Shown one piece after another: positions 1-64,000 of a stretch of DNA of 64,000 bases; positions within the stretch are counted from its first letter, which is position 1, and every line of letters begins with the position of its first letter. This DNA comes from Candidatus Poribacteria bacterium (GTDB taxonomy: Bacteria > Poribacteria > WGA-4E > WGA-3G). The notes beneath the pieces were generated by a model. The model saw only the letters and a list, made by a program, of their open reading frames with translations. It had not been told where the DNA came from and made no database searches. The DNA lies in assembly GCA_009839745.1 (NCBI GenBank), contig VXPE01000111.1, forward strand, positions 1 to 64,000, given 5' to 3'. The translations under genes were made by a program, and so were the position numbers.

Positions 1-17
1 AGAACATATTACCCCTT

Positions 18-311
18 CTATGAGGTTATGTCAAACATTATTGCGTAAGTCCTATGTTTGTCAAGACCTTTTTTTAGACCTATCCGATCGATTTGTTTCT
101 CACATGTCGTACAAAGATGGTAGAAGGTGATCGTGTCCTCTTGCAAATCAATCGCTTTCTCTAACCGACTCTGCAAGCGTAGCAGGGCGCGGCGATCTGT
201 GTTGCATTCAAAAACGCTATATTGGATGCGAGTGCCAGAGTCTTTGAGGATTTTAGCGACTCTGTTCCGGCGTTTGTCATCTGTAATATCGTAAGCAACT
301 GTGTAATGCAT
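18..311 (-). CDS. cas2: CRISPR-associated endoribonuclease/integrase subunit Cas2
   Basis: 97-residue protein of normal Cas2 length. The N-terminus reads MHYTVAYDITDDKRRNRV, with the conserved Asp at residue 8 at the end of the first ferredoxin-fold strand, and the later stretch GTRIQYSVFEC is typical of Cas2. Cas2 dimers bridge two Cas1 dimers in the spacer-acquisition complex. It is the last gene of the minus-strand cas operon, about 90 bases after the cas4/cas1 fusion, with a GAGGAG ribosome-binding site just upstream of the ATG. Any CRISPR array probably lies beyond position 1, since none is visible here. Confidence 0.95.
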   Translation of the reverse strand: MHYTVAYDITDDKRRNRVAKILKDSGTRIQYSVFECNTDRRALLRLQSRLEKAIDLQEDTITFYHLCTTCEKQIDRIGLKKGLDKHRTYAIMFDITS

Positions 312-400
312 TTAGCGACTCCTCATTAAACTCTCACTTTCAAGGTCCATATAGAATGGCAGATTGGAAGGATGGAAGGGGGGAAGGGTAGGTTTTGGTC

Positions 401-2038
401 TTACCCAACCGTCAATGGCGTATACTGGTCAATCTCACCCGTTAGATATTTCGCTAAAAGACGCACTTGTAATTCCATCGCACGTTGAAATGTGAGTTTA
501 TATTTAAACACAGGGTGTGTAATCGTCTCATTCTTTCGCGTCTCATAAGCGGCATAGAACGCTTTCCGACAACGCGCCTTTAGATGCCATCCGCCGTGGG
601 ATTGCATAAAATCTGTAGACTTGATACGACGATTATTGATTAATGTAACCACAACGGAGTCTGCAATAATAGGTCGGAATTCCTCCATCAAATCGAGGGC
701 AAGGCAGGGTTTACCATACTTGAGTTGATGAAAGAAACCGATGTAAGGATCTAACCCAACTGTTTGAATTGCTGACATCATATCTGCTGTTAGTAGTGAA
801 TAGGCAAAACTCAACAAGGCGTTCGTTGCGTCCGCCGGTGGACGGCGACTTCGCCGCTGGAAATCAAAACCCATCTCCGATTTGAGCATAAAGTTGAATG
901 CGCCGAAATATGCGGAAGAAGCATTGCCTTCTACTCCCAACAATTCTGGAAGTGCTGTGGCTTTATGGATGCGTTTTTCCATGGCTTGCATCGCCTTAAT
1001 GTTAGCCAATAACGGTTCCAATGTCGAATCTGTGCCGTCTGTTGCCTGCCATTTTCGGCGTTGAAGCATTGTCCGCATGTTAACCAATTTTCCGCGCACA
1101 AACGCCTTTGAAAGCGCAAGACATGCGTCCGGATGACTCGCGACCCTATGCTGTGCACAGCGCAAAAGTGAATTTCGGGACACCTGCGGTGTCAACGCGC
1201 CATGGTATCGTCCATAGGCAGAAAGAAAGACGACAGGGATTCCCGCGTGTAAGAGCGTCTGCATTGCCGGTGTCGTCAGATTAACATTGCCAGAGATGAC
1301 GACTTGTCCGAGATGAATCAACGGAACATCACGGAGAATTTCGTTCTCTCTCACGACCAGAATACGTTCGCCTGTCTTTTTGATCGCACATCCCTGTTCA
1401 TCGACGTATAGGACATTATCAATACCGAGTGCGGGTTTAATACGTTTTGGTCGGTCATCCAACTCATGTAGATAAGCGACCTCGTCAGGCAAACAAATCG
1501 ATCGAACGCTGCACCCATTACAGCGATTATCGTGAATAGGTTTCGGAATTTTTCGGGACTCAAGGAGCGCGCGTGCTTCTGCTATATAGCGGCGCGTGGT
1601 CTCACGGAGTTCCTTGTCAAACGGAACCTTTCGTCGTCGCTTAGAACCGATGTAGAAGACATATCCGTGGGGGATCGAAATCCCTGTTTTCTCCTCTAAT
1701 AAGAGTCCTTGCAAGCAGAGTTGAACCTGATCGTTCAGCCAGTTCCCCATCCCAGCCTTTTTGAATTCAACGGGATACGGGATACCGTCTTTCTCCTCAA
1801 CCAGATCCGTATAACCAGACACACCAAGCGCGTCCGAAGCGAGATACTGCCGTCGAGAGACCGTCTTGTCTCCCTTTTTCCGATCCGTCACCGCTGTGTG
1901 AACGTTTTCATGCTTGATTTTACCTTCCTCAACATGTTCATTAACAACCTGATGCCCCTCAATAGATTCATAGTAGAACCGCCGAGGACAAAAAACGTAG
2001 GTGTTTATTTGTGAAAGCGGAATGTAAGTTTCTGACAT
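401..2038 (-). CDS. cas4-cas1: Cas4-Cas1 fusion protein (spacer acquisition)
   Basis: 545 residues joining two adaptation proteins. Residues 1 to about 195 are a Cas4 RecB-like nuclease: Cys17 in FCPRRFYYE, a D78...E91-x-K93 metal site (VEFKK), a QVQL motif, and the terminal cysteines 173, 176 and 182 that complete an iron-sulfur cluster. From about residue 205 the sequence is Cas1: NVLYVDEQG at the start, the catalytic Glu in VEGNASSAYF, and the catalytic His and acidic residue in FHQLKYGKP and DLMEEFRP. Cas4 trims and orients prespacers by PAM and Cas1 integrates them. There is a strong AAAGGAGG site before the ATG. Fusions of these two are best known in other type I subtypes; here the fusion sits in a type I-D operon. 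No frameshift is visible at the junction. Confidence 0.95.
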   Translation of the reverse strand: MSETYIPLSQINTYVFCPRRFYYESIEGHQVVNEHVEEGKIKHENVHTAVTDRKKGDKTVSRRQYLASDALGVSGYTDLVEEKDGIPYPVEFKKAGMGNWLNDQVQLCLQGLLLEEKTGISIPHGYVFYIGSKRRRKVPFDKELRETTRRYIAEARALLESRKIPKPIHDNRCNGCSVRSICLPDEVAYLHELDDRPKRIKPALGIDNVLYVDEQGCAIKKTGERILVVRENEILRDVPLIHLGQVVISGNVNLTTPAMQTLLHAGIPVVFLSAYGRYHGALTPQVSRNSLLRCAQHRVASHPDACLALSKAFVRGKLVNMRTMLQRRKWQATDGTDSTLEPLLANIKAMQAMEKRIHKATALPELLGVEGNASSAYFGAFNFMLKSEMGFDFQRRSRRPPADATNALLSFAYSLLTADMMSAIQTVGLDPYIGFFHQLKYGKPCLALDLMEEFRPIIADSVVVTLINNRRIKSTDFMQSHGGWHLKARCRKAFYAAYETRKNETITHPVFKYKLTFQRAMELQVRLLAKYLTGEIDQYTPLTVG

Positions 2039-2050
2039 CTGAAACCTCCT

Positions 2051-2881
2051 TTAATCAATCCGCCGCGTTTGTCCCATTCCCATAGTAGTTTTGTAGCCTG
2101 TGCCGCAGTAGAAAGCGAAATTTGCTAAGCAATTGACAGCCCGGAGCAGATCGGGATCAAGCGAATCTTCGGGATAGAAGACATAAGCACAGGTCCCCAC
2201 CCATCCGAACTCGCTATGTCTTCCGAAATTGAGTTTCTTCGTCTCTGTTGCCACACTCGTCAACTGGATGTATTCTCGGACGAACGCGAGGATCTCGGTT
2301 TTGTCAAATTCCATAGGTGCGAAAGCATTCCACTTGTTCACCCAACTTTGATAGCACCGGACGAGATCGAGGTATGCCTCTTTACGGGTCTCTTGTCCGC
2401 GGGGTGTCATTCCGCGGAAGGCGGTCGGTGAGTAGAATCGGAACGACATCTGGGTATCTGTTTTTGCGGATTGGACGAGTTCAGCGTAACTCTCGGATTT
2501 GCCCCAACTCCGTTCCTCTGTGGCGTGTGAGACCATCTGTCTCACCTGAAAGACGGCTTCTCCCAAGCGAATCGGAGGCATTGCGAGTGTCAAGAAGGCT
2601 TTCCCGAAATGCTGAAATAAGGCATCATTGAGGAAGGTGAATCGGAGTCTGCACTCAGTACCTGCCCGGATGTAACACAGATTGCCTCGCTTCTTCATCT
2701 TACCAATGAGCGGTGAGACGGTAAAGGGTTTCTGTGCCGCGGGCGCGTGAACGGCTTTTGCCACCTCTGGGTTGCTCTCCTTGAGAATAGAAAGGAACGC
2801 AGCGTGAGCGTGGTGTCCCATTGTAGGTCGGAGCGTCACGTCGGTTTCCGGTATGAGTGAGATTTGTGTGCTGATAGGCAT
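2051..2881 (-). CDS. cas6: CRISPR RNA-processing endoribonuclease Cas6
   Basis: 276 residues. The C-terminal glycine-rich loop CGTGYKTTMGMGQTRR is the Cas6 signature, which binds the repeat hairpin. Cas6 cuts the precursor CRISPR transcript within the repeats to give mature crRNAs. The ATG is preceded by AAGGAG, and the gene ends 12 bases before the cas4/cas1 start, so they are almost certainly co-transcribed. The catalytic residues cannot be assigned by eye because they vary in this family. It is placed between cas3' and cas4/cas1. Confidence 0.9.
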   Translation of the reverse strand: MPISTQISLIPETDVTLRPTMGHHAHAAFLSILKESNPEVAKAVHAPAAQKPFTVSPLIGKMKKRGNLCYIRAGTECRLRFTFLNDALFQHFGKAFLTLAMPPIRLGEAVFQVRQMVSHATEERSWGKSESYAELVQSAKTDTQMSFRFYSPTAFRGMTPRGQETRKEAYLDLVRCYQSWVNKWNAFAPMEFDKTEILAFVREYIQLTSVATETKKLNFGRHSEFGWVGTCAYVFYPEDSLDPDLLRAVNCLANFAFYCGTGYKTTMGMGQTRRID

Positions 2882-2934
2882 GGGTGGTCTCCTTATGTGA
2901 GAGCAATTTCAACAGCGATTAGACGTAAATCAAA

Positions 2935-5235
2935 TTACGTAGTCTGCCCTTTCTCTTCCCATCTACCTTGCAACTCTGCATGGATTAGAAACGCTTGGGA
3001 TCCGAGAATTAACTGATACTCCTGTTGTCCATCATTAAAGGCTACATTCAGTGGGTAGGAAAATTGTCCTCTCGTTTCCAGTATGTTGTTGAGGGCGTAC
3101 TGATTTTCTCTCTTCGATAAAAGGCATGTAATGTACCCTTTTTTCTTCAGCGCATCCTGCATTTCAAGCGGAACAGATTCCAATCGCAAGCCTTTTAATG
3201 CGGTGGGGCCCCAACAGTGTTGACGTTCAAAGGACTCTCGATCAATCCCACCGGCATCGTAGTTGAATTGAACACGGGTTGGTGGAGTTTTCAGACTGTC
3301 AGCCCTTACAAAAAACTCACAATAATTTCCCCAATCTCCTGTGAGTTCATGGTACTTTTCCTTTCTGGGAATAATGATAAAATTACAATGTGAAAGGACG
3401 TGAAAAAGGTCATATTCAGTATGTTTCGCAGTATTCTGGAATAGATGATTCAAATCATATATACCGCAACGGATGCCGATATCCGAACCGCGAAAGTTGA
3501 ATAGCGACTGAATAGGAGTGTATTTCTGCTCCGCGTACGCAACAATTTCCGATCGGTTGTTTTTGAGAAGTGTCGCAAGTATTATTTTCTCCTTTTCTTT
3601 CGGCAACTGTTCAAAGGTTTCCAGTTCCCCTTTCATCCATGCTTGGTGTCGACAGTAACTCCACGCAGCCCGTTCCCATTGATGCCGGATATAATCATTG
3701 TAGGTATTGTCTTTAAAAGCATTAATGACAGTTTCATAGGTAAAATGCCACTGAATTTTTTTGAACATTTCGTCAAATGTTGTGTCGCTCTGAGGTGCGA
3801 AAACCTGTTGGATTGTCTCAAAGAGTTCTTTAATTCTGTCCTGCCGTTCTTCAAGTGTTCGCCTGTAAAGTTCGTAAAGCGGATAGAATGCTTCAAGCAC
3901 TGCATAGGACTGAATATAGTGGTAAAACTGGTTATCCTCTCCGAGCGACTCTTTAACGAGTGTTGCAAATTCTCGGCGGTCATAAGTTTTCCCTTGCCGT
4001 AATTGTGCGCGAAGTTTTCCTTGTACAAATGCATGCGCGATGCTGGTGTGTGTGGTGTCATCCTTACCGAGCAATCTACCTGCCCGTCCAATCCGCTGTG
4101 TGAATTCCGCTCCATAAAGAGCATCAAAACAGACAAAATCAATGTTTTGCCGTGATTTGTCCATTTTTTTGAAGTTGTAACCGATGTCTACTGTTGGTGT
4201 CGCGAGAACAAGCGGAAAAGATGTCGTTGCGTCACGCCTCTCTTGTTTACTGACAGCACCCGTAATTAACCCAATTTTTTCTTTCAGTCCTACCGTTTGC
4301 AGCGTCTGCTTAATTTCATTAATCGTTCGGAGAGAACTACTGATAACCGTGCCTTCCTTTCCAGAGCGCAATGGATCGCTAATCCACTCAGGGCGTGCCT
4401 TAAGTAAATTCTGCATTTTGCCACTATGTATCGTCAATTCAAGTTCAGAAAGCGTCTGTATTTTCTCATAACTATTGCTTTCAATCGGCTCGTTGTCTGG
4501 ACTGATATGCGCGTATTTCAGCCCTATCAAGTCAAGATAGGTGAGGACCTTCTCATCAGGTGTCGCCGAAAGCAGGCAGACCTTCCGTCCGTTATTATCA
4601 AAGTAACCAAACTCCTTAGACAGAATGAAAAACATCAGAAAACTGGCGAGTTGCTTGGCGTTGTAGTAGTGAAACTCGTCAATGACAATGTAGTTGAAAT
4701 CCTGTAAGAAATGACTGAAAAGATTTGCGCTGTCTAACTTTGAATAGACGCTGTAAAAGCAGAGGTAAAAAATATCGGGATTTGTGACGAGAATTAGGGG
4801 GGCTTGCCGTGTCATTTCAGGGAAATAGTCACGGGGGTTTTGAATCAGCTCGTGCAATTTTCTCGGATTTCTAAGACGATAACCGGGGTCATCAATGACC
4901 TCCCATTCGCGAAGTCTCTGCCCAGTGACTTCAGCAACACAGAAATTCAATCCATGTTCCTCAACAAACTCTCGAATGTCATTTGTGTGTTGATGAATCA
5001 ACTCATTTGTCGGTGCGATGAACAAAACATTTTCGTTTTTCAAATCGAAAAGTCGAAGCAACGAAGCACGAGTTTTTCCTGTTCCCGTGTTGTAGGTGTT
5101 GATGACAAGATCGTTTGTTTTTAAGGCATCGTATGTTCGCTGTTGATGATAGAGCGGCGGATGTTTTAGGTCAAACGCATTCGTCGGACTAATTTTTTCA
5201 TAACCTGCGTTTAGATTAATCGTGATCTCTGACAT
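2935..5235 (-). CDS. cas3: Type I-D CRISPR helicase Cas3' (no HD nuclease domain)
   Basis: 766-residue superfamily 2 helicase. Visible motifs are Walker A NTGTGKT (residues 49-55), the DExH box VIDEFHYYN, motif III LLSATPDE and motif VI QRIGRAGR. No HD phosphohydrolase motif is present. This is expected for type I-D, where the HD nuclease is on Cas10d instead. The helicase unwinds target DNA after Cascade binding. TTTGGAGG precedes the ATG. In most described type I-D loci cas3' is first or next to cas10d; here it lies between csc1 and cas6, preceded by an 80-base gap with a hairpin. Confidence 0.93.
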   Translation of the reverse strand: MSEITINLNAGYEKISPTNAFDLKHPPLYHQQRTYDALKTNDLVINTYNTGTGKTRASLLRLFDLKNENVLFIAPTNELIHQHTNDIREFVEEHGLNFCVAEVTGQRLREWEVIDDPGYRLRNPRKLHELIQNPRDYFPEMTRQAPLILVTNPDIFYLCFYSVYSKLDSANLFSHFLQDFNYIVIDEFHYYNAKQLASFLMFFILSKEFGYFDNNGRKVCLLSATPDEKVLTYLDLIGLKYAHISPDNEPIESNSYEKIQTLSELELTIHSGKMQNLLKARPEWISDPLRSGKEGTVISSSLRTINEIKQTLQTVGLKEKIGLITGAVSKQERRDATTSFPLVLATPTVDIGYNFKKMDKSRQNIDFVCFDALYGAEFTQRIGRAGRLLGKDDTTHTSIAHAFVQGKLRAQLRQGKTYDRREFATLVKESLGEDNQFYHYIQSYAVLEAFYPLYELYRRTLEERQDRIKELFETIQQVFAPQSDTTFDEMFKKIQWHFTYETVINAFKDNTYNDYIRHQWERAAWSYCRHQAWMKGELETFEQLPKEKEKIILATLLKNNRSEIVAYAEQKYTPIQSLFNFRGSDIGIRCGIYDLNHLFQNTAKHTEYDLFHVLSHCNFIIIPRKEKYHELTGDWGNYCEFFVRADSLKTPPTRVQFNYDAGGIDRESFERQHCWGPTALKGLRLESVPLEMQDALKKKGYITCLLSKRENQYALNNILETRGQFSYPLNVAFNDGQQEYQLILGSQAFLIHAELQGRWEEKGQTT

Positions 5236-5258
5236 AGCAAACCTCCAAATAACCTATA

Positions 5259-5295
5259 GGGTGTGATTGCCCCATCTCATAGGCAGGACACACCC
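5259..5295. other. Hairpin in the csc1-cas3' gap
   Basis: GGGTGTG at 5259-5265 pairs perfectly with CACACCC at 5289-5295, and an inner GCC/GGC pair can extend it. It lies in the only sizeable gap inside the upstream half of the cas operon, just before the cas3' ribosome-binding site. There is no T-tract, so it is not a clear terminator. It could be an RNA-processing or stability element that sets the helicase level relative to Cascade. Confidence 0.5.
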
Positions 5296-5315
5296 CACAG
5301 ATAGTTGAGTTCCGT

Positions 5316-6029
5316 CTAAAAATCGGTGTAAAACTGCATCCGTGCCGGTAGTAGCGTTTTATCCTCCACCAATTCATAGAAATCCCCAGACAATTGGACT
5401 TGGCGAATTAATGGTGCTGGTCGTATATTGAGCAGGTCAAACATACCGATCTGTGTATTTGATGGTAAATCGTTAGGATTCAGATAATTACTGTAGGACA
5501 CATCCTCTGCGTGGGTTTGACGATACCGCTGTCTGTAAGCAGAGATTTTCGTTTTGCTCATGAACTTACCGAGACGGATATAACGCGGCACGCGAAACTC
5601 GTCGCGGCTTGTTACGTAAAAAACGCCTTTGTTGCCTATGGACAGCAGCTTCAGTCTTCCAATCTGTGGGAAGTTCGTCGCTCTCGCCTTTAATCGTGGA
5701 TTGAAAATACGTTTCCGATTGACCGAGATGGCGTTCTGCTCCATCTGATACCAATATGAATCAGAAAGGGCGTTGAAACGTGTCACCGTGAAACGTGGCT
5801 GCTCGGTCAATGTGCCGGGCGTAACATAGATACCCGCCTCGTTGAGTTTTTCCAAATCCTGAGCGTAAGTGATTTCAGCAGCATTATGGTAACCCGCACT
5901 GCACAATCCAAGGGCATAAGCAAGGGCGTAATTACCAATGACTGCCTCCGTCTGAAAGAAGTTGTTTACCTCGCGGCTAGCGAAAAAGAGGTTTTCCATG
6001 AGTTCAAACTCACATCGATAAATATACAT
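5316..6029 (-). CDS. csc1: Type I-D Cascade subunit Csc1 (Cas5 family)
   Basis: 237 residues from the chosen start MYIYRCEFELMENL. An upstream in-frame ATG would add 15 residues, but GGAGGT lies 5-6 bases before the internal ATG at 6029 and no site precedes the longer one, so the shorter form is preferred. The sequence shows the Csc1 pattern of a short N-terminal strand, then ENLFFASREVNNFF and IGNYALAYALGL. Csc1 is the Cas5-like subunit that caps the 5' handle of crRNA in type I-D Cascade. It follows csc2 after about 35 bases. Assignment rests on position and family pattern. Confidence 0.88.
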   Translation of the reverse strand: MYIYRCEFELMENLFFASREVNNFFQTEAVIGNYALAYALGLCSAGYHNAAEITYAQDLEKLNEAGIYVTPGTLTEQPRFTVTRFNALSDSYWYQMEQNAISVNRKRIFNPRLKARATNFPQIGRLKLLSIGNKGVFYVTSRDEFRVPRYIRLGKFMSKTKISAYRQRYRQTHAEDVSYSNYLNPNDLPSNTQIGMFDLLNIRPAPLIRQVQLSGDFYELVEDKTLLPARMQFYTDF

Positions 6030-6063
6030 GAGATACCTCCAACATAGGATAGGTAACCCTACC

Positions 6064-7059
6064 TTATGTTTCACGCTCGCGATAGAGTGCCGTAATGTTA
6101 TCTAACAACCCTTTCACTTCATCCGGCGATGCGAATGTTTGCTGAATTTCACCAATTAACTCAGTTAACTCCGAGTCGGTGAGTGGCTGCACACTGCCGA
6201 TAACTTCACCCGTTAACGCTGCGACCGCATCGGCAATTACCGACTCAACCTTATTTTCGTCAAGTGGGAACTGTCTACCTTCTGCTCCGAGACGGTCATA
6301 AACACACTGCGTTAGTTCCAAATTGCTGAAGATCTCACAATCGCTAAAGATGGCCCCGACAAGTGTATTCCGCATCTTACCAAGCCGTGAGGAGATAGCA
6401 CCGTAACGGCGACTCCGCAACACGTTTGCTATTACATAGTGGATCTCGTCCGATGTCAAATCTTTGAGCGTCTGCATGTCAACGAACAGTGTTTCTGGCT
6501 TGACGTACTCATCTTCCTGAATGCTTGCGGATGCCTGTCCGGTAACCGGATCTCGCATTGTGTTGTTATCGTAGAGTGCGTTGAACGTCCGCTTTGCTGT
6601 AACGGTTTGGTAGGGTAGAACACTGAAGGCATCGTCTGTAATGACGCGAGACTTTTGCGCGCCCCCACCGCCGACGGCATAACCATAAATCATGCAGTCG
6701 GCACAAATACCACACGGTTTGTTGCGATTTAACGCACAGATATTATCCTCAGCTTCCTGACGATTCCCCCTTGAGTCTGCAGCGTAGAATAATAAGTTAT
6801 GCTGACGTAAGAGTTCACGTCCTGTCCGCCGTTCAATAGCTGTCTGTTTACGTTTACTAATTGTCACGCGAGAGATAAGATCACGCGCCTCAAGTCCGGC
6901 ATGGACTGTATCTCGGCTCAACCCCTCACCGGACCCCTCGGTGCGGAAAATCATTTCTGACTCCGCTTTCCGCAAGACAATTAGCGTCAGATAACGGCTC
7001 TGTGGAAAGTTTTCGTATTTTTCAACCATAAAGTCGGTATAGTTATTCAGAATACTCAT
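6064..7059 (-). CDS. csc2: Type I-D Cascade backbone subunit Csc2 (Cas7 family)
   Basis: 331 residues. A cysteine cluster (C108, C116, C119, C122) followed by YGYAVGGGGAQKSRV is characteristic of Csc2, which polymerises along the crRNA to form the Cascade backbone. The start codon overlaps the stop codon of cas10d (ATGA), indicating translational coupling. Length is normal for the family and no frame disruption is seen. Confidence 0.93.
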   Translation of the reverse strand: MSILNNYTDFMVEKYENFPQSRYLTLIVLRKAESEMIFRTEGSGEGLSRDTVHAGLEARDLISRVTISKRKQTAIERRTGRELLRQHNLLFYAADSRGNRQEAEDNICALNRNKPCGICADCMIYGYAVGGGGAQKSRVITDDAFSVLPYQTVTAKRTFNALYDNNTMRDPVTGQASASIQEDEYVKPETLFVDMQTLKDLTSDEIHYVIANVLRSRRYGAISSRLGKMRNTLVGAIFSDCEIFSNLELTQCVYDRLGAEGRQFPLDENKVESVIADAVAALTGEVIGSVQPLTDSELTELIGEIQQTFASPDEVKGLLDNITALYRERET

Positions 7060-9941
7060 GATTGCTGTTCCTCCTTGTCTCTATCACGCTTTGGGACCAT
7101 TTCGGTAATAAAATAAAGATACCCAGAACGAATCCGTTTCCGGTTTTCAAGCAAATTAAGCAGATTGCCTTGATAAACGCCTTTGTAGATCTGATCAAAA
7201 AGGACGGTGACAAATTGCGAGATGTTCTCCAATTTTTTTATCCCGAAGAACCGCTTATCAAGACGTTCAATCGCTCGGGCGACCTCTTTGGACATGATAG
7301 CCCGTGCTTCTTCTTCAGTTTCATGCTCTGATTGCCAACGTTCAAGGCTGTCAAATGCGACATCAAGCGGTTTAGCGAGTGAATTATCCTTGAGACTCTC
7401 ACCCTTCAACCGCCCTTCCCACGCAATGCGGGCAAGTTCCTTAATGTGAGACATAATCGTCTCTCCTCCTTTCTGTGCCACGACATCGGCGATAAGTTGT
7501 GCTGTGTCGCGGACGGTTACGAACTGTCGCGGTTCATTTCCGGCTTGTTCGCGTTTAATCATTCGGTGGGTTACGTAGTAGAGTTCAAGCACGTCGTAAT
7601 TTAAACTCCGAATCAAGCGCACCAGATCGTCCGCGTCAATACTTCCAATTTTTGATCGGATGGTATGCAAGTTCAGGAGTTGCTTAAACGCTTGCTGCGT
7701 CATATCACTGTCAAGGTTGTTATCCGGCAACCATCCGCGAAATGCGGGGGGGATATGGTCGATGAACAGATGATTGAATTCATCATCGGAAAAGAGTGGG
7801 ATTGACGAATCGGTCAGCACCGCACGGGATCCTAAAAAGCGTTGATATAACAAAGCGTTTTCGATTGCGAATAAAATGTTCCCCGTATGATTGTTCCCGG
7901 GTGTATTCACCGGGATCGTTAGAATGTTACCGAGTGCCTCTGAGAACTTCGGAATTGGGTTTCCGTTGACTTTTGTCTGTGAAAACGTCAGTTCCAACTG
8001 GGTCTTTTCCTGATAGTTCCGAAGGGCATCGTCTGTTTTGAGAAAAACGGACGGAAAATCGGGATTTTGGAAATTCTCCTGTGCCCGTTGGAAAGCCCGA
8101 ATAAAAACCTCCGTAAAAAACGAGATTGGGTAGAGATGAATAAAAAATGTTGCTGTGCTGCCTCCGACATTGTAACAGAGTTTGTCAAGCATGTATTGGG
8201 TTCGGCATACACTACAGACTCGGCGTTTCGGTTCACGTGATGAGCCGCCTTCAAGCCGATTGGAAAATTGTTGCACCTTGATATTTGCTGGCACATCTGG
8301 TTTCATCCAGAGGGCAGTATCAAATTCCGAACCGCAGGTGCTACACTGAACGTGGTTATCCTTAACATAACGTTTTAAGTTTGTGTTGAAACCCCGATTC
8401 CTACCAGCAACAAAGTTGAAATCAACGTATTTGAGAACGTAATCGACTAATAGTCCAAACTCGCTTTCGGTTTCTAAGGTCTCTAAAAACTGGATGCCGT
8501 TTTGGACAATCAACTCGTAAATCTCATCAAACTCGCGACCGGTATTGTAAAGATCGCGTCCGATGATGTAGCCGCGGTCCCAAAGGGCATTGAACAATGC
8601 ATACCGCTCATGATAGGTTGTATCTTCAGTATCCAGCGGCAATTCAAGTAGTCCATAGATGTGTAACCACGCATCAGGGAGAGCCTCGGAAAAATGTTTA
8701 TTCAAGAAAATATAGTATGTTCTGACCAATTCTCCAAGTCGAATAGCGTCATCATCATGTGGTAGTCGGTAGGTTTCTGTCTCTAAGATTTCATCAAGCA
8801 ACGTTCGCTGTCCAACCGTTCCATTTGGATCAAAAAGAGGTAGTTGTCCCTCTTGATGTTCAACGACATTCGGATCTGGTTCACCCAACTTATCCCGAAT
8901 TCCTTCAAGCCTTTCCCGACACTTGGCGTTCATCGCATCTACTTTCGTGTTTGCGACATACTTCCGCTCGCTGATGATATTCCGGACTTCATTCCAAATT
9001 TCCCCAAAAGATACGCCGAGTGTAATGCACTTTTCATCAACTTTTATACCAGCAGGGCTGCCTTGAATAAACTTGATGAATTCTCCACGAGTCTTCGACT
9101 CAATGTTACGAACAACAGCGTTTCCAATTTCTGCGATTTCATCGGTTGTGATGTGGATATCGCGTTCTTGATCGACGAGATACGCTACACCCTCAGGATA
9201 ATAAAGCAGCGGCAGTAAGTCTTTTTCCGATTTGAGGCACCTCACAATCTCATTGTGTATGAGGTTCGTCAAAATACCGCGCTGTTCGCTCACTTTATGG
9301 TATACGAATTTGTACTGAATATCATCAAAGACGCTATTGAGTTCTATGAGAAAGTCCCGTTTTTTTGCACGTTCCTCAAGTGTTTTTGATAGGTCAATGA
9401 CATCCATTGCACGGATAATCGGGACAAGATAATTGAGAAGTCTGCTTTTATCCAATGAATACGGATTATAAGTCTGATCGAGGGTTTCAGCATAGGTGTT
9501 ATAGAACCGCGAATGGGCGCGGACCAAGACCTCAATATCCTTCAAATAATCTTGCCATTCCGGGAAGAAGGGGTCTATCTCAAGGTCAGTCAACACGTCA
9601 CTGATGTTTTCTGCGTTTGCCAGATAGTTAAACGAACGCTTTTGATCCTGAAATTGACTAAGCTTGTTCAAATCATGGACGCTGAAAGCACTGAATAGGA
9701 CCTGAACTTCAAGGTTATCTAAATCTAAAATTGGACGTAACCGTTCCAGAACGCAAATCCCGTTGAGAATATGGAGATAGAGCGACTCACCAGCCTTCGC
9801 GCCATATTGGATGATCTTCTGATAGGTACGTAACTTCCTGTTAGCGACTTTGTCCATATAATTTTGAAGGATGTCACTGGTCCCCGAATCAATCCCAAGG
9901 GTCAATAATAAATCTTCAATTTCGGATTTCCGTTTTGCCAT
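7056..9941 (-). CDS. cas10d: Type I-D large subunit Cas10d (Csc3) with HD nuclease domain
   Basis: 961 residues. An HD motif (SVHDLNK, H89-D90) lies in an N-terminal helical domain, matching the HD nuclease carried by Cas10d in type I-D. Two CxxC pairs (CSTC near residue 535 and CSVC near residue 575) form a probable zinc ribbon. No GGDD cyclase motif is visible, as usual for Cas10d. It is both the large subunit of Cascade and the DNA-cutting subunit acting with Cas3'. It is the first gene of the operon, with AAAGGAG before the ATG, and overlaps csc2. Confidence 0.93.
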   Translation of the reverse strand: MAKRKSEIEDLLLTLGIDSGTSDILQNYMDKVANRKLRTYQKIIQYGAKAGESLYLHILNGICVLERLRPILDLDNLEVQVLFSAFSVHDLNKLSQFQDQKRSFNYLANAENISDVLTDLEIDPFFPEWQDYLKDIEVLVRAHSRFYNTYAETLDQTYNPYSLDKSRLLNYLVPIIRAMDVIDLSKTLEERAKKRDFLIELNSVFDDIQYKFVYHKVSEQRGILTNLIHNEIVRCLKSEKDLLPLLYYPEGVAYLVDQERDIHITTDEIAEIGNAVVRNIESKTRGEFIKFIQGSPAGIKVDEKCITLGVSFGEIWNEVRNIISERKYVANTKVDAMNAKCRERLEGIRDKLGEPDPNVVEHQEGQLPLFDPNGTVGQRTLLDEILETETYRLPHDDDAIRLGELVRTYYIFLNKHFSEALPDAWLHIYGLLELPLDTEDTTYHERYALFNALWDRGYIIGRDLYNTGREFDEIYELIVQNGIQFLETLETESEFGLLVDYVLKYVDFNFVAGRNRGFNTNLKRYVKDNHVQCSTCGSEFDTALWMKPDVPANIKVQQFSNRLEGGSSREPKRRVCSVCRTQYMLDKLCYNVGGSTATFFIHLYPISFFTEVFIRAFQRAQENFQNPDFPSVFLKTDDALRNYQEKTQLELTFSQTKVNGNPIPKFSEALGNILTIPVNTPGNNHTGNILFAIENALLYQRFLGSRAVLTDSSIPLFSDDEFNHLFIDHIPPAFRGWLPDNNLDSDMTQQAFKQLLNLHTIRSKIGSIDADDLVRLIRSLNYDVLELYYVTHRMIKREQAGNEPRQFVTVRDTAQLIADVVAQKGGETIMSHIKELARIAWEGRLKGESLKDNSLAKPLDVAFDSLERWQSEHETEEEARAIMSKEVARAIERLDKRFFGIKKLENISQFVTVLFDQIYKGVYQGNLLNLLENRKRIRSGYLYFITEMVPKRDRDKEEQQS

Positions 9942-10019
9942 GATGTCTCCTTTCTGATTTCATCAGTTTGAGTCGTGTACCATCGCGTAAATGTGTAATC
10001 GCTCTTCAATCTACCTTAA

Positions 10020-10048
10020 ATTATACTACATAAAATTTGCGTTTTACA
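10020..10048 (-). promoter_or_regulatory. Candidate promoter of the cas operon
   Basis: On the minus strand a perfect TATAAT (10025 to 10020) lies about 80 bases upstream of the cas10d start. At 17 bases upstream the -35 position reads TGTAAA, a weak match. The surrounding 150 bases are very AT-rich. Because all seven cas genes are closely spaced on one strand, this one promoter could serve the operon. Confidence 0.5.
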
Positions 10049-10127
10049 CCAATTACAAAAAATTCGACATAAAAATCGAGAAAATAGGTCTTTTTTTTGT
10101 AAAAAATTCAGAAATTGCGAAAATTTC

Positions 10128-10156
10128 TTGACTTTTTGTGCAAAAAGGGGTATACT
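10128..10156 (+). promoter_or_regulatory. Strong sigma70-type promoter for the tandem RNA units
   Basis: TTGACT at 10128-10133 and TATACT at 10151-10156 with exactly 17 bases between. It points into the two repeat units at 10177-10380. No plus-strand protein gene begins until 11715, so its product is probably non-coding. Confidence 0.75.
10132..10147. promoter_or_regulatory. Palindrome in the promoter spacer, possible operator
   Basis: CTTTTTGTGCAAAAAG is a perfect 7-base inverted repeat around TG. It fills the spacer between the -35 and -10 boxes, a position where a dimeric regulator could block or twist the promoter. The WYL regulator encoded next door is an obvious candidate, but this is inference. 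Confidence 0.5.
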
Positions 10157-10176
10157 GTGATCAGATAGTTCACTTG

Positions 10177-10276
10177 CAGAAGTAAAGTAGCAGCCGAAGA
10201 CTATTGCGTATGCTGAGCTACCTACCGACCGGTCAGTAGGATAGGTTGCCCGCCTTCTCACCAAGGTGGTTTTCTG
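10177..10276 (+). ncRNA. Structured RNA-like tandem unit 1
   Basis: A 100-nt unit starting CAGAAGTAAA and ending GGTTTTCTG. Its ends pair (CAGAAG with TTTCTG). Inside are a near-perfect palindromic stem CCTACCGACCGGTCAGTAGG and a GC-rich hairpin, CCGCCTT with AAGGTGG around a CTCACC loop, followed by TTTT. The second hairpin plus T-run resembles an intrinsic terminator. It begins about 20 bases after the -10 box. I recognise no known RNA family and see no convincing peptide. Confidence 0.6.
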
Positions 10277-10284
10277 CCCCATAT

Positions 10285-10380
10285 CAGAAGTAAAATCACA
10301 GCCGAAGACTATTACGTACGTTGAGCTGTCTCCCGGCCGGGAGAATAGGTTGCCCACCCTCTCACGGGGGTGGTTTTCTG
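10285..10380 (+). ncRNA. Structured RNA-like tandem unit 2
   Basis: A 96-nt second copy, 8 bases after unit 1, with the same ends and the same core (CAGCCGAAGACTATT, ATAGGTTGCCC, CTCAC loop). The central stem has a different sequence, TCTCCCGGCCGGGAGA, but is again a perfect palindrome and is 4 bases shorter. The terminal hairpin reads CCACCC...GGGTGG. The differences preserve pairing, which is good evidence for selection on RNA structure. It ends about 37 bases before the stop codon of the convergent WYL gene. Confidence 0.6.
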
Positions 10381-10417
10381 TAGTTTATCCAATAGGGCGG
10401 GACCGCTGTGTTCTGCT

Positions 10418-11443
10418 CTAATCTCCCGAATAGAGGCAATGCATCCGGCGCACAATCTCCTGAAACTCCGCACGGAATTCGGGTGGGTCCAAGACCTCCG
10501 CCGCATCCCCAAGACTCAACACCCAAAACGTGAACTCCTCTTTCGGCACTTCATAACGGACAATCACCGCACCATCGGCACACCGTTCTACAATCTTTTG
10601 CGAGGGATGACGCTGCTTTTCTTCAACCAGATACGCCTTGTGTGCGGCAATTTTGAGTTTTACGTTGATCGGTTCACCGCTGAAGAGTCCCCATCGAGGT
10701 GCTAAACTCTCGGAGAGTGAAAAATCCTCAGAGGGTTCAAACGGCTCATCACTCAACATAACGCGGCGGAAACGGACAATTTTGAAAGTGAGTGACGGGG
10801 TATCTGACCGATTGGAGCGTGCTTCAAGATACCAATCCTCCTTCCGAAAGAAGATGGCATACGGATGGAGTAGATGGACGACAGGCTCCGATTTTCCACC
10901 GGGCTGATAACTCGCACGTACCGCCTTTTGCTCGTAAAGTGCCTCTTCCAGAACGCGAAAGTGCTCCTCAACATCATTATTATTCTCCCTATACGGTGGA
11001 GCTTCCTCTGAAAGATAGAGATGTCCCTCAATTTCGTTATCCGCCTCGATTTTGTGGAGTTGAACCGGTGTATTCTGCTCCAATCTCGATTGGATGTGCT
11101 CCGCAAGGGTGGTGTCGAGTTTTTCCAGAACGCGTTTGAGAGATTTCTCAAAACGCGCCTCTTTTGCAAGCGGTGAAGCAGCAATCACTAACTCCAAGAC
11201 GTGCCTCTCTTCGGCTGTGATCCTGGGCCAGCGCAGCAAACGTTCTGTCTCAATCCAATAGGATCCTCTATCCTTTTTCAGGTTGCAGCATTCCTTGATA
11301 ATCTTCAGGTCATCATAGATGCGGGTTATATCAATATCATAGAAGCTCGCGAGGGATCGGACTGTGATACCGTCTACCTTCTGGAGATGGTCTATTATGC
11401 TCAAGATACGTCGCACCTGTTTTCTACCATCGTTATAGCCCAT
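10418..11443 (-). CDS. WYL-domain transcriptional regulator next to the CRISPR locus
   Basis: 341 residues from ATG 11443, chosen because AAAGGAGG lies just upstream; a longer reading frame starting at 11632 would begin upstream of the promoter and is rejected. Residues 1-60 form a winged helix-turn-helix (RKQVRRILSIIDHLQ, then VRSLASFYDI). The middle contains the WYL core EDWYLEARSNRS, followed by the WCX-type C-terminal extension. WYL proteins are commonly linked to CRISPR and other defence loci, where the domain senses nucleic acid or nucleotide ligands. It likely controls the cas operon or the adjacent RNA units. Confidence 0.85.
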   Translation of the reverse strand: MGYNDGRKQVRRILSIIDHLQKVDGITVRSLASFYDIDITRIYDDLKIIKECCNLKKDRGSYWIETERLLRWPRITAEERHVLELVIAASPLAKEARFEKSLKRVLEKLDTTLAEHIQSRLEQNTPVQLHKIEADNEIEGHLYLSEEAPPYRENNNDVEEHFRVLEEALYEQKAVRASYQPGGKSEPVVHLLHPYAIFFRKEDWYLEARSNRSDTPSLTFKIVRFRRVMLSDEPFEPSEDFSLSESLAPRWGLFSGEPINVKLKIAAHKAYLVEEKQRHPSQKIVERCADGAVIVRYEVPKEEFTFWVLSLGDAAEVLDPPEFRAEFQEIVRRMHCLYSGD

Positions 11444-11552
11444 ATTTTCCTCCTTTGTAATCGAGGGACTTCTCTTTTCAACAATTGGGTTGACAGACGG
11501 GGGGGTATCCTCTATTATGTCTGAGAGTTTACGTGGAAGCACAGTTGCCAAC

Positions 11553-11580
11553 AGTATAGCAGTGCTGAATATTTTGTCAA
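11553..11580 (-). promoter_or_regulatory. Promoter of the WYL regulator gene
   Basis: On the minus strand TTGACA (11580-11575), 16-base spacer, TATACT (11558-11553). Transcription would start about 100 bases before the ATG at 11443. Near-consensus boxes make this one of the better promoters in the window. Confidence 0.7.
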
Positions 11581-11608
11581 GTGAACCGTATTTCCAAAAA
11601 ATATAGCT

Positions 11609-11714
11609 TGCAACAATACGCAAAATACCCAAGCAAAAACACGCAAGCGGATCTACGGAAAATCGTTTTTTGACACCAATTCACCTGAACGAACCGCAAG
11701 GAAAATTAGAAAAA
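11609..11714 (+). repeat. Dispersed leader repeat supplying the RBS of the hydrolase gene
   Basis: Contains TGCAACAATACGCA, CCCAAGCAAAAACACGCAAGCGGAT and finally GAACCGCAAGGAAAATTAG just before the ATG at 11715. The same modules recur at 18014-18178, 37731-37840, 46204-46270 and in shortened form before other genes. The AAGGA is the likely Shine-Dalgarno site. Confidence 0.7.
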
Positions 11715-12752
11715 ATGTATAACGCTGAAACACATTTTAAAAACTTATACGATACCGTGCCGAGACTGTATGAATTCCATGAGACCACCCGGGAAGGGTT
11801 GTTGACATGGCAGGCACTTTTTCGTCCGAAGTTGCGGGAAATCCTCGGCTTAGACAACATGGAATCCGATCTCAAAGGATACGTCCCAAAAGCAGAGCAA
11901 CTCGAAGTCTTGGATATGGATGACCATTTCCGAGAGAGTTGGTATCTGTGGGTCGAGCCGACGGTGCCGCTGCCGTTTTACCTACTCCGTCCAAAAACGA
12001 TTGAAGGAAACCAAGTGCCGCTCATCCTCGCACCACATGGACACAATCCTCCGCATCTCTATGCTGGCATCGCACACACAGAAGCAGAGGAAGAACACAT
12101 GCTGGAAGGGGAACGGGACATCGCTCGACAGGCAGCCGTTGAGGAGGGATATATTGCTATTGCGCCGACGACGCGGGCGTTTGGTGAGACGCGCACGGCA
12201 GCGGATAAGCAGGCGAATAATACACACTCCTGCCGACACCAGTTGGTTCATTGCATACTCGTTGGACGGACCCCGATTGGTGAGCGGGTATGGGATATGT
12301 CGCGCCTCATTGATTGGGCGATAGCGGATTTACCCATAGATGCCGAACGCATCGCGATTACTGGCAACTCCGGCGGTGGGACGGTATCGCTTTTCGCCGC
12401 GGCATGCGATACACGTATTGCTGTAGCAGTACCGAGTTGCTATTTCTGTACGTTTGAAGGGAGCATCGGCATGATCCGCCATTGCGAATGCAACTATGTG
12501 CCGGGGGTCATGCGACTTGGGGAGATGTACGATGTCGCAGGCTTAATCGCACCGCGTCCATTTTGCGCGATTGCGGGACAAGGAGACGGGATTTTCCCCA
12601 TAGATCACGTCGAGTTCGCGTATGAACGTTTGAAGACTATCTACGAGGTTGCTGGTGTTGCGGATAGGTGTGAGCTCTTTATCGGAGAAGGTGGACACCG
12701 TTATTACAAAGCCGGCGCGTGGCCCTTTGTGCGACGGTATTTTGCAGAATAG
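11715..12752 (+). CDS. Alpha/beta hydrolase, acetylxylan esterase-like
   Basis: 345 residues from the ATG at 11715, chosen because AAGGA precedes it; an upstream TTG would start inside a repeat. The fold signature is clear: a nucleophile elbow ITGNSGGGT with Ser, an acid in GQGDGIFPID and a His in GEGGHRYYK near the C-terminus, in the correct order for a Ser-Asp-His triad. The stretch PLILAPHGHNPP resembles the oxyanion region of large esterases of the acetylxylan esterase/dienelactone hydrolase group. No signal peptide is visible, so it is probably cytoplasmic. Substrate unknown; deacylation of sugars or esters is a guess. Confidence 0.8.
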   Translation: MYNAETHFKNLYDTVPRLYEFHETTREGLLTWQALFRPKLREILGLDNMESDLKGYVPKAEQLEVLDMDDHFRESWYLWVEPTVPLPFYLLRPKTIEGNQVPLILAPHGHNPPHLYAGIAHTEAEEEHMLEGERDIARQAAVEEGYIAIAPTTRAFGETRTAADKQANNTHSCRHQLVHCILVGRTPIGERVWDMSRLIDWAIADLPIDAERIAITGNSGGGTVSLFAAACDTRIAVAVPSCYFCTFEGSIGMIRHCECNYVPGVMRLGEMYDVAGLIAPRPFCAIAGQGDGIFPIDHVEFAYERLKTIYEVAGVADRCELFIGEGGHRYYKAGAWPFVRRYFAE

Positions 12753-12918
12753 ATATGAATTATCGCGAGCCGCGCCTTCCAGAATCAGGATGGAGAGTAG
12801 ATAATGCCTGTTTGTTGATTCCTTTTCTTTAAGAGATCGCGCGGATGCCTATTCCAGCTGCACCCGAGCCAAAAACCCGTCCGAAACGAAGTAGAGGAAC
12901 GGCCCAGAGGTCCATGGT

Positions 12919-14391
12919 TTAAATACCTTTTTTGATTGCCCATAATGTTTTCAAGATAATCTTGATGTCTAAGGCGAGAGACCAATTTTCGATGTAATAT
13001 CGGTCATAAGAAATCCGCTCTTCAAGGGAGGTATTACCGCGCAAGCCGTTGACTTGTGCCCACCCGGTCATGCCAGATTTAACGCGCTGTCGAGCGAGAT
13101 AGTGCGGGATTGATTCACGGAACGTATCAATTAATCCAGACATCTCTGGACGGGGACCGACGAGGCTCATATCGCCTTTGAGAACATTGAAGAATTGCGG
13201 CAATTCGTCTAAACTCCAGCGTCTCAAGAATTTTCCAAGTCGGGTTTGCCGGGGGTCATCGCTTTTTGCCCATACATGTCCAACTTTTTCCTCAGCATCA
13301 ACTTGCATGGAACGGAATTTGTAAATCTTGAACCGCGTTCCACCCCTACCGACCCGTTCCTGACGAAAAATTGCTTTGCCCGGTGAGGTCAAGCGTATAG
13401 CGATCGCAATTGTTAGCATGAGCGGGCTTAAGGCTATCAATGCTGATGCGCTAAGGACGATGTCTATAAGACGCTTGGCGATACCGCGTCCGCCCTGCAT
13501 CGGTGTCTCCCTTAATTGTAGCACCGGTATATCCTCAAAAAAGGTAATCGTGTTCCTGCTGTCCCTGATGAATTCAGAGAGTTCAGGCAGGACGTTGATT
13601 TGGACGGGTATTCCTTCGCAGGCGTGGAGAATCTGCAGGATAGTGTCATTTGGCACAGTCGGGGATACGATGAAAAGCGTATCAAGTCGATGTTTTCGCA
13701 CCAGTTCAAGGATGTCTTGGCTTTTCCCAAGGGACTGCAATTGGCTTTCGGGTAAGAGGTTGTGGGAGGGGTTTGTAACCCCGATTTCCCCCTTGTTGAC
13801 TACTGGCTGCTGACTACTGGCTGCTGTTTCACCAATTATCCCTACCACTTCGTAACCGCTATCCGCTTTAGTATTCAGAACGTTAATGAACTTTTCGACG
13901 CGGACATCGTAGTTCCCGACGATTGCCAGTCGATTTACGCCCATCCCTTGGGCGTGAATTGATTGGCGGAAACGATAAAGCACCCATCGGCCCAAGAACA
14001 ACCCCACGAGACTGAAACCAGTCGCTAAGAGCATAACCCAACGCGAGTAGACATCGTGATGGTAGATGAAAAAGAGGGCGGCTAATGTGGCAATGAGCGA
14101 GATACCCGCGGCTTTACAGAGCGTCCAAAATGCCGAAAACGTCGCGTTACTTTCTGGACGATAGAGTTTTAGTGCCTTCAACGTCATTAGCCATATTATT
14201 GCCATGAGAGGGATAAGCCGAAAGTAGTCGTCAAGGGGTGGGGAACCCCCTTTGTGCAGGGACAGGACTTCAGGAGTCCAACCCGATTCAAACCGGACCC
14301 AGTATGCTACGACAATTGCAGTAGCGATGAAACAGATATCTAACAGGACTGTGATCGCGATGAGCAAATGGTCGAGCGTTTTACTGTTCAT
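12919..14391 (-). CDS. Undecaprenyl-phosphate sugar phosphotransferase (WcaJ-type)
   Basis: 490 residues with several N-terminal membrane segments, a central CoA-binding-like region, and a C-terminal bacterial sugar transferase domain: [62 protein letters not shown] and [15 protein letters not shown]. Such enzymes load the first sugar-phosphate on the lipid carrier for exopolysaccharide synthesis. No other polysaccharide genes are adjacent. The segment encoding roughly [17 protein letters not shown], between the CoA-binding-like region and the next conserved block, is built from repeat DNA. Confidence 0.92.
13763..13824. repeat. Repeat DNA inserted in frame in the sugar transferase gene
   Basis: GGGGTT-TGT-AACCCC (13768-13782) is the same palindrome as at 39466-39482, and TGACTACTGGCTGC occurs twice in tandem (13797-13810 and 13811-13824). 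Reading frame is kept, and the inserted peptide contains GVTNP, as in the second gene. Confidence 0.7.
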
Positions 14392-14449
14392 TGCCTATTT
14401 TAAGCTGTGTTACGTCTCACTATTCTGCTCTTTGTAGTCAGAACTGACG

Positions 14450-14824
14450 TTATATGAAAGATAGTTTGTAGTGCTTATCTTCCAGAAGTTCGACATGCAC
14501 AGTTCTTCCCATAAATTGCCTATACGCGATACGTTCATTATCAAAGTCATGGATAAAATCGGTGATAGCATCATCAAGAACCACGTCACATTCCCAGGTA
14601 TAGGTGTCTCCGTTTACCGCGAGATATTCTATGGATACCGTTTTAAAATCAACGTTAATTTCAAGATAATCCAGATTTGAATCATCTTTCAGATCTGTGT
14701 CGCAACACAGAAAATCCCTTAATGCTGACGCCAACGGACACCCCCCACCATCTTCACGGATTCCTTCGTAAACATGATCATTTGTTATTTTAAAGACTTT
14801 GCCGTTTATATCCAATTTATTCAT
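14450..14824 (-). CDS. Uncharacterised small acidic protein
   Basis: 124 residues from the ATG at 14824, chosen over upstream starts because TGGAG lies in front and the upstream part has unlike composition. I do not recognise the family. It is acidic, with a GGGCPLASALRDFLCCDTDL segment holding three cysteines, and beta-strand-like stretches. No signal peptide or membrane segment. It lies between the sugar transferase and the HSDR_N protein on the same strand, about 150 bases from the latter, and could be co-transcribed with it. The AT-rich composition differs from most neighbours, which may indicate transfer. Confidence 0.6.
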   Translation of the reverse strand: MNKLDINGKVFKITNDHVYEGIREDGGGCPLASALRDFLCCDTDLKDDSNLDYLEINVDFKTVSIEYLAVNGDTYTWECDVVLDDAITDFIHDFDNERIAYRQFMGRTVHVELLEDKHYKLSFI

Positions 14825-14975
14825 CGTTATAATCTCCATTATTGTCACGTAAAGCGTAATTGCGGATTGACAAACTGTTGAAAACTTTTTCCTCAAAAAC
14901 CAAAAAATGTAAATGATACATTGAATCAACTCCCTTTTCGCTCCTACATAGGTATGCCCGTGCAGTAAAACCTAT

Positions 14976-16130
14976 TCACTCAAACACCCCTACTTTCAAT
15001 CCTGCACCTAACGCGTCGGATATACTGTCAAGAAGTTCCTTTTTTCTTTCAGCTCTATAGTCCTGCGTTATGAAATACGTTGTGCCATTCGTCTTGTACT
15101 CCGTGGAGGGTATCCTGCGTCTACCGGCATCTCTGAAGGTCGGATTGGTTGATATAAACCTTTCCTTACTGCCAGAACGCCTCGTTTTAAGATCAGCTTC
15201 TATAAACCGATCCATCCCAAACTGCTCAAGTAATTTTACAATCGCTTTAACCCAAACTTCTGTTTGATTCTTGCACTCTCGCTCTGAAGAAAATACAGTT
15301 CCATCTGGAAAAGTAACGATCAGTCCTTTGCGCTTTGATTTACTTGTTTGATGCTTGCTGTAGGTAACAGTTGACGAATCGAATTCTTCGACCTCAGCAG
15401 ACTCTTCTGAAACTTCCTCGTTATTCGCTCCAGACTGTAAGCGTTGATCAATCTGATCACTCAGGAACTGGTTCACTGCGCGCTTGACAATACCTGTGAA
15501 CTGCCGAAATACAGTTGGTGTTCTTACGCCACTATAGACAGAAGACAGGAAAAATTGAACAAATTCTTCAGTAGGTGCTTTCAGTTGCGCCACCAAGATC
15601 TGCTTTATCTCTTTTGTATACTTTAAATCGATTGCAACCCTACGGATTGCATGCAAATCAAAGGCAGACTTGGTAAACCTCTTGAGCTCATCGACCAGTG
15701 ATTCCTGAATATCAAGCAGGCTGAATTCAAAAAAAGGCTTTATATCCATTACGTTCGATTTTTCCAAATCGCTGTAAAACCGATACAGAGCCCCATCGGT
15801 TAGCACAGCTACTGGAGGGTGAGTGACTGAAAAGTAACGGTAAAGTTGGGCAGTGTGATCATCAGACAAATCTGTACCGAATTTTTTGCACTCGATGATC
15901 ATGGTGACTTCACCATCTTTAAAAACAGCATAGTCAACCTTTTCGCCTTGCTTTGTACCAAAGTCAGCAGTAAATTCAGGTACCACTTCTGTCAGGTCAG
16001 AAACATCATATCCTAACAGTTTGATAAAGGGCATGACACACGCATTTTTAGTGGCTTCTTCGCTTCGGATAACATCTTTTTGCTTTTCGATCTTGATGGA
16101 TAGATTCCTGAGTTCCTCAACAAAATCCAT
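14976..16130 (-). CDS. Orphan type I restriction HSDR_N-like nuclease domain protein
   Basis: 384 residues. The start at 16130 is preferred over the ATG 6 bases upstream because GGAG is then correctly spaced. Residues 1 to about 130 match the N-terminal domain of type I restriction enzyme R subunits: VDYAVF with D66, then IIECKKF with E80 and K82, a PD-(D/E)xK-type site. There is no helicase domain, and no HsdM or HsdS nearby. The C-terminal part, from about residue 250, is basic (KSKRKGLIVTFPDGTVF, FITQDYRAERK) and may bind DNA. It may be a stand-alone defence nuclease or a remnant of a larger system. Confidence 0.75.
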   Translation of the reverse strand: MDFVEELRNLSIKIEKQKDVIRSEEATKNACVMPFIKLLGYDVSDLTEVVPEFTADFGTKQGEKVDYAVFKDGEVTMIIECKKFGTDLSDDHTAQLYRYFSVTHPPVAVLTDGALYRFYSDLEKSNVMDIKPFFEFSLLDIQESLVDELKRFTKSAFDLHAIRRVAIDLKYTKEIKQILVAQLKAPTEEFVQFFLSSVYSGVRTPTVFRQFTGIVKRAVNQFLSDQIDQRLQSGANNEEVSEESAEVEEFDSSTVTYSKHQTSKSKRKGLIVTFPDGTVFSSERECKNQTEVWVKAIVKLLEQFGMDRFIEADLKTRRSGSKERFISTNPTFRDAGRRRIPSTEYKTNGTTYFITQDYRAERKKELLDSISDALGAGLKVGVFE

Positions 16131-16246
16131 TAACATCTCCGTTCCTATTCTTCTATCAACAGATTAACAGAAAATTGCTACTCTCCCTAAGAGACTCCAT
16201 AAGTATAGCATATTCATCTTGGGTTCCCAGCCCCAACCCTTTATCC

Positions 16247-16301
16247 CGCTACTACGGTGGAAGGGGGACAGAAACGGAAGGAGCTCCGTTTCGTAGTAGT
16301 G
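16247..16301. repeat. Composite hairpin in intergenic DNA
   Basis: CGCTACTACG (16247-16256) pairs with CGTAGTAGTG (16292-16301), and inside it GAAACGGA (16271-16278) pairs perfectly with TCCGTTTC (16285-16292). It lies in the 525-base gap between the HSDR_N gene and the next oxidoreductase. No T-tract follows. Probably a dispersed palindromic repeat. Confidence 0.6.
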
Positions 16302-16425
16302 TCATCCAATATCATGGCATTTTAACATGTTTAGCATAAGTTTTTCAAGTAAAAATTTTGCTTGCACATTCTCATGAAATTTTACTGATAAATTGCAGGC
16401 AATATGCTATGCTATCCCTATATTT

Positions 16426-16569
16426 TTGGACAATTTTGGTCGGGTTCATGCTCGGTTTTCAAGAGATCTTTGATTTTTCTGAAAGTTTCTGAAACAAACC
16501 CAACTTGCAGGAAAATAAACCCCGATGCACCCAACGGCAGCCCCAGCGGGGCGATATGTGTATAGAAAC
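16426..16569. repeat. Long dispersed repeat, copy 1
   Basis: Nearly identical to 49481-49660 from TTGGACAATT to GCGATATGTGTATAGAAAC, apart from an extra block of about 36 bases in the second copy. Here the palindrome GCCCCAGCGGGGC is intact and is followed by a second one, GCCCCACCGGGGC, both trailed by GATATGTGT. No reading frame is evident. It lies upstream of the oxidoreductase at 16662. Confidence 0.85.
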
Positions 16570-16661
16570 GCCAATCCCCCAAGACCTAAGCCCCACCGGG
16601 GCGATATGTGTGTTCTTAAAAAAATTGTCCAAAGTTTAGTATATTTAGGAGGAGATACACA

Positions 16662-17747
16662 ATGGCGAATCAACTAAAAGTAGGGATTGTTGGAGCACAC
16701 CGTGGGAGTTCTTATTTTCAACCGTTTCAAGCGATAGCAGAAACAACCGTTACAGCCGTGTGTGACATCAATGAGGCGACACTCCAAAGCGTCACAGAAC
16801 GGTTTGATGTTCCTCAGCAGTTTACGGATTATACAGCGATGTTGGACGCGGTAGATATTGTTGTCCTTGCTACACCTGAAAACCTGCATGTTCCACAATC
16901 GATTGAAGCCCTGGAAGCCGGAAAACACGTTATCAGTGAGGTGACCGCTGCCGTCAAATTGGAAGAATGTTACGATTTGGTTCGAGCAGTCCGAAAATCA
17001 TCTGCCAAATACACGATGGCTGAAAATACATGCTACTCCAAGTCAAATGTCCTCATCCGGAGTATGGTTGAGGCAGGCATGTTCGGCGATGTCTATTTCG
17101 GAGAAGGGGAATACCTCCACAACATCAAGTCGCTCCATCACGATGCAGAGGGCAATCCGACGTGGCGTTACTACTGGCAGGTCGGTATTAATCGGTGTAA
17201 CTATGCGACACATAGCCTCGGTCCCGTGCTCCAGTGGTTTGGGAGTCGCGTCGCGAGTGTCTGTTGTCTGGGAACCGGCACTAACACCGATCCTGAGCAC
17301 GCCATGGAGGATACAGTGATGATGCTTTGCAAGACCGATTGTGGTGGATTAATTAAAATTCGGATCGACATGCTCTCGAATCGACCTGCGAATTCCTATT
17401 TCAGTTTGCAGGGAACGAAAGGGTGCTATGAAGGTTCGCGTGGACTCAACGCTGCACCGAAGATTTGGTTGGATGAGTTCTCGGTGACTGAACAGTGGAG
17501 ACCGCTCTCGCAGTTTGAAGATTGTTTGCCCGAACGATGGAAAAATCCACCTGCTGAGTCAGAAAATGCCGGAGACCTCGGCGAGTATTTTAAAGTGCGG
17601 GATTTTGTGGATAGTGTCCTCACCGACACGCCACCACCGATGGATGTCTATACGGCGATGGATTTCACAGTGCCGGGTTTGGTTTCGGAGCAGTCGATCG
17701 CCAATGGCGGGACACCGATGGAAGTGCCAGACTTTCGGAATATTTAA
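16662..17747 (+). CDS. Gfo/Idh/MocA-family NAD(P)-dependent oxidoreductase
   Basis: 361 residues. The N-terminus LKVGIVGAHRGSSYFQPF is a Rossmann dinucleotide-binding loop, with ATPENLHVPQSIEALEAGKHVISE further on, the usual GxH and lysine-region pattern of this family; the canonical EKP is replaced by SEV. Family members oxidise or epimerise sugars and polyols. AGGAGGAG precedes the ATG. It stands alone between repeat-rich gaps. The substrate cannot be deduced. Confidence 0.88.
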   Translation: MANQLKVGIVGAHRGSSYFQPFQAIAETTVTAVCDINEATLQSVTERFDVPQQFTDYTAMLDAVDIVVLATPENLHVPQSIEALEAGKHVISEVTAAVKLEECYDLVRAVRKSSAKYTMAENTCYSKSNVLIRSMVEAGMFGDVYFGEGEYLHNIKSLHHDAEGNPTWRYYWQVGINRCNYATHSLGPVLQWFGSRVASVCCLGTGTNTDPEHAMEDTVMMLCKTDCGGLIKIRIDMLSNRPANSYFSLQGTKGCYEGSRGLNAAPKIWLDEFSVTEQWRPLSQFEDCLPERWKNPPAESENAGDLGEYFKVRDFVDSVLTDTPPPMDVYTAMDFTVPGLVSEQSIANGGTPMEVPDFRNI

Positions 17748-17930
17748 TTTTACCTTGCGGAGAAACGACGTGAATTTGAATCTTGGATGTACTTTCCTTA
17801 AATCTGAAGAAACGCCCAAGTAAAAACCCCTCTGTTTCATTACGGACTACGGTTACGAAAATAACCTAATACCATTTCTGGTTGATGATTTCTCTTAAAA
17901 GGGTTCCCTACCGTTTTGGGTTATGTCCCG

Positions 17931-17956
17931 TGCGGTTAGAAACCGCACCTACCGGG
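17931..17956. repeat. Short dispersed palindrome
   Basis: TGCGGTT-AGA-AACCGCA followed by CCTACCGGG. A diverged relative with the same CCTACCGGG tail lies inside the anti-sigma gene near 43860. No gene is visible in the rest of 17748-18013. Confidence 0.6.
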
Positions 17957-18013
17957 CCTGGGTGGATGGTGAGGCTAATGCGATATAAACTTTTAGAGAT
18001 GGTATAAGACGGT

Positions 18014-18178
18014 AGCCTGCAACAATACGCAGAAATACCCCGGGGAATGCCACACGGCATTCATACCCGGGGAAGCCCACACGGGCTTCATACCGTTGAT
18101 TCTGATTCGCAAAAACACGCATGCGGATATACGGAAAGACACCTTATGCATCAAACCCACCTGACCGAACCGCAAGGA
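18014..18178. repeat. Composite leader repeat with two inserted hairpins
   Basis: The dispersed leader (CCTGCAACAATACGCAGAAATACCC ... ACCGAACCGCAAGGAA) is interrupted by two palindromic units: GAATGCC-ACAC-GGCATTC (18045-18062) and GAAGCCC-ACAC-GGGCTTC (18072-18089), each followed by ATACC. The stems differ but pair perfectly and the ACAC loop is constant. No gene starts after this copy on the plus strand. Confidence 0.7.
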
Positions 18179-18204
18179 ATCATAAAAAAACGCTTTCTGA
18201 ATCG

Positions 18205-18384
18205 TTAAACAAACTCTTCTTCTACGCGAGAGAAGACGAGTCCGCAGCTACTACAGCGGTATCCGCTGTCGGATTGTGATTCCACAAGCGGGAAGAGCAT
18301 TCCGCAACAGATAGGACAAGGTTCATCAATTTCCATTTCGGCGTGTTCTATTTCACCGGAGCGGTTCTCAAATTCGACGATCAT
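18205..18384 (-). CDS. Small zinc-ribbon protein at the end of the SUF operon
   Basis: 59 residues from the ATG at 18384, which has AGAGGAG in front; a longer frame would begin inside the rhodanese gene. Two cysteine pairs, PCPICCGM and CSSCGLVF, form a probable zinc ribbon. It is the last gene of the SUF operon, 13 bases after the rhodanese gene. A role as a small metal or iron-sulfur accessory protein is inference. Confidence 0.75.
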   Translation of the reverse strand: MIVEFENRSGEIEHAEMEIDEPCPICCGMLFPLVESQSDSGYRCSSCGLVFSRVEEEFV

Positions 18385-18397
18385 ATCTGTTCTCCTC

Positions 18398-18733
18398 TTA
18401 ATATCTCTGTAGGGTGGGATCAATCTCGGCTGCCCACTGGTCGATACCCCCTGCGAGATTTTTGGCATTACGAAATCCGTTTTGGTGTAGATACGCGGTG
18501 GCATAGAGACTCCGTGTTCCGTGGTGGCAATAGACAACAATTTCTTGGTCTGATGGGAGACTTTCTACGTTGTGTGGCAATGTGTTAAGTGGTACGAGTT
18601 GCGCGCCTTCAAGGTGCACGATGTCATATTCGCTGGGTTCGCGGACATCTAATAAAAACACGGGTTCATTTGCGTCCAGTTTCTGTTTCAGTTCACGCGG
18701 CAAAATTTCGGGAAGGGACGGCGTAGTCTGCAT
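18398..18733 (-). CDS. Rhodanese-domain sulfurtransferase
   Basis: 111 residues, a single rhodanese domain of normal length. It has LLDVREPSEYDIVH, the catalytic Cys69 in VYCHHGTRS, and the final NLAGGIDQW. Single-domain rhodaneses carry persulfide sulfur. In this operon it probably passes sulfur to or from the SufS/SufU system. The leader AACCGCAAGGTATAAAAA before the ATG is a form of the dispersed CCGCAAGG leader. Confidence 0.9.
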   Translation of the reverse strand: MQTTPSLPEILPRELKQKLDANEPVFLLDVREPSEYDIVHLEGAQLVPLNTLPHNVESLPSDQEIVVYCHHGTRSLYATAYLHQNGFRNAKNLAGGIDQWAAEIDPTLQRY

Positions 18734-18778
18734 TTTTTATACCTTGCGGTTAAAGGATACCAGTTAAGGCACGGTTTC

Positions 18779-19150
18779 CTAAGAGGTTTCTGATCCAACG
18801 GGGGCACATTCCGGGCCAGGACACGTCTCGCGTAGGACTTCAAATGGATAGATACCCGTATCGTGTCCATCGTTCCAACTGAATTGGAGCGCGTAACGAC
18901 CGACTAACTGAATGTCAAGCGGTTGAATATCGTCTGAGACCTCAATGAGGGTTATATCTCCGTCGCCTTGCGGTGAAAAGAGGGAATGGACATCTCTGCC
19001 TTTGTGTCGGATGATAGCACATTCCGCGCACGGGCACATCTGCCGGAGATAGGTGTATGGATACCAACTGACATGTCCGTCCTTCCACTCTATCTGAAAG
19101 GCATTGGGATGTTTCTTGAGAAGTTTCGGTTGTTTCGCTAACCTGTTCAT
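18779..19150 (-). CDS. DUF971 family protein
   Basis: 123 residues from the ATG at 19150. An upstream GTG at 19168 is possible but neither start has a clear ribosome-binding site. The pattern IEWKDGHVSWYPYTYLRQMCPCAEC, repeated loosely as FSWNDGHDTGIYPFEVLRETCPGPEC, is that of DUF971, related to the N-terminal metal-binding domain of gamma-butyrobetaine hydroxylase. Such proteins are often encoded with iron-sulfur assembly factors, as here. Confidence 0.8.
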   Translation of the reverse strand: MNRLAKQPKLLKKHPNAFQIEWKDGHVSWYPYTYLRQMCPCAECAIIRHKGRDVHSLFSPQGDGDITLIEVSDDIQPLDIQLVGRYALQFSWNDGHDTGIYPFEVLRETCPGPECAPVGSETS

Positions 19151-19212
19151 GATGTAGGCTGGGCACACGGCGGGAGAAAAGCGCGTGTGGCTTTTCTAAA
19201 GACCCGACTACT

Positions 19213-19512
19213 TTAAAAGATGCCGAGTTCATCCTTCGCGTCTTCGGTCATCATTTCTGGGGTCCAACGCGGTGTCCAAACGACATTAACGTTGACTTCC
19301 TCAACACCCTCCATCTGCTGCGTGACGTGCTGTGTGCCATTCACAATCTGTCCGCCAGCGGGGCATCCAGGACTCGTTAGGGTCATTGTAATGTCTATGG
19401 TTGTGTCATTGATGTCAACGCCGTAGATAAGTCCCATATCGACGATATTGATCCCAATTTCCGGATCGATAATTTGCTTGATACTTTCTAATACGCTTTC
19501 TTCAGATACCAT
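19213..19512 (-). CDS. sufT: MIP18/DUF59 family iron-sulfur assembly factor SufT-like
   Basis: 99 residues. It has the MIP18 pattern IDPEIGINIVDMGLIYG, then TMTLTSPGCPAGGQIV with the conserved Cys, and ending in VVWTPRWTPEMMTEDAKDELG. SufT-type proteins assist maturation of iron-sulfur proteins. Located in the SUF operon between the Rieske protein and DUF971. AGGAGG-like bases lie before the ATG. Confidence 0.9.
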   Translation of the reverse strand: MVSEESVLESIKQIIDPEIGINIVDMGLIYGVDINDTTIDITMTLTSPGCPAGGQIVNGTQHVTQQMEGVEEVNVNVVWTPRWTPEMMTEDAKDELGIF

Positions 19513-19545
19513 CAGGATTTCCTCCTACGAAGTTTGGATAATTAA

Positions 19546-19857
19546 TTAGTCGACGCTCACGAGAACATCATCGTCCTCAACTTTGACGGTGTAACAGTCG
19601 ACGGCTTCAACAGCAGGCATACAGAGTGGCTTTCCTGTTTTTACACAAAAACGTGCCCCGTGTCGAGGGCATTCTATCTCATCTCCAGTAAACCAACCTT
19701 CCCCCAAGGGACCGCCGTCGTGCGTGCAAACATCCTCCATAGCATAGAACTCTCCATCAACATTAAAGAGTAACACAGGGACGAAGTCAACCTCGACTAA
19801 TTGTTTCGTGCCGGGCGGCACTTCACTCGCTTTTGCAACTTTATAGAATTCTGCCAT
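19546..19857 (-). CDS. Rieske [2Fe-2S] ferredoxin-like protein
   Basis: 103 residues forming one Rieske domain. Cluster ligands are C44-x-H46 (CTHDGG) and C63-x2-H66 (CPRHGARF). No transmembrane anchor, so it is the soluble non-heme ferredoxin type. In SUF operons such proteins may supply electrons or act as a cluster acceptor. It follows sufU after about 50 bases. Confidence 0.92.
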   Translation of the reverse strand: MAEFYKVAKASEVPPGTKQLVEVDFVPVLLFNVDGEFYAMEDVCTHDGGPLGEGWFTGDEIECPRHGARFCVKTGKPLCMPAVEAVDCYTVKVEDDDVLVSVD

Positions 19858-19909
19858 AATTTCCTTTTTCTCGGTAAAGGTAACGGATTAACAAAACGGT
19901 TCTTGTTTT

Positions 19910-20296
19910 TTATTTCTCTTCACCGGGCCAGCCTTTGATCCCGTAGGCACCCGTTTTGAGAACTTTGAGAGCCAATAACGCACATTTGATACGGACGGGA
20001 CCCAAAGGGATACCGATCATATCTAAGATGTCGTCTCGCGAGAGTTTCTTGACTTCCGTAAGACTTTTGCCCTCGATCTCCTCAGTTAGCATAGAGGCAG
20101 CCGCTATACTGATCGTGCAACCGTGCCCAGAAAAACGCACCTGTGTAATAATGTCGTCTTCAACAATGAGATCGAGACGGATCTGATCCCCACAAAGTGG
20201 ATTGTCTTCTTCATGAGAAATAGTACATCTCGGCAAGGTTCCATAGTTACTTGGATTTTCGTAATGGTCAAGCAGTTCTTCCTGATATACGTTCAT
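19910..20296 (-). CDS. sufU: SufU-type sulfur transfer/scaffold protein
   Basis: 128 residues from ATG 20296. GAAGGAG lies 7 bases upstream, and the ATG overlaps the sufS stop (ATGA), so this start is preferred to one 48 bases further up. Conserved cysteines are in NPLCGDQ, GHGCTISIAAAS and RIKCALL, matching the SufU/IscU ligand set. SufU accepts sulfur from SufS or holds nascent clusters. Length is normal. Confidence 0.93.
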   Translation of the reverse strand: MNVYQEELLDHYENPSNYGTLPRCTISHEEDNPLCGDQIRLDLIVEDDIITQVRFSGHGCTISIAAASMLTEEIEGKSLTEVKKLSRDDILDMIGIPLGPVRIKCALLALKVLKTGAYGIKGWPGEEK

Positions 20297-21558
20297 CCCA
20301 CGCTCCTTCTTTGACTCCGAGTCATCAATTTTTGTGTTCGACATAGCCCCTCGTATAACCGGTCCACTTCTTCGATTGTGTTATAAAGGTAGAAACTCGC
20401 ACGGACAGTGGCGATAACATCTAACCGCTTCATCAGCGGTTGTGCACAGTGGTGTCCTGCGCGGATAGCAATACCGTGCGTATCCAAGATACCTGCCACA
20501 TCATGTGGATGGATATCCTCTATATTAAAAGAGATAACACCTGCTTTTTGATGCGGTGAAGAGGGGCCATAGAGGGTGATCCCTTCGATTTCTTGTAAGC
20601 GATTGTGTGCGTATTTTAGGAGTTCTTGTTCATGGACCTGAAGAGCTGCTAAATTTGCTTGTGTAATGTAGTCTACGGCATGTCCAAGCCCGATTGCTTC
20701 CGCGATACTTGGAGTCCCCGCCTCGAACTTGGCGGGAAGTTCAGCATAGCTGGATACGTCGCGTTCTACGCTCCGAATCATTGAACCACCACCGAGGAAA
20801 GGGGGCATCTCCTCAAGCAGTTCCGATTTACCGTATAGGACACCGATACCCGTCGGACCACACATTTTATGTCCAGAGAACGCCAAGAAATCACAATCCA
20901 GCTGCTGAACGTCGACCTGAAAATGTGGCACCGATTGTGCTGCATCAACAACGACCTTTGCGCCAACAGCGTGCGCAGCCGTAATAACGGACTGGATCGG
21001 ATTAATCGTCCCGAGGACATTAGAAACATGCCCTATAGCAACAAGTTTCGTTTTTTCAGTGAGGAGGTCCTGAAGTTGTGTGAAGTCAAGCAACCCTTCA
21101 TCAGTTATCTCCAGAAACCGCAGCACCGCGCCAGTGCGCTGTGCCAGCAACTGCCACGGCACGAGGTTGCTATGGTGCTCCATGACGGTGAGAATAATTT
21201 CGTCGCCTTCTTGGATGTTCGCGCTGCCCCAACTGTAAGCGACGAGGTTAATAGATTCCGTCGTGTTCCGCGTGAAGATAATCTGCCGTGCCCGCGGTGC
21301 ATTGACGAGCTGCGCTACCTTCTCACGAGCCGTTTCATACTGTGCCGTTGCCTCTTCTGAGATACGGTAGATACCGCGATGGATGTTAGAGCGATACGTA
21401 TCGTAATAGGCATCCATCGCTTCAACGACCGGGCGCGGTGTTTGCGTTGACGCGGCGTTATCGAGAAAAGCCAACGGTGGGGTCGTCGCAAAAATCGGAA
21501 AATCTTCGCGGATTCTCTCCACATCAAGAGGACGAAACTGAGATGTATCCATATTCAT
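20293..21558 (-). CDS. sufS: Cysteine desulfurase SufS
   Basis: 421 residues, class V PLP aminotransferase fold. PLP lysine is K231 in SGHKMCGPTG, and the persulfide cysteine is C371 in AGHHCAQPLM. The enzyme takes sulfur from cysteine for cluster assembly. It is coupled to sufU by an ATGA overlap and preceded by the glutaredoxin gene. Complete. Confidence 0.96.
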   Translation of the reverse strand: MNMDTSQFRPLDVERIREDFPIFATTPPLAFLDNAASTQTPRPVVEAMDAYYDTYRSNIHRGIYRISEEATAQYETAREKVAQLVNAPRARQIIFTRNTTESINLVAYSWGSANIQEGDEIILTVMEHHSNLVPWQLLAQRTGAVLRFLEITDEGLLDFTQLQDLLTEKTKLVAIGHVSNVLGTINPIQSVITAAHAVGAKVVVDAAQSVPHFQVDVQQLDCDFLAFSGHKMCGPTGIGVLYGKSELLEEMPPFLGGGSMIRSVERDVSSYAELPAKFEAGTPSIAEAIGLGHAVDYITQANLAALQVHEQELLKYAHNRLQEIEGITLYGPSSPHQKAGVISFNIEDIHPHDVAGILDTHGIAIRAGHHCAQPLMKRLDVIATVRASFYLYNTIEEVDRLYEGLCRTQKLMTRSQRRSVG

Positions 21559-21669
21559 TACCTAAGTAGGGATGGAATCCAAAAATAGAAGGTTGGAAGA
21601 TTGGAAGGTTGCGGACATCCATCTATTCCTCCATCAAAGTCTCTTCCAACCTTACCTTTGTCCATGCTC

Positions 21670-22011
21670 CTATCTGCTTGGGAACCCAATACTGACAGCA
21701 GCAGGCCCATGATCCTCACACGCCTGATCGGTCGGAACATCGGTTTCAGCATCACTGGATTTAACGATTCCTTCTGAAACCAGATAGTGTTCGACTTCAT
21801 CTCCGCTGACATCGGCGAGCATTATATCGTCAATTTGGACGCACGGCTGATAAGGCTGCCGCGTCTTCTGAACCATTTCACGATAGTTGTTTTCGTTGTT
21901 AATGATGTCTCTATCTTCATACTCCAAACCGTATTTGGCAAAGATGGCACGGACACCATTGCTCCACCCGCAGACGGGCTTCATGTAAGCGATAATTTTG
22001 GGTTGACTCAT
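21670..22011 (-). CDS. Glutaredoxin-like protein with CGWS active site
   Basis: 113 residues. The N-terminus IIAYMKPVCGWSNGVRAIFAKYGLEYEDRDI is a glutaredoxin fold with C14 as the only thiol of the CGWS motif, resembling monothiol glutaredoxins that carry iron-sulfur clusters. The C-terminal 30 residues beyond the domain are acidic. Located between sufD and sufS, fitting a role in cluster transfer. Confidence 0.88.
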   Translation of the reverse strand: MSQPKIIAYMKPVCGWSNGVRAIFAKYGLEYEDRDIINNENNYREMVQKTRQPYQPCVQIDDIMLADVSGDEVEHYLVSEGIVKSSDAETDVPTDQACEDHGPAAVSIGFPSR

Positions 22012-22113
22012 TGTGAGTTACTCCTTTTTTGGGGTTATCGGTTGTCGGTTATTAGTTAAAGAGCGATTTGGTAAACGAAAACCTCTTAACTCTCACTGCG
22101 AGGCAAACTGAAA

Positions 22114-22130
22114 GGGTTGCGTAGCAACCC
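22114..22130. other. Hairpin between sufD and glutaredoxin genes
   Basis: GGGTTGC-GTA-GCAACCC is a perfect palindrome. On the minus strand it lies just after the sufD stop codon and is followed by TTTC, so it could be a partial terminator or mRNA-stability element in the SUF operon. Confidence 0.55.
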
Positions 22131-22140
22131 GCACTGAAAA

Positions 22141-23502
22141 CTATTCAAGTTTACGCGCAACGGATGTATTCAGTCCTTCGCGAACGGATTCCAATGGAAT
22201 ACGTTCCATGACAGGGGCAAAAAACCCATCAACAATCAATTTTTCTGCTTGTGCGTAAGACACACCGCGGCTCATTAGGTAAAAGACCTGCTCGGCGTCA
22301 ATCTTCCCAGCGGTTGCGCCATGTGTACACCGCACCTCGTGTGCTTGAATTTCCAATCCGGGCAGCGTATCCGCATGCGCACGCTCACTCAGCAGTAAAT
22401 TGTCATTTTTCTGGTACGCATCAGTGTGGTTTGCCGACGGATAAACGTAAATGTTGCCACCCCACGCCGTCTGCGATCTATCTTTCAGGACTGTCCGATA
22501 GAGCAGATCACTGGAGGTGTGCGGCGAAATATGTTCTTGGGCAGTACTAACATCCAAGTGTTGCCTTGCATCTGTGAAAGCCAAGCCCAACATTTGGGCA
22601 GTACATCCAGCACCTTCTAAAACGACAGCTTGGTTTATTTTGTTCAATCTGCCACCGAAAGTGGCAGTTACCCAGCAAAGTTTCGCGTCTCTGGCAACCA
22701 TAGCGCGGTGCGAAGCAAAGTTCCAAACCTGGCGATTCCAATGTTGAACCTGCACGTAAGTCACGTTCGCATTCTGTTCCGCGAAAATTTCTACCGCACC
22801 ACTATGTAAGCCACTGATATTTGGGGCGGTTGACGAATTGTCCTCCAAGATCACAACCTCACTCCCCTCTTCAGCGATGATAAGCGTATGTGATAGGTCG
22901 GCATGTTCCGCCTCGGACATCTTGATATAAACCCGCAGTGGGACTTCGACCTTAACGCCTTTAGGAACATGCAGGACGTAACCACCTTGCCAAAAGGCAC
23001 CGTGAAGGGCATCAAATTTGTTGTGTTGGGCAATGTTCCCGCTTTTTAACGCCGTTTCCAAGGTTACCGCCTTACTCATAAAGTAAGTGCGAAGCAATTC
23101 CGGTTGCTCTTGTAGGGCAGTGCGGAGATGTGCGAAGTATACCCCTTTTTTTTTCAGGGTTTCAGTAGCAGAGGCGTGTTGGAGGTGCCCATCAACTTGC
23201 ACAAGCACGCCTGCTGTTTCTTCGTCGATGTCATTAAAATCTTCGGCGGATGGCTTACCGTTCGTTGGATCACTTGGATAATATTTTTCGAGCGCAAAAC
23301 CGCGGAGATGTCGCCGAGTGCGCCGCCAATAATCTTGGGTTCGCATATCGACGGTGCGTCGCCACACATCGTCTTTCGTTGTGTGCGGCATCGGTAAGGA
23401 TTCATAATGTGCGTAAGCTTCCAACCGTTTCTTACGCATCCATTCAGGCTCAGTTGCTGCTATCTTTTGAAGAAATTCTTTTGAAAAGTGTCCCTTTTGC
23501 AA
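22141..23502 (-). CDS. sufD: Fe-S assembly complex subunit SufD
   Basis: 453 residues with the SufB/SufD C-terminal beta-helix: LSHTLIIAEEGSEVVILED, EQVFYLMSRGVSYAQAEKLIVDGFF near the end. The N-terminus EPEWMRKKRLEAYAHYESLPMP is typical of SufD. It forms the SufBC2D scaffold with SufB and SufC. Encoded directly after sufB. Complete. Confidence 0.95.
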   Translation of the reverse strand: MQKGHFSKEFLQKIAATEPEWMRKKRLEAYAHYESLPMPHTTKDDVWRRTVDMRTQDYWRRTRRHLRGFALEKYYPSDPTNGKPSAEDFNDIDEETAGVLVQVDGHLQHASATETLKKKGVYFAHLRTALQEQPELLRTYFMSKAVTLETALKSGNIAQHNKFDALHGAFWQGGYVLHVPKGVKVEVPLRVYIKMSEAEHADLSHTLIIAEEGSEVVILEDNSSTAPNISGLHSGAVEIFAEQNANVTYVQVQHWNRQVWNFASHRAMVARDAKLCWVTATFGGRLNKINQAVVLEGAGCTAQMLGLAFTDARQHLDVSTAQEHISPHTSSDLLYRTVLKDRSQTAWGGNIYVYPSANHTDAYQKNDNLLLSERAHADTLPGLEIQAHEVRCTHGATAGKIDAEQVFYLMSRGVSYAQAEKLIVDGFFAPVMERIPLESVREGLNTSVARKLE

Positions 23503-23525
23503 TTTTATTTATCCATATTTTAGTG

Positions 23526-23611
23526 GCTATCAGCCATCAGTTGTCAGTAAAGAGGATTTTAATACACAAATCTCTTACTGATAGCCGATTGCTGATAGCC
23601 GATTACCGATC
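23526..23611. repeat. Tandem short repeats between sufB and sufD
   Basis: CTGATAGCCGATT occurs twice (23578-23590, 23592-23604), with related CTATCAGCCATCAG and GATTACCGATC alongside. Similar TATCGGTTGTCGGTTATTAG lies at 22034. Such degenerate CTGATAGC runs are common intergenic repeats and no function is evident. Confidence 0.6.
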
Positions 23612-23616
23612 GCTAC

Positions 23617-25035
23617 TTAACCCACTGAACCTTCCATCTGAAGTTGGATGAGGCGATTCATCTCGACAGCATACTCCATCGGAAGTTCCTTGACGAGCGG
23701 TTCAATGAACCCATTGACAATCATTGTGGAAGCTTCTTCTTCCGAAAGCCCACGACTCATCAGATAGAACAATTGCTCTTCCCCGATTTTGCTGACCCGT
23801 GCCTCGTGTTCGATGTTTGTATCGTTTTCACCGATCTCAATGACCGGATAGGTGTCTGAACGGGAGTCTTTATCAAGAATGAGTGCATCGCAGACGACGT
23901 GTGATTTACACCCCTTCGCGCCTTTCGCCACATCGACCCACCCGCGATAACTGGATCTACCGCCGTCTTTACTGATACTCTTCGAGGTTATCTGCGAAGT
24001 AGTGTGCGGTGCGCAATGATAGACTTTTGCCCCAGCATCTTGGTGTTGCCCCTTACTCGCGAACGCGATAGAGAGAATGTCGCCGCGCGCCCCGGGTTCC
24101 ATCATATAGACGCTCGGATACTTCATCGTCAACTTACTGCCAAGATTGCCATCGACCCACTCCATCTGCGCGTCCTCGTAGGCAAAGGCACGTTTCGTGA
24201 CGAGATTATATACATTGTTCGCCCAGTTCTGGATAGTCGTATAACGGACCCGAGAACCTTTCATACAGACGATCTCGACGACAGCACTGTGTAAAGATTC
24301 ACTGCTATACGTCGGGGCGGTGCACCCCTCAACGTAGTGAACCTGTGACCCTTCATCGGCGATAATGAGCGTGCGTTCAAACTGTCCCATGTTCTCACTG
24401 TTGATTCGGAAATAGGCTTGCAGTGGATATTCCACTTTTACGCCCGGTGGAACATACACGAAACTTCCACCGCTCCAGGCTGCGCTGTTGAGTGCCGCGA
24501 ACTGGTTGTCCGCAGACGGAATGATGGTCCCGAAGTATTTCTTCACTAAGTCGGGGTACTCTTTGACAGCCGTATCGGTATCCAAGAAAATAACACCGAT
24601 TTTGTCCAATTCTTCAACGATATTGTGGTAAACGACTTCTGAGTCGTACTGCGCGCCGACACCTGCGAGGAACTTTCTTTCGGCTTCCGGGATACCAAGC
24701 CGGTCAAAAGTCTTTTTGATGTCATCCGGTACATCGTCCCAACTCCGCTCGCTCCTGTCGGAGGCTTTGACGTAATAGTAGATGTCGTCAAAATCCAGTT
24801 GGGAAAGGTCACCGCCCCATTTCGTCATCGGCTTCTGCTTGAAAATCTGGTAAGCATTAAGCCGGTACTCGCGCATCCAGTCAGGTTCCTCTTTGATGTC
24901 GCACATCTGATTGATGACTTCTTCATCCAATCCCTTCCGGGACTTGAATGTAGGTTTAACATCATCGTGGAATCCGTATTGATATTCTTTACTGATTCCG
25001 AGTTCTTCTATGGTATTCGTTTCAGAATTTGCCAT
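23617..25035 (-). CDS. sufB: Fe-S assembly complex subunit SufB
   Basis: 472 residues. SufB landmarks are [25 protein letters not shown] near the start, [37 protein letters not shown], and [25 protein letters not shown] at the end. SufB is the main scaffold on which clusters are built. It follows sufC after about 45 bases. Confidence 0.97.
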
Positions 25036-25081
25036 TTCGCTTCTCCTATTATGTTAGCGGGATGTCGCGCGCCGCTCTGAA

Positions 25082-25867
25082 TTAAGCCTCAATAATACCG
25101 TATTTCTCACGAATCGGATCATAACCCTCTGCTTCTAACATCTGTGTGAGTTCCCAACCACCCGATTCAACGATCTTACCGTCGAGCAGGATATGCACGA
25201 ACTGCGGGCGGATATAGTCTAATAATCGCGGGTAGTGCGTGATAATCAGCACGCCCAACTCCGGTCCAATCAATTGACTGACACTTTCACCCACGATTCG
25301 GATCGCATCAATGTCCAGTCCGGAATCCGTCTCATCAAGAATCGCAATTTGAGGTTCAAGCATTGCGAGTTGTAGAATCTCGGCACGTTTCTTTTCGCCA
25401 CCGGAAAATCCATCATTGAGGTATCGCCTTGCGAAAGAATCGTCAATACCGAGTTGTTTCATCTTTTCGCGAAGTTCACGGCGGAATTCGCGCATCGGGA
25501 TAAGTCTGTCGTTCCCTGCCCCATTCCCTTCTTTGGCACGGACTGCGCTCACTGCAAGTCGTAAGAAATTTGCTAAGCTAACCCCAGGGATCGCGGTTGG
25601 GTACTGAAAAGCGAGGAAAAGTCCGAGTTTCGCTCGATCGTTCGGCTCTAACTCCAGAATATCGATTCCGTTAAAAATCACTTCGCCAGAATCAATATCG
25701 TAGAGTGGATGTCCCATCAAGCCATTCGCGAGGGTGCTTTTGCCAGAGCCGTTTGGACCCATCAGCGCATGGATTTCCCCCTGTTTAACAGTTAAATTTA
25801 ATCCTTTAATAATTGGTTTTCCCTGCACACTGATGTGCAAGTCTTTAATCACCAAGTCTCTGCTCAT
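25082..25867 (-). CDS. sufC: Fe-S assembly ATPase SufC
   Basis: 261-residue ABC ATPase: Walker A GPNGSGKSTLAN, signature FSGGEKKRAEILQL, Walker B IAILDETDSGLDIDA, and H-loop ITHYPRLL. It powers the SufBC2D complex. First gene of the SUF operon. GGAG lies about 12 bases before the ATG. I could not pick a convincing promoter in the 120 bases upstream. Confidence 0.97.
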   Translation of the reverse strand: MSRDLVIKDLHISVQGKPIIKGLNLTVKQGEIHALMGPNGSGKSTLANGLMGHPLYDIDSGEVIFNGIDILELEPNDRAKLGLFLAFQYPTAIPGVSLANFLRLAVSAVRAKEGNGAGNDRLIPMREFRRELREKMKQLGIDDSFARRYLNDGFSGGEKKRAEILQLAMLEPQIAILDETDSGLDIDAIRIVGESVSQLIGPELGVLIITHYPRLLDYIRPQFVHILLDGKIVESGGWELTQMLEAEGYDPIREKYGIIEA

Positions 25868-25986
25868 CCGTTATTTTGAACTCCTTAATGAAATTTGTAG
25901 GGACGATTCCAAAATTATTTTTTAGTGTGTTGACTTCACGCCTATCGCGCGATTTTTTAAACGCACCTGTCTTAACAAGAAACGCT

Positions 25987-26982
25987 TTAACCGCCGATTC
26001 TCGACATATTTCTTTCGGGTTTAATGAAGTCTGATGCGTTAATCTTATGCCCTGCCTCTTTTTGTGCGACTGCGTCGAGGATTAACTCCGCAATGACCGC
26101 ATCTGACACCCCTTCCCGTAACGGTGTCAGCAGATCTGTTTCTGTTAATGAGAAGAGACACGTTCTGAACTTTCCGTCAGCAGTGAGGCGCACTCGATTA
26201 CAGTTTTCACAAAACGGTTCGCTCACGGAGGGGATGACCCCTACCTCGTTTCCGTTATCCGAGAAGCGATACCGTTGTGCAGTATCACTCTTTGACTCGC
26301 CGTTTAAGGTTACGGATGTAAGCGGATAGACGGCGTTAATTTTTTCGATAATCTCTTTTCCGGGGATGTACATGTTCCGTCCCCACACATCATCGGCATC
26401 GAGCGGCATAAATTCGATGAATCGGAGTTGATATTCGTTTTGCCGTGCGAAAGTGGCTAAATCGACAATCTCATCATCGGTAAAACCGCGCATTGCGACA
26501 GCGTTGACCTTAATCGGATTGAAACCACAGTCGTGTGCTGTTTTAAGCCCCTGAAGCACGCGTGAGAGCACCTTCCGGCGCGTCATCTGCTCGAACTTCT
26601 CTTCATTGAGCGTATCCAGACTGACATTGATACGGCGGAGCCCCGCATCGTAAAGGGCTTGTGCTTGGTTGATGAGACCGATGCCGTTTGTTGTCAAACT
26701 GATGTCTTTCAGCCCTTCCACTTGCGTCAATCGCCTTATGAGTGTAGGCACCTCGGGACGGACAAGCGGCTCACCACCCGTAATACGAATCTTATTAACA
26801 CCCAACGCGGCGAAAATGTGAGTGAGGTGCAGAATCTCGTCGAACGTCATCAATGCCGCGTCTGGCATGAAGGTCATGTCTTCTGGCATACAGTAGATGC
26901 AACGGAAGTTACATACATCTGTAACCGAGATCCTAAGGTTCGTATGGATCCGTCCAAAGCGGTCGAGCATCTGTTGTTTCAT
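25987..26982 (-). CDS. moaA: GTP 3',8-cyclase MoaA (molybdenum cofactor synthesis)
   Basis: 331 residues from the ATG at 26982, chosen because a promoter lies at 27017-27045, so a longer frame would start upstream of the transcript. Radical-SAM cluster is C24-x3-C28-x2-C31; the second cluster is CENCNRVRLTADGKFRTC; the protein ends in the GG dipeptide needed by MoaA. It converts GTP to 3',8-cyclo-dihydro-GTP, the first step of molybdopterin synthesis. No other moa genes are here. Confidence 0.96.
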   Translation of the reverse strand: MKQQMLDRFGRIHTNLRISVTDVCNFRCIYCMPEDMTFMPDAALMTFDEILHLTHIFAALGVNKIRITGGEPLVRPEVPTLIRRLTQVEGLKDISLTTNGIGLINQAQALYDAGLRRINVSLDTLNEEKFEQMTRRKVLSRVLQGLKTAHDCGFNPIKVNAVAMRGFTDDEIVDLATFARQNEYQLRFIEFMPLDADDVWGRNMYIPGKEIIEKINAVYPLTSVTLNGESKSDTAQRYRFSDNGNEVGVIPSVSEPFCENCNRVRLTADGKFRTCLFSLTETDLLTPLREGVSDAVIAELILDAVAQKEAGHKINASDFIKPERNMSRIGG

Positions 26983-27016
26983 ATTGATTTCGACAAGTAG
27001 ATTCAAATTTAATAAT

Positions 27017-27045
27017 AGTATATCACATCTGTTTTTTGTTTGCAA
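27017..27045 (-). promoter_or_regulatory. Promoter of moaA
   Basis: On the minus strand TTGCAA (27045-27040), 17 bases, TATACT (27022-27017). The predicted start of transcription is about 28 bases before the moaA ATG. It is divergent to the promoter at 27129. Confidence 0.7.
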
Positions 27046-27128
27046 GTTTTTTTATAGTAAAAACTATAAAAAATATTTCTCAGTCAAATGGCGGGCATTG
27101 AATCCCACATCCGAGTAGACTTTTTATC

Positions 27129-27157
27129 TTGACACCCTTATCGCTGTGCTGTATAAT
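27129..27157 (+). promoter_or_regulatory. Perfect consensus sigma70 promoter
   Basis: TTGACA (27129-27134), 17-base spacer, TATAAT (27152-27157). Both boxes match the consensus exactly. It serves the small gene at 27192. Confidence 0.85.
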
Positions 27158-27191
27158 GTCTCTATATTTTTCAACGTTGGAGGAAACAGCG

Positions 27192-27560
27192 ATGAATGAA
27201 AAAGTGTTCCATGTCGGTGGTGTTGAACTTCACGTCGACAACCGCAATTTCGGATCGGATGGGGGTCCCTCTGTCCGTGTTTACGGCGCGGTCGGCGGTG
27301 AAAATGTGCAACTCCTCCGCTTTGACTGTTTTCGCAAGGATCCGCACTATCATTACGACCCCTCTGGGAAAAACGACCAGCGGCATCTCGATAAAGCGAG
27401 TGTGCCGGACTCAGTCGCATGGACGATTGAACAGTTGGGACAAAATCTCGCGGAAATGATTCACACAGCAGGTTACGCCAGTGTTGCTGAAGCAGTCGAT
27501 CAAACCGCAGTGACCCAGGTACTATCCGAGGTGGAATCCTTGATGCGAAGCGAAGACTAA
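27192..27560 (+). CDS. Small conserved-looking protein of unknown function, highly expressed promoter
   Basis: 122 residues from ATG 27192 with GGAGG in front. I do not recognise the family. The sequence has HVGGVELHVDNRNFGSDGGPSVRVYG, then a short strand-rich region ending HYHYDPSG, then a helical C-terminus. No signal peptide, membrane segment or cysteine motif beyond a single FDCF. Histidines HYHYDP could bind a metal. The perfect promoter suggests high constitutive expression. It may be co-transcribed with the secreted protein that starts 40 bases later. Confidence 0.75.
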   Translation: MNEKVFHVGGVELHVDNRNFGSDGGPSVRVYGAVGGENVQLLRFDCFRKDPHYHYDPSGKNDQRHLDKASVPDSVAWTIEQLGQNLAEMIHTAGYASVAEAVDQTAVTQVLSEVESLMRSED

Positions 27561-27600
27561 TTTTGTAGATGTGCTTTAGCACACAAAGGAGAAGGTTAAA

Positions 27601-28266
27601 GTGACGAAGACTATTACGGTAAGCGTGTTTCTGCTCACGCTGCTCATCGGGCTGACTACTTTTGCAGGAACCCCAGTGGAATGGGGAAAGTGGAAGGAAG
27701 GAGAACTTCTCCTCGAAAATCACAGTTTTGAAGAGGATTTAGCCGCTTGGGGTTTAGAAGACGGCGCGTGTTGTGGACGTGGTGGACTCTATACGATGGA
27801 AATCGATAAGAAAAACCCGCAACACGGAAAGCAATCGCTCAAAGTTATCGGGCATAAAGCAACAGGGACCGCATGGCATGCGAAGGTTCGGCAAAAGGAT
27901 GCCTCGATGAAATCTGGCGAGACTTACACCGTGATTTTTTGGGCGCGTGCCGAGAAACCGCGCGAGGTCCAACTCAGCGTCCAGATGCAACACGATCCGT
28001 GGACTTTCTACCAAGGCGGTGCTATCAATCTATTAGGAAAGGAATGGGAGGAGTACCATATTACCTTCAATGCGACTGATGATGTTGAAACAGATATGTG
28101 GGTCGGTTTATCTATTGCCCAGTCGGATGTCGATTTCTGGATTGATAACTTCCGCTACTTTGAAGGTGAACCAGAAGACGATCTGAATCGCGATACACCC
28201 TTTCCTGTTGATCCCAGAGAAAAATTGGCGATGCAGTGGGGCGAGATTAAAGCGGAACGGTTCTAA
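27601..28266 (+). CDS. Secreted carbohydrate-binding-module protein (CBM4/9-like)
   Basis: 221 residues starting with GTG; AAAGGAG precedes it. The N-terminus is a signal peptide (TITVSVFLLTLLIGLTTFAG). The rest is one jelly-roll domain: LLLENHSFEEDLAAWGLEDG, SLKVIGHKATGTAWHAKVRQ, YTVIFWARAEKP and VDFWIDNFRYFEGEPE, the pattern of CBM4/9-type domains. No catalytic domain is attached. It may bind extracellular glycans. A clear terminator follows. Confidence 0.8.
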   Translation: MTKTITVSVFLLTLLIGLTTFAGTPVEWGKWKEGELLLENHSFEEDLAAWGLEDGACCGRGGLYTMEIDKKNPQHGKQSLKVIGHKATGTAWHAKVRQKDASMKSGETYTVIFWARAEKPREVQLSVQMQHDPWTFYQGGAINLLGKEWEEYHITFNATDDVETDMWVGLSIAQSDVDFWIDNFRYFEGEPEDDLNRDTPFPVDPREKLAMQWGEIKAERF

Positions 28267-28288
28267 AAACGTTCATTCGGTTTTATGA

Positions 28289-28316
28289 GGCGCGGTCGGC
28301 AGACCGTGCCTTTTTT
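28289..28316 (+). terminator. Intrinsic terminator
   Basis: GGCGCGGTC-GGCA-GACCGTGCC followed by TTTTTT, 22 bases after the stop codon at 28266. Its T-run overlaps the stop codon of the convergent methyltransferase gene, so it may serve both directions. Confidence 0.85.
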
Positions 28317-29223
28317 ATTTGCATCGGAGTATCTCATAGTAGACTTTGGCACTATCGTGCAGTAAACCGTTTATTAGTCTATGATAAGAGAACGTTTCAA
28401 CATCTGATTGAATTTCTTGACTTCTAAAGGTCGAAAGATTCGTTTTAAGTTTTTTCCACTTACCATACAGTTTCAAACGACGGGCACCGGACAACGATCG
28501 ATGATCGGGATTTTGGTATATTAAACACAGTTTATGCTGATTGTATGCCGTCATTATCTGGATGAGTACATCGGATAAGCCGTCAATGTCTAATGTCGGA
28601 CTCGAGAAAAAGTAGCAGAAATTAAATATAATCTGTGTCCTATCATCGTTTTCAATGTACCTGTCCAGTAATCGGGGCAAAGAATCGGAGTCGCGAATTA
28701 ACGCAATTTTGTCGAAGAAAGGCTCTCTATACGTGTTGGGACCGTATGTGTTGATTGCTTCTGCTTTATGAAGCATCGTTTGTGAACTATCAATTCCTAT
28801 ATAAGTGATGTCACCCTGTTCTGAAAACGCTCGAAAAGCAATACCTGAAGTGAGTGGACCACAACCGAAGTCGATGAATACGACTTTATCCTTTTCGCTT
28901 ATCGGTGTGAGGCAATTGGTAAAGATGTGATAGGAACCGAAGAGGTGCCTGGGCATGTGATGGACACAATAGATGGATACCTTGTCTTTTGGGAAATAAT
29001 ATTCATTGGAGGGTTTATCATAAGATGTTTCATCAAAGTCGCTCTGTCCCTGTCTCAGGATACGCGCTATATCTTCCCAGTAGTATATTCTGTTATTTTT
29101 AATGTCTTCCGAGAGTGCCGGTAGATCGTGTTCAAAGGGTTTTACGATGAGTTCCTCAAACAGATGCTTTAGGCTTTCATCGGGTTTATAATGATTCTCG
29201 TGGGGACAGTGTATATAGGACAT
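28315..29223 (-). CDS. Class I SAM-dependent methyltransferase-like protein
   Basis: 302 residues. VVFIDFGCGPLTSGIAFRAF is a motif I SAM-binding loop and ITYIGIDSSQTML fits motif II. The N-terminal 100 residues are helical with HCPHENHYKPDES and the C-terminal part has no recognised domain. No strong ribosome-binding site precedes the ATG. It is AT-richer than its neighbours, so transfer is possible. The substrate is unknown. Confidence 0.7.
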   Translation of the reverse strand: MSYIHCPHENHYKPDESLKHLFEELIVKPFEHDLPALSEDIKNNRIYYWEDIARILRQGQSDFDETSYDKPSNEYYFPKDKVSIYCVHHMPRHLFGSYHIFTNCLTPISEKDKVVFIDFGCGPLTSGIAFRAFSEQGDITYIGIDSSQTMLHKAEAINTYGPNTYREPFFDKIALIRDSDSLPRLLDRYIENDDRTQIIFNFCYFFSSPTLDIDGLSDVLIQIMTAYNQHKLCLIYQNPDHRSLSGARRLKLYGKWKKLKTNLSTFRSQEIQSDVETFSYHRLINGLLHDSAKVYYEILRCK

Positions 29224-29379
29224 GTTTTGGGATTCTTTTTTAAAAGATGGCGTTCGAGTTTCATTATCAAATAACGGAGGAAGAGTAAAATAGAGGCAGG
29301 ATGTGTTTAGGGACCGCTGTACATAGACCAGCAGCGCAGCAACACTAACAAGGTCGGGGTTATGATCAAGAGGTTCAGA

Positions 29380-30393
29380 CTACAGATCGGCGACTAATTC
29401 CTCATGGTATGCGAAGAGTGCTGGGGTACCGCCAGTGTGCAAGAAGATGACGGTGTCGTCGCGGCCGAGTTTGCCCCGGTGGATGTGGTCGATAAGGCAC
29501 GCCATCGCTTTGGCGGTGTAGACGGGATCAAGGAAGATACCTTCGGTTTTCGCGACCAATTTGAGGGCATCAATACATTCCGGCGTGAGATAGCCGTAAG
29601 CCTCTCCAATATAGTCATCTGTATTTTGAATATCTGTTTCCGTAACGCACGGGTCCACGCCTAAAAGGTCGGCGGCACTGTTTGCCGCACTACTGAGCCG
29701 TTCAAGTTTATTTTCCCAAACAATGGGAGCAATGCCGAAGGGTTTCATTTTCAGTCCAAGCGTTTTGGTGCCGAGGACCAGACCTGCCTGTGTACCGCCT
29801 ACGGAAGCCGTATAAATCCAATCGGCATCAATACCCAATTGCTCTTGCTGTTGTGCAATTTCAGCGATGCACCATGTGAAAGCGACAGCGGCGAGCGCAG
29901 TGGAGCGCGGCGAGGAAACGACATAAGGCTTCAGCCCTTGTTTCTTGAGGTCTTCCGCCAGTTCGTATTTTACGACATCTAATTCAGGTCCGAATGGGAC
30001 ATCCACAACTTCGACTTCGGCGCCTGCTAAATTATCTAACAACAGATTGCCTTGAACGATACTCTTGTGGTCCCGTGCGAGACGCAAGTAGCAGTTGAGT
30101 CCAAGTTTACCGCAGGCAGCGGCGGCTTGTCTACAGTGATTGGATTGCGATGCCGCGCCGTGGACAATCGTATCGGCCCCTTGCGCAACGGCATCCCCAA
30201 TTGTGAAGGTAAGTTGTCGGACCTTGTTTCCACCGAATGCCAAGCCTGAACAATCTTCGCGTTTAATGAAGATACGTGGACCGCCGAGTGCTTCAGAGAG
30301 TCGTGGGCATTCCTCAAGCGGTGTCGGAAAGTGACCAAGGTCCACTTGTGGAATCTGGGACACTTTCTGAATTAAGCCCTCACCAATTTTCAT
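29380..30393 (-). CDS. D-cysteine desulfhydrase / ACC deaminase family PLP enzyme
   Basis: 337 residues from the ATG at 30393, placed right after the stop of the upstream gene; the longer frame overlaps it. FGGNKVRQL holds the PLP lysine K57, ASQSNHCRQAAAA is the phosphate and substrate loop, and SVGGTQAGLVLG and LHTGGTPALFAY complete the fold type II PLP site. Members release ammonia and pyruvate from D-cysteine or ACC. The specificity is not decided by eye. AGCGGAG lies before the start. Confidence 0.88.
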   Translation of the reverse strand: MKIGEGLIQKVSQIPQVDLGHFPTPLEECPRLSEALGGPRIFIKREDCSGLAFGGNKVRQLTFTIGDAVAQGADTIVHGAASQSNHCRQAAAACGKLGLNCYLRLARDHKSIVQGNLLLDNLAGAEVEVVDVPFGPELDVVKYELAEDLKKQGLKPYVVSSPRSTALAAVAFTWCIAEIAQQQEQLGIDADWIYTASVGGTQAGLVLGTKTLGLKMKPFGIAPIVWENKLERLSSAANSAADLLGVDPCVTETDIQNTDDYIGEAYGYLTPECIDALKLVAKTEGIFLDPVYTAKAMACLIDHIHRGKLGRDDTVIFLHTGGTPALFAYHEELVADL

Positions 30394-30397
30394 CAAT

Positions 30398-31933
30398 CTA
30401 CTCCGCTTCAATAACGACAGCCATTTGACTGACCCGTTTTCCATCCTTGGACCGCAAGCCTGGTGTGACGACCTCAACGATGGTTCCTGACACAAATTCA
30501 CTGCTGCAGGCACCTTTTACCCTATGGTGGTTGGACGATACTTTCGTTTTCCCGATTTCAATTGGAATGACTTCGGAATCAACAAGGTCTAAGAACCAGG
30601 TGAGACGCTTGGGTAAGGCGTTCCCGCTCGCGCTTTTGGCGATCTCAACAAACAGAAAATCGCGGACGAACTCGATGAGGAACTTCTTGAAAACGATCAC
30701 CTCAATCTTTGAGGCGTGTGTCTTTTCTTGTTCGGTTAACTTCTTCGTAAAGCGTTGGAGATAGGCATCACATTCGCCCTGAATTTTCTCCAAATCGCTC
30801 GCGTTCTCGGCGAGGAAGTCAGGGAACAATGTGGGGGAGGGGGTGGAAATACCACGCGTCTGTTTGAGCGTCTGTTTGAGTTGCCTCCCGACATCAGTGA
30901 GGGTTTCAACAAGCTGTTCGGAATCAGGTGTGCCACGTTCTGCCTCTTTCTGCCATGCGGTTATCTCGTTCACCATGAGGTTAAGCAGCAACATTGCGGT
31001 TTCCTCTTCACAGAGCGTTTCTGGATCCCAATCAATGAGATTCAGTCCGTAGCCTTCATTGTAATCCTTCTCTAATTTAGAGAGTTTATCCTGAAAATCG
31101 TTTTGAATGGCTTCGCCTTTTTGCTGATAGTAAGCCTTGCCGCGTCTGCCTTCGACAGGAAATCCGAGGGCTTCAGCAAACTGCCCGAAAATTCCTTTCC
31201 TTTTCTGTTTCAAAGCTGCTCTGCTGGTATTAGCAGATGTTGTTATTGCCTCCGATTGCCGTTGCTTTGCACGCGCACTTGATGGCAGAGATGGGATTGT
31301 GATCTTAAACTCAAGGTTATTGTCTATGGGGAATGCCTGTGATTTAGGCGCGATACGGACAGGCGAGGATACTTTTGTCGGTTCCTGTTCGTTTTCAGCG
31401 AGGATCAGCTGTTTCGGCTCTGCAGTATCCACTTCGGGATCGTTCGGGATCACGGTTTCTTCTACGGGGTTAGGCGAACGAGGAACAACTACTTTTTCAG
31501 CAAGTGATGCTATTGCAGGCTCGAATTCGGGATTCGCGTGTGTGTCTATGTTACTATGGTCCCTTACGGAGGATATATTGATCACAGGCACGGGGTCCTC
31601 TGCTAACTCCTCTGCTGGGAATTTAATTCTAAGTTGCTCCAATTCTGCTAATATTTTTTCAATACGAGCGGAAATAGGCTCCGTATTGTCAACAAAAAAG
31701 GTGAGTCGATATGCTTCGAGTACCTCCGTTGGGAGGCACAGCAGGACAGGCGAATTGGCTAACTGAAACTGTCTCCAATTAGCGAGTCCACTCATGGCTA
31801 ATTTCTGATACATCACACGCACTTGTCTTTCATCGCTAATTAGATTCCGGACACTCATATAGGTCCGAGTGCCTTCAGTGCTAAATGCTATCTCAATATC
31901 TCGGAAACGACCTGTTACGCTGTTCCTGGACAT
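30398..31933 (-). CDS. Unknown protein with possible GrpE-like C-terminal domain
   Basis: 511 residues. I do not recognise the whole protein. Residues 1-110 look globular, 110-250 are low-complexity and acidic, and 250-440 are helical with charged repeats. The last 60 residues (VIPIEIGKTKVSSNHHRV, GTIVEVVTPGLRSKDGKRV, MAVVIEAE) resemble the beta-domain of GrpE, which typically has PIE-x-G, a His, GTV-x-EV and an RPA-x-V tail. A J-domain or Hsp70 partner is not visible nearby. The gene ends 5 bases before the start of the PLP enzyme gene, so the two are probably co-transcribed. Confidence 0.55.
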   Translation of the reverse strand: MSRNSVTGRFRDIEIAFSTEGTRTYMSVRNLISDERQVRVMYQKLAMSGLANWRQFQLANSPVLLCLPTEVLEAYRLTFFVDNTEPISARIEKILAELEQLRIKFPAEELAEDPVPVINISSVRDHSNIDTHANPEFEPAIASLAEKVVVPRSPNPVEETVIPNDPEVDTAEPKQLILAENEQEPTKVSSPVRIAPKSQAFPIDNNLEFKITIPSLPSSARAKQRQSEAITTSANTSRAALKQKRKGIFGQFAEALGFPVEGRRGKAYYQQKGEAIQNDFQDKLSKLEKDYNEGYGLNLIDWDPETLCEEETAMLLLNLMVNEITAWQKEAERGTPDSEQLVETLTDVGRQLKQTLKQTRGISTPSPTLFPDFLAENASDLEKIQGECDAYLQRFTKKLTEQEKTHASKIEVIVFKKFLIEFVRDFLFVEIAKSASGNALPKRLTWFLDLVDSEVIPIEIGKTKVSSNHHRVKGACSSEFVSGTIVEVVTPGLRSKDGKRVSQMAVVIEAE

Positions 31934-32148
31934 GTTATATTTCTCCTCGCAAGTCTCTCAGAATAGTGTGGTAAAACCGAAATGGAATACGACCGAACAT
32001 GAGTTTAAAGTATGATGTCGAATTAAACAATTCAACGTTTTTTTTTCGTTGGCGTTACAAAATTTTTTCTTTGCTATTTGAGAAGTGTCTCAAAAGATGA
32101 GGCGGACTTTCTATACCCCAACAATTGCCCAAAGTCAGTATAGAGAAT

Positions 32149-35100
32149 TCATCTCTTGATAAGCATTTTCCGAGTCGCTTGGAAAGTTCCAGCTTGAATT
32201 GCGTAAAAATATACCCCGCTCGCGACAGATTCACCGGAAGTGTTCCGACCGTCCCAATGAACGGTGTGTGAACCCGCCTTGCGGTAGCCAAGTGCTTTAA
32301 AATAAATACGCTTCCCTTGAGCATCGTAGATATGAAGGGACACGTTCGTATCTGAGGCGAGTTGATACGGGATCCAGGTCTCCGGGTTAAATGGGTTGGG
32401 AAAGTTTTGACTTAAACGGTTGACTAACGCAGAATTAACGGCATGCGGCGTCCAGTCAGATTGCGTAGGTTCTTCCACAGCAAGCGAGCGGTTTCCTTCT
32501 ATGTTCACACGAAAAATACGGAGCTCATACAGATCCGCAACATACAGGGTATTCCCTACCAATTTCAATTCAAACGGGAATCTGAGTTCACGAAAACTTG
32601 AAGCGACTGTCAATCTACGTGTGTCAATTACCTCAACGCTATTGCTACTGAGTAGATAGAGAGCGTTGCCACTGACCGTTGCATCAATTGGGAGCGCATC
32701 CTTCTCGTATGCGTCTTGCAACTTCGGTTTGTTCGGTTCAGACACATCAAGCACTACGACACCGATGCCGCTGTCCAATAGGTAAGCCCGTTCATCCGCG
32801 ATCGCAACACCTGTTGCATTGCCTTGTGTCGCGTAACTTCCAACCAAACGCGGGACTGCCGGTCCTGTAATGTCGAAAACGTGCAGCCCGCCTTCAAGGG
32901 CAGCGAGGTATGCGTGGGCGGGTTGGGCGGCATCGATGACAACACGATAAGCACTTCCCGGCATATCGCGTCTGGATATAATTCTACTTTGCTGCGGGAC
33001 CCGGCTATCAACAACAATGAGGGATCCTGCGCAGAGATAGGCATAGCCTTCGTGCAACGCGATGTCCGAAACGGGCGAAGTTGTCGGGATATGTGCTGCA
33101 ATCGTATCTGTGGCGAGATTGACAACGGACATTCCAGTCTCAGTGGCAACATATCCGTGACCGTTTTGGACACGAATTTTGGTGCAGTCAGCAGCCTCAA
33201 ACCGGTTGTTAGAGGTGATGGTATGCGTGGGCAACGGGAGTCTTTTTGTCACAGTGCCCTGATAAGGGGTCGTAAATTCGAGGGTCTTCAATCCACCTAC
33301 ACCGTTTGCGACGTAGACGGTTCGTTCGCCTGCATCTGTTTCGACAACGTCAAGTCCATAAGTTGTGCCGCCAGAGGCATATTGATGTAACCATTTCGGC
33401 GACGCTGATTCGCTGATGTCTATTGTTTGGATGCCCCCCTTTCCGTCAGCGACATAAGCGAGTGTATCTTTGAGGACTATATCGGTCGCGTTGCCGGATG
33501 TAGGTTGTGTGGCGATACGCCGTGGCTGTTGTGGGTTACGCACATTAATAACATGAAGTCCTGTTTGCCTGTCTGTGAGATAGACGGTATTGTCTTGGAA
33601 TTGAATACCTGTTGCGAGTCCTGGCGTATTAAGGCGGAAATCTATTTCGGGATTTTCGTCATCGGTAACGTCCACCAAGATGAGGTTGCCTGAAGCGACA
33701 TAGGCGTGGGTCGTCCCTCTTGTCTCTTCGACCTCGTGGGCAGTGGAAAGAATTGGCACAACGCCGCGCACAACAAAATCACCGAATGGACTTGGATCGA
33801 GAATAAGAAGTCCGTGTCTGTCATCGCTGAAATAGACAGTGCCGTTGTGGATAGCAACATTGATCGGTGTGCCTGCTGTGCGAAAGAAACGTCGGGGACG
33901 CGGTATTTGCATATTGTGTATATCGCGTAAATTGAAAACAAGCATTCCACGCTCACGATCGAGTACGTATAGTTTGTCATCAGCGACTCGGACTCTGTGT
34001 ACACTCGTGAACCCTCTGAGCGTCTTTACGAGACTCGGCTTATTCGGGACTGCGATATCAATGACTTGGACACCGGCAGCACCGTCAGCCACATAAGCGG
34101 TGTCTCCGGCGACGGTGACAGATTGCGCCCTGCCCGGCGTAGCAATCTCACCAATTCGAGCGGGGTGTGTCGGTGCTATTAACGTGAAGATTTCAAGTCC
34201 CCAATCACTCGCTGCGTAGAGGTGTGCGGCATTCCGATCCCCGATTGCAATGTCGGTATAATCACTGGCAAGATGGATTTGAGTCCTCGGTTCGAGGTGT
34301 GTCTCCGGGGTAAGCTGCACTAACGAAACACTCTGTTGGGTGAGATTCCCAAGGGCGTGGGTGACAGCGTCAGGCATAGTGTCCGACACACGCTGGCGCG
34401 GAATATCTACCGCACCAACGTTGTTAGCGACGGGCATATCCACGGCGACATAGCGAAAGGTCTGTGGAACATCTCCCGTTACCATTAGCACAATCTCACC
34501 GTCGCGTAGAAGCCCCGCTCTGCGAAGATGCCCTCTGTTTTTCGTGTCAAATGGGAGAGGTGTAACCACCGGGCGTCCGTTGGATGGCAGATAAAGGGTG
34601 GTCGCATAGAGGTTTCCTGAATTACTTCCAATCACCGATAGATCCAAGGTTTCGGGTAGATTCTCGAAGACAATGTAGTGTGCCCCCCATTGGTTGATGG
34701 GAATATCGTTCACCGCGTTCGGGTAACTGCGGACGCGCTGCACTACAGCACTCACCTTTCGATTACGTAGGGCAGCGTAACCGAGTTGTTTGCTTTGCGC
34801 CTGCGTGTTCACCCAATTCGCAAGCCCCCATTTCAGGAAGACTTCAGGGAATCTGTCCCTTCTTCCACCGCCTTCCAGGGCAGCGTCAATCGCGTGTTCG
34901 CCGAGTGCGTCCGTCTCTATAATACGGCGGATGAGTTCCGGGCCTCCATACTGTTCATAGAGATAAAGCATGAGCATAAAGGCACCGCCGTAATACACAT
35001 CCGCTGTGTTTGTATAAGCAAGCGAAACACTCGGGTTTGCTAAGTAACCATCGACAAAGATGTTATGCACAGTGCCGTAAACTGCCCATTCGACAAAGCT

Positions 35101-35742
35101 CGCAGTGCCTTCCTCTAACCACCGCTGGTCAGTCGTCCCGCCGTTCTGGAACCAATTGATGAGATGTGCGAATTCGTGTGCAAGACTGCTATAAAAAGTA
35201 TGTCGATCCCGTTCTCTGAACTGAAAAACGTCCATATAGAGCATTTCACGGCGGTTGCTATGTGGCAATGTCGGCAACTGATCGGCCGGCGCGAAATATC
35301 CACCGTAGTCCTTCCCAGATTGGTTCATGCCAACATCGTGCATCAGCAAGGTGATGCGGTTGTCTCTGTCGAGTCCGGGTTTCCATTCCGTTCCCATCCA
35401 TTTGCGAACATTCGGGTAGATGCGGTTATCAAATTCTCTCGCGACGGCAGCAGCTTCGGCATCCGTAAACAGATCGCGCACTGAATTGTCAACATAGACA
35501 TAGAGATGTTCACTTTTGGCAATACAGGTGGCGACTACCTCTGTCTCAGGAATATGAATAAAAAATCGCTCTACCTGTCCAATCTGAACAGGTGCGGCGG
35601 GCGCAGCCGGAATTTCTTCAAAAGGGTGTTGATGGAGGTGATCCTGATGCAGCAGCGGTGTTCCGCACAACCACGGATCCGCGAGCACGGGAGTCCCAAT
35701 GACAAAAAAGATAAGGAGGATTGATGATATTAAAAGTCTCAT
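32149..35742 (-). CDS. Large secreted metallopeptidase with LVIVD beta-propeller repeats
   Basis: 1197 residues. A signal peptide (LLISSILLIFFVIGTPVLA) is followed by a zinc-metallopeptidase domain with HEFAH at H189-E190...H193 and WLEEGTAS supplying a third ligand, similar to M30-type or gluzincin-like enzymes. Residues about 470-1080 hold many LVIVD-type repeats (AYVADGAAGVQVIDI, VYFSDDRHGLLILD, LYVLDRERGMLVF). The last 90 residues are a FlgD/T9SS-like sorting domain: NFPNPFNPETWIPYQL, IYDAQGK, HTVHWDGRNTSGESVASGVYFY. It is likely a surface or secreted enzyme. The terminal module suggests a secretion route like that of type IX, though no such genes are in view. Confidence 0.85.
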   Translation of the reverse strand: MRLLISSILLIFFVIGTPVLADPWLCGTPLLHQDHLHQHPFEEIPAAPAAPVQIGQVERFFIHIPETEVVATCIAKSEHLYVYVDNSVRDLFTDAEAAAVAREFDNRIYPNVRKWMGTEWKPGLDRDNRITLLMHDVGMNQSGKDYGGYFAPADQLPTLPHSNRREMLYMDVFQFRERDRHTFYSSLAHEFAHLINWFQNGGTTDQRWLEEGTASFVEWAVYGTVHNIFVDGYLANPSVSLAYTNTADVYYGGAFMLMLYLYEQYGGPELIRRIIETDALGEHAIDAALEGGGRRDRFPEVFLKWGLANWVNTQAQSKQLGYAALRNRKVSAVVQRVRSYPNAVNDIPINQWGAHYIVFENLPETLDLSVIGSNSGNLYATTLYLPSNGRPVVTPLPFDTKNRGHLRRAGLLRDGEIVLMVTGDVPQTFRYVAVDMPVANNVGAVDIPRQRVSDTMPDAVTHALGNLTQQSVSLVQLTPETHLEPRTQIHLASDYTDIAIGDRNAAHLYAASDWGLEIFTLIAPTHPARIGEIATPGRAQSVTVAGDTAYVADGAAGVQVIDIAVPNKPSLVKTLRGFTSVHRVRVADDKLYVLDRERGMLVFNLRDIHNMQIPRPRRFFRTAGTPINVAIHNGTVYFSDDRHGLLILDPSPFGDFVVRGVVPILSTAHEVEETRGTTHAYVASGNLILVDVTDDENPEIDFRLNTPGLATGIQFQDNTVYLTDRQTGLHVINVRNPQQPRRIATQPTSGNATDIVLKDTLAYVADGKGGIQTIDISESASPKWLHQYASGGTTYGLDVVETDAGERTVYVANGVGGLKTLEFTTPYQGTVTKRLPLPTHTITSNNRFEAADCTKIRVQNGHGYVATETGMSVVNLATDTIAAHIPTTSPVSDIALHEGYAYLCAGSLIVVDSRVPQQSRIISRRDMPGSAYRVVIDAAQPAHAYLAALEGGLHVFDITGPAVPRLVGSYATQGNATGVAIADERAYLLDSGIGVVVLDVSEPNKPKLQDAYEKDALPIDATVSGNALYLLSSNSVEVIDTRRLTVASSFRELRFPFELKLVGNTLYVADLYELRIFRVNIEGNRSLAVEEPTQSDWTPHAVNSALVNRLSQNFPNPFNPETWIPYQLASDTNVSLHIYDAQGKRIYFKALGYRKAGSHTVHWDGRNTSGESVASGVYFYAIQAGTFQATRKMLIKR

Positions 35743-35852
35743 GAGATGTGTCGTGTTCTATTGAGTTTAAATTTTTTGGGTGTAGCATTAATTTCACTAC
35801 TCTCTATTTTACAACAGTTACGCCAGAAATTCAATTGAGATAGGAAATTCCC

Positions 35853-35881
35853 TTTACAGATCAAAATCCTTCTGATATACT
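35853..35881 (+). promoter_or_regulatory. Promoter of the oxidoreductase-GrdB operon
   Basis: TTTACA (35853-35858), 17-base spacer, TATACT (35876-35881), about 35 bases before the ATG at 35916. Confidence 0.65.
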
Positions 35882-35915
35882 CTCGCCATAATAAACGCTC
35901 AAAAGGGGGATCCCA

Positions 35916-36941
35916 ATGTATCGTGTCGGTATCATCGGATTGGGCAATATCGCCTCCCGTTATTCAACGCCAGATGACCCTTATCCCTATTGCCACACAG
36001 GCGGCATCCGTTTCTGTGAAACAACCGAATTGGTCGCAGTCGCGGACATGTCCCAAGACCGCCAAACGGAGTTTCAACAGGTGTGGGGACCCGCTTTCCC
36101 AGCCAATTCCATAAACTACTACGAAACAGATACGCAGATGCTTGAAAGCGAAGATTTAGACATCGTTGCTGTCTGTGTCCGCGGACCGCATCACTTCAAG
36201 GTCATGCAAAACGTTTTGAAAGCGGACATCAAAGCCATCTTCCTCGAAAAACCCGCTGGATGTTCGCTTGAAGAGGTAGATACGATGACCGCGGGTGCTG
36301 ACGCGAAAGGCATTCCGATTGTTGTTGACTACACACGCCACTGGGCCCCACACCTCATTCGCCTCCAATCGCTTATCAAGGATGGACTCATCGGTGAGGT
36401 GCAAACCGTCATCGGGTATTGCGGCGGGGGTGTGCTCTCCTTTGCTATCCACACGACAGATATGATTTGCCAATTCGCGGGTTATGATCCGGTTTCAGTG
36501 GCTGGATTCGTTTCTGGGGGTGGGGATGTCCCAGAGCCTTACGAACCTGAACCCGCGATTGTGGGCTCAACGATTCAATTTGAGAGCGGTGTTGTCGGTT
36601 TCCATGTCGGAAACCATGGCACACGTGGCGGGTTCTCCGTTGATGTCCTCGGCAGCGAAGGCAGCGTTCAGGCAGGATTTTATAGCAGCACGACTGTGCA
36701 TAAAGAAGGAAAGTTAGTTGATAACGCCACTCTTGATTTACCTGAAAACGCCGGTCCGTTCAATGTCGCATATAAACAGATTACCGATTACTTAGACGGT
36801 GGACCGTTACCCGATTGTGCGCGTGATGATTACACCGCTGTCAATGAAATCGGCTTCGCTACCATTGAGAGCGACATTACTGGACAGACCGTCCAACTCC
36901 CGGGTCAGAACAGGAAACGGCTTATCTTCGCGAACGGCTAA
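35916..36941 (+). CDS. Gfo/Idh/MocA-family oxidoreductase
   Basis: 341 residues. YRVGIIGLGNIASRYS is the dinucleotide-binding loop, FLEKPAGCSLEEVD the EKP motif, and DYTRHWAPHLIRL the family's Arg/His region. AAAGGGGG precedes the ATG. It is followed by the GrdB-like selenoprotein gene after 13 bases, so the two are an operon. A second family member follows at 37841. The pair may catalyse successive steps of sugar or polyol conversion. Confidence 0.88.
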   Translation: MYRVGIIGLGNIASRYSTPDDPYPYCHTGGIRFCETTELVAVADMSQDRQTEFQQVWGPAFPANSINYYETDTQMLESEDLDIVAVCVRGPHHFKVMQNVLKADIKAIFLEKPAGCSLEEVDTMTAGADAKGIPIVVDYTRHWAPHLIRLQSLIKDGLIGEVQTVIGYCGGGVLSFAIHTTDMICQFAGYDPVSVAGFVSGGGDVPEPYEPEPAIVGSTIQFESGVVGFHVGNHGTRGGFSVDVLGSEGSVQAGFYSSTTVHKEGKLVDNATLDLPENAGPFNVAYKQITDYLDGGPLPDCARDDYTAVNEIGFATIESDITGQTVQLPGQNRKRLIFANG

Positions 36942-36954
36942 TATGAGGTTCATA

Positions 36955-37686
36955 ATGGCACCATTCCCTAAACTTGATCCTCTATCTCGATTCTTTATGA
37001 AGTTTTACCGGGGGCGGCGTTATAAGGCATCACCGCATACACCGCTGCGCGTGCCATTGAATGAATGTAGGGTCTCTCTCATTACCACCGCCGGTTTTTT
37101 GCTTGAGGGGCAAAAAACTTTTGGGAACGGAGATTGTTCCTACCGCGAGATTCCAAATTCCGTTCAGACACAAGCACTCATAAACGGACATAAAAGTGCG
37201 GCTTACGATGAACGAGGGCTCGAAACGGATCCGAACCTCGCGTTGCCCCTTGATCGGTTCAGAGAGTTAGAGACTGAAGGCAAAATCGGATCCCTGAACC
37301 CTCGGCACTTCAGTTTTATGGGATCCATTACAAAACCGCATACCCTTATTACGCAAACTGCCCCTGAGGTCGCACAGAAGCTTAAAACCGATGGTGTGGA
37401 CGTTGTGTTCTTAACCCCTGTCTGACCGATGTGCAATCAATCCGTCGGATTGATACAACGTTCCGTTGAAGCGGTGGGAATTTCTACGGTTTCAATTACC
37501 CTTATTGAGGATATAACGAAGAAGATAAAACCACCGCGCGCCCTACTTGTTCCGTATGGTTTTGGACATCCGCTTGGTGAACCGAACAACCCGGAATTAC
37601 AGCACGCGATTATCGCTGAAGCACTCGCGCTCTTAGCGGACGAGACACCACCGCCTATCCTTAAAAGCAGTAGGCAACGCCAATAG
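36955..37686 (+). CDS. GrdB-like (glycine/sarcosine/betaine/proline reductase B) protein, probable selenoprotein
   Basis: 243 codons read as one frame through an in-frame TGA at 37423-37425, codon 157. The frame reads VFLTPV, TGA, PMCNQSVGLIQRS, so the TGA sits where Cys or selenocysteine of a UxxC redox motif would be; the last Cys is TGC. Upstream, TTAGFLLEGQKTFGNGDCSYREIP and PLDRFRELETEGKIG match the B subunit family (GRDB). The product would be translated past UGA only with SelA/B/C/D machinery elsewhere. The hairpin after the TGA fits a bacterial SECIS. Start at 36955 is chosen for GAGG 6 bases upstream. If Sec is absent, this is a nonsense-disrupted pseudogene. Confidence 0.75.
37423..37454 (+). 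promoter_or_regulatory. Candidate bacterial SECIS element after the TGA
   Basis: After the TGA there are 10 bases, then ATCAATCC (37436-37443), loop GTC (37444-37446) and GGATTGAT (37447-37454), a perfect 8-base-pair stem whose loop begins with GU. The distance of TGA to the apical loop is 18 bases, as in E. coli fdhF-type elements. This is the geometry expected of a SelB-binding hairpin. Confidence 0.65.
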
Positions 37687-37691
37687 TTGTC

Positions 37692-37715
37692 GTAGGGGTT
37701 GGGTTCCCCAACCCT
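37692..37715. repeat. Palindrome after the GrdB-like gene
   Basis: GTAGGGGTTGGG-TTC-CCCAACCCTT, a perfect 8-base stem (GGGTTGGG with CCCAACCC), immediately after the stop at 37686. It belongs to the GTAGG-stem dispersed repeat class and no long T-run follows. Confidence 0.65.
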
Positions 37716-37730
37716 TATAACCCAAACCCG

Positions 37731-37840
37731 TAGCCTGCAACAACGGCGCAGGCGGATTTGAGGAACGCACGCCAAAGTTCAAACGCACGTGTTTTTGCTT
37801 GGGTGTTTCTGCGTATTCCTCCGCAAGGAAAAATTAAAAA
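37731..37840. repeat. Rearranged leader repeat before the oxidoreductase gene
   Basis: Modules of the dispersed leader appear in both orientations: GTAGCCTGCAACAACGGCGCAGGCGGATTT, then CACGTGTTTTTGCTTGGGTGTTTCTGCGTATT, and finally CCGCAAGGAAAAATTAAAAA directly before ATG 37841. The last module provides the ribosome-binding site. Confidence 0.7.
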
Positions 37841-38902
37841 ATGGACAGAATTAAAGTTGGCATTATCGGATGTGGTGGCATTTTTCGCAATCTTCACTCG
37901 CCCTATTACCAAGAACCGACGCGACGCGCAGACATCGTCGCAATCGCAGACATCAACGAGACCTCGGCAAACGAGCAAGCTGCCCTGTTTGGTGCAGATG
38001 CCTACACAGACTACCGCGCACTCCTCGATAGACAGGATATAGATGCCGTTGATGTGTGTGTCCATCCGCGTCCGCACCTCGAAATCACCCGTGCTGCCGC
38101 CGCTGCTGGCAAGCATATCTTGATGGAGAAACCGATGTGTTGCAACGTCGCCGAGGGTGAAGCAATGATTGCTGCCGCTGAAGAGTCGGGTGTTCTCCTG
38201 ATGGTCGCCTATATGATGCGGTTCAATCCGGGGTACATGAAGCTGAAATCGTTATTGGATGATGGCACACTCGGCACACTACAAATGACGTATTCCAATC
38301 AGGTCGGTTGGTTTTCACCCGAACGGCATCCGTGGCTTTTTGTGAAAGCAGAGTCGGGCGGTATGTTGGTGGAGCAAGCAATTCACGAACTCGATATCTG
38401 GCTGTGGCTCTACGGTCCCGCCTCCACTGTCTACGGGTTCACGAGTCATGTCCCACTCGGTGGGACCTATCCACCCGCCGAACAAGCCGTAGAGAACAAC
38501 GCCGTGCTAACCGTGCATTTCAAGAACGGTGGTGTCGGTATGATGATGAAGAGTTGGGCGGCTGAAATCAGGAACAGTGGGAACGGTCTCGTCACAAGCA
38601 AAGGTTCTGCGACGTTGATTCAGAATGGACTCCGTTGGAAAACACACGACATGGCGGAGTCGGAAGAATTTACTGCGCCTGTGCCAGATGATAATACCTA
38701 CCGCAACATGCCAGCGGAACGACGGCAGCAGCGGTATTGGGGTGTCGCCGCAAAAGGAACGAGCATCGACCATTGGCTCCAGTGCATTGTGGGTGAAGCA
38801 GAACCGACAACCCACGGACGCATCGGCAGAGACGGCATCGAGTTGGCGGAGGCGACGTATCGTTCCTCCCAAATCGGCGCACCGATTTCGCTACCATTGT
38901 AG
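37841..38902 (+). CDS. Gfo/Idh/MocA-family oxidoreductase
   Basis: 353 residues. IKVGIIGCGGIFRNLH is the cofactor loop, HILMEKPMCCNVAEGE the EKP motif and MMRFNPGYMKLKSLL the region before the catalytic His. HELDIWLWLYG follows. The AAGGA of the CCGCAAGG leader is the ribosome-binding site. Third family member of the window. A GAGCGAGC hairpin with T-run follows. Confidence 0.9.
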   Translation: MDRIKVGIIGCGGIFRNLHSPYYQEPTRRADIVAIADINETSANEQAALFGADAYTDYRALLDRQDIDAVDVCVHPRPHLEITRAAAAAGKHILMEKPMCCNVAEGEAMIAAAEESGVLLMVAYMMRFNPGYMKLKSLLDDGTLGTLQMTYSNQVGWFSPERHPWLFVKAESGGMLVEQAIHELDIWLWLYGPASTVYGFTSHVPLGGTYPPAEQAVENNAVLTVHFKNGGVGMMMKSWAAEIRNSGNGLVTSKGSATLIQNGLRWKTHDMAESEEFTAPVPDDNTYRNMPAERRQQRYWGVAAKGTSIDHWLQCIVGEAEPTTHGRIGRDGIELAEATYRSSQIGAPISLPL

Positions 38903-39024
38903 CAACGGAACATTGTTTGTGCTCCTTAGAGGGAATTTGTATAATCTACCCACAACATTAAAATGATGGATGAAAAAATATTTAGGGGTATCTGGGGACT
39001 CTGCTATCAGCGTATCTTCTTGTA

Positions 39025-39052
39025 GGAGCGAGCTGTGCTCGCGACCTTTTTT
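39025..39052 (+). terminator. Intrinsic terminator-like hairpin
   Basis: GCGAGC-TGT-GCTCGC (39028-39042) preceded by GTAG and followed by GACCTTTTTT. It lies after the oxidoreductase gene (stop 38902) and also has the TGT loop of the dispersed palindrome family, so a repeat may have been recruited as a terminator. Confidence 0.6.
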
Positions 39053-39094
39053 CTCGACAATGCTTGTCTTCTCAAGTCTTTCTTGGGATTTTGA

Positions 39095-41794
39095 TCACAT
39101 TGAAATTCCCAACAAGCCCCGGGTCAACTGAAAATCCGTGTTCCCTTTGCCGTGCAACTTCGGGGTATACTGCCGCGAAGCCACTTCCACAATTAAGGCT
39201 AACAACTCATCAACATCAGCAGTCCCCAAATCCAGATCGGCACCGTAGGTGGTTTGCGTTGTCGCATCTGTAGAGACCTGAATGAGTGGGACCATCACGT
39301 GCGATTGTAAGGGGGCCCCAACAATGTGCGCAAGTGCCAGATCCACACCCGTCGCACCCAATCCTGTCAACGTCTCCGTCTGTTGATCGGTGGGAGTCTC
39401 CATGATGTGGAAACCCGCCTTTTCAACCCGCTGTCCATACGCCAAAGTGGTAGGCACACTGTGGGCGGGGTTTGTAACCCCGAACATGCGTAAAAAAGTC
39501 GCGTTTGCAGGCACGATGACCGTTCCGCCTGAAGCGGCGACGCTGTGCGTTAATTGCGTCAGAGACTCCGAGACTTCTTCAGTTGCGGTTCCGGTTGATG
39601 TCACGGCGATGCAGAGATGTTCTAATCCCGCATCGACAACAGGAACAGCCGGTTTATCCACAAGTTCCTCCGAGAACCAATCTTGCACCTTATCAATGAC
39701 AGCATCAATCCCGCCATCCAATTGCACACTCGCCCAGCCGTAGCGTTCCGGGGATATTCCCAACTGCTGAATCTCATGTCGGACGTGGTCGTTGTGCGTC
39801 TTTTCACAACCGTGTTCGAGGAGTAAGCCGAGAGCAACCGTCGGGTGGGTGAGATGTCCAATCATCGTGCGGGTGTAAATCTCCTCAGAACGTCCACTGG
39901 AGACACCGCAGCCTTCCGTATGCGGCAGCGCGACAAAACGCGATATACCTTGCGCCTTGCCAATTTCCCGTTCATTGCAACGGTGCGCAATCATCTGCGC
40001 AATCTGACCCGAACAGAGACTGGTAGGCAAAATCAGTCCCACTTGATCCGTGCGACATCCGTCTTCTGTTTGTAGGGCACGGAATTGTAATTCCTGGGGG
40101 AGCCGAGATTCGGAGAGTGCTGCTCCTGGCGCGGTATCAATTGGAATCGGATCGCCAGATTTCAACTCAGAATCCGTCAACAGTGGATTTAAATCCACGG
40201 GACCCGTCTGCTTCCAGTCACGCCACAGTGAAACTTGGGAGTGTCCGGCTTTTTCACCGACGGAACGTTCACCCGACGCGACATCCACCGTCACGTCGAG
40301 CATAGACTCACCAAGTTCTTCCATCGATGTGCCGTCAAGATACGCACCGGCATTCACGTCCATGTCCTTTTCAAGCATTTCATAGCGTCCGGTCGTCGTA
40401 ACGATCTTAATTGTTGGCACGAACGGGAAATTCGTAATCGAACCGTTTCCAGTGACAAAGAAAATCATGTTGGACCCGGATGCCACCTGTCCTGCGATGC
40501 TCTCCAGATCGTTGCCGGGGCTGTCCATGAAGTAGTAACCCGGATCCTCCATCAGTTGACTGTAATCGATGACGTAATCGAGACAGACATCGGGGTGCCG
40601 CTTCATTGCCGCGCCGATTGATTTAATGGCGATATTATAGAGCCCACGGAAGTTATTGCCCCCAGATGGATTCGCCTCTGTGGAGTGTCCATGCCACGCG
40701 GCGCGCCTCTTGAAACGTTCGATTGTATTGAGGAATTTACGCGCTGTCGGTAGATCGCGAGCATTCTGAAGCACGTAAGCCTCGGAACCGATCAGTTCAT
40801 CGGTCTCTGCGAGGTTAGCGCACCCGCCATAACGGATGACCTCTTTCGCAACGTAAGCGGCGAGCGGATTGCCCGATACACCAGAGAACGCGTCAGAACC
40901 GCCACACTGCAAGGCGATTTTGAGATGTTCCAAGGACTGTTCGGTCCGCGGAACGCTGTTCACGTCATCTAACCAGCTATCAATAATCTCAGCACCACCG
41001 GCTAAATCGGTGTCGAAACTACCTTGGAGGCGATGGAAATTGTGAACGACATCATCCAAAGCGTACCCCTCGTCTCGCATATACGTTTTAAGCATTTCGT
41101 TGGTAACTGCTTCGGTGCCGTAGTCAACAAGTAGTATCGCGCCGATGTTCGGATGGACGGTGAAACCTGCGAGCGTTCGGAGCAGCATATCAATATTATT
41201 GGGAGTTTTGCTTTCGCCGCCTTCCGTGTGGGTTACGGCAACAATGCCGTCTATGTTCGGATAGGTTTCAGCGCGCGTCGAACACATACCAGCAAGTCGT
41301 CTCGCAAAGCCAGAGGTGCGCGCCGTTGTCCCCATAACGACGATATAGTTTCGCGTGCCAACGCCACGATTACCGGGACGCTGGTAACCGAGAAAGGGAC
41401 GTTCGTTTGCATGACGCGGCACTTGTTGTCCTGAACAGAATTCTGCTTCGTCTAATTGATAGGGCGCCATTTTATCGCTAAAGTTAGGTGTCTCTGGCAA
41501 TTCAAAGGGTAGATTTCTAATTGATAGCGAATCAATCATCTTCTGATTGCACACGTAATCCCCTGGAGAGATAGAACGTGTTGCAAAACCGAAAGGGAGA
41601 CCCCACGACAAAAGTGGTTCAGTTTCCCGAATTGGTTGGACGGCGAACCGATGGCCTTCCAAGAGGGTGTGCGATAGTTGAAACTGTTCTCCGTTGTGAT
41701 GAATGCGTGTGCCGCTCTCTAAGGTTTGTGTTGCGATAGCGACGTTATCGTTCGGCAAAGGCAGCCGTGCGACAGCGGTAAAATCGTAATCCAT
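39095..41794 (-). CDS. UxaA-family altronate/galactarate dehydratase, two-part
   Basis: 899 residues, much longer than the usual ~500. The N-terminal SAF domain (NVAIATQTLESGTRI) is followed by the UxaA catalytic region: GYQRPGNRGVGTRNYIVV, ALQCGGSDAFSGVSGNPLAAY, and NGSITNFPFVPTIKIVTTTGRYEML. A second half, from about residue 560, resembles another UxaA core (RFVALPHTEGCGVSSGRSEE, LLLEHGCEKTHNDHVRHEI). Dehydration of altronate or galactarate to a 2-keto-3-deoxy acid is the family activity. A repeat palindrome is embedded in frame near residue 770 (FGVTNPAHS). Confidence 0.85.
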   Translation of the reverse strand: MDYDFTAVARLPLPNDNVAIATQTLESGTRIHHNGEQFQLSHTLLEGHRFAVQPIRETEPLLSWGLPFGFATRSISPGDYVCNQKMIDSLSIRNLPFELPETPNFSDKMAPYQLDEAEFCSGQQVPRHANERPFLGYQRPGNRGVGTRNYIVVMGTTARTSGFARRLAGMCSTRAETYPNIDGIVAVTHTEGGESKTPNNIDMLLRTLAGFTVHPNIGAILLVDYGTEAVTNEMLKTYMRDEGYALDDVVHNFHRLQGSFDTDLAGGAEIIDSWLDDVNSVPRTEQSLEHLKIALQCGGSDAFSGVSGNPLAAYVAKEVIRYGGCANLAETDELIGSEAYVLQNARDLPTARKFLNTIERFKRRAAWHGHSTEANPSGGNNFRGLYNIAIKSIGAAMKRHPDVCLDYVIDYSQLMEDPGYYFMDSPGNDLESIAGQVASGSNMIFFVTGNGSITNFPFVPTIKIVTTTGRYEMLEKDMDVNAGAYLDGTSMEELGESMLDVTVDVASGERSVGEKAGHSQVSLWRDWKQTGPVDLNPLLTDSELKSGDPIPIDTAPGAALSESRLPQELQFRALQTEDGCRTDQVGLILPTSLCSGQIAQMIAHRCNEREIGKAQGISRFVALPHTEGCGVSSGRSEEIYTRTMIGHLTHPTVALGLLLEHGCEKTHNDHVRHEIQQLGISPERYGWASVQLDGGIDAVIDKVQDWFSEELVDKPAVPVVDAGLEHLCIAVTSTGTATEEVSESLTQLTHSVAASGGTVIVPANATFLRMFGVTNPAHSVPTTLAYGQRVEKAGFHIMETPTDQQTETLTGLGATGVDLALAHIVGAPLQSHVMVPLIQVSTDATTQTTYGADLDLGTADVDELLALIVEVASRQYTPKLHGKGNTDFQLTRGLLGISM
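39466..39482. repeat. Palindrome inserted in frame in the dehydratase gene
   Basis: CGGGGTT-TGT-AACCCCG, perfect 7-base arms, flanked by GTGGG. It matches the one in the sugar transferase gene at 13768-13782 and in both genes it encodes GVTNP on the minus strand. Confidence 0.75.
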
Positions 41795-41867
41795 TTTTAG
41801 CGAGTGCTCCTGGGTGGTGTTTTCTTCGTTAACACCGGTCTGAAATTAGTAAAAAAACTGCTTTAGG

Positions 41868-42437
41868 TTACGAGCGGTAGATGCTTACTTCGATTGCGTC
41901 CTGTTTCACCCACGGGAGGTCGATGTCAAACCAGTGTGTTTCGGATTCATAACGCTCTCGGACGTGTTCCAGATAATCCGCCATTGTCTCGGCACCGATA
42001 CCGACGTTGTCAGCCACGACGGTCGCTGGATTTGTCAACTGCGGTTCAATTGCCTGAAAACAGGGGAAGTAATTGTCGAAATTATTATCGAGAAGCAGAA
42101 AGTCAACCGGGTCTTGAATGCTTTTAAGGACTTCCTGTGCATCACCGATACGTGAATCGACGAGGTCAGCCATTCCGGCGCGCTCAAAATTCGCTCGCGC
42201 TTGCGCAGCACGGTTAGCATCTATTTCAATCGTTATCAAGCGTCCGGTCCCAACGGCTTTCAACACGCGCAGTATCCAGAGGCCGGAGTAACCGATAGCC
42301 GTTCCACATTCGACAATGAGGGACGGTTTCGCCTTTTCAACGCACGCGGCGAGAAATTTCGCTTTTTCTTCCCCCAACATCGGGATTCTCTCTTCTTTAC
42401 ACTGTGCCTCAACTTCTTGTAAGACTTGATCAAACAT
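41868..42437 (-). CDS. O-methyltransferase (SAM-dependent)
   Basis: 189 residues from ATG 42437, preceded by GGAGG; the longer frame starts in a mobile-element terminus and is rejected. IVECGTAIGYSGLWIL is the SAM-binding loop, ITIEIDANRAAQARANFERAG motif II, and DFLLLDNNFDNY the motif III/metal region of catechol O-methyltransferase-like enzymes. No signal peptide. Substrate unknown. Confidence 0.85.
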   Translation of the reverse strand: MFDQVLQEVEAQCKEERIPMLGEEKAKFLAACVEKAKPSLIVECGTAIGYSGLWILRVLKAVGTGRLITIEIDANRAAQARANFERAGMADLVDSRIGDAQEVLKSIQDPVDFLLLDNNFDNYFPCFQAIEPQLTNPATVVADNVGIGAETMADYLEHVRERYESETHWFDIDLPWVKQDAIEVSIYRS

Positions 42438-42475
42438 GTAAACCTCCATCTGAAAGCAGCTGTTCCGTTCTGAAT

Positions 42476-42574
42476 AGGACTTACGCATTTTCTCTTAAAG
42501 TCCCCCTGATAAGGGGGATTTAGGGGGTTAAATCACGGAAATACACTGTTTTTTGCCCAATTTACGTAAGTCCT
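42476..42574. mobile_element. MITE-like element, copy 1
   Basis: 99 bases with inverted ends AGGACTTACGCA and TACGTAAGTCCT. The interior carries AGTCCCCCTGATAAGGGGGATTTAGGGGGTTA, shared with the copy at 50043-50163. The termini and lack of a gene fit a non-autonomous element mobilised by an IS630-type transposase. No intact target-site duplication is obvious. Confidence 0.8.
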
Positions 42575-42786
42575 GCTGAATTTGACATCTGCTGTAGAAA
42601 TATGCTAAATTTTTGTAGGCGTGTGTAGTGCTTTATCAAAATAATCATACACGAAAACCCGTTTTCAGGTCAAGACACGCACCATAATATATCTGATTTC
42701 CGGTCTCCATTTTCATGCACCAAAAAATTTGCAACCAAATCTGAAGTTCGGTGTATATTATGGATAAGCACCTCCGGAGGCACCTG

Positions 42787-43386
42787 ATGCTTGACTTAGA
42801 TGATGAATTAATAGAACGCTACCAGAAAGGCGATGAAGGCGCATTTACGCTTCTCGTGCGCCGACATCAGCAGCCACTCATTAATTTCATTGCTCGGTTC
42901 ATCAATGATAGGGATAACGCTGAGGATTTAGCGCAGGAGACGTTTATTCGTATGTTTAAAGCGGCGCATCGTTATAAACCCGGGCGGGCACAGTTTAAAA
43001 CATGGATGTATCACATCGCTAAGAACCTTTGCAAAAATGAAATCCGAAATCGAGAACGGCGGGACAAATATAGAGTTGATAACGTTGTGAATAGCGGAAG
43101 CGAGGGGCATAACGACACAGAAGAAATTGATTTGATTGCAAATGCACCCGCGAATCCTGCTTTCCAGCCGGAAGTGGAACTTGAACGTAAAGAATTACGC
43201 AACGCACTCCAAAAAGCGATCGCAGAATTACCAGAACAATACAGACTCCCTCTCGTCTTACGGGACCTGCAGGGACTGAGTTACGACGAAATCAGTGAGG
43301 TATTGGAACTCCGGAGCGGGACAACGAAATCTCGCATCAATCGTGCCCGGCTTATGCTTAAAGACAAGTTAAAACCGTTTATCTAA
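42787..43386 (+). CDS. ECF RNA polymerase sigma factor
   Basis: 199 residues from ATG 42787, with CCGGAGG in front; the upstream ATG at 42751 lacks a site. Region 2 reads LVRRHQQPLINFIARFINDRDNAEDLAQETFIRMF and TWMYHIAKNLCKNE; region 4 reads LPEQYRLPLVLRDLQGLSYDEISEVLELRSGTTKSRINRAR. It starts a probable sigma/anti-sigma/protease operon. A 19-base-spaced TTGCAA and TATATT pair precedes it. Confidence 0.93.
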   Translation: MLDLDDELIERYQKGDEGAFTLLVRRHQQPLINFIARFINDRDNAEDLAQETFIRMFKAAHRYKPGRAQFKTWMYHIAKNLCKNEIRNRERRDKYRVDNVVNSGSEGHNDTEEIDLIANAPANPAFQPEVELERKELRNALQKAIAELPEQYRLPLVLRDLQGLSYDEISEVLELRSGTTKSRINRARLMLKDKLKPFI

Positions 43387-43407
43387 TGTTCATAGGAGTC
43401 GTTTATT

Positions 43408-43986
43408 ATGAACTGCCAACAGGCTGAGGAACGTTTCTCTGCCCATTTTGAGGACACACTTGATTATCAGACGTTGCGAGGTTTTGAAGAACATCTCGCA
43501 ACGTGTGAGGCGTGTCAGCAGGAGTATGCCAGATTTCAGGAATCTGTTAAAACCGTCCAGCAATTGCCACAAATTGAACCTTCACCCTACTTTATGCCGA
43601 CGTTGCTGCAACGGGTCGCCGAAGAGCGGGGCGAAATTAACAGGGTTAAAGGAACCCCGACAATAGGTTGGAAGCAACTGGTGGATGTATTTCGCCGTCC
43701 AGTATGGGCGTTCAGTGGCATTCTGGCGTTAATTCTTGCCGTAACTGGCACCTATCTCTACCAAGACGGGTCCCTGTTTGATCGAGACTCCGATTCAACT
43801 GTGGTAACATCTGAGTCTCAAAAAGTGCAAGTTGCGACCTCACCGGTGGTGACACGGCGTGCCGTGGGAAACGGCAGGCAGCGCCTACCGGGTGATGTTA
43901 CTCGACCGTCGGTGCGTCCACTGCAACAACATTACATCTTAAAACAGGTGAGTTATACCAACGCGTCCACACGGGGTGGTTTGTAA
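43408..43986 (+). CDS. Zinc-finger anti-sigma factor (membrane-anchored)
   Basis: 192 residues. The N-terminal zf-HC2 domain is recognised by MNCQQAEERFSAHFEDTL, FEEHLATCEACQQEYARF with the H-x3-C-x2-C pattern. One membrane helix follows (VWAFSGILALILAVTGTYLY) and the remainder is periplasmic and low complexity. It likely holds the sigma factor inactive. Inside the C-terminal coding part, TGCCGT-GGGAA-ACGGCA (43860-43876) and CCTACCGGG resemble the repeat at 17931. Confidence 0.88.
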   Translation: MNCQQAEERFSAHFEDTLDYQTLRGFEEHLATCEACQQEYARFQESVKTVQQLPQIEPSPYFMPTLLQRVAEERGEINRVKGTPTIGWKQLVDVFRRPVWAFSGILALILAVTGTYLYQDGSLFDRDSDSTVVTSESQKVQVATSPVVTRRAVGNGRQRLPGDVTRPSVRPLQQHYILKQVSYTNASTRGGL

Positions 43987-43989
43987 ATC

Positions 43990-45144
43990 ATGTACGCACG
44001 AAAATTAAAACGTCAACTACTGATAATCGAATCGCTGAGTCTTCTCCTCTCTGTCTCCGTTTCCGGTTTCGCCAATGAGAGTGTGTTGCAGCGGCTTGAA
44101 AAGGATTTTCAGAGGATCGTCACGGATGCCCGCCCTACCGTTGTGAAGGTTGTCGCAACACAAGGCGTACCGGTCCCACTTTCGTGGAACACTAAAGAGT
44201 TAGCACTGATGCACCAAAACATCAGTTCTGGTATTGTGATTGACACCGCCGGACACATTGTGACGACCACTTTCGAGATGGGGCCTCCGAGTAAGATTGA
44301 GGTTATCTTTAACAATAAAAGGGTGTCTTCAGCAAAACTCATCGGCACTGATGTATTCACTGATATTGCTGTGCTTCGGGCTACAGGTCCACTGCGAAAA
44401 TCCACGCCATCAACGAATGCGATCAGGTCTCCAGCGGTCCCTGAGGAATGGATCGAATTCACGTTGCCTCGTAAGTGGGGCGATTCTTCAAAAATTGATA
44501 CAGGTTCCTGGGTTGTGACAATCGGGGGCAGTTATGGCCAGAGTCCCATTGTCTCCTTCGGTATTGTGGGAGGTTGGGACACCTTGCCGAATCAATTGTG
44601 TCGCGAATTAATTAAAATCAACGCGGCGGTTACACCCGGCAACAGCGGTGGGGCAGTCCTAAACACGTCAGGGGAGGTTGTTGGAATGATACTCGCAGTC
44701 CTCACGGAACCAACGGCTACGCATTCTCCGTTTGACACGCTTTTCGAGAAGCAGGACGATGTAGACATTACACAATTTCTTGCTCGATCCCCGCTGGCGG
44801 CTCGGAATCAGGAAATCACTTTTGCTATGCCGATAGAGACGGTTCGCGCCGTTGCCAAAGAAATTATAGAACACGGGAAGGTTGCGCGGGGTTGGCTCGG
44901 TGTTGAAGTTGATATTGGCGATTCGGGGGTCCTTGTTACGGGTGTGATTGAAAACAGTCCGGCGCACAAAGGCGGGCTTTTACCTCAGGATCTTATCTTG
45001 GAATTTAACGAAGTCCCTGTCCACTCTTACGACGAGTTGTTAAAATGCGTTGTGAGTAAGCGACCGAATACGGAGGTCCACCTTAAAATCGGTAGGAATG
45101 GCACCGAACACTATTCTACAGTGATATTAGGTGAAACGCCTTAG
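43990..45144 (+). CDS. HtrA/DegQ-like trypsin-fold PDZ protein lacking the catalytic His
   Basis: 384 residues with signal peptide (LLIIESLSLLLSVSVSGFA), a trypsin-like domain and one PDZ domain (about residues 290-384; RGWLGVEVDIGDSGVLVTGV). The Ser219 (TPGNSGGAVL) and Asp125 (VFTDIAVLRA) positions are kept, but where HtrA proteases have NNHV the sequence reads VTTTFEM, with Phe95 at the His position. The protein is probably an inactive protease that binds misfolded proteins or the anti-sigma factor. Start 3 bases after the anti-sigma stop implies coupling. It ends overlapping the convergent PLD gene by 4 bases. Confidence 0.85.
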   Translation: MYARKLKRQLLIIESLSLLLSVSVSGFANESVLQRLEKDFQRIVTDARPTVVKVVATQGVPVPLSWNTKELALMHQNISSGIVIDTAGHIVTTTFEMGPPSKIEVIFNNKRVSSAKLIGTDVFTDIAVLRATGPLRKSTPSTNAIRSPAVPEEWIEFTLPRKWGDSSKIDTGSWVVTIGGSYGQSPIVSFGIVGGWDTLPNQLCRELIKINAAVTPGNSGGAVLNTSGEVVGMILAVLTEPTATHSPFDTLFEKQDDVDITQFLARSPLAARNQEITFAMPIETVRAVAKEIIEHGKVARGWLGVEVDIGDSGVLVTGVIENSPAHKGGLLPQDLILEFNEVPVHSYDELLKCVVSKRPNTEVHLKIGRNGTEHYSTVILGETP

Positions 45145-46199
45145 CGCACGATTCGATCAAATTCAGCGAGGTATGCTTGGGCAATATCAGGATTTCCTTT
45201 GATAATCAATAGATTCTCGCTATTGCGTTCTTCGGCGTTTTTGGAGAAGTTGTAGGAACCCGTAATCACAGTCTCCTCGTCAATAACAATTACCTTGTGA
45301 TGCATAGTCCCCTTATTTCTATCCTGAATCACTGAAATACCTGCTGCCTTCATTTGTTCATATTCAGAGTATTGACTAATTTGTCGTTTTTCAAACACCC
45401 CCTGTATGTCAATCCCCGACGCAAAACGATCCCGCATCGCACTGCCGAGTGTATCTTCCGTGAACGAAAACGCCATAAAATGAATCGACTTCTTGGCAGA
45501 TTCGATCTCCTTCACAAGCGAGGAGAGGATGTCGTTGTCTGGTGAAAAATAGGTGAATATCTGTGTCCCGTCGCTGAGTGCCACTTTCGGATGCACAACT
45601 GACGCGCCAGTAGGTTTCTCAGCCCGCATTTGCCGGAACAGCTCTCGGAACTCCCGTGTGAAGTTATACGCCAACGGGGCGGAATCAATGAATATTACGT
45701 TATTCTTGTTTTTATATGCCCCGTTATAGGTCGTGTTATAGGAGCCTGTCCAGACGTATTGCTCATCAATCACAATGAATTTGTGATGCATGTAACTGTC
45801 GGGGTCTCCATCCTCGGCGACAGGGATGCCGGCTTCCTGCAATTGTGCAATTGCCTCCTCACCAATGTTGTCCGTTTCAGTGACGACTCGCACCTGGACC
45901 CCGCGGCGATGTGCTTTGATTAAGCCATCGGCTACCCGTGCAGAGTCCAAGTGATAGAGGGCAGCATCAACCCGCGATGCGGCAGTGGTCAGTTTTTCAA
46001 TAAGGCGTTTTTCAAGGGAATAGTGACTGGCTCCCGTATCGACTTCACTGAAGTAGACCTCCCACGTTCCGACAGGCAGTTTGTTGCCTGTGTAATGTCT
46101 GATACCAACGCCGATTGCAGCAGCGCAAAGCAGAACAAGAAGAAGAGGAATAAATTTGGATTTTAATTTTTCCTTGCGGTTAACTGACGTGCGTTCCAT
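45141..46199 (-). CDS. Membrane-anchored phospholipase D-like protein
   Basis: 352 residues. An N-terminal transmembrane segment (FIPLLLVLLCAAAIGVGI) precedes two HxKx4D motifs: MHHKFIVIDEQYVWTGSYN and MHHKVIVIDEETVITGSYNFSKNAEERNSEN. This is the classic two-HKD phospholipase D/nuclease fold. The first codons come from the repeat leader (SVNRKEKLK encoded by the AACCGCAAGG module), so the true start may have been altered. Function could be cleavage of phosphodiesters in lipid or nucleic acid. Confidence 0.85.
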   Translation of the reverse strand: MERTSVNRKEKLKSKFIPLLLVLLCAAAIGVGIRHYTGNKLPVGTWEVYFSEVDTGASHYSLEKRLIEKLTTAASRVDAALYHLDSARVADGLIKAHRRGVQVRVVTETDNIGEEAIAQLQEAGIPVAEDGDPDSYMHHKFIVIDEQYVWTGSYNTTYNGAYKNKNNVIFIDSAPLAYNFTREFRELFRQMRAEKPTGASVVHPKVALSDGTQIFTYFSPDNDILSSLVKEIESAKKSIHFMAFSFTEDTLGSAMRDRFASGIDIQGVFEKRQISQYSEYEQMKAAGISVIQDRNKGTMHHKVIVIDEETVITGSYNFSKNAEERNSENLLIIKGNPDIAQAYLAEFDRIVR

Positions 46200-46203
46200 C
46201 TTT

Positions 46204-46270
46204 GAAGTGCGTTTCTCAAATCCGCCTGCGTGTTTTTGCTTGGGTATTTCTGCGTATTGTTGCAGGCTAC
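46204..46270 (-). repeat. Leader repeat, inverted copy
   Basis: AATCCGCCTGCGTGTTTTTGCTTGGGTATTTCTGCGTATTGTTGCAGGCTAC is the reverse complement of the modules at 11609 and 18014. With the AACCGCAAGG module inside the start of the PLD gene (46165-46180) it forms one leader copy in the same orientation as the gene. Confidence 0.7.
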
Positions 46271-46364
46271 TGTTTTAAACGTTTGTAAGGTGAACTACCC
46301 ATAAGGTCCCAGCGAGAAACCCCTATCTGTATAGAAAAAGTGTTTCTGAGGACGTGTCATGCGA

Positions 46365-47255
46365 TTAAATGCCCCATCTCTGCCGTGATTTTTTTAAGGA
46401 TTCGATCTTCGCGTCCTGTTGCTTCCATGCGTAATGCCCTTTCGGTTTTTCACCAACCCAGCGTTCATCAATGGGTTCAGCAGCAAGCTGATAACGCGTA
46501 TCTGCTGTTATCCGAATTTTATCGGAGGTGTTAACGAGTGAAGCATGCATCAGGAACATACTAAAAATGATAACGTCTCCCGCTGAAAATGTTGTCGTTG
46601 CCCAGCGTCCCCCGAATTTCTCGACGATCTCAAGCGGTTTATCGCTGAAGTGTCCCTCAATCAGATCCCGATCCACATCTGATTGTCCATAAGTTGCTCG
46701 AATCTTTTCAAATCGGTTAGATCCGAGGCAGAACACAATCGGACCCATGTCCAGAGACACATCGCCAAAGGGAGTCCAGCAAGAGTAGAGGTCTTGTGTG
46801 CCTCTGCCCATAAAGACGATATCGTAATGAATCGGTGAACCTGATCCAGGTCCCGCCGTGCGAAGCCATTTAAAATCGAACGTTCGGGCATCGCCACCGA
46901 GGAATCGTTTGAAAAAGTTCATGATGGGTTCACCTTCAACAACGGCTTTAAATGCTGGCATCTGCGTCAATGCTTTATTGCCCATTGAGCCGGTTGATGG
47001 CGGTTCAGGGTAATCGGGGTTAAAGATCCCGTCCATCAATTCTGTATCCGGTGCGAGCATCCCTTTTGCTGCGAGTTTCTCCAGAATCTGCCGACGCGCC
47101 GTGAGGATCGCGTCCTTGCCGTGTAGTTCACGAATCAGAAGATACCCCTCGGCTGCCATCCGTTCCTGCAAGGCATCGGGGTTGTCAAGGATGTCGTTAC
47201 TTTCTCGTAAATCGGGACTGATGTCTACTTCCTGATGTAAAAAGGGGAGCTTCAT
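46365..47255 (-). CDS. Phytanoyl-CoA dioxygenase (PhyH) family protein
   Basis: 296 residues from ATG 47255; another ATG at 47285 is possible and neither has a strong ribosome-binding site. The Fe(II) ligands are H and D in IHYDIVFMGRG and the distal His in FLMHASLVNTSDKIRITADTRYQ, whose RITADTRYQL supplies the 2-oxoglutarate Arg. The domain hydroxylates small or lipid substrates. The family is heavily expanded in Poribacteria-like genomes. Confidence 0.9.
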   Translation of the reverse strand: MKLPFLHQEVDISPDLRESNDILDNPDALQERMAAEGYLLIRELHGKDAILTARRQILEKLAAKGMLAPDTELMDGIFNPDYPEPPSTGSMGNKALTQMPAFKAVVEGEPIMNFFKRFLGGDARTFDFKWLRTAGPGSGSPIHYDIVFMGRGTQDLYSCWTPFGDVSLDMGPIVFCLGSNRFEKIRATYGQSDVDRDLIEGHFSDKPLEIVEKFGGRWATTTFSAGDVIIFSMFLMHASLVNTSDKIRITADTRYQLAAEPIDERWVGEKPKGHYAWKQQDAKIESLKKSRQRWGI

Positions 47256-47351
47256 TTTTTTACTATAGTCCTTTGATGGGCACATATTTGTAGCATAAAC
47301 TGTTAGTTTGTGCCAGCAACCAACTTAGCAACTTTAGGCATTTTAGGCACT

Positions 47352-49361
47352 TCACAACTTTTCCTTCAGCCACGCGTAATTAAATCGATAGTGTTGACGG
47401 CTGCTAATCAGATGGATGATCCCGTTCTGTCCTTGGCAAACAGCGAGGTAACCCCCGAGTTCGGCGCTATTTAACCCCATCGTAAAGGGGCGTCCATCCA
47501 TCGTCTCAAGCTCTCGGTCTTCTCCATCATCTGAAATTAAACGCATACACTCCCACGTTTCACCGTCGTCATAAGATAACGCCCCGAAGAGTCCGGTAAC
47601 GAGGCGTTCATTGCCAGCAGCATCAACAATCGGCATGGGTGTCAATGCTTTCCGCTCTCCTGTGAACGTGGCGAGAAAAATGGGTCCCTCTTGAAGTCGT
47701 AGCAGCACACACCGTTGTCCGCCAGAAACGACTGGGAACCGACTCGCACTGTAATGCCACGTCCTACCGCTATCTGCGGAAAGGCTCTTCGGCATCCGTC
47801 CGTTGATAGTGTCGCCTCTGCCGTAAGCCATCAACCTTCCATCTGTGAGTTCAACCACAGCAGCGTGAATACCAGCGATCCATCCGCCCTGTTTGCCATC
47901 AGCAAACTCGGGAATGGGTTGTCCTGTTCCTGGATCATACCATGTGTCGCCGTCGTCCTCACTGAGCCATATCGCCGTGCCACCGTTTCCACCGGTTACT
48001 GCATCGCAAGCGAGGAGGATAGAGCCGTCCTGTCTTCGGAAAACAGAGGCGATCGGCATGTGCCGGAGGCGGTGCTCAGGTGAGATGAAGCGCGGTTTCG
48101 ACCATGTCGCACCGTTATCATCGGAGTGGCGTAGCACCAACGCTAAGGGACCCCACGTTGCGGCTGCCGAGAGTCCGTTGAAATGGTAAATCCGTCCATT
48201 CTCGTTTCGCCAGAGGGATGTGGCGTGATTGTTCCGATCGGGCGGACCCCAGAAAGGTTCGGCTGGGTCCCACTCGGTTGCACCAAAGCGCAATCGACTC
48301 GCAGCGACTGTCAATTCGCGTCCACGTTCTGTTACACATGAATACCATGCCGCGAACATATCGCCGTTCGGACACTCCACGATCGCCGGGACATGGTTAT
48401 GCGCCGAAAAAAGTGGTCCGTTTGAACCTTCAGGAATTTTAACATAAGTGAGTGGTTCCGCGAAATAAGGGGATTCTGGCACGGGGACACGCCTATTTTC
48501 TTGTTTAACGTTACGTCCCCATAACGCCACCTTCGGTGCAGGGGGCGGCGCGGTCTGCGGCATCTCACCACAGACGACACGGAATCCGATGTACCAGTGC
48601 TTATCTTCTGGGACTGCCCCCATCCGATTGGCTGAGCGTAGGTAGCAGAGCAACGTCGAGTGACTCCCACCCCGTGTGACGCGATACAAACCTGCTTTTC
48701 TGCCCACTGGATCCACTTGTGGATCGGGTTCATAGGGCCCATACCAATCTTGGCACCACTCCTCTACGTTTCCGTGCATGTCGTATACACCCCAGGCGTT
48801 GGGTGGCGTTTGCCCAACGTGTAGCGGCACGATTTTTTCTGTGCCACGGCTCCGCTCGGCATCCGGGTACCAACTCTCTCCAACGTTTTTGTGGAATTCA
48901 GGCGGTAGTATATCGCCGGTATGGAAATGGGTCGTTGTGCCTGCACGGCACACGTATTCCCATTCCGCTTCGGTCGGCAGTCGATAAGGAAGTCCCTCCT
49001 TCTCGGAGAGCCATTCGCAGAATCGCGTCGCATCGTGCCAATCTACAAACACAACCGCTTCATCGTCTTCTTTCGAGAAACCTGTATTCTGAAGACTCTT
49101 CAAGTCTCGGTGTGCGGGATCATAAGTCTCATACTGGGCGTTTGTCACTTGAAAAATCCCGATGTAGAACGGCGTGGTAAGAGTTACCTGATGCACGGGG
49201 TGTTCGTCCCAATCCCCGTCGCGGAGGTATGCTTTTCCGGCTGTCAGTTCGTCTGAGAGCGCAGCGTTCTTTGAACCCATCGTGAAGGTCCCCGGTTCAA
49301 TTCTAACGAACCGCATCCCTATTGAATTTGTATACGTTTGATCTTCCATCGTAGCATCCAT
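47352..49361 (-). CDS. Fusion of FGE-sulfatase domain and sialidase-like beta-propeller
   Basis: 669 residues. Residues about 1-265 form a formylglycine-generating-enzyme-like (SUMF1) domain: FVRIEPGTFTMGSKN, HPVHQVTLTTPFYIGIFQVTNAQYE, LPYRLPTEAEWEYVCRAG, GVYDMHGNVEEWCQDWYG, RVTRGGSH and IGFRVV. From about 310 there is a BNR/sialidase-type propeller with Asp-box-like motifs (SDDNGATWSKPRF, SEDDGDTWYDP, SADSGRTWHYS, SYDDGETWECM). The SUMF1 fold does not prove sulfatase activation; many bind ligands. No signal peptide. A hairpin carrying GGGGAGG precedes the start. Confidence 0.85.
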   Translation of the reverse strand: MDATMEDQTYTNSIGMRFVRIEPGTFTMGSKNAALSDELTAGKAYLRDGDWDEHPVHQVTLTTPFYIGIFQVTNAQYETYDPAHRDLKSLQNTGFSKEDDEAVVFVDWHDATRFCEWLSEKEGLPYRLPTEAEWEYVCRAGTTTHFHTGDILPPEFHKNVGESWYPDAERSRGTEKIVPLHVGQTPPNAWGVYDMHGNVEEWCQDWYGPYEPDPQVDPVGRKAGLYRVTRGGSHSTLLCYLRSANRMGAVPEDKHWYIGFRVVCGEMPQTAPPPAPKVALWGRNVKQENRRVPVPESPYFAEPLTYVKIPEGSNGPLFSAHNHVPAIVECPNGDMFAAWYSCVTERGRELTVAASRLRFGATEWDPAEPFWGPPDRNNHATSLWRNENGRIYHFNGLSAAATWGPLALVLRHSDDNGATWSKPRFISPEHRLRHMPIASVFRRQDGSILLACDAVTGGNGGTAIWLSEDDGDTWYDPGTGQPIPEFADGKQGGWIAGIHAAVVELTDGRLMAYGRGDTINGRMPKSLSADSGRTWHYSASRFPVVSGGQRCVLLRLQEGPIFLATFTGERKALTPMPIVDAAGNERLVTGLFGALSYDDGETWECMRLISDDGEDRELETMDGRPFTMGLNSAELGGYLAVCQGQNGIIHLISSRQHYRFNYAWLKEKL

Positions 49362-49373
49362 ACCCCTCTGTAT

Positions 49374-49396
49374 CCTCCCCGCAAGCGGTGGGGAGG
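49374..49396. promoter_or_regulatory. Hairpin sequestering the GGAGG before the fusion gene
   Basis: CCTCCCC-GCAAGCGGT-GGGGAGG, a perfect 7-base stem. On the minus strand the GGGGAGG arm lies 12 bases before the ATG at 49361 and could serve as a Shine-Dalgarno site that the hairpin masks. It may instead be a dispersed palindrome that landed there. Confidence 0.5.
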
Positions 49397-49480
49397 GACG
49401 CGCAAACTGAAGTTTACGCTACAAAATACCGCAGAGAACGTCCTGTTTTGCCTGCTGAAAATCATGTAAGTCACTATAGT

Positions 49481-49660
49481 TTGGACAATTTCGGTCGGGT
49501 TCCTGCTCGGTTTTCAAGAGATCTTTGATTTTTCTGAAGGTTTCTGAAACAAACCCAACTTGCAGAAAAATAAACCCCGATGCACCCAACGACAGCCCCC
49601 GGGGAATGCCATAAGGAAACCTTCATACCGTTGATTTCGGGGCGATATGTGTATAGAAAC
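49481..49660. repeat. Long dispersed repeat, copy 2 (interrupted)
   Basis: Same core as 16426-16569, but the palindrome GCCCC...GGGGC is interrupted by a block of about 36 bases (GGAATGCCATAAGGAAACCTTCATACCGTTGATT) related to the ACAC-loop hairpin unit at 18040-18100. So one repeat has inserted into another. Confidence 0.8.
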
Positions 49661-49973
49661 TTGGGTTATTATATCAAAATCAGTTGAATTTGTCTGTGAA
49701 AAAATGTGATTGTAGACGCTATTCACTCTTTCCCAGCGAAAGTACTCGGAAGTCAATTGTCTTAACCGAATGGCAAAAATAGACAGAGGATAGAGGCGTT
49801 AGGCATCAAGACCCAACAGAAGCAGATTTTGAATATCTCAAATCCCAGGGGATTCCTATCACAGGACGGATGCAAAAAGTGTCCCTTCCCTGTTCAATGG
49901 TGTTCTCATGTGTAGACATCGGTGTTGCAGTGGAGAGCTGCGATGGAAACCCAAACGAAAGTTTATACGCCAG
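49661..49973. other. Gap without a recognisable gene
   Basis: No start codon and ribosome-binding site pair leads a convincing frame. One plus-strand frame runs open from about 49803 to 49980 (DPTEADFEYLKSQGIPI and onward) and ends in the terminus of the next repeat. It may be a decayed IS end. Confidence 0.4.
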
Positions 49974-49999
49974 TGCGTAAGTCCTATAGGACTTACGCA
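49974..49999. mobile_element. Two abutting MITE/IS ends
   Basis: TGCGTAAGTCCTATAGGACTTACGCA is a perfect palindrome of two AGGACTTACGCA termini, joined head to head across TA. It suggests two elements inserted next to each other or a deletion between them. Confidence 0.7.
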
Positions 50000-50042
50000 A
50001 TAGTTTAAAAATGTGTTATACTCTCAGTTTATGAAAACTCTT

Positions 50043-50163
50043 AGGACTTACGCACTACTTCTTAAAGTCCCCCTGATAAGGGGGATTTAGGGGGTTAAAA
50101 AGATGATAAATGCTGCTTTTTTGTGTCCAAATGTCCGATATTTGATCCATTTGCGTAAGTCCT
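50043..50163. mobile_element. MITE-like element, copy 2
   Basis: 121 bases from AGGACTTACGCA to TGCGTAAGTCCT. It shares TTAAAGTCCCCCTGATAAGG and GGGATTTAGGGGGTTA with copy 1 at 42476-42574 but has a longer right half. No coding capacity. Confidence 0.8.
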
Positions 50164-50309
50164 GACGAAATGAAAGTGCGAACATTCGTTTCTATCAGAA
50201 ATGTTGACTGGGTAAACTGCAGTCAAATGGGGTAATAGACATGCAAAGCCTATAGCAACAATCAGATAGATAGTTGTTATAGGCTTGCCCCACAAAAGGA
50301 GAACGTGAG

Positions 50310-50960
50310 GTGAGAATCGCAATTTATGTTGTTATTTTACTCGTTGTTTGTGCTTTAGTCGGCAGTTTGTATGTAAGATATGACACAAAACGTTTCATGG
50401 ATAACTTTGAGAAAAGGCATGTAACACCTGTGAGTGAACAAGATTTAACTGATAATGATAGTGAAATATCACAGGTAGAATCTGAGAATCCAGAACAGCC
50501 CCAACAAACTGAACATATTGAAGAACCCGATGAATATGTATCAGAATCTTTGCAAGGTGATAACACAAAGGACTTAGATACTTTTGAAATACTAGGTCAG
50601 TCTGATAGTTTATACGACACTTCTCCATTTACACCTCTTGAGCAAGAAGCAGATGAAACTGAAGAAAGTGAACAGCAAGAAACAGATGTGAATGATCTGT
50701 CTATTGAACAGATTATAGCGAATAACCGAAAACACCTTATTGCTGAGCATGGAGATATCCCGGAAGTTCATACATATTTAAAATACTTCCCTTTTGAAGC
50801 ATTATTGGATCAGAATAAAGGTAAAGCGTATACACTTGATTTATCTTTAGAGGAACACCTGAATTATCACAAGGCTGTTGCTCATTTATTCCCAAATAAG
50901 GCAAATACGGATAGGTACTTAGACGCAAAAAAAATGTATGAAGAATTCAAGTCTGAATAG
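50310..50960 (+). CDS. Uncharacterised membrane-anchored acidic protein
   Basis: 216 residues; starts with GTG or ATG-like MRIAIYV with AGGTG in front. One N-terminal membrane helix (YVVILLVVCALVGSLYV) is followed by an acidic, Gln/Glu-rich linker (residues 35-130) and a helical C-terminal domain (PEVHTYLKYFPFEALLDQ, DLSLEEHLNYHKAVAHLFPN). I do not recognise the family. AT-rich, unlike most neighbours, in a repeat-rich and IS-rich stretch, so it may be foreign. Confidence 0.6.
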   Translation: MRIAIYVVILLVVCALVGSLYVRYDTKRFMDNFEKRHVTPVSEQDLTDNDSEISQVESENPEQPQQTEHIEEPDEYVSESLQGDNTKDLDTFEILGQSDSLYDTSPFTPLEQEADETEESEQQETDVNDLSIEQIIANNRKHLIAEHGDIPEVHTYLKYFPFEALLDQNKGKAYTLDLSLEEHLNYHKAVAHLFPNKANTDRYLDAKKMYEEFKSE

Positions 50961-51043
50961 ATCTCAGATGTTCAGTGATGTTGTTATAGTAGACTCCGAA
51001 AATAAGTTTACATTTTCTGGGGTTTATGTTATGCTCTATGATT

Positions 51044-51560
51044 ATGGCATATTCAACAGATTTACGCAAACGCGTGCTCGATTTCATCAACGCCGGTGGC
51101 AGTAAAGCCGCTGCGGAACGAACGTTTCGCGTCTCAAGACGGACGATCTATAACTCGTTAGAAGCCAAAGACCCCTTTGCCGCTGAGAAGCCGGGGCCCA
51201 AGGGTCCCCACCGCATTGATTACGAGGCACTTCGGCAACATGTTGCTGATTTTCCGGATCACACCCTCACCGAACGCGCCAAATACTTCGGTGTTTCTCA
51301 ACATGGCATCTCTTATGCCTTGTCGAAGCTGAATATCACGCGAAAAAAAAACGCAGACCTATAAAGAACAGTGTCCCGTGAAACGCCAAGAGTATCTCTG
51401 AAGGCTTCAACAAGAGATACAAACCCATGGCAAAAAGTCTGCTTATCTTGACGAGACGGGTTTCACCCGAGAAGATTTCCGCCCCTATGCTTATGCTCGC
51501 AAAGGAGAGGGTGTGCCTGATAAAGTGCCGAGTCATCGCTATAACCATCGGCTTTCGGTA
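51044..51560 (+). pseudogene. IS630-family transposase remnant
   Basis: The frame from ATG 51044 (MAYSTDLRKRVLDF, then GSKAAAERTFRVSRRTIYNSL) is the N-terminal helix-turn-helix of IS630-type transposases. It ends at 51364 after a run of nine A (51343-51351), a possible frameshift site. The next frame continues the protein (CPVKRQEYL, TGA at 51399, QQEIQTHGKKSAYLDETGFTREDFRPYAYARKGE) including the first catalytic Asp in LDETGF. The remainder is lost where the IS982 remnant starts. Confidence 0.8.
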
Positions 51561-52065
51561 AGTCTCTGGCAATGCAAGCGATGTCGCAGATATCTGCGTA
51601 AAGTTTGCCAAATACGGGACGGACTAACTCCATAACAGGGGGTCTGTCATTGGTATTGCCCATCGGTATTGCCGGATGTTAGATAAACCTAGAGTAACTT
51701 ACCGTGTTGAATCTATGAAAGAAAACCCCTCACCGACACCCAAGCGGGTGTAAAGGTAAACAGACAACGCAAACATCACCTCTGACTTGAGTGCGACGAA
51801 CCGGTTATAACTCACCAAGTTTAGAAACGTCCAACGCAAGGGCAGGCAGACTTCTCTAAGATAATAGTCCTTGAAGGTCCGATACTGACTTTGATGAAAG
51901 TGAACCAAGATCGTCATTACCTCGCTGAGATGGGGTCTTCAAGGATGTCCGCGTTTTTCGCAGTCCGTCCTGGGAAGTTGGTGTTGTGCCTTATATGTTT
52001 CAAGTGCCAGAAAAAATTGTCAATCTTGCAGAAAAGTGATGCAATAGACAGGGGAGAACTCCTGT
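51560..52065 (-). pseudogene. IS982-family transposase remnants
   Basis: Minus-strand fragments: near 51917-51699, MTILVHFHQSQYRTFKDYY ... LVSYNRFVALKSE ... FSFIDSTR, the IS982 transposase core with a catalytic Asp, and 51663-51560, NTNDRPPVMELVRPVFGKLY. The N-terminal part (CKIDNFFWHL near 52040) is in another frame. The element is frameshifted and internally deleted. It adjoins the IS630 remnant, so one element inserted into the other. Confidence 0.7.
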
Positions 52066-52176
52066 GGGTTAAGGTTTAGTTTAACTCATTATACCAGAGG
52101 GATCTTTCTATAAAACACTCTTATTTTTTCTTCAACTCACGTTATTTGATAGCCATTAAACAGGGGAGGATAATCG

Positions 52177-53292
52177 ATGTTAAGCGTGTTTAATTCCAAA
52201 AAAGGTATCATTATTGGTAGCATTGTTTTCATTCTTTTGCGGATGCCAATAGCGTCTTTTGCGGAGGAGGCGTGGGAACACATCACGCAGCTCCCCACTG
52301 AGAGAAGGGGATTCGCCACAGCTGTCGTGGATAATAAGGTGTATCTCATAGGGGGCAGCCTGATTGAAGACGTGAAGCGAGGAATAAGAAATCCAGGGCC
52401 CTTTGGAATTTCAACCGTTGAGGAGTATAATCCGCAAACCAATACGTGGCGGCCCCGTGCAGACATGCCAACGCCACGCGAGTATCCTAGAGTTGCAGTC
52501 GTTGATGGGATCATCTATGTCTTCGGGGGGGCAAGTGGGAAAGATAACAAAATTGGGAATATGAAATTCCCAGTTCATGTAGAGGCATACAATCCGAAGA
52601 ATAATAGATGGATCCAAAAAAAAGATATGCCGATTTCTCGTGTCAACTTTGGATTGGGTGTGGTTGCTGGAAGAGTCTATCTCATCGGCGGTGCGACGGG
52701 CTTCGGTGGGGGACATAAACAACGGATGGACCGGGTTGATGTCTATAATCCAGCGACGGATCTGTGGGGGACAGCTCCGAACATGCCGACCCGGCGGGGT
52801 CCGGGAGGTGTGGCTGTCGTCAACAATCGTCTTTATGTCATGGGGGGTGCTGGATGGCCCCCTGCGGGTGCTGGGCCTCATCTGAGGGTCATTGAGGAAT
52901 ATGACCCGATAAGTTCTCAATGGCAGCAGAAGCCGGATATGTTAGCCCTCATATCGAGGTTCTCAACAGTTGTTGTAAGAGATGAGATTTATCTCATTGG
53001 AGGTTTTCGTCCTCTGATCCTCCCGCGTGAGTATTTAGCGAAAGTGGATGTATATCATCCGCGAACAGAGGCATGGGACACTATTCCAGAACTGCCGAGT
53101 CCCCTGAGTCCTATTGATGCTGCGGTGGTCACCGGCAAGATTTATGTTTTCGGAGGTTATGGAGAAGGTATAATATTTGTTCGAGACGTTCTCGTATATG
53201 ATACGGGTTTTCATGCCGTTGAGGCAACAGGTAAAATGCTGACACACTGGGGCGAACTCAAAGGTGAACCGAAGAGCCAGCCAAGAAACTAA
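52177..53292 (+). CDS. Secreted Kelch-repeat beta-propeller protein
   Basis: 371 residues; AGGGGAGG precedes the ATG. Signal peptide (IIIGSIVFILLRMPIASFA) then six Kelch repeats with the GG and Y/W pattern: KVYLIGGS, IIYVFGGAS, RVYLIGGAT, RLYVMGGAG, EIYLIGGF, KIYVFGGYG. The protein likely binds proteins or glycans outside the cytoplasm. No catalytic motif. The short C-terminal tail is basic. Confidence 0.85.
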   Translation: MLSVFNSKKGIIIGSIVFILLRMPIASFAEEAWEHITQLPTERRGFATAVVDNKVYLIGGSLIEDVKRGIRNPGPFGISTVEEYNPQTNTWRPRADMPTPREYPRVAVVDGIIYVFGGASGKDNKIGNMKFPVHVEAYNPKNNRWIQKKDMPISRVNFGLGVVAGRVYLIGGATGFGGGHKQRMDRVDVYNPATDLWGTAPNMPTRRGPGGVAVVNNRLYVMGGAGWPPAGAGPHLRVIEEYDPISSQWQQKPDMLALISRFSTVVVRDEIYLIGGFRPLILPREYLAKVDVYHPRTEAWDTIPELPSPLSPIDAAVVTGKIYVFGGYGEGIIFVRDVLVYDTGFHAVEATGKMLTHWGELKGEPKSQPRN

Positions 53293-53334
53293 CACCTATT
53301 TATTTCAAACGCATCGGAGAAACTGAGTTTTTTT

Positions 53335-53493
53335 GTGAAAAAATACATATTACTTACGCTGATTCTTACTGTTATTGTTGTAGGTCCGTTTGTTTATCAA
53401 CAATGGAGCGAAGCCAAACGCTTACGACATATCAGAGAGACAAAACACCTCGCTCGTTTTTTATTTTGGAATATCCATGTCCTCTTCCTATAA
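53335..53493 (+). CDS. Short membrane-helix ORF, possibly a truncated gene
   Basis: A 52-codon frame starting GTG 53335 (KKYILLTLILTVIVVGPFVYQQWSEAKRLR), a single hydrophobic helix followed by a charged region. It ends in TAA just where the frame of the following glycosyltransferase remnant begins. Poor ribosome-binding site. It may be the 5' end of a gene that was joined by deletion to the next one. Confidence 0.35.
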   Translation: MKKYILLTLILTVIVVGPFVYQQWSEAKRLRHIRETKHLARFLFWNIHVLFL

Positions 53494-54229
53494 CGTAGGC
53501 ATTCGTCTCATCCTTCCTATCTATCCCTGCTTTATCTCTCTGGTAGGATTAAGCACGTTACACTTTGAAAAAAGTAAAATGCTTCGTTATGCTGTTTGCT
53601 TTCTGCTGCTATGGCTGGGGTTTATATTTTTTTATCAGAGTCGAGATTCGCTGGCTTACTTCAATGAATTCGCTGGGGGTTCAAAGAATGGATACAAACA
53701 TCTCGTTGACTCAAACTTGGATTGGGGTCAAGACCTGCCGCTTTTGGCAGCATATCTTGAAGAACAAGAAGATCAGGAGGTCTGGATACAGTACTTTGGA
53801 AGCTCTTTTCTGTCATCTTATGGTATTGATGATCGGTGGATTGTCTTACCTTATGCCCAACCTAAGTCAACCGATGCACTCTTAGATCCACTATCAGGTG
53901 GACGTTATATCGTGAGTTTAACCTATTTGTTTGGTGGGTATATCCTTGATAGTTCGTTCCTCTATCCAATGGATTCTGAGCAGTGGGCTACCTTACATCA
54001 CAAGATCAGTTTATATAACAAAGGACTTCGGGAACCCAAATCTCAGAACCTATATAAAACCACCTATGAAGCCCCTCCGACAAAGGAAGAACGCATCATG
54101 TTAAGAGGTTTTCAAGGAATAGCCTTGCTTAATCGCCTTAAACAAAGGGAACCCGACGCTAGGATTGGCTATACTATGTTTGTTTATCAGCTGACTGATG
54201 ATGAGGTGGCAAATTTAATATCGCCTTAA
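53390..54229 (+). pseudogene. C-terminal fragment of a glycosyltransferase-39 (PMT-like) membrane protein
   Basis: From about 53455 the frame reads FYFGISMSSSYNVGIRLILPIYP, membrane segments, and SLAYFNEFAGGSKNGYKHLVDSNLDWGQDLPLLAAYL, the typical C-terminal region of PMT-type glycosyltransferases. The N-terminal catalytic loops and most membrane helices are missing, and the sequence before 53455 is in a shared overlap with the previous frame. So this is a 5'-truncated gene. It is followed by ABC permease genes. Confidence 0.6.
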
Positions 54230-54309
54230 CTCCGGTAGGCATCAACTTGTGGACAAAAGATGTCTTTTCAGATGTGTATCTTGTACACATATGCATTGAA
54301 GAATAATTT

Positions 54310-55827
54310 ATGCTAACAACGCTTATCCGCCGAGAACTCCTTGACAATCTGATGACGTTCCGATTCGCTGCAACCGTCTTGATTATGCTGTTGCTTGTGG
54401 TCGCCAATACCGCTGTGCTCATCAGTCACTACGAGCAACGCTTAGTAAACTACAACGATGCTGTCAAGAGGCATCAACGGCAGCTACAGGAGAAAATTAC
54501 CTATTCAGCGGGTGATGTATACGTTGACCGTCCTCCCAACCCGTTGAGCATATTCAATGCTGGATTCGATAAACGACTCGGAAGCTTGGTCCCGATATCT
54601 TATGGATCTGTTCCATCGCTGTGGGATAGTTACATACGCGAGTCGGATAATCCGTTTATGGGCATGTTTGCCTCAATGGATATCGTCTTTGTCTTTGAAA
54701 TTACGGTTAGCTTATTAGCATTGATTTTCGCCTACGATGCACTTACGGGAGAATATGAACGCGGGACATTGCGTCTTGTTTTGACGCATCCCGTCCGTCG
54801 CGGACATATCCTCCTCGCAAAATACATCAGTGCGATGCTCTGCTTACTTGTGCCGTTGCTAATGAGTCTACTTCTCGCGGTTATTTTGTTAACGACCTCT
54901 ACCGCCATTTTTCTGAGTACCGATGATTTTCTACGGATCGGAGGAATTGTTTTCACATCTATCCTGTATCTTTCTGTATTCTATCTCATTGGATTCCTGA
55001 TTTCGGCGGCGGCTCGTAGAACGAGCACGGCATTGATGTTCTCTATGTTTATCTGGGGTTTTTTGGTGCTTATCTATCCAAACGTGATTCTTGCTATAAT
55101 CCCGCGTCCTGAGGCTCCGCAAGCACGTAAGGCATCTGCTTTCAACCAAATTGAACAGATATGGGAGGAATTTGACAGAGAGCGCAAACACTTCCTTGCC
55201 ACTGACGACTTTCCAGGTGAAGTTTGGCATTTTGATCTTCCGGGGGTTGGATTCCTCTTTGATCCGAGTATTAGTGGTAACCCTCGTGACTTATCATATA
55301 CCTACACAGTCCATATAGAGTTTGAAGCACTCGGCGGTAAGGAAGAAGAATATAAACCCAAGGTTCTTCACGCACAGCATTATTTCCGTTTCCTCGGTCC
55401 GCTAATTATTGATACAGCAGAACGAACGTGGCGCATCCGCAAGCCCGCACTCGAAGACATCTACATCCAGCCCGCAAATGTGGAGCGTATCTGGTTGAAA
55501 CTTTCACCCCTCGGCCTCTATGATGCTGCAACACAAACGTGGGCAGGGACGGACTTGCTGGGCACCAGAGATTTTTTCAATGCTGTGAGGCGATACAGAC
55601 AGCAGGTGATTGACTATTTCTACGATAAAGATGTGTTCGGATCTCTACAGTGGTTTACAGCGGAAAAGGGCACGCCAGATTGGAGTAGTTTCCCACAATT
55701 TTCTTTTCAGAGGGTTGATGTGAAGACAAATGCCGAGCGAGCATTACCGGATGTAGGTATACTTCTTATGCTTAATGTCATTCTTTTCATCGTGATATTT
55801 CTGGTTTTCATCAGGAGTGAAATATAG
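54310..55827 (+). CDS. ABC-2 type transporter permease
   Basis: 505 residues. Six or more membrane segments with the ABC-2 signature GEYERGTLRLVLTHPVRRGHILLAKYISA, and a large extracytoplasmic loop (about residues 255-440). One helix at each end. The weak upstream AAGAATAA is its only possible ribosome-binding site. It pairs with a second permease downstream; no ATPase gene is in the window. Confidence 0.85.
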   Translation: MLTTLIRRELLDNLMTFRFAATVLIMLLLVVANTAVLISHYEQRLVNYNDAVKRHQRQLQEKITYSAGDVYVDRPPNPLSIFNAGFDKRLGSLVPISYGSVPSLWDSYIRESDNPFMGMFASMDIVFVFEITVSLLALIFAYDALTGEYERGTLRLVLTHPVRRGHILLAKYISAMLCLLVPLLMSLLLAVILLTTSTAIFLSTDDFLRIGGIVFTSILYLSVFYLIGFLISAAARRTSTALMFSMFIWGFLVLIYPNVILAIIPRPEAPQARKASAFNQIEQIWEEFDRERKHFLATDDFPGEVWHFDLPGVGFLFDPSISGNPRDLSYTYTVHIEFEALGGKEEEYKPKVLHAQHYFRFLGPLIIDTAERTWRIRKPALEDIYIQPANVERIWLKLSPLGLYDAATQTWAGTDLLGTRDFFNAVRRYRQQVIDYFYDKDVFGSLQWFTAEKGTPDWSSFPQFSFQRVDVKTNAERALPDVGILLMLNVILFIVIFLVFIRSEI

Positions 55828-55989
55828 AATGGTTGTCATCAGTTAATTCTTGTATCAGTTGCGATTCTGCTGCTTACCACAGACTATTCTTGTCTGATAC
55901 TCAACAGACCTTTGGCTGATAGACGTGTCCAATGAAGGTAAGCCCAACTAACAGGCGGGTTGGATATACGAAGAAAATCGTTTTCCTAA

Positions 55990-56025
55990 AGATGGCCTGA
56001 ACGACTCGCAAGGAACATAAAAAAT
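55990..56025 (+). repeat. Short form of the CCGCAAGGA leader
   Basis: Reads GATGGCCTGAACGACTCGCAAGGAACATAAAAAAT before ATG 56026. It matches the end module of the leader at 11681-11714 (CCTGAACGAACCGCAAGGA) with some changes. Confidence 0.6.
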
Positions 56026-57432
56026 ATGTGGCATATTGTGAAACGTGAGCTCTGCGATAATCTCAACAGTCTCCGCTTCGCGCTGACAACTGTGTTCCTG
56101 ATCGGCTTGATGCTGACGAACGCCATTGTGCATCTCCGGGAGCACCCAGGACGGGTTCAGAAGTATCGCGAAGGTGTCGCCGCATACCAAAACCGTTTAA
56201 ACCCTTACGCCGAAGAGAGTTTATACAGACTTGCGCAAAAGGGCCCTGGAGATCTTTACAAAAAACCGTCATCGCTCCGTTTCTGCGCCGAAGGCGGGGA
56301 GATCTTCTTGGCGGACCATACTTCTATCAGCCACCGTTGGAGCACCAGCACTTTAGAAAGTTTCTGGATACTGACATATCCGTCTGTCACTCCTAATGTG
56401 AATAATGTCCGTCCAGAGGTTACCAAAGTGGATTGGGGATTCATTATTGGCTACGTTTTAAGCCTCATCGCACTCCTTTTTACGTTTGATGCTATCTCCG
56501 GTGAACGCGAACGCGGTACCCTACGATTGACCTTGGCGAATCCAATTTCGAGGCATACACTATTGATCGGCAAATTTTTAGGAGCATTGATAAGTGTTAG
56601 TATCCCGTTCACGTTCTCGGTGTTGGCGAACCTGTTGGTAATCTCTACATCAAGTGATGTTTACCTTGACGCAGATACGTGGGGACGTTTAGGTATTATC
56701 TTCTTTATCGCGCTTGTGTACACCTGTCTCTTTCTGGCGTTAGGTTTACTCGTATCTGCGCGTGTGCAGCGGAGCGCAGTCAGTCTTGTGATACTTCTGT
56801 TGACTTGGGTTACCCTTGTGGTTTTTATGCCGAATACACTTGTTTCCATTGCGGGTGGTTCCGCATCGCCTAAGTCTACGCACGGATTGTCTGAACGTTC
56901 TTGGCAACTTTATCGTGAAATTCTGGCCGAATACCGTGCTCGCCGGCGTGATATGAGTGAGAATTCGACCCAAGAGATACAGTTGGGCAGTGAGATTGTC
57001 ATCAAAGAAGCGGAACAGCAGGAACAGTTGCGCGAAGAACACCTAAAGCAGCGAATTTCTCAAATGAACCGGGCGCGTGCTATCACCCTTCTTTCACCTG
57101 TCACGATTTTCCAGCATCTCCTTGAGTCGTTCGCCGGAACGGGTTTCGAGCGGCATCTGCAGTTCTTAGAGAATGTTCAATTTTATGCTCGGCAATTCCG
57201 GGAATTCATCATTGATACCGACAGAACCGATCCAGAGAGTCTCCATATCTTTGGTGTTCGTGAGGGTATGTCGCAGAAGTCTGTCCCTATAGAGGCAGTC
57301 CCAAAATTTGAAGATACGCTGAGCCTTAGCAGGGATTTCAATTCAGCGGCGGTGGATCTGTTGTTGTTAACGCTATTTGTCATAGTTCTCCTATCGGGAG
57401 CGTTCCTCGCCTTTGTCCGTGTTGAAGTTTAG
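56026..57432 (+). CDS. ABC-2 type transporter permease
   Basis: 468 residues of the same build as the previous gene: MWHIVKRELCDNLNSLRFALTTVFL at the start, GERERGTLRLTLANPISRHTLLIGKFLGAL, and a final membrane helix (LLLLTLFVIVLLSGAFLAFVRVEV). A coiled coil-like segment (EAEQQEQLREEHLKQRIS) lies in the loop. The two permeases probably form one exporter with an ATPase encoded elsewhere. Confidence 0.85.
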   Translation: MWHIVKRELCDNLNSLRFALTTVFLIGLMLTNAIVHLREHPGRVQKYREGVAAYQNRLNPYAEESLYRLAQKGPGDLYKKPSSLRFCAEGGEIFLADHTSISHRWSTSTLESFWILTYPSVTPNVNNVRPEVTKVDWGFIIGYVLSLIALLFTFDAISGERERGTLRLTLANPISRHTLLIGKFLGALISVSIPFTFSVLANLLVISTSSDVYLDADTWGRLGIIFFIALVYTCLFLALGLLVSARVQRSAVSLVILLLTWVTLVVFMPNTLVSIAGGSASPKSTHGLSERSWQLYREILAEYRARRRDMSENSTQEIQLGSEIVIKEAEQQEQLREEHLKQRISQMNRARAITLLSPVTIFQHLLESFAGTGFERHLQFLENVQFYARQFREFIIDTDRTDPESLHIFGVREGMSQKSVPIEAVPKFEDTLSLSRDFNSAAVDLLLLTLFVIVLLSGAFLAFVRVEV

Positions 57433-57787
57433 TGTAGGTGCATATCTTTTTCCCTAAATACTATTTGCCGACAAATCACACCTCCGCAACGCCCCCCTCC
57501 AACTCCGAGAATACCTCACGCCTTACTTGGAAAATCAACACATTCCCTGGCTCTCATGAACTGCCACAGAAAAAGAACCGTCCTGACCCGACATACCTGA
57601 TCTTGATATGTGTTATCAGAATGTCTAAAGTTTTGACATTCACCTTTCCGTTGCCTTATGGGAGGGTTCCTCACCCCGATTTATCCGTAGATGAGACAGA
57701 AGGATTCCCCAAAAATCCGTGAATCCGTATCATCCGCGCCAATCCGCGATTCAGACAAAAAATGCCCTGTTTTTTCATAAAATTGAC
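57433..57787. other. Gap with no convincing gene
   Basis: Short frames only. Contains ATCCGTGAATCCG...ATCCGCGCCAATCCGCGATTC, a run of degenerate repeats common between genes. The promoter for the next gene lies at its right edge. Confidence 0.5.
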
Positions 57788-57816
57788 TTGCATTCTTAAC
57801 AGAGTTGTAGTATAAT
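57788..57816 (+). promoter_or_regulatory. Promoter of the nucleotidyltransferase-like gene
   Basis: TTGCAT (57788-57793), 17-base spacer, TATAAT (57811-57816), about 70 bases before the ATG at 57886. Confidence 0.7.
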
Positions 57817-57885
57817 TAATAGTGGAAAAATTCCTGTTTTTAGACCGAAATTCGACTTCCAATTGCGCCGAAATAGGAGAACCCC

Positions 57886-59826
57886 ATGCAATCCCAAGAC
57901 GTTATCGAAGAACAGTATCGCGAAGCCGTGGATCTGCTTGTTGAAAAGGTTCAGAAGGATCCCTATATCCTCGCCGCTATTGTTGCAGGCAGTTTCTCTT
58001 ATGCCCAAGTATGGGAAAAATCCGACCTCGATGTAGAACTCATCGGCAGAGACGCGATTCGTCCAACGCAATCTTTCTTTTCGCTCGTTGAAAACGGGGT
58101 CAATATCCACGCAAATGTAACCCCACGTAACGCTTTTAAGCAGACAATAGAGAGCGCACAGCAGGGCTCCTTCATGCACTCCTATTTCTCACATAGCACA
58201 CTCCTCTTTTCGCACGATGCCTCCATCCAAGAGTGGTATGATAAAAACGCCAGCCGCACCAACATCGGTGAACGCGATAAACAGTTCCAACTGCTCAACG
58301 TCATCGCCAGCATACTGCCGAGTCTCGTCTATGCTGAAAAGCAGTTTTACGTCAACAAAGATTGCCTTACCTGTTTCTTATCGCTTTTGAATGTCGTGCA
58401 AGGATTGGCACGGTTGGAAGTGATTTTGAACAATGAAATCCCTGCACGCGAGGTGATTCAACCCGCACTCCGTTACAATCCAGATTTCTTTAATCAGGTC
58501 TATACGGATTTAATCAACTGTGAAAAGACGGAAGCGGTTATTCAGGACACACTATATGCAATCAACGCTTATCTGGATGCGCGACAATTTATCTTCCAAC
58601 CGATTCTTGAGTATCTCAGTGAGGAGAAAACACCGCGCACAAATACCGAATTGAACGCAGACTTAGGACGCAGTGCACACGGCAAGAATGATGAGGACTC
58701 CGAATTTGATGAAGAGTCGTTCGATTTCGTCTGTCAATGGTTGGCTTGGAAGGGGATTATCAGACAAATCGCGATGCCCATCAAACTCACAGTGAAGAGT
58801 CAGGTCTCTGTGGAAGAACCTGCTTACTATTACGATGGAACTGTCGGAGCAAGCGATGCTTCTCAGGGACAGCTAAAAGCGAACAGCCACGCACAGATTC
58901 ACCAGGCATTGGACAGTTTAACGGACACGCTCAGAGAGGACATGTACATTCTCGCCGCAGTTCTCACCAATAATCTCGCCGAAGACAACGTCTGGGAGAA
59001 AACCACACCTCACCTCACGCTCATCCTAAGAGATGGAACGAAATTCAAGCAGAAGGCGTATCAGTTAATCGAAGATGGGATTCCCTTCCGAGTTCAACTC
59101 CACACCCGCAGCGACTATAGAAAGTTGTTGGAGGGAACGCTACAAGGGAGTTCACTCCATTCGATTCTCGCCGAAAGTCGTGTCCTTTTTTCTAGGGACA
59201 GTCTCTTTTCCGTAGGGGCGAGGTTATCTCGCCCTTACAGTGTGGGTGACCCTTCCTGTCTGCAGGTCGGTGAGCGGGATAAACACTCTCAACTTCTCAA
59301 TGCCGCCGCCAACGTGGCAGCTATCCTCGCAAAAGCCGAAAAGTGGTTCCACCTCAAGCACGATATCGATTACACATTTCTTTACCTGACGTATGCGGTC
59401 AGGGAGTTGGCTCGTATTGAAGTCCTTCTGCACAACGAAACCCCGAGACGCAAGGTAATTTATCAAGCAGTTGCGCACAACCCCTCCTTTTTCAACCTCG
59501 TTTTCATGGATCTGATAGATAAGCCGAAAGACGAGACAATACTTCGCGATGCCCTTGAACGGATTGACGCGTATTTAGAGGATAATCTACAAACACTGTT
59601 CAAGCCGTTGCTCGATTTCTTAGAAGAATCGGGTGAGGAGCGCACGATAACCGACATCTATACCCATTTCGGTAGCCGTCAACTCGCCTTTGAATTGGCG
59701 TGTGAATGGCTTGCACAGAAAGAGGTCATTGAACAGTTCTCAGCACCCATCCGTTTGACAAAGGACAGCCAAACTTCCGTAGAAGAACCCGCATACTATT
59801 TCGATGCAAATAATCCGTTTCTATAG
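57886..59826 (+). CDS. Internally duplicated nucleotidyltransferase-fold protein
   Basis: 646 residues as two copies of about 310. Copy 1: ILAAIVAGSFSYAQVWEKSDLDVELIGRD, with the GS(35-36) and the D47-x-D49 metal site of the pol-beta nucleotidyltransferase fold. Copy 2: ILAAVLTNNLAEDNVWEKTTPHLTLILRDG, where GS and both Asp are lost. Each copy ends in a helical and winged-helix-like region and the same SVEEPAYYxD tail. Copy 2 also holds a repeat palindrome in frame (59212). Copy 2 may regulate copy 1. Confidence 0.75.
   Translation: MQSQDVIEEQYREAVDLLVEKVQKDPYILAAIVAGSFSYAQVWEKSDLDVELIGRDAIRPTQSFFSLVENGVNIHANVTPRNAFKQTIESAQQGSFMHSYFSHSTLLFSHDASIQEWYDKNASRTNIGERDKQFQLLNVIASILPSLVYAEKQFYVNKDCLTCFLSLLNVVQGLARLEVILNNEIPAREVIQPALRYNPDFFNQVYTDLINCEKTEAVIQDTLYAINAYLDARQFIFQPILEYLSEEKTPRTNTELNADLGRSAHGKNDEDSEFDEESFDFVCQWLAWKGIIRQIAMPIKLTVKSQVSVEEPAYYYDGTVGASDASQGQLKANSHAQIHQALDSLTDTLREDMYILAAVLTNNLAEDNVWEKTTPHLTLILRDGTKFKQKAYQLIEDGIPFRVQLHTRSDYRKLLEGTLQGSSLHSILAESRVLFSRDSLFSVGARLSRPYSVGDPSCLQVGERDKHSQLLNAAANVAAILAKAEKWFHLKHDIDYTFLYLTYAVRELARIEVLLHNETPRRKVIYQAVAHNPSFFNLVFMDLIDKPKDETILRDALERIDAYLEDNLQTLFKPLLDFLEESGEERTITDIYTHFGSRQLAFELACEWLAQKEVIEQFSAPIRLTKDSQTSVEEPAYYFDANNPFL
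59212..59238. repeat. Palindrome inserted in frame in the nucleotidyltransferase-like gene
   Basis: GTAGGGGCGAG-GTTAT-CTCGCCCTTAC: 11-base arms with one wobble. It makes SVGARLSRPYSVGD in copy 2, where copy 1 has about 7 fewer residues at the same site. Confidence 0.7.
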
Positions 59827-60013
59827 GTATTCCTAACTATTAAGTTTTACACCGATCGCGCCTTCGTTGCAGTCACGTTTTCGCTGGGTCTCAAGACGAT
59901 TGGTAACTTTTCCCGTACAAGTCCGTAAAAATAGATAGTTCTTTGCAGAAACCTGATTGGACCGTAAGACCAATCAGAGCAGAAATTCAGTAATAAAAAA
60001 ATAGGAGGTATCC

Positions 60014-62884
60014 ATGAGACAGACTGTTGCCGTTAAAGGTGCCCGAGAAAATAATCTACAAAACATCGAAGTTGAGATCCCGCGAGACAAACTCGTCGTT
60101 GTCACAGGGATTAGCGGTTCCGGTAAATCCTCGTTGGCGTTTGATACCGTCTATGCCGAGGGACAACGTCGATTCTTGGAGTCGATGTCCACTTACGCCA
60201 AGCGCTTTATCACACAACTCAAAAAACCTGATGTCGATTTCATTGATGGGTTGTCCCCAGTCGTTTCTATTGAACAGAAAACGATCACGATGAATCCGCG
60301 CTCTACCGTCGGCACGATGACCGATTTGCAAGACTACCTCCGTATGCTCTTCGCAACTATCGGGATCGCGCACTGTCCGTATTGTGGGGCAGAAATCCCG
60401 ATCCGTTCGCATCATCAGATCTTAGAACGTATGCTCTCAATGCCAGAAGGCACTGAAGTTGAAATTCACGCCCCAGTCTTCAAAATCTACGGCGAAGATT
60501 ATGACTATCTCTTCGACGACATCCGGACGAAAGGGTGCAGACACGTCAGAATTGACGGCATTGAACACGACATCAGCGAAGAAATTGAACTCGATCCAGA
60601 TCAGGAATATGACATCCAAGTTATCGTTGACAAATTCTTTGTCAAAAAAGATATTGACAAACAGGTGCTTGCCTCCCTTGAACACGCCATGCTTGTCGGC
60701 GAAGGATTCATGCGTTTTGATGGGCAGTTGCCAGAGGGTGACGAAACTGATGCAACAGCGTTATTAGAGGGTTTCGGATGCCCGAAGCACGGTGTCCTTA
60801 TGGCTGAGTTGGGACCCCATCACTTTACCTTTAATGAACCCACGGGGGCGTGTGTAACCTGTTCGGGACTCGGCACCTATTTACAGGTGCATCCGGACCT
60901 ACTCGTTCCTGACAAAAGTCGGAGTATCGCCGACGGCGCCTTCGTCCACCAAGCGTTTAACTACGATCCCGATAGGTGGGATGGGAGAACGATGTACAGT
61001 CTCGCTGGACACTACGGGTTCGACCTGAACGTTCCTTTTGCAGACCTTCCAGAAAAGGTGGTTGATATCCTCTATCACGGCACACACGGCGAAGAATTTC
61101 CGATCCTGCAACCGGAAGGCGCACGACCTGTTGAAAGACGCCATCTCGGTCGGAAAATCCGTTTTGATGGGATCATTACGCGGATTGATAGGCACTATCG
61201 ACGTTACCGAAAACAAGGCGAGGCGCACTCGGGTATGGAGGAGTATCTCCGAAAAGTAATGGTAGAACGCACCTGTCCTGATTGCCATGGCGCGAAACTC
61301 AAACGACAGCGGCTTCTCGTTACGATTGAGGGGAAAACAATTCACGAGGTCGGTGAGTTGCACTTTGAAGAATTACGGGATTTCTTGCTAACTATCACGG
61401 ATATTCCCGAAAAGCAGCGAGAGGCAGGCAGCCGCGTTATTAAAGAACTCGTCGTTCGGATTAATCTCTTGCTCGGCATCGGTCTCGATTACCTAAATCT
61501 CAATCGCCGTTCTGCGACGCTCTCTGGCGGTGAATCGCAGCGTATCCGTCTCTCCACACAGATCGGATCCGGATTGATGGGCATGCTCTATGTCCTCGAC
61601 GAACCGAGTATCGGCTTACACCCAAAAGACAATGCCAAGATGATAGAGACCCTCCGAAAGTTGCGGGACATTGGCAACACCGTTATCGTTGTTGAACACG
61701 ATGAAAGCACGATTCGCGCCGCTGATCATATTATTGAACTCGGACCCGGACCGGGTATCCACGGTGGACAGATCGTTGTCCAAGGTGAACTCGAAACCAT
61801 TGTTGATTGCCCTGAATCTCTGACGGGTCTTTATATGAGTGGCCAACGAGAGATTCGGCTCCCCGAAAAACGTCGTAACTTGAATGGGACATTCTTGAGC
61901 ATCACGGGTGCCAGTGAAAACAATCTTAGGAACATTGACGTTGATATTCCGATCGGTGTACTTATCTGCATCACGGGGGCTTCTGGTTCAGGCAAAAGCA
62001 CACTCGTTAACGAAATTCTCTACAAGCGGCTTCATTCCCTTTACCATGACAGTCGCACACTCTATGGCGCACATGAAGAATTGGAGGGACACCAGCATCT
62101 GAGTGATGTTATCAACATCGATCAGTCCCCCATTGGACGTTCACCGCGCTCAAATCCTGCTACCTATATCGGATTTTACGATAATATTCGCAAACTTTTC
62201 GCCAGTACTCCACTCTCGCTTGAGAGGGGCTATACTGCATCCCGATTCAGTTTCAACGTCAAAGGTGGACGCTGTGAGGAGTGCCACGGCGAAGGCACAA
62301 TTACTACCAAACTCCACTTTATGCCGGATGTTGAAGTCGTTTGTCCAACCTGTAAAGGGGCGCGCTATAATGAGGATACGCTTGATGTTACTTACAACGG
62401 AAAGAATATCTCTGAGATCCTCAATATGTCAATTGAGGAAGGCGTTACGTTTTTCGCTGATCAGCGGTTAATTCATCATAAATTGAATGTTCTTTACCAA
62501 CTCGGTATGGGGTATCTTCAGATTGGTCACCCTGCTACGATCCTCTCTGGTGGAGAAGCACAACGGATAAAGTTGGCAAGCGAACTCGGCAAAATCAAGC
62601 GAGGCAAGCATAATCTGTATATTTTAGATGAACCCACCACAGGACTCCACATCGCAGACGTGCAGAAACTCTTAGACAGTCTCAATCGTCTCGTTGATAG
62701 TGGGCATACCGTGCTGGTGATTGAGCATCACCTTGATGTTATCAAAACCGCTGATTATGTCATCGATCTCGGCCCGGAGGGCGGGCATAAAGGTGGGAAA
62801 GTCTTGGCACACGGCACACCTGAAGATATTGCGAAAGTTAAAGCCTCCTATACTGGACAGTTCTTGAAGGAATACCTCATCTGA
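60014..62884 (+). CDS. uvrA: Excinuclease ABC subunit UvrA
   Basis: 956 residues with two ABC ATPase halves. Walker [13 protein letters not shown] near 35 and [12 protein letters not shown] near 655; signatures [14 protein letters not shown] and [15 protein letters not shown]; Walker [12 protein letters not shown] and [10 protein letters not shown]. Zinc sites are CPYC (121-124), [18 protein letters not shown] with CPTCKG. It recognises damaged DNA in nucleotide excision repair. AGGAGG lies 7-8 bases before the ATG. It differs a little from common UvrA in [21 protein letters not shown], so it could be a paralog. Neither uvrB nor uvrC is nearby. Confidence 0.93.
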
Positions 62885-62948
62885 GAGGTATTGGGATACG
62901 GTTGCAATATTGCCTGAAAACCTGTAAACTTAAGTGGATCGGATCTGT

Positions 62949-63191
62949 ATGAGACGAAGGGACAGACTGTTAGCAAAAGCAAGAAATAGCCCGAACGGTT
63001 TGAGTTTTCGTGAGTTTGAATCCTTACTTGCCCGTTGTGGATGGATCTTTGACCATCAGACAGGAAGTCACCGCATCTGGTACTCGCCTTATCGATATCG
63101 TTTACCAGTTCAGTCTAAGAGAGGACAAGCGAAAGGATATCAGGTGAAAGAATTTCTCATGCAATATGATCAGGAGACGCAAAATGAGTAA
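62949..63191 (+). CDS. hicA: HicA-type mRNA interferase toxin
   Basis: 80 residues from ATG 62949; a GTG at 62934 is a possible alternative and no strong ribosome-binding site decides. FREFESLLARCGWIFDHQTGSHRIWYSP is the HicA pattern with the catalytic His in GSHRIW, and PVQSKRGQAKGYQVKEFL follows. HicA cleaves mRNA as a toxin. Its stop codon overlaps the hicB start in ATGAGTAA. Confidence 0.85.
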   Translation: MRRRDRLLAKARNSPNGLSFREFESLLARCGWIFDHQTGSHRIWYSPYRYRLPVQSKRGQAKGYQVKEFLMQYDQETQNE

Positions 63192-63549
63192 AAAAGATGT
63201 ATTTGATGGATTTAACGTGAACATATTTCTTGACGAGGATGGTGATTACTTAGCCCATTTCGTTGAAATGCCCAATGTGTCGGCGTTTTCAGATACACCG
63301 GAGGGAGCATTGAGAGAACTCGCAATGGCTTGGAAAGGGGTCAAAGAGAGTTATCAAAAACATCGTGAATCCATTCCGATAGCACCTGCTCGAGGAGAGG
63401 ATGAGACACCGTTCAAAGTCGCCATTGATGCGCAACTTTATCATGCCCTGACGCACGAAGCCGAAAAATCAGGGATGAGCCTTTACGCGTTCGTGGCACA
63501 GAAGTTGAAGTCAACAATTTCCGTTGTTCAAGAACGGGTGGAAGGATAA
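63184..63549 (+). CDS. hicB: HicB-type antitoxin
   Basis: 121 residues from ATG 63184, with AGGAG before it. The N-terminal HicB fold is shown by VNIFLDEDGDYLAHFVEMPNVSAFSDTPEGALRELAMAWK, and the C-terminal stretch FKVAIDAQLYHALTHEAEKSGMSLYAFVAQKL is a ribbon-helix-helix-type DNA-binding domain. It neutralises HicA and probably represses the operon. It overlaps hicA by 8 bases. Confidence 0.88.
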   Translation: MSKKDVFDGFNVNIFLDEDGDYLAHFVEMPNVSAFSDTPEGALRELAMAWKGVKESYQKHRESIPIAPARGEDETPFKVAIDAQLYHALTHEAEKSGMSLYAFVAQKLKSTISVVQERVEG

Positions 63550-63614
63550 GAAATTTATGTCCATTGATCTCTTTATTCAGAGTAGAGACTATGTGAGTTC
63601 TTAAAGAAGAATCT

Positions 63615-64000
63615 ATGAAAAATGTCCTAATTATTGCCTTATTGTTAGTCTCAGTTCTGTTTTCTCTAAGTGGGTTTGCTCAGGATTACATGAAGTGGGG
63701 GATCCCTGAAAATGCTACGCTTCGTCTTGGGAAAGGGCAAATTTACGACCTAAAACATTCACCAAATGGCGACTTGATAGCAGTAGCAAGTTCGATCGGG
63801 GTTTGGTTGTATGACGCTCATTCTGGGAAAGAAATTAGGTTGCTTCAAAAACACAGTGATAGGGTTGAAGTGGATACCGGAAATCTTATAACAACCTTGT
63901 CTAAACATAACAACTGGGTTAAAGCGTTGACATTTTCCTCTGATGGTAAAATTCTTGCAAGTGGAAGTCAGGACGGTACGGTTTTGGTTTGGGACTTAAA
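63615..64000 (+). CDS. Secreted WD40-repeat protein, partial (3' cut by window end)
   Basis: At least 128 residues. The start MKNVLIIALLLVSVLFSLSGFAQ is a signal peptide. WD40 repeats follow: IYDLKHSPNGDLIAVASSIGVWLYDAHSGKEIRLL and VKALTFSSDGKILASGSQDGTVLVWDL, where the window ends. Such proteins are numerous in Poribacteria-like genomes. Function unknown. Confidence 0.8.
   Translation, partial: MKNVLIIALLLVSVLFSLSGFAQDYMKWGIPENATLRLGKGQIYDLKHSPNGDLIAVASSIGVWLYDAHSGKEIRLLQKHSDRVEVDTGNLITTLSKHNNWVKALTFSSDGKILASGSQDGTVLVWDL

Follow-up and report, generated by a model that had tools for sequence, protein, structure and literature searches.

A pair of tandem units in the window, the 64,000-nt stretch of Candidatus Poribacteria DNA analyzed here, is part of a family of structured small RNAs (RNA1), which on balance is probably a new DUF3800-associated family; RNA1 would be the RNA component of a module shared with a protein, perhaps in the manner of an antitoxin, within a defense cassette. 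The RNA family and a clade of DUF3800 proteins are linked one-to-one, and RNA1 sits in a conserved bidirectional promoter cassette before defense operons. We regard it as likely that DUF3800 is the partner of RNA1, and the antitoxin-like mechanism as plausible but somewhat short of an even chance. The RNA1 of the window is best read as an orphan RNA whose nuclease gene is gone.

Unit 1 of the window (10177-10276, + strand, 100 nt) and unit 2 (10285-10380, + strand, 96 nt) are separated by 8 nt and are approximately 82% identical without gaps. Unit 1 consists of a closing helix P1, helices P2, P3 and P4, and a 3' hairpin P5 with a U-run (cmsearch, 114 bits), and unit 2 has the same architecture with a shortened P4 (102 bits). 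The lengths and spacing of the units, the CAGAAG/TTTCTG closing ends and, at the end of each unit, a hairpin with TTTT behind it were as described in the initial annotation of this DNA, as was a sigma70-type promoter facing the units (10128-10156, + strand; TTGACT 10128-10133, 17-nt spacer, TATACT 10151-10156), which we read directly in the sequence. A TTGAC-like/TATA-like pair, mostly with 17-nt spacing, is found 5' of nearly all 28 RNA1 loci. The perfect palindrome noted earlier within the promoter spacer (10132-10147) was confirmed in the window, where 7 of 7 arm pairs match, but the other 27 loci have only 0-6 of the 7; with this lack of conservation, the proposed binding of the WYL protein at this site gained no support. 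A DNA search of the same genome revealed four RNA1 units in all, forming two loci, with the second pair at C40:13682-13915.

Single-sequence folding of RNA1 in the window was unremarkable (z = -1.1), so the case for a structure rests on comparison with relatives. In an alignment of 36 units, 97.4% of the cells in the 27 pairs of the helices were paired, and 12 base pairs covaried with changes on both sides. The covariation score was 0.272 against 0.156 in shuffles, none of 500 shuffles attained it, and pairing fell to 25-49% when the partner strand was slid; the compensatory change first noticed between the two units is thereby upheld beyond the window. The helix cells contained 114 G-U against 9 A-C, indicating that the RNA1 strand is the + strand. 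P1 (CAGAAG/UUUCUG) surrounds P2 and the terminator-like P5, and P2 (GCAGCC/GGUUGC) in turn surrounds a short P3 together with P4, which is highly variable and in which all eight pairs covary; P2 and P3 likewise show switches between G-C and A-U. The unpaired core GTAAA..CAGCCGAAAACT is highly conserved, and a variable guide-like or spacer-like stretch was found in none of the aligned units. Within the class with an 8-nt linker, the 5' units were more alike mutually (0.89) than to their own 3' partners (0.78), suggesting that the pair is old and differentiated.

A DNA search of 60 relatives found RNA1 pairs in many genomes of the genus. The covariance-model search of related Poribacteria suggested in the initial annotation, with a model built from 36 units, gave 56 units (E <= 0.01), or 28 elements, spread over 25 of the 59 genomes in one family, whereas the phylum's remaining 26 genomes gave no RNA1 at this threshold. 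Most elements are pairs; G060 and G061 have three units, G066 and G072 have a single one, and G006 has two adjacent pairs. At L041:9500-10151, two neighboring pairs, one of each linker class, stand before one type I-D operon. A pattern scan of 84,980 species detected true copies only in Candidatus Poribacteria; matches in seven other organisms were single and were rejected by the covariance model, and none were found in viral contigs.

The gene placed tail-to-tail with RNA1 at most elements encodes a DUF3800 protein (Pfam, 4.6e-7; tblastn), or the WYL regulator where DUF3800 has been lost, as in the window. The initial annotation was correct about the WYL neighbor but missed that the usual convergent neighbor is this nuclease gene. 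All 14 clade-1 DUF3800 genes in the 59 genomes adjoin RNA1, and in L044 the stop codon of the gene abuts the U-run of RNA1. The gene or its fragments are present at approximately 16 of the 28 loci, intact in L041 (second pair), L042, L044, L045, L048, L049, L068, L070, L071 and L077, and broken or partial in L040, L043, L011, L069, L073 and L075; it is absent from approximately 12 (about 40%), namely the window, L046, L047, L050-L054, L072, L074 and L076. The loss is one-sided, since clade-1 DUF3800 without RNA1 was seen at no locus. At the loci without DUF3800, RNA1 remains 96.7% paired with 10 covarying pairs, against 98.4% paired otherwise. The AlphaFold model of DUF3800 (pLDDT 92) had RNase H2/HII as the top solved folds in Foldseek, consistent with the RNase H fold reported previously (PMC10910872), and the proteins of L045 and L048 vary at the DESGQ residues. 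No relatives of DUF3800 were found in viruses, plasmids or phages. A link of DUF3800 to ncRNA has been reported, and DUF3800 is also found with Cas12a2 and type VI-F loci (PMC10910872, PMC12669027).

In three further DUF3800 clades, each clade is paired with a different convergent RNA, unrelated to the others and driven by a TTGAC-type promoter of its own. The clade of about 190 aa is accompanied at 8 of 8 loci (L105-L112) by RNA2, a conserved structured RNA of about 130 nt with a TTGACA promoter, and that of about 280 aa at 10 of 10 loci by RNA3 (about 76 nt; L119, L130-L139), which is closed by GCCAGGGA/UCCCUGGC and has its own TTGACATT promoter; both RNAs lie just 3' of DUF3800 on the opposite strand. 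The 215-aa clade is associated with RNA4 of about 43 nt (GCAGGACTGAACCC...GTAGGCCCTGC; L113:4719-4765 (+), L125:6435-6488 (-), L121, L074 and others), which stands with its own DUF3800 gene in L113 and elsewhere sometimes without one, sometimes alongside RNA1. Strong RNA3 matches also occur in genomes without any DUF3800 hit (for example G013, G066, G073 and G001), and RNA3 thus seems to repeat the pattern of orphan copies seen in RNA1. Rfam gave no match for RNA2, RNA3 or RNA4. A core apparently common to RNA1 and RNA2 (CCGAAnAC..GTAT) was dropped, as the predicted pairing differs. Note that the RNA2 and RNA3 loci adjoin mostly ordinary genes, suggesting that the linkage to defense is not general and that the DUF3800-RNA unit itself is no CRISPR accessory.

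In the window, RNA1 lies between a type I-D CRISPR operon and a WYL gene, in agreement with the initial annotation. The divergent operon begins with cas10d (7056-9941, - strand; PADLOC Cas10_Id, E 3.8e-175) and has the order cas10d, csc2, cas5-like, cas3, cas6, cas4-cas1, in which Csc2, Cas6 and Cas1 were identified; its Cas4 and Cas1 are fused into one 545-aa protein (401-2038, - strand). The WYL/WCX-domain regulator (10418-11443, - strand; Pfam WYL 5.1e-11, WCX 1.8e-15) is convergent with RNA1, and its start was set at the ATG at 11443, with the ORF running on to 11632. The RNA also recurs beside other WYL genes, between WYL and the defense operon at most loci. Altogether, 22 of the 28 elements are divergent from an adjoining type I CRISPR operon, and one adjoins a type I restriction operon. 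The divergent neighbor is cas10d of type I-D order A for 12 pairs at 11 loci, the cas3-led I-D order B in five cases (one with the WYL gene in between) and cas8b of type I-B in four; the others are another type I CRISPR operon (L077), hsdM (L049) and a WYL-led operon (L050, L054), and the divergent gene of L072, L073 and L075 was left unassigned. RNA1 is not tied to type I-D, a point that the initial annotation missed. In L054 (10205-17967), the WYL-led operon divergent from the RNA1 pair has PDC-M48B candidate defense genes and hsdM downstream. Among the Csc2-positive genomes without RNA1, the absences in L125, L127 and L129 are genuine, and in L125 RNA4 stands in for the missing RNA1. In five other genomes with type I-D (L122, L123, L124, L126 and L128), the contig ends within the first cas gene or immediately ahead of the place expected for RNA1, and the lack of RNA1 is probably due to assembly breaks.

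About 130 nt 5' of the RNA1 promoter is conserved across the I-D A, I-D B and I-B loci, and this region carries a TATAAT for the defense operon and a box, TTTGCGTTTTACRCAAA, over its -35 position. In the window, the putative -10 (TATAAT) of the cas10d operon is at 10020-10025 (- strand) within the conserved block TTAATTATACCATATAAAATTTGCG, and the box, TTTGCGTTTTACACCAA, a candidate operator, is at 10036-10052 and covers the -35 position of the promoter that drives the divergent cas genes, the same place as in the RNA1 and RNA4 cassettes of the I-D A, I-D B and I-B loci. The box in relatives is an imperfect palindrome (TTTGCG-TTTTA-CGCAAA), and in the window's own genome no exact copy lies outside the two RNA1 loci; a single further match elsewhere has one mismatch. 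Before cas3d (L113) and cas8b (L121), the slot of RNA1 between WYL and the defense genes is taken by RNA4, and the box there is the same. The conservation of the upstream region and box before different operons suggests that the RNA, the bidirectional promoter and the box act as one cassette. A weaker look-alike of the box is found 5' of the WYL gene (11653-11681; 72% over 29 nt, ACACCAATT in both), as would be expected of an autoregulated WYL operator.

We propose that RNA1 and the DUF3800 protein, with its predicted RNase-HII-like fold, form a module encoded tail-to-tail. The transcript of about 204 nt would be constitutive, each unit would fold on its own and bind DUF3800, and RNA1 would restrain the nuclease in the manner of a type III antitoxin; the outcome may be an addiction or abortive-infection module that is retained next to genes for CRISPR and restriction. 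With the nuclease gene lost in the window, the orphan RNA1 there would perhaps act as an antidote in trans, or be retained for service to the cassette. The one-sided loss of DUF3800, together with the fold still kept, is the trace that an antitoxin or anti-addiction RNA would leave. We place the antitoxin step below an even chance because the same picture could be given by a larger mutational target in the gene or by a separate regulatory role of the RNA: the loss may be partly neutral, as mutations hit a 600-nt gene more readily than a 100-nt RNA, and RNA1 may have another role, as about 40% of the loci, including the window, have no DUF3800. More tentatively still, DUF3800 and its tandem RNA could represent an unrecognized toxin-antitoxin or addiction class captured into an exchangeable cassette guarding CRISPR and restriction operons, with the RNA kept as an antidote after the nuclease is lost. 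One bacterial family has four unrelated RNAs, each tied to its own DUF3800 clade, with one-sided loss of the protein and with two of the RNAs swapping places before CRISPR operons. The question of what DUF3800 RNAs do is thereby reduced to whether the protein is toxic or active when its RNA is missing, and our results suggest that defense operons can bear a guard of RNA and nuclease along with a shared regulatory cassette.

If DUF3800 is the partner, the two could instead form an active ribonucleoprotein, a small defense effector in which the RNA is a scaffold, guide or infection sensor. The RNase H fold, predicted here and in PMC10910872, the company of DUF3800 with Cas12a2 and type VI-F loci (PMC10910872, PMC12669027) and the highly conserved unpaired core would suit such a particle. 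We nevertheless consider it rather unlikely, as every RNA1 unit is devoid of a guide-like variable stretch and an RNA persisting without its protein is explained more easily by an antidote or a regulator. That persistence also speaks for RNA1 as a regulator of the defense cassette, sensed by WYL or acting in trans on the divergent operon, with DUF3800 as a dispensable neighbor or an RNA-processing enzyme. The position of RNA1 and RNA4 between WYL and the defense operon at most loci, their common conserved bidirectional promoter and box, and the capacity of WYL domains to bind ssDNA or ssRNA (PMC9122601) point the same way. The one-to-one match of DUF3800 clade and RNA family, however, argues against it, as do the two DUF3800-RNA families away from defense genes, two loci (L011, L049) without WYL within 9 kb, the unconserved promoter-spacer palindrome and the lack of complementarity of RNA1 to the defense leader, and we judge this reading unlikely. 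Antisense action on the leader of the defense mRNA was rejected, since cognate duplexes did not exceed shuffled ones in strength (mean z +0.9, 12 shuffles each). The early suggestion of a decoy RNA of the CRISPR system accordingly gained no support, and neither did that of a ligand sensed by the WYL protein, which we regard as unlikely.

Two other explanations are far less probable. RNA1 adjoins type I CRISPR operons, and one or two ectopic repeats are typical of CreTA (PMC9458426), so that RNA1 might be a crRNA mimic like CreA/CreR, derived from degenerate CRISPR repeats and steering Cascade to its own promoter; by inspection, however, the units are unlike the I-D repeat GTTTCAATCTCGTAATCGAGAATCTTTT of related loci, have no spacer-like variable segment and also stand beside hsdM in L049, which makes this highly improbable. 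The multiple copies within the phylum could also be accounted for by dispersed DNA, mobile or repetitive, that has no function as RNA, but only four units at two loci exist in the window's own genome, their position relative to genes is fixed and the promoter conserved, and both the one-strand bias of G-U over A-C and the compensatory changes contradict it, leaving this the least credible reading of all.

The DUF3800 RNA motifs DUF3800-I to DUF3800-XI were reportedly described by Weinberg et al. in 2017. For years, structured RNAs next to DUF3800 genes have been catalogued, and we know of no function assigned to them. Two of the motifs, RF02969 (DUF3800-I) and RF02968 (DUF3800-IX), are named in PMC11701678. 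Like these motifs, RNA1 is a conserved structured bacterial RNA near DUF3800-family genes, and by structure and adjacency it belongs to the kind 'DUF3800-associated RNA' as a new family, set apart from the published motifs according to Rfam and the citing papers. Rfam gave no match for RNA1 in the window up to E 5, and none of its DUF3800 families matched in L040, L041 and L044 up to E 2; RNA1, like RNA2-RNA4, therefore differs from the motifs in having no Rfam match, and also in being a differentiated tandem pair in the promoter cassette of a defense operon. The initial view that no described family fits stands as far as Rfam is concerned, although the kind itself was already described.

CreTA/CreR RNAs, which guard or regulate CRISPR-Cas, resemble RNA1 in being small and in having their genes next to a type I cas operon, but RNA1 shows no sign of an origin from CRISPR repeats and also occurs beside restriction genes. 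Regulators of the BrxR/CapW type are, as in the RNA1 loci, WYL proteins beside diverse defense operons. BrxR binds inverted repeats with a 5-bp spacer, and its R-BOX is, like our box, an imperfect inverted repeat with such a spacer near the operon promoter (PMC9122601); the arms here are shorter than those of the BrxR site (11 bp), and we treat the box only as a candidate WYL operator. Type III toxin-antitoxin systems (ToxIN, CptIN, TenpIN) share with the RNA1 module a nuclease-like protein beside tandem structured RNA units, an intrinsic-terminator-like hairpin and a link to phage defense. In those systems, the RNA precedes the toxin gene and is read in the same direction, with a terminator between them (PMC5086642), whereas RNA1 is convergent with DUF3800 rather than a co-directional upstream leader, its units are about 100 nt long and one to three in number, and the predicted fold of DUF3800 is RNase-HII-like, not that of ToxN. 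Because gene order and protein fold differ, we do not file RNA1-DUF3800 among the type III systems, although it would work most like one of them.
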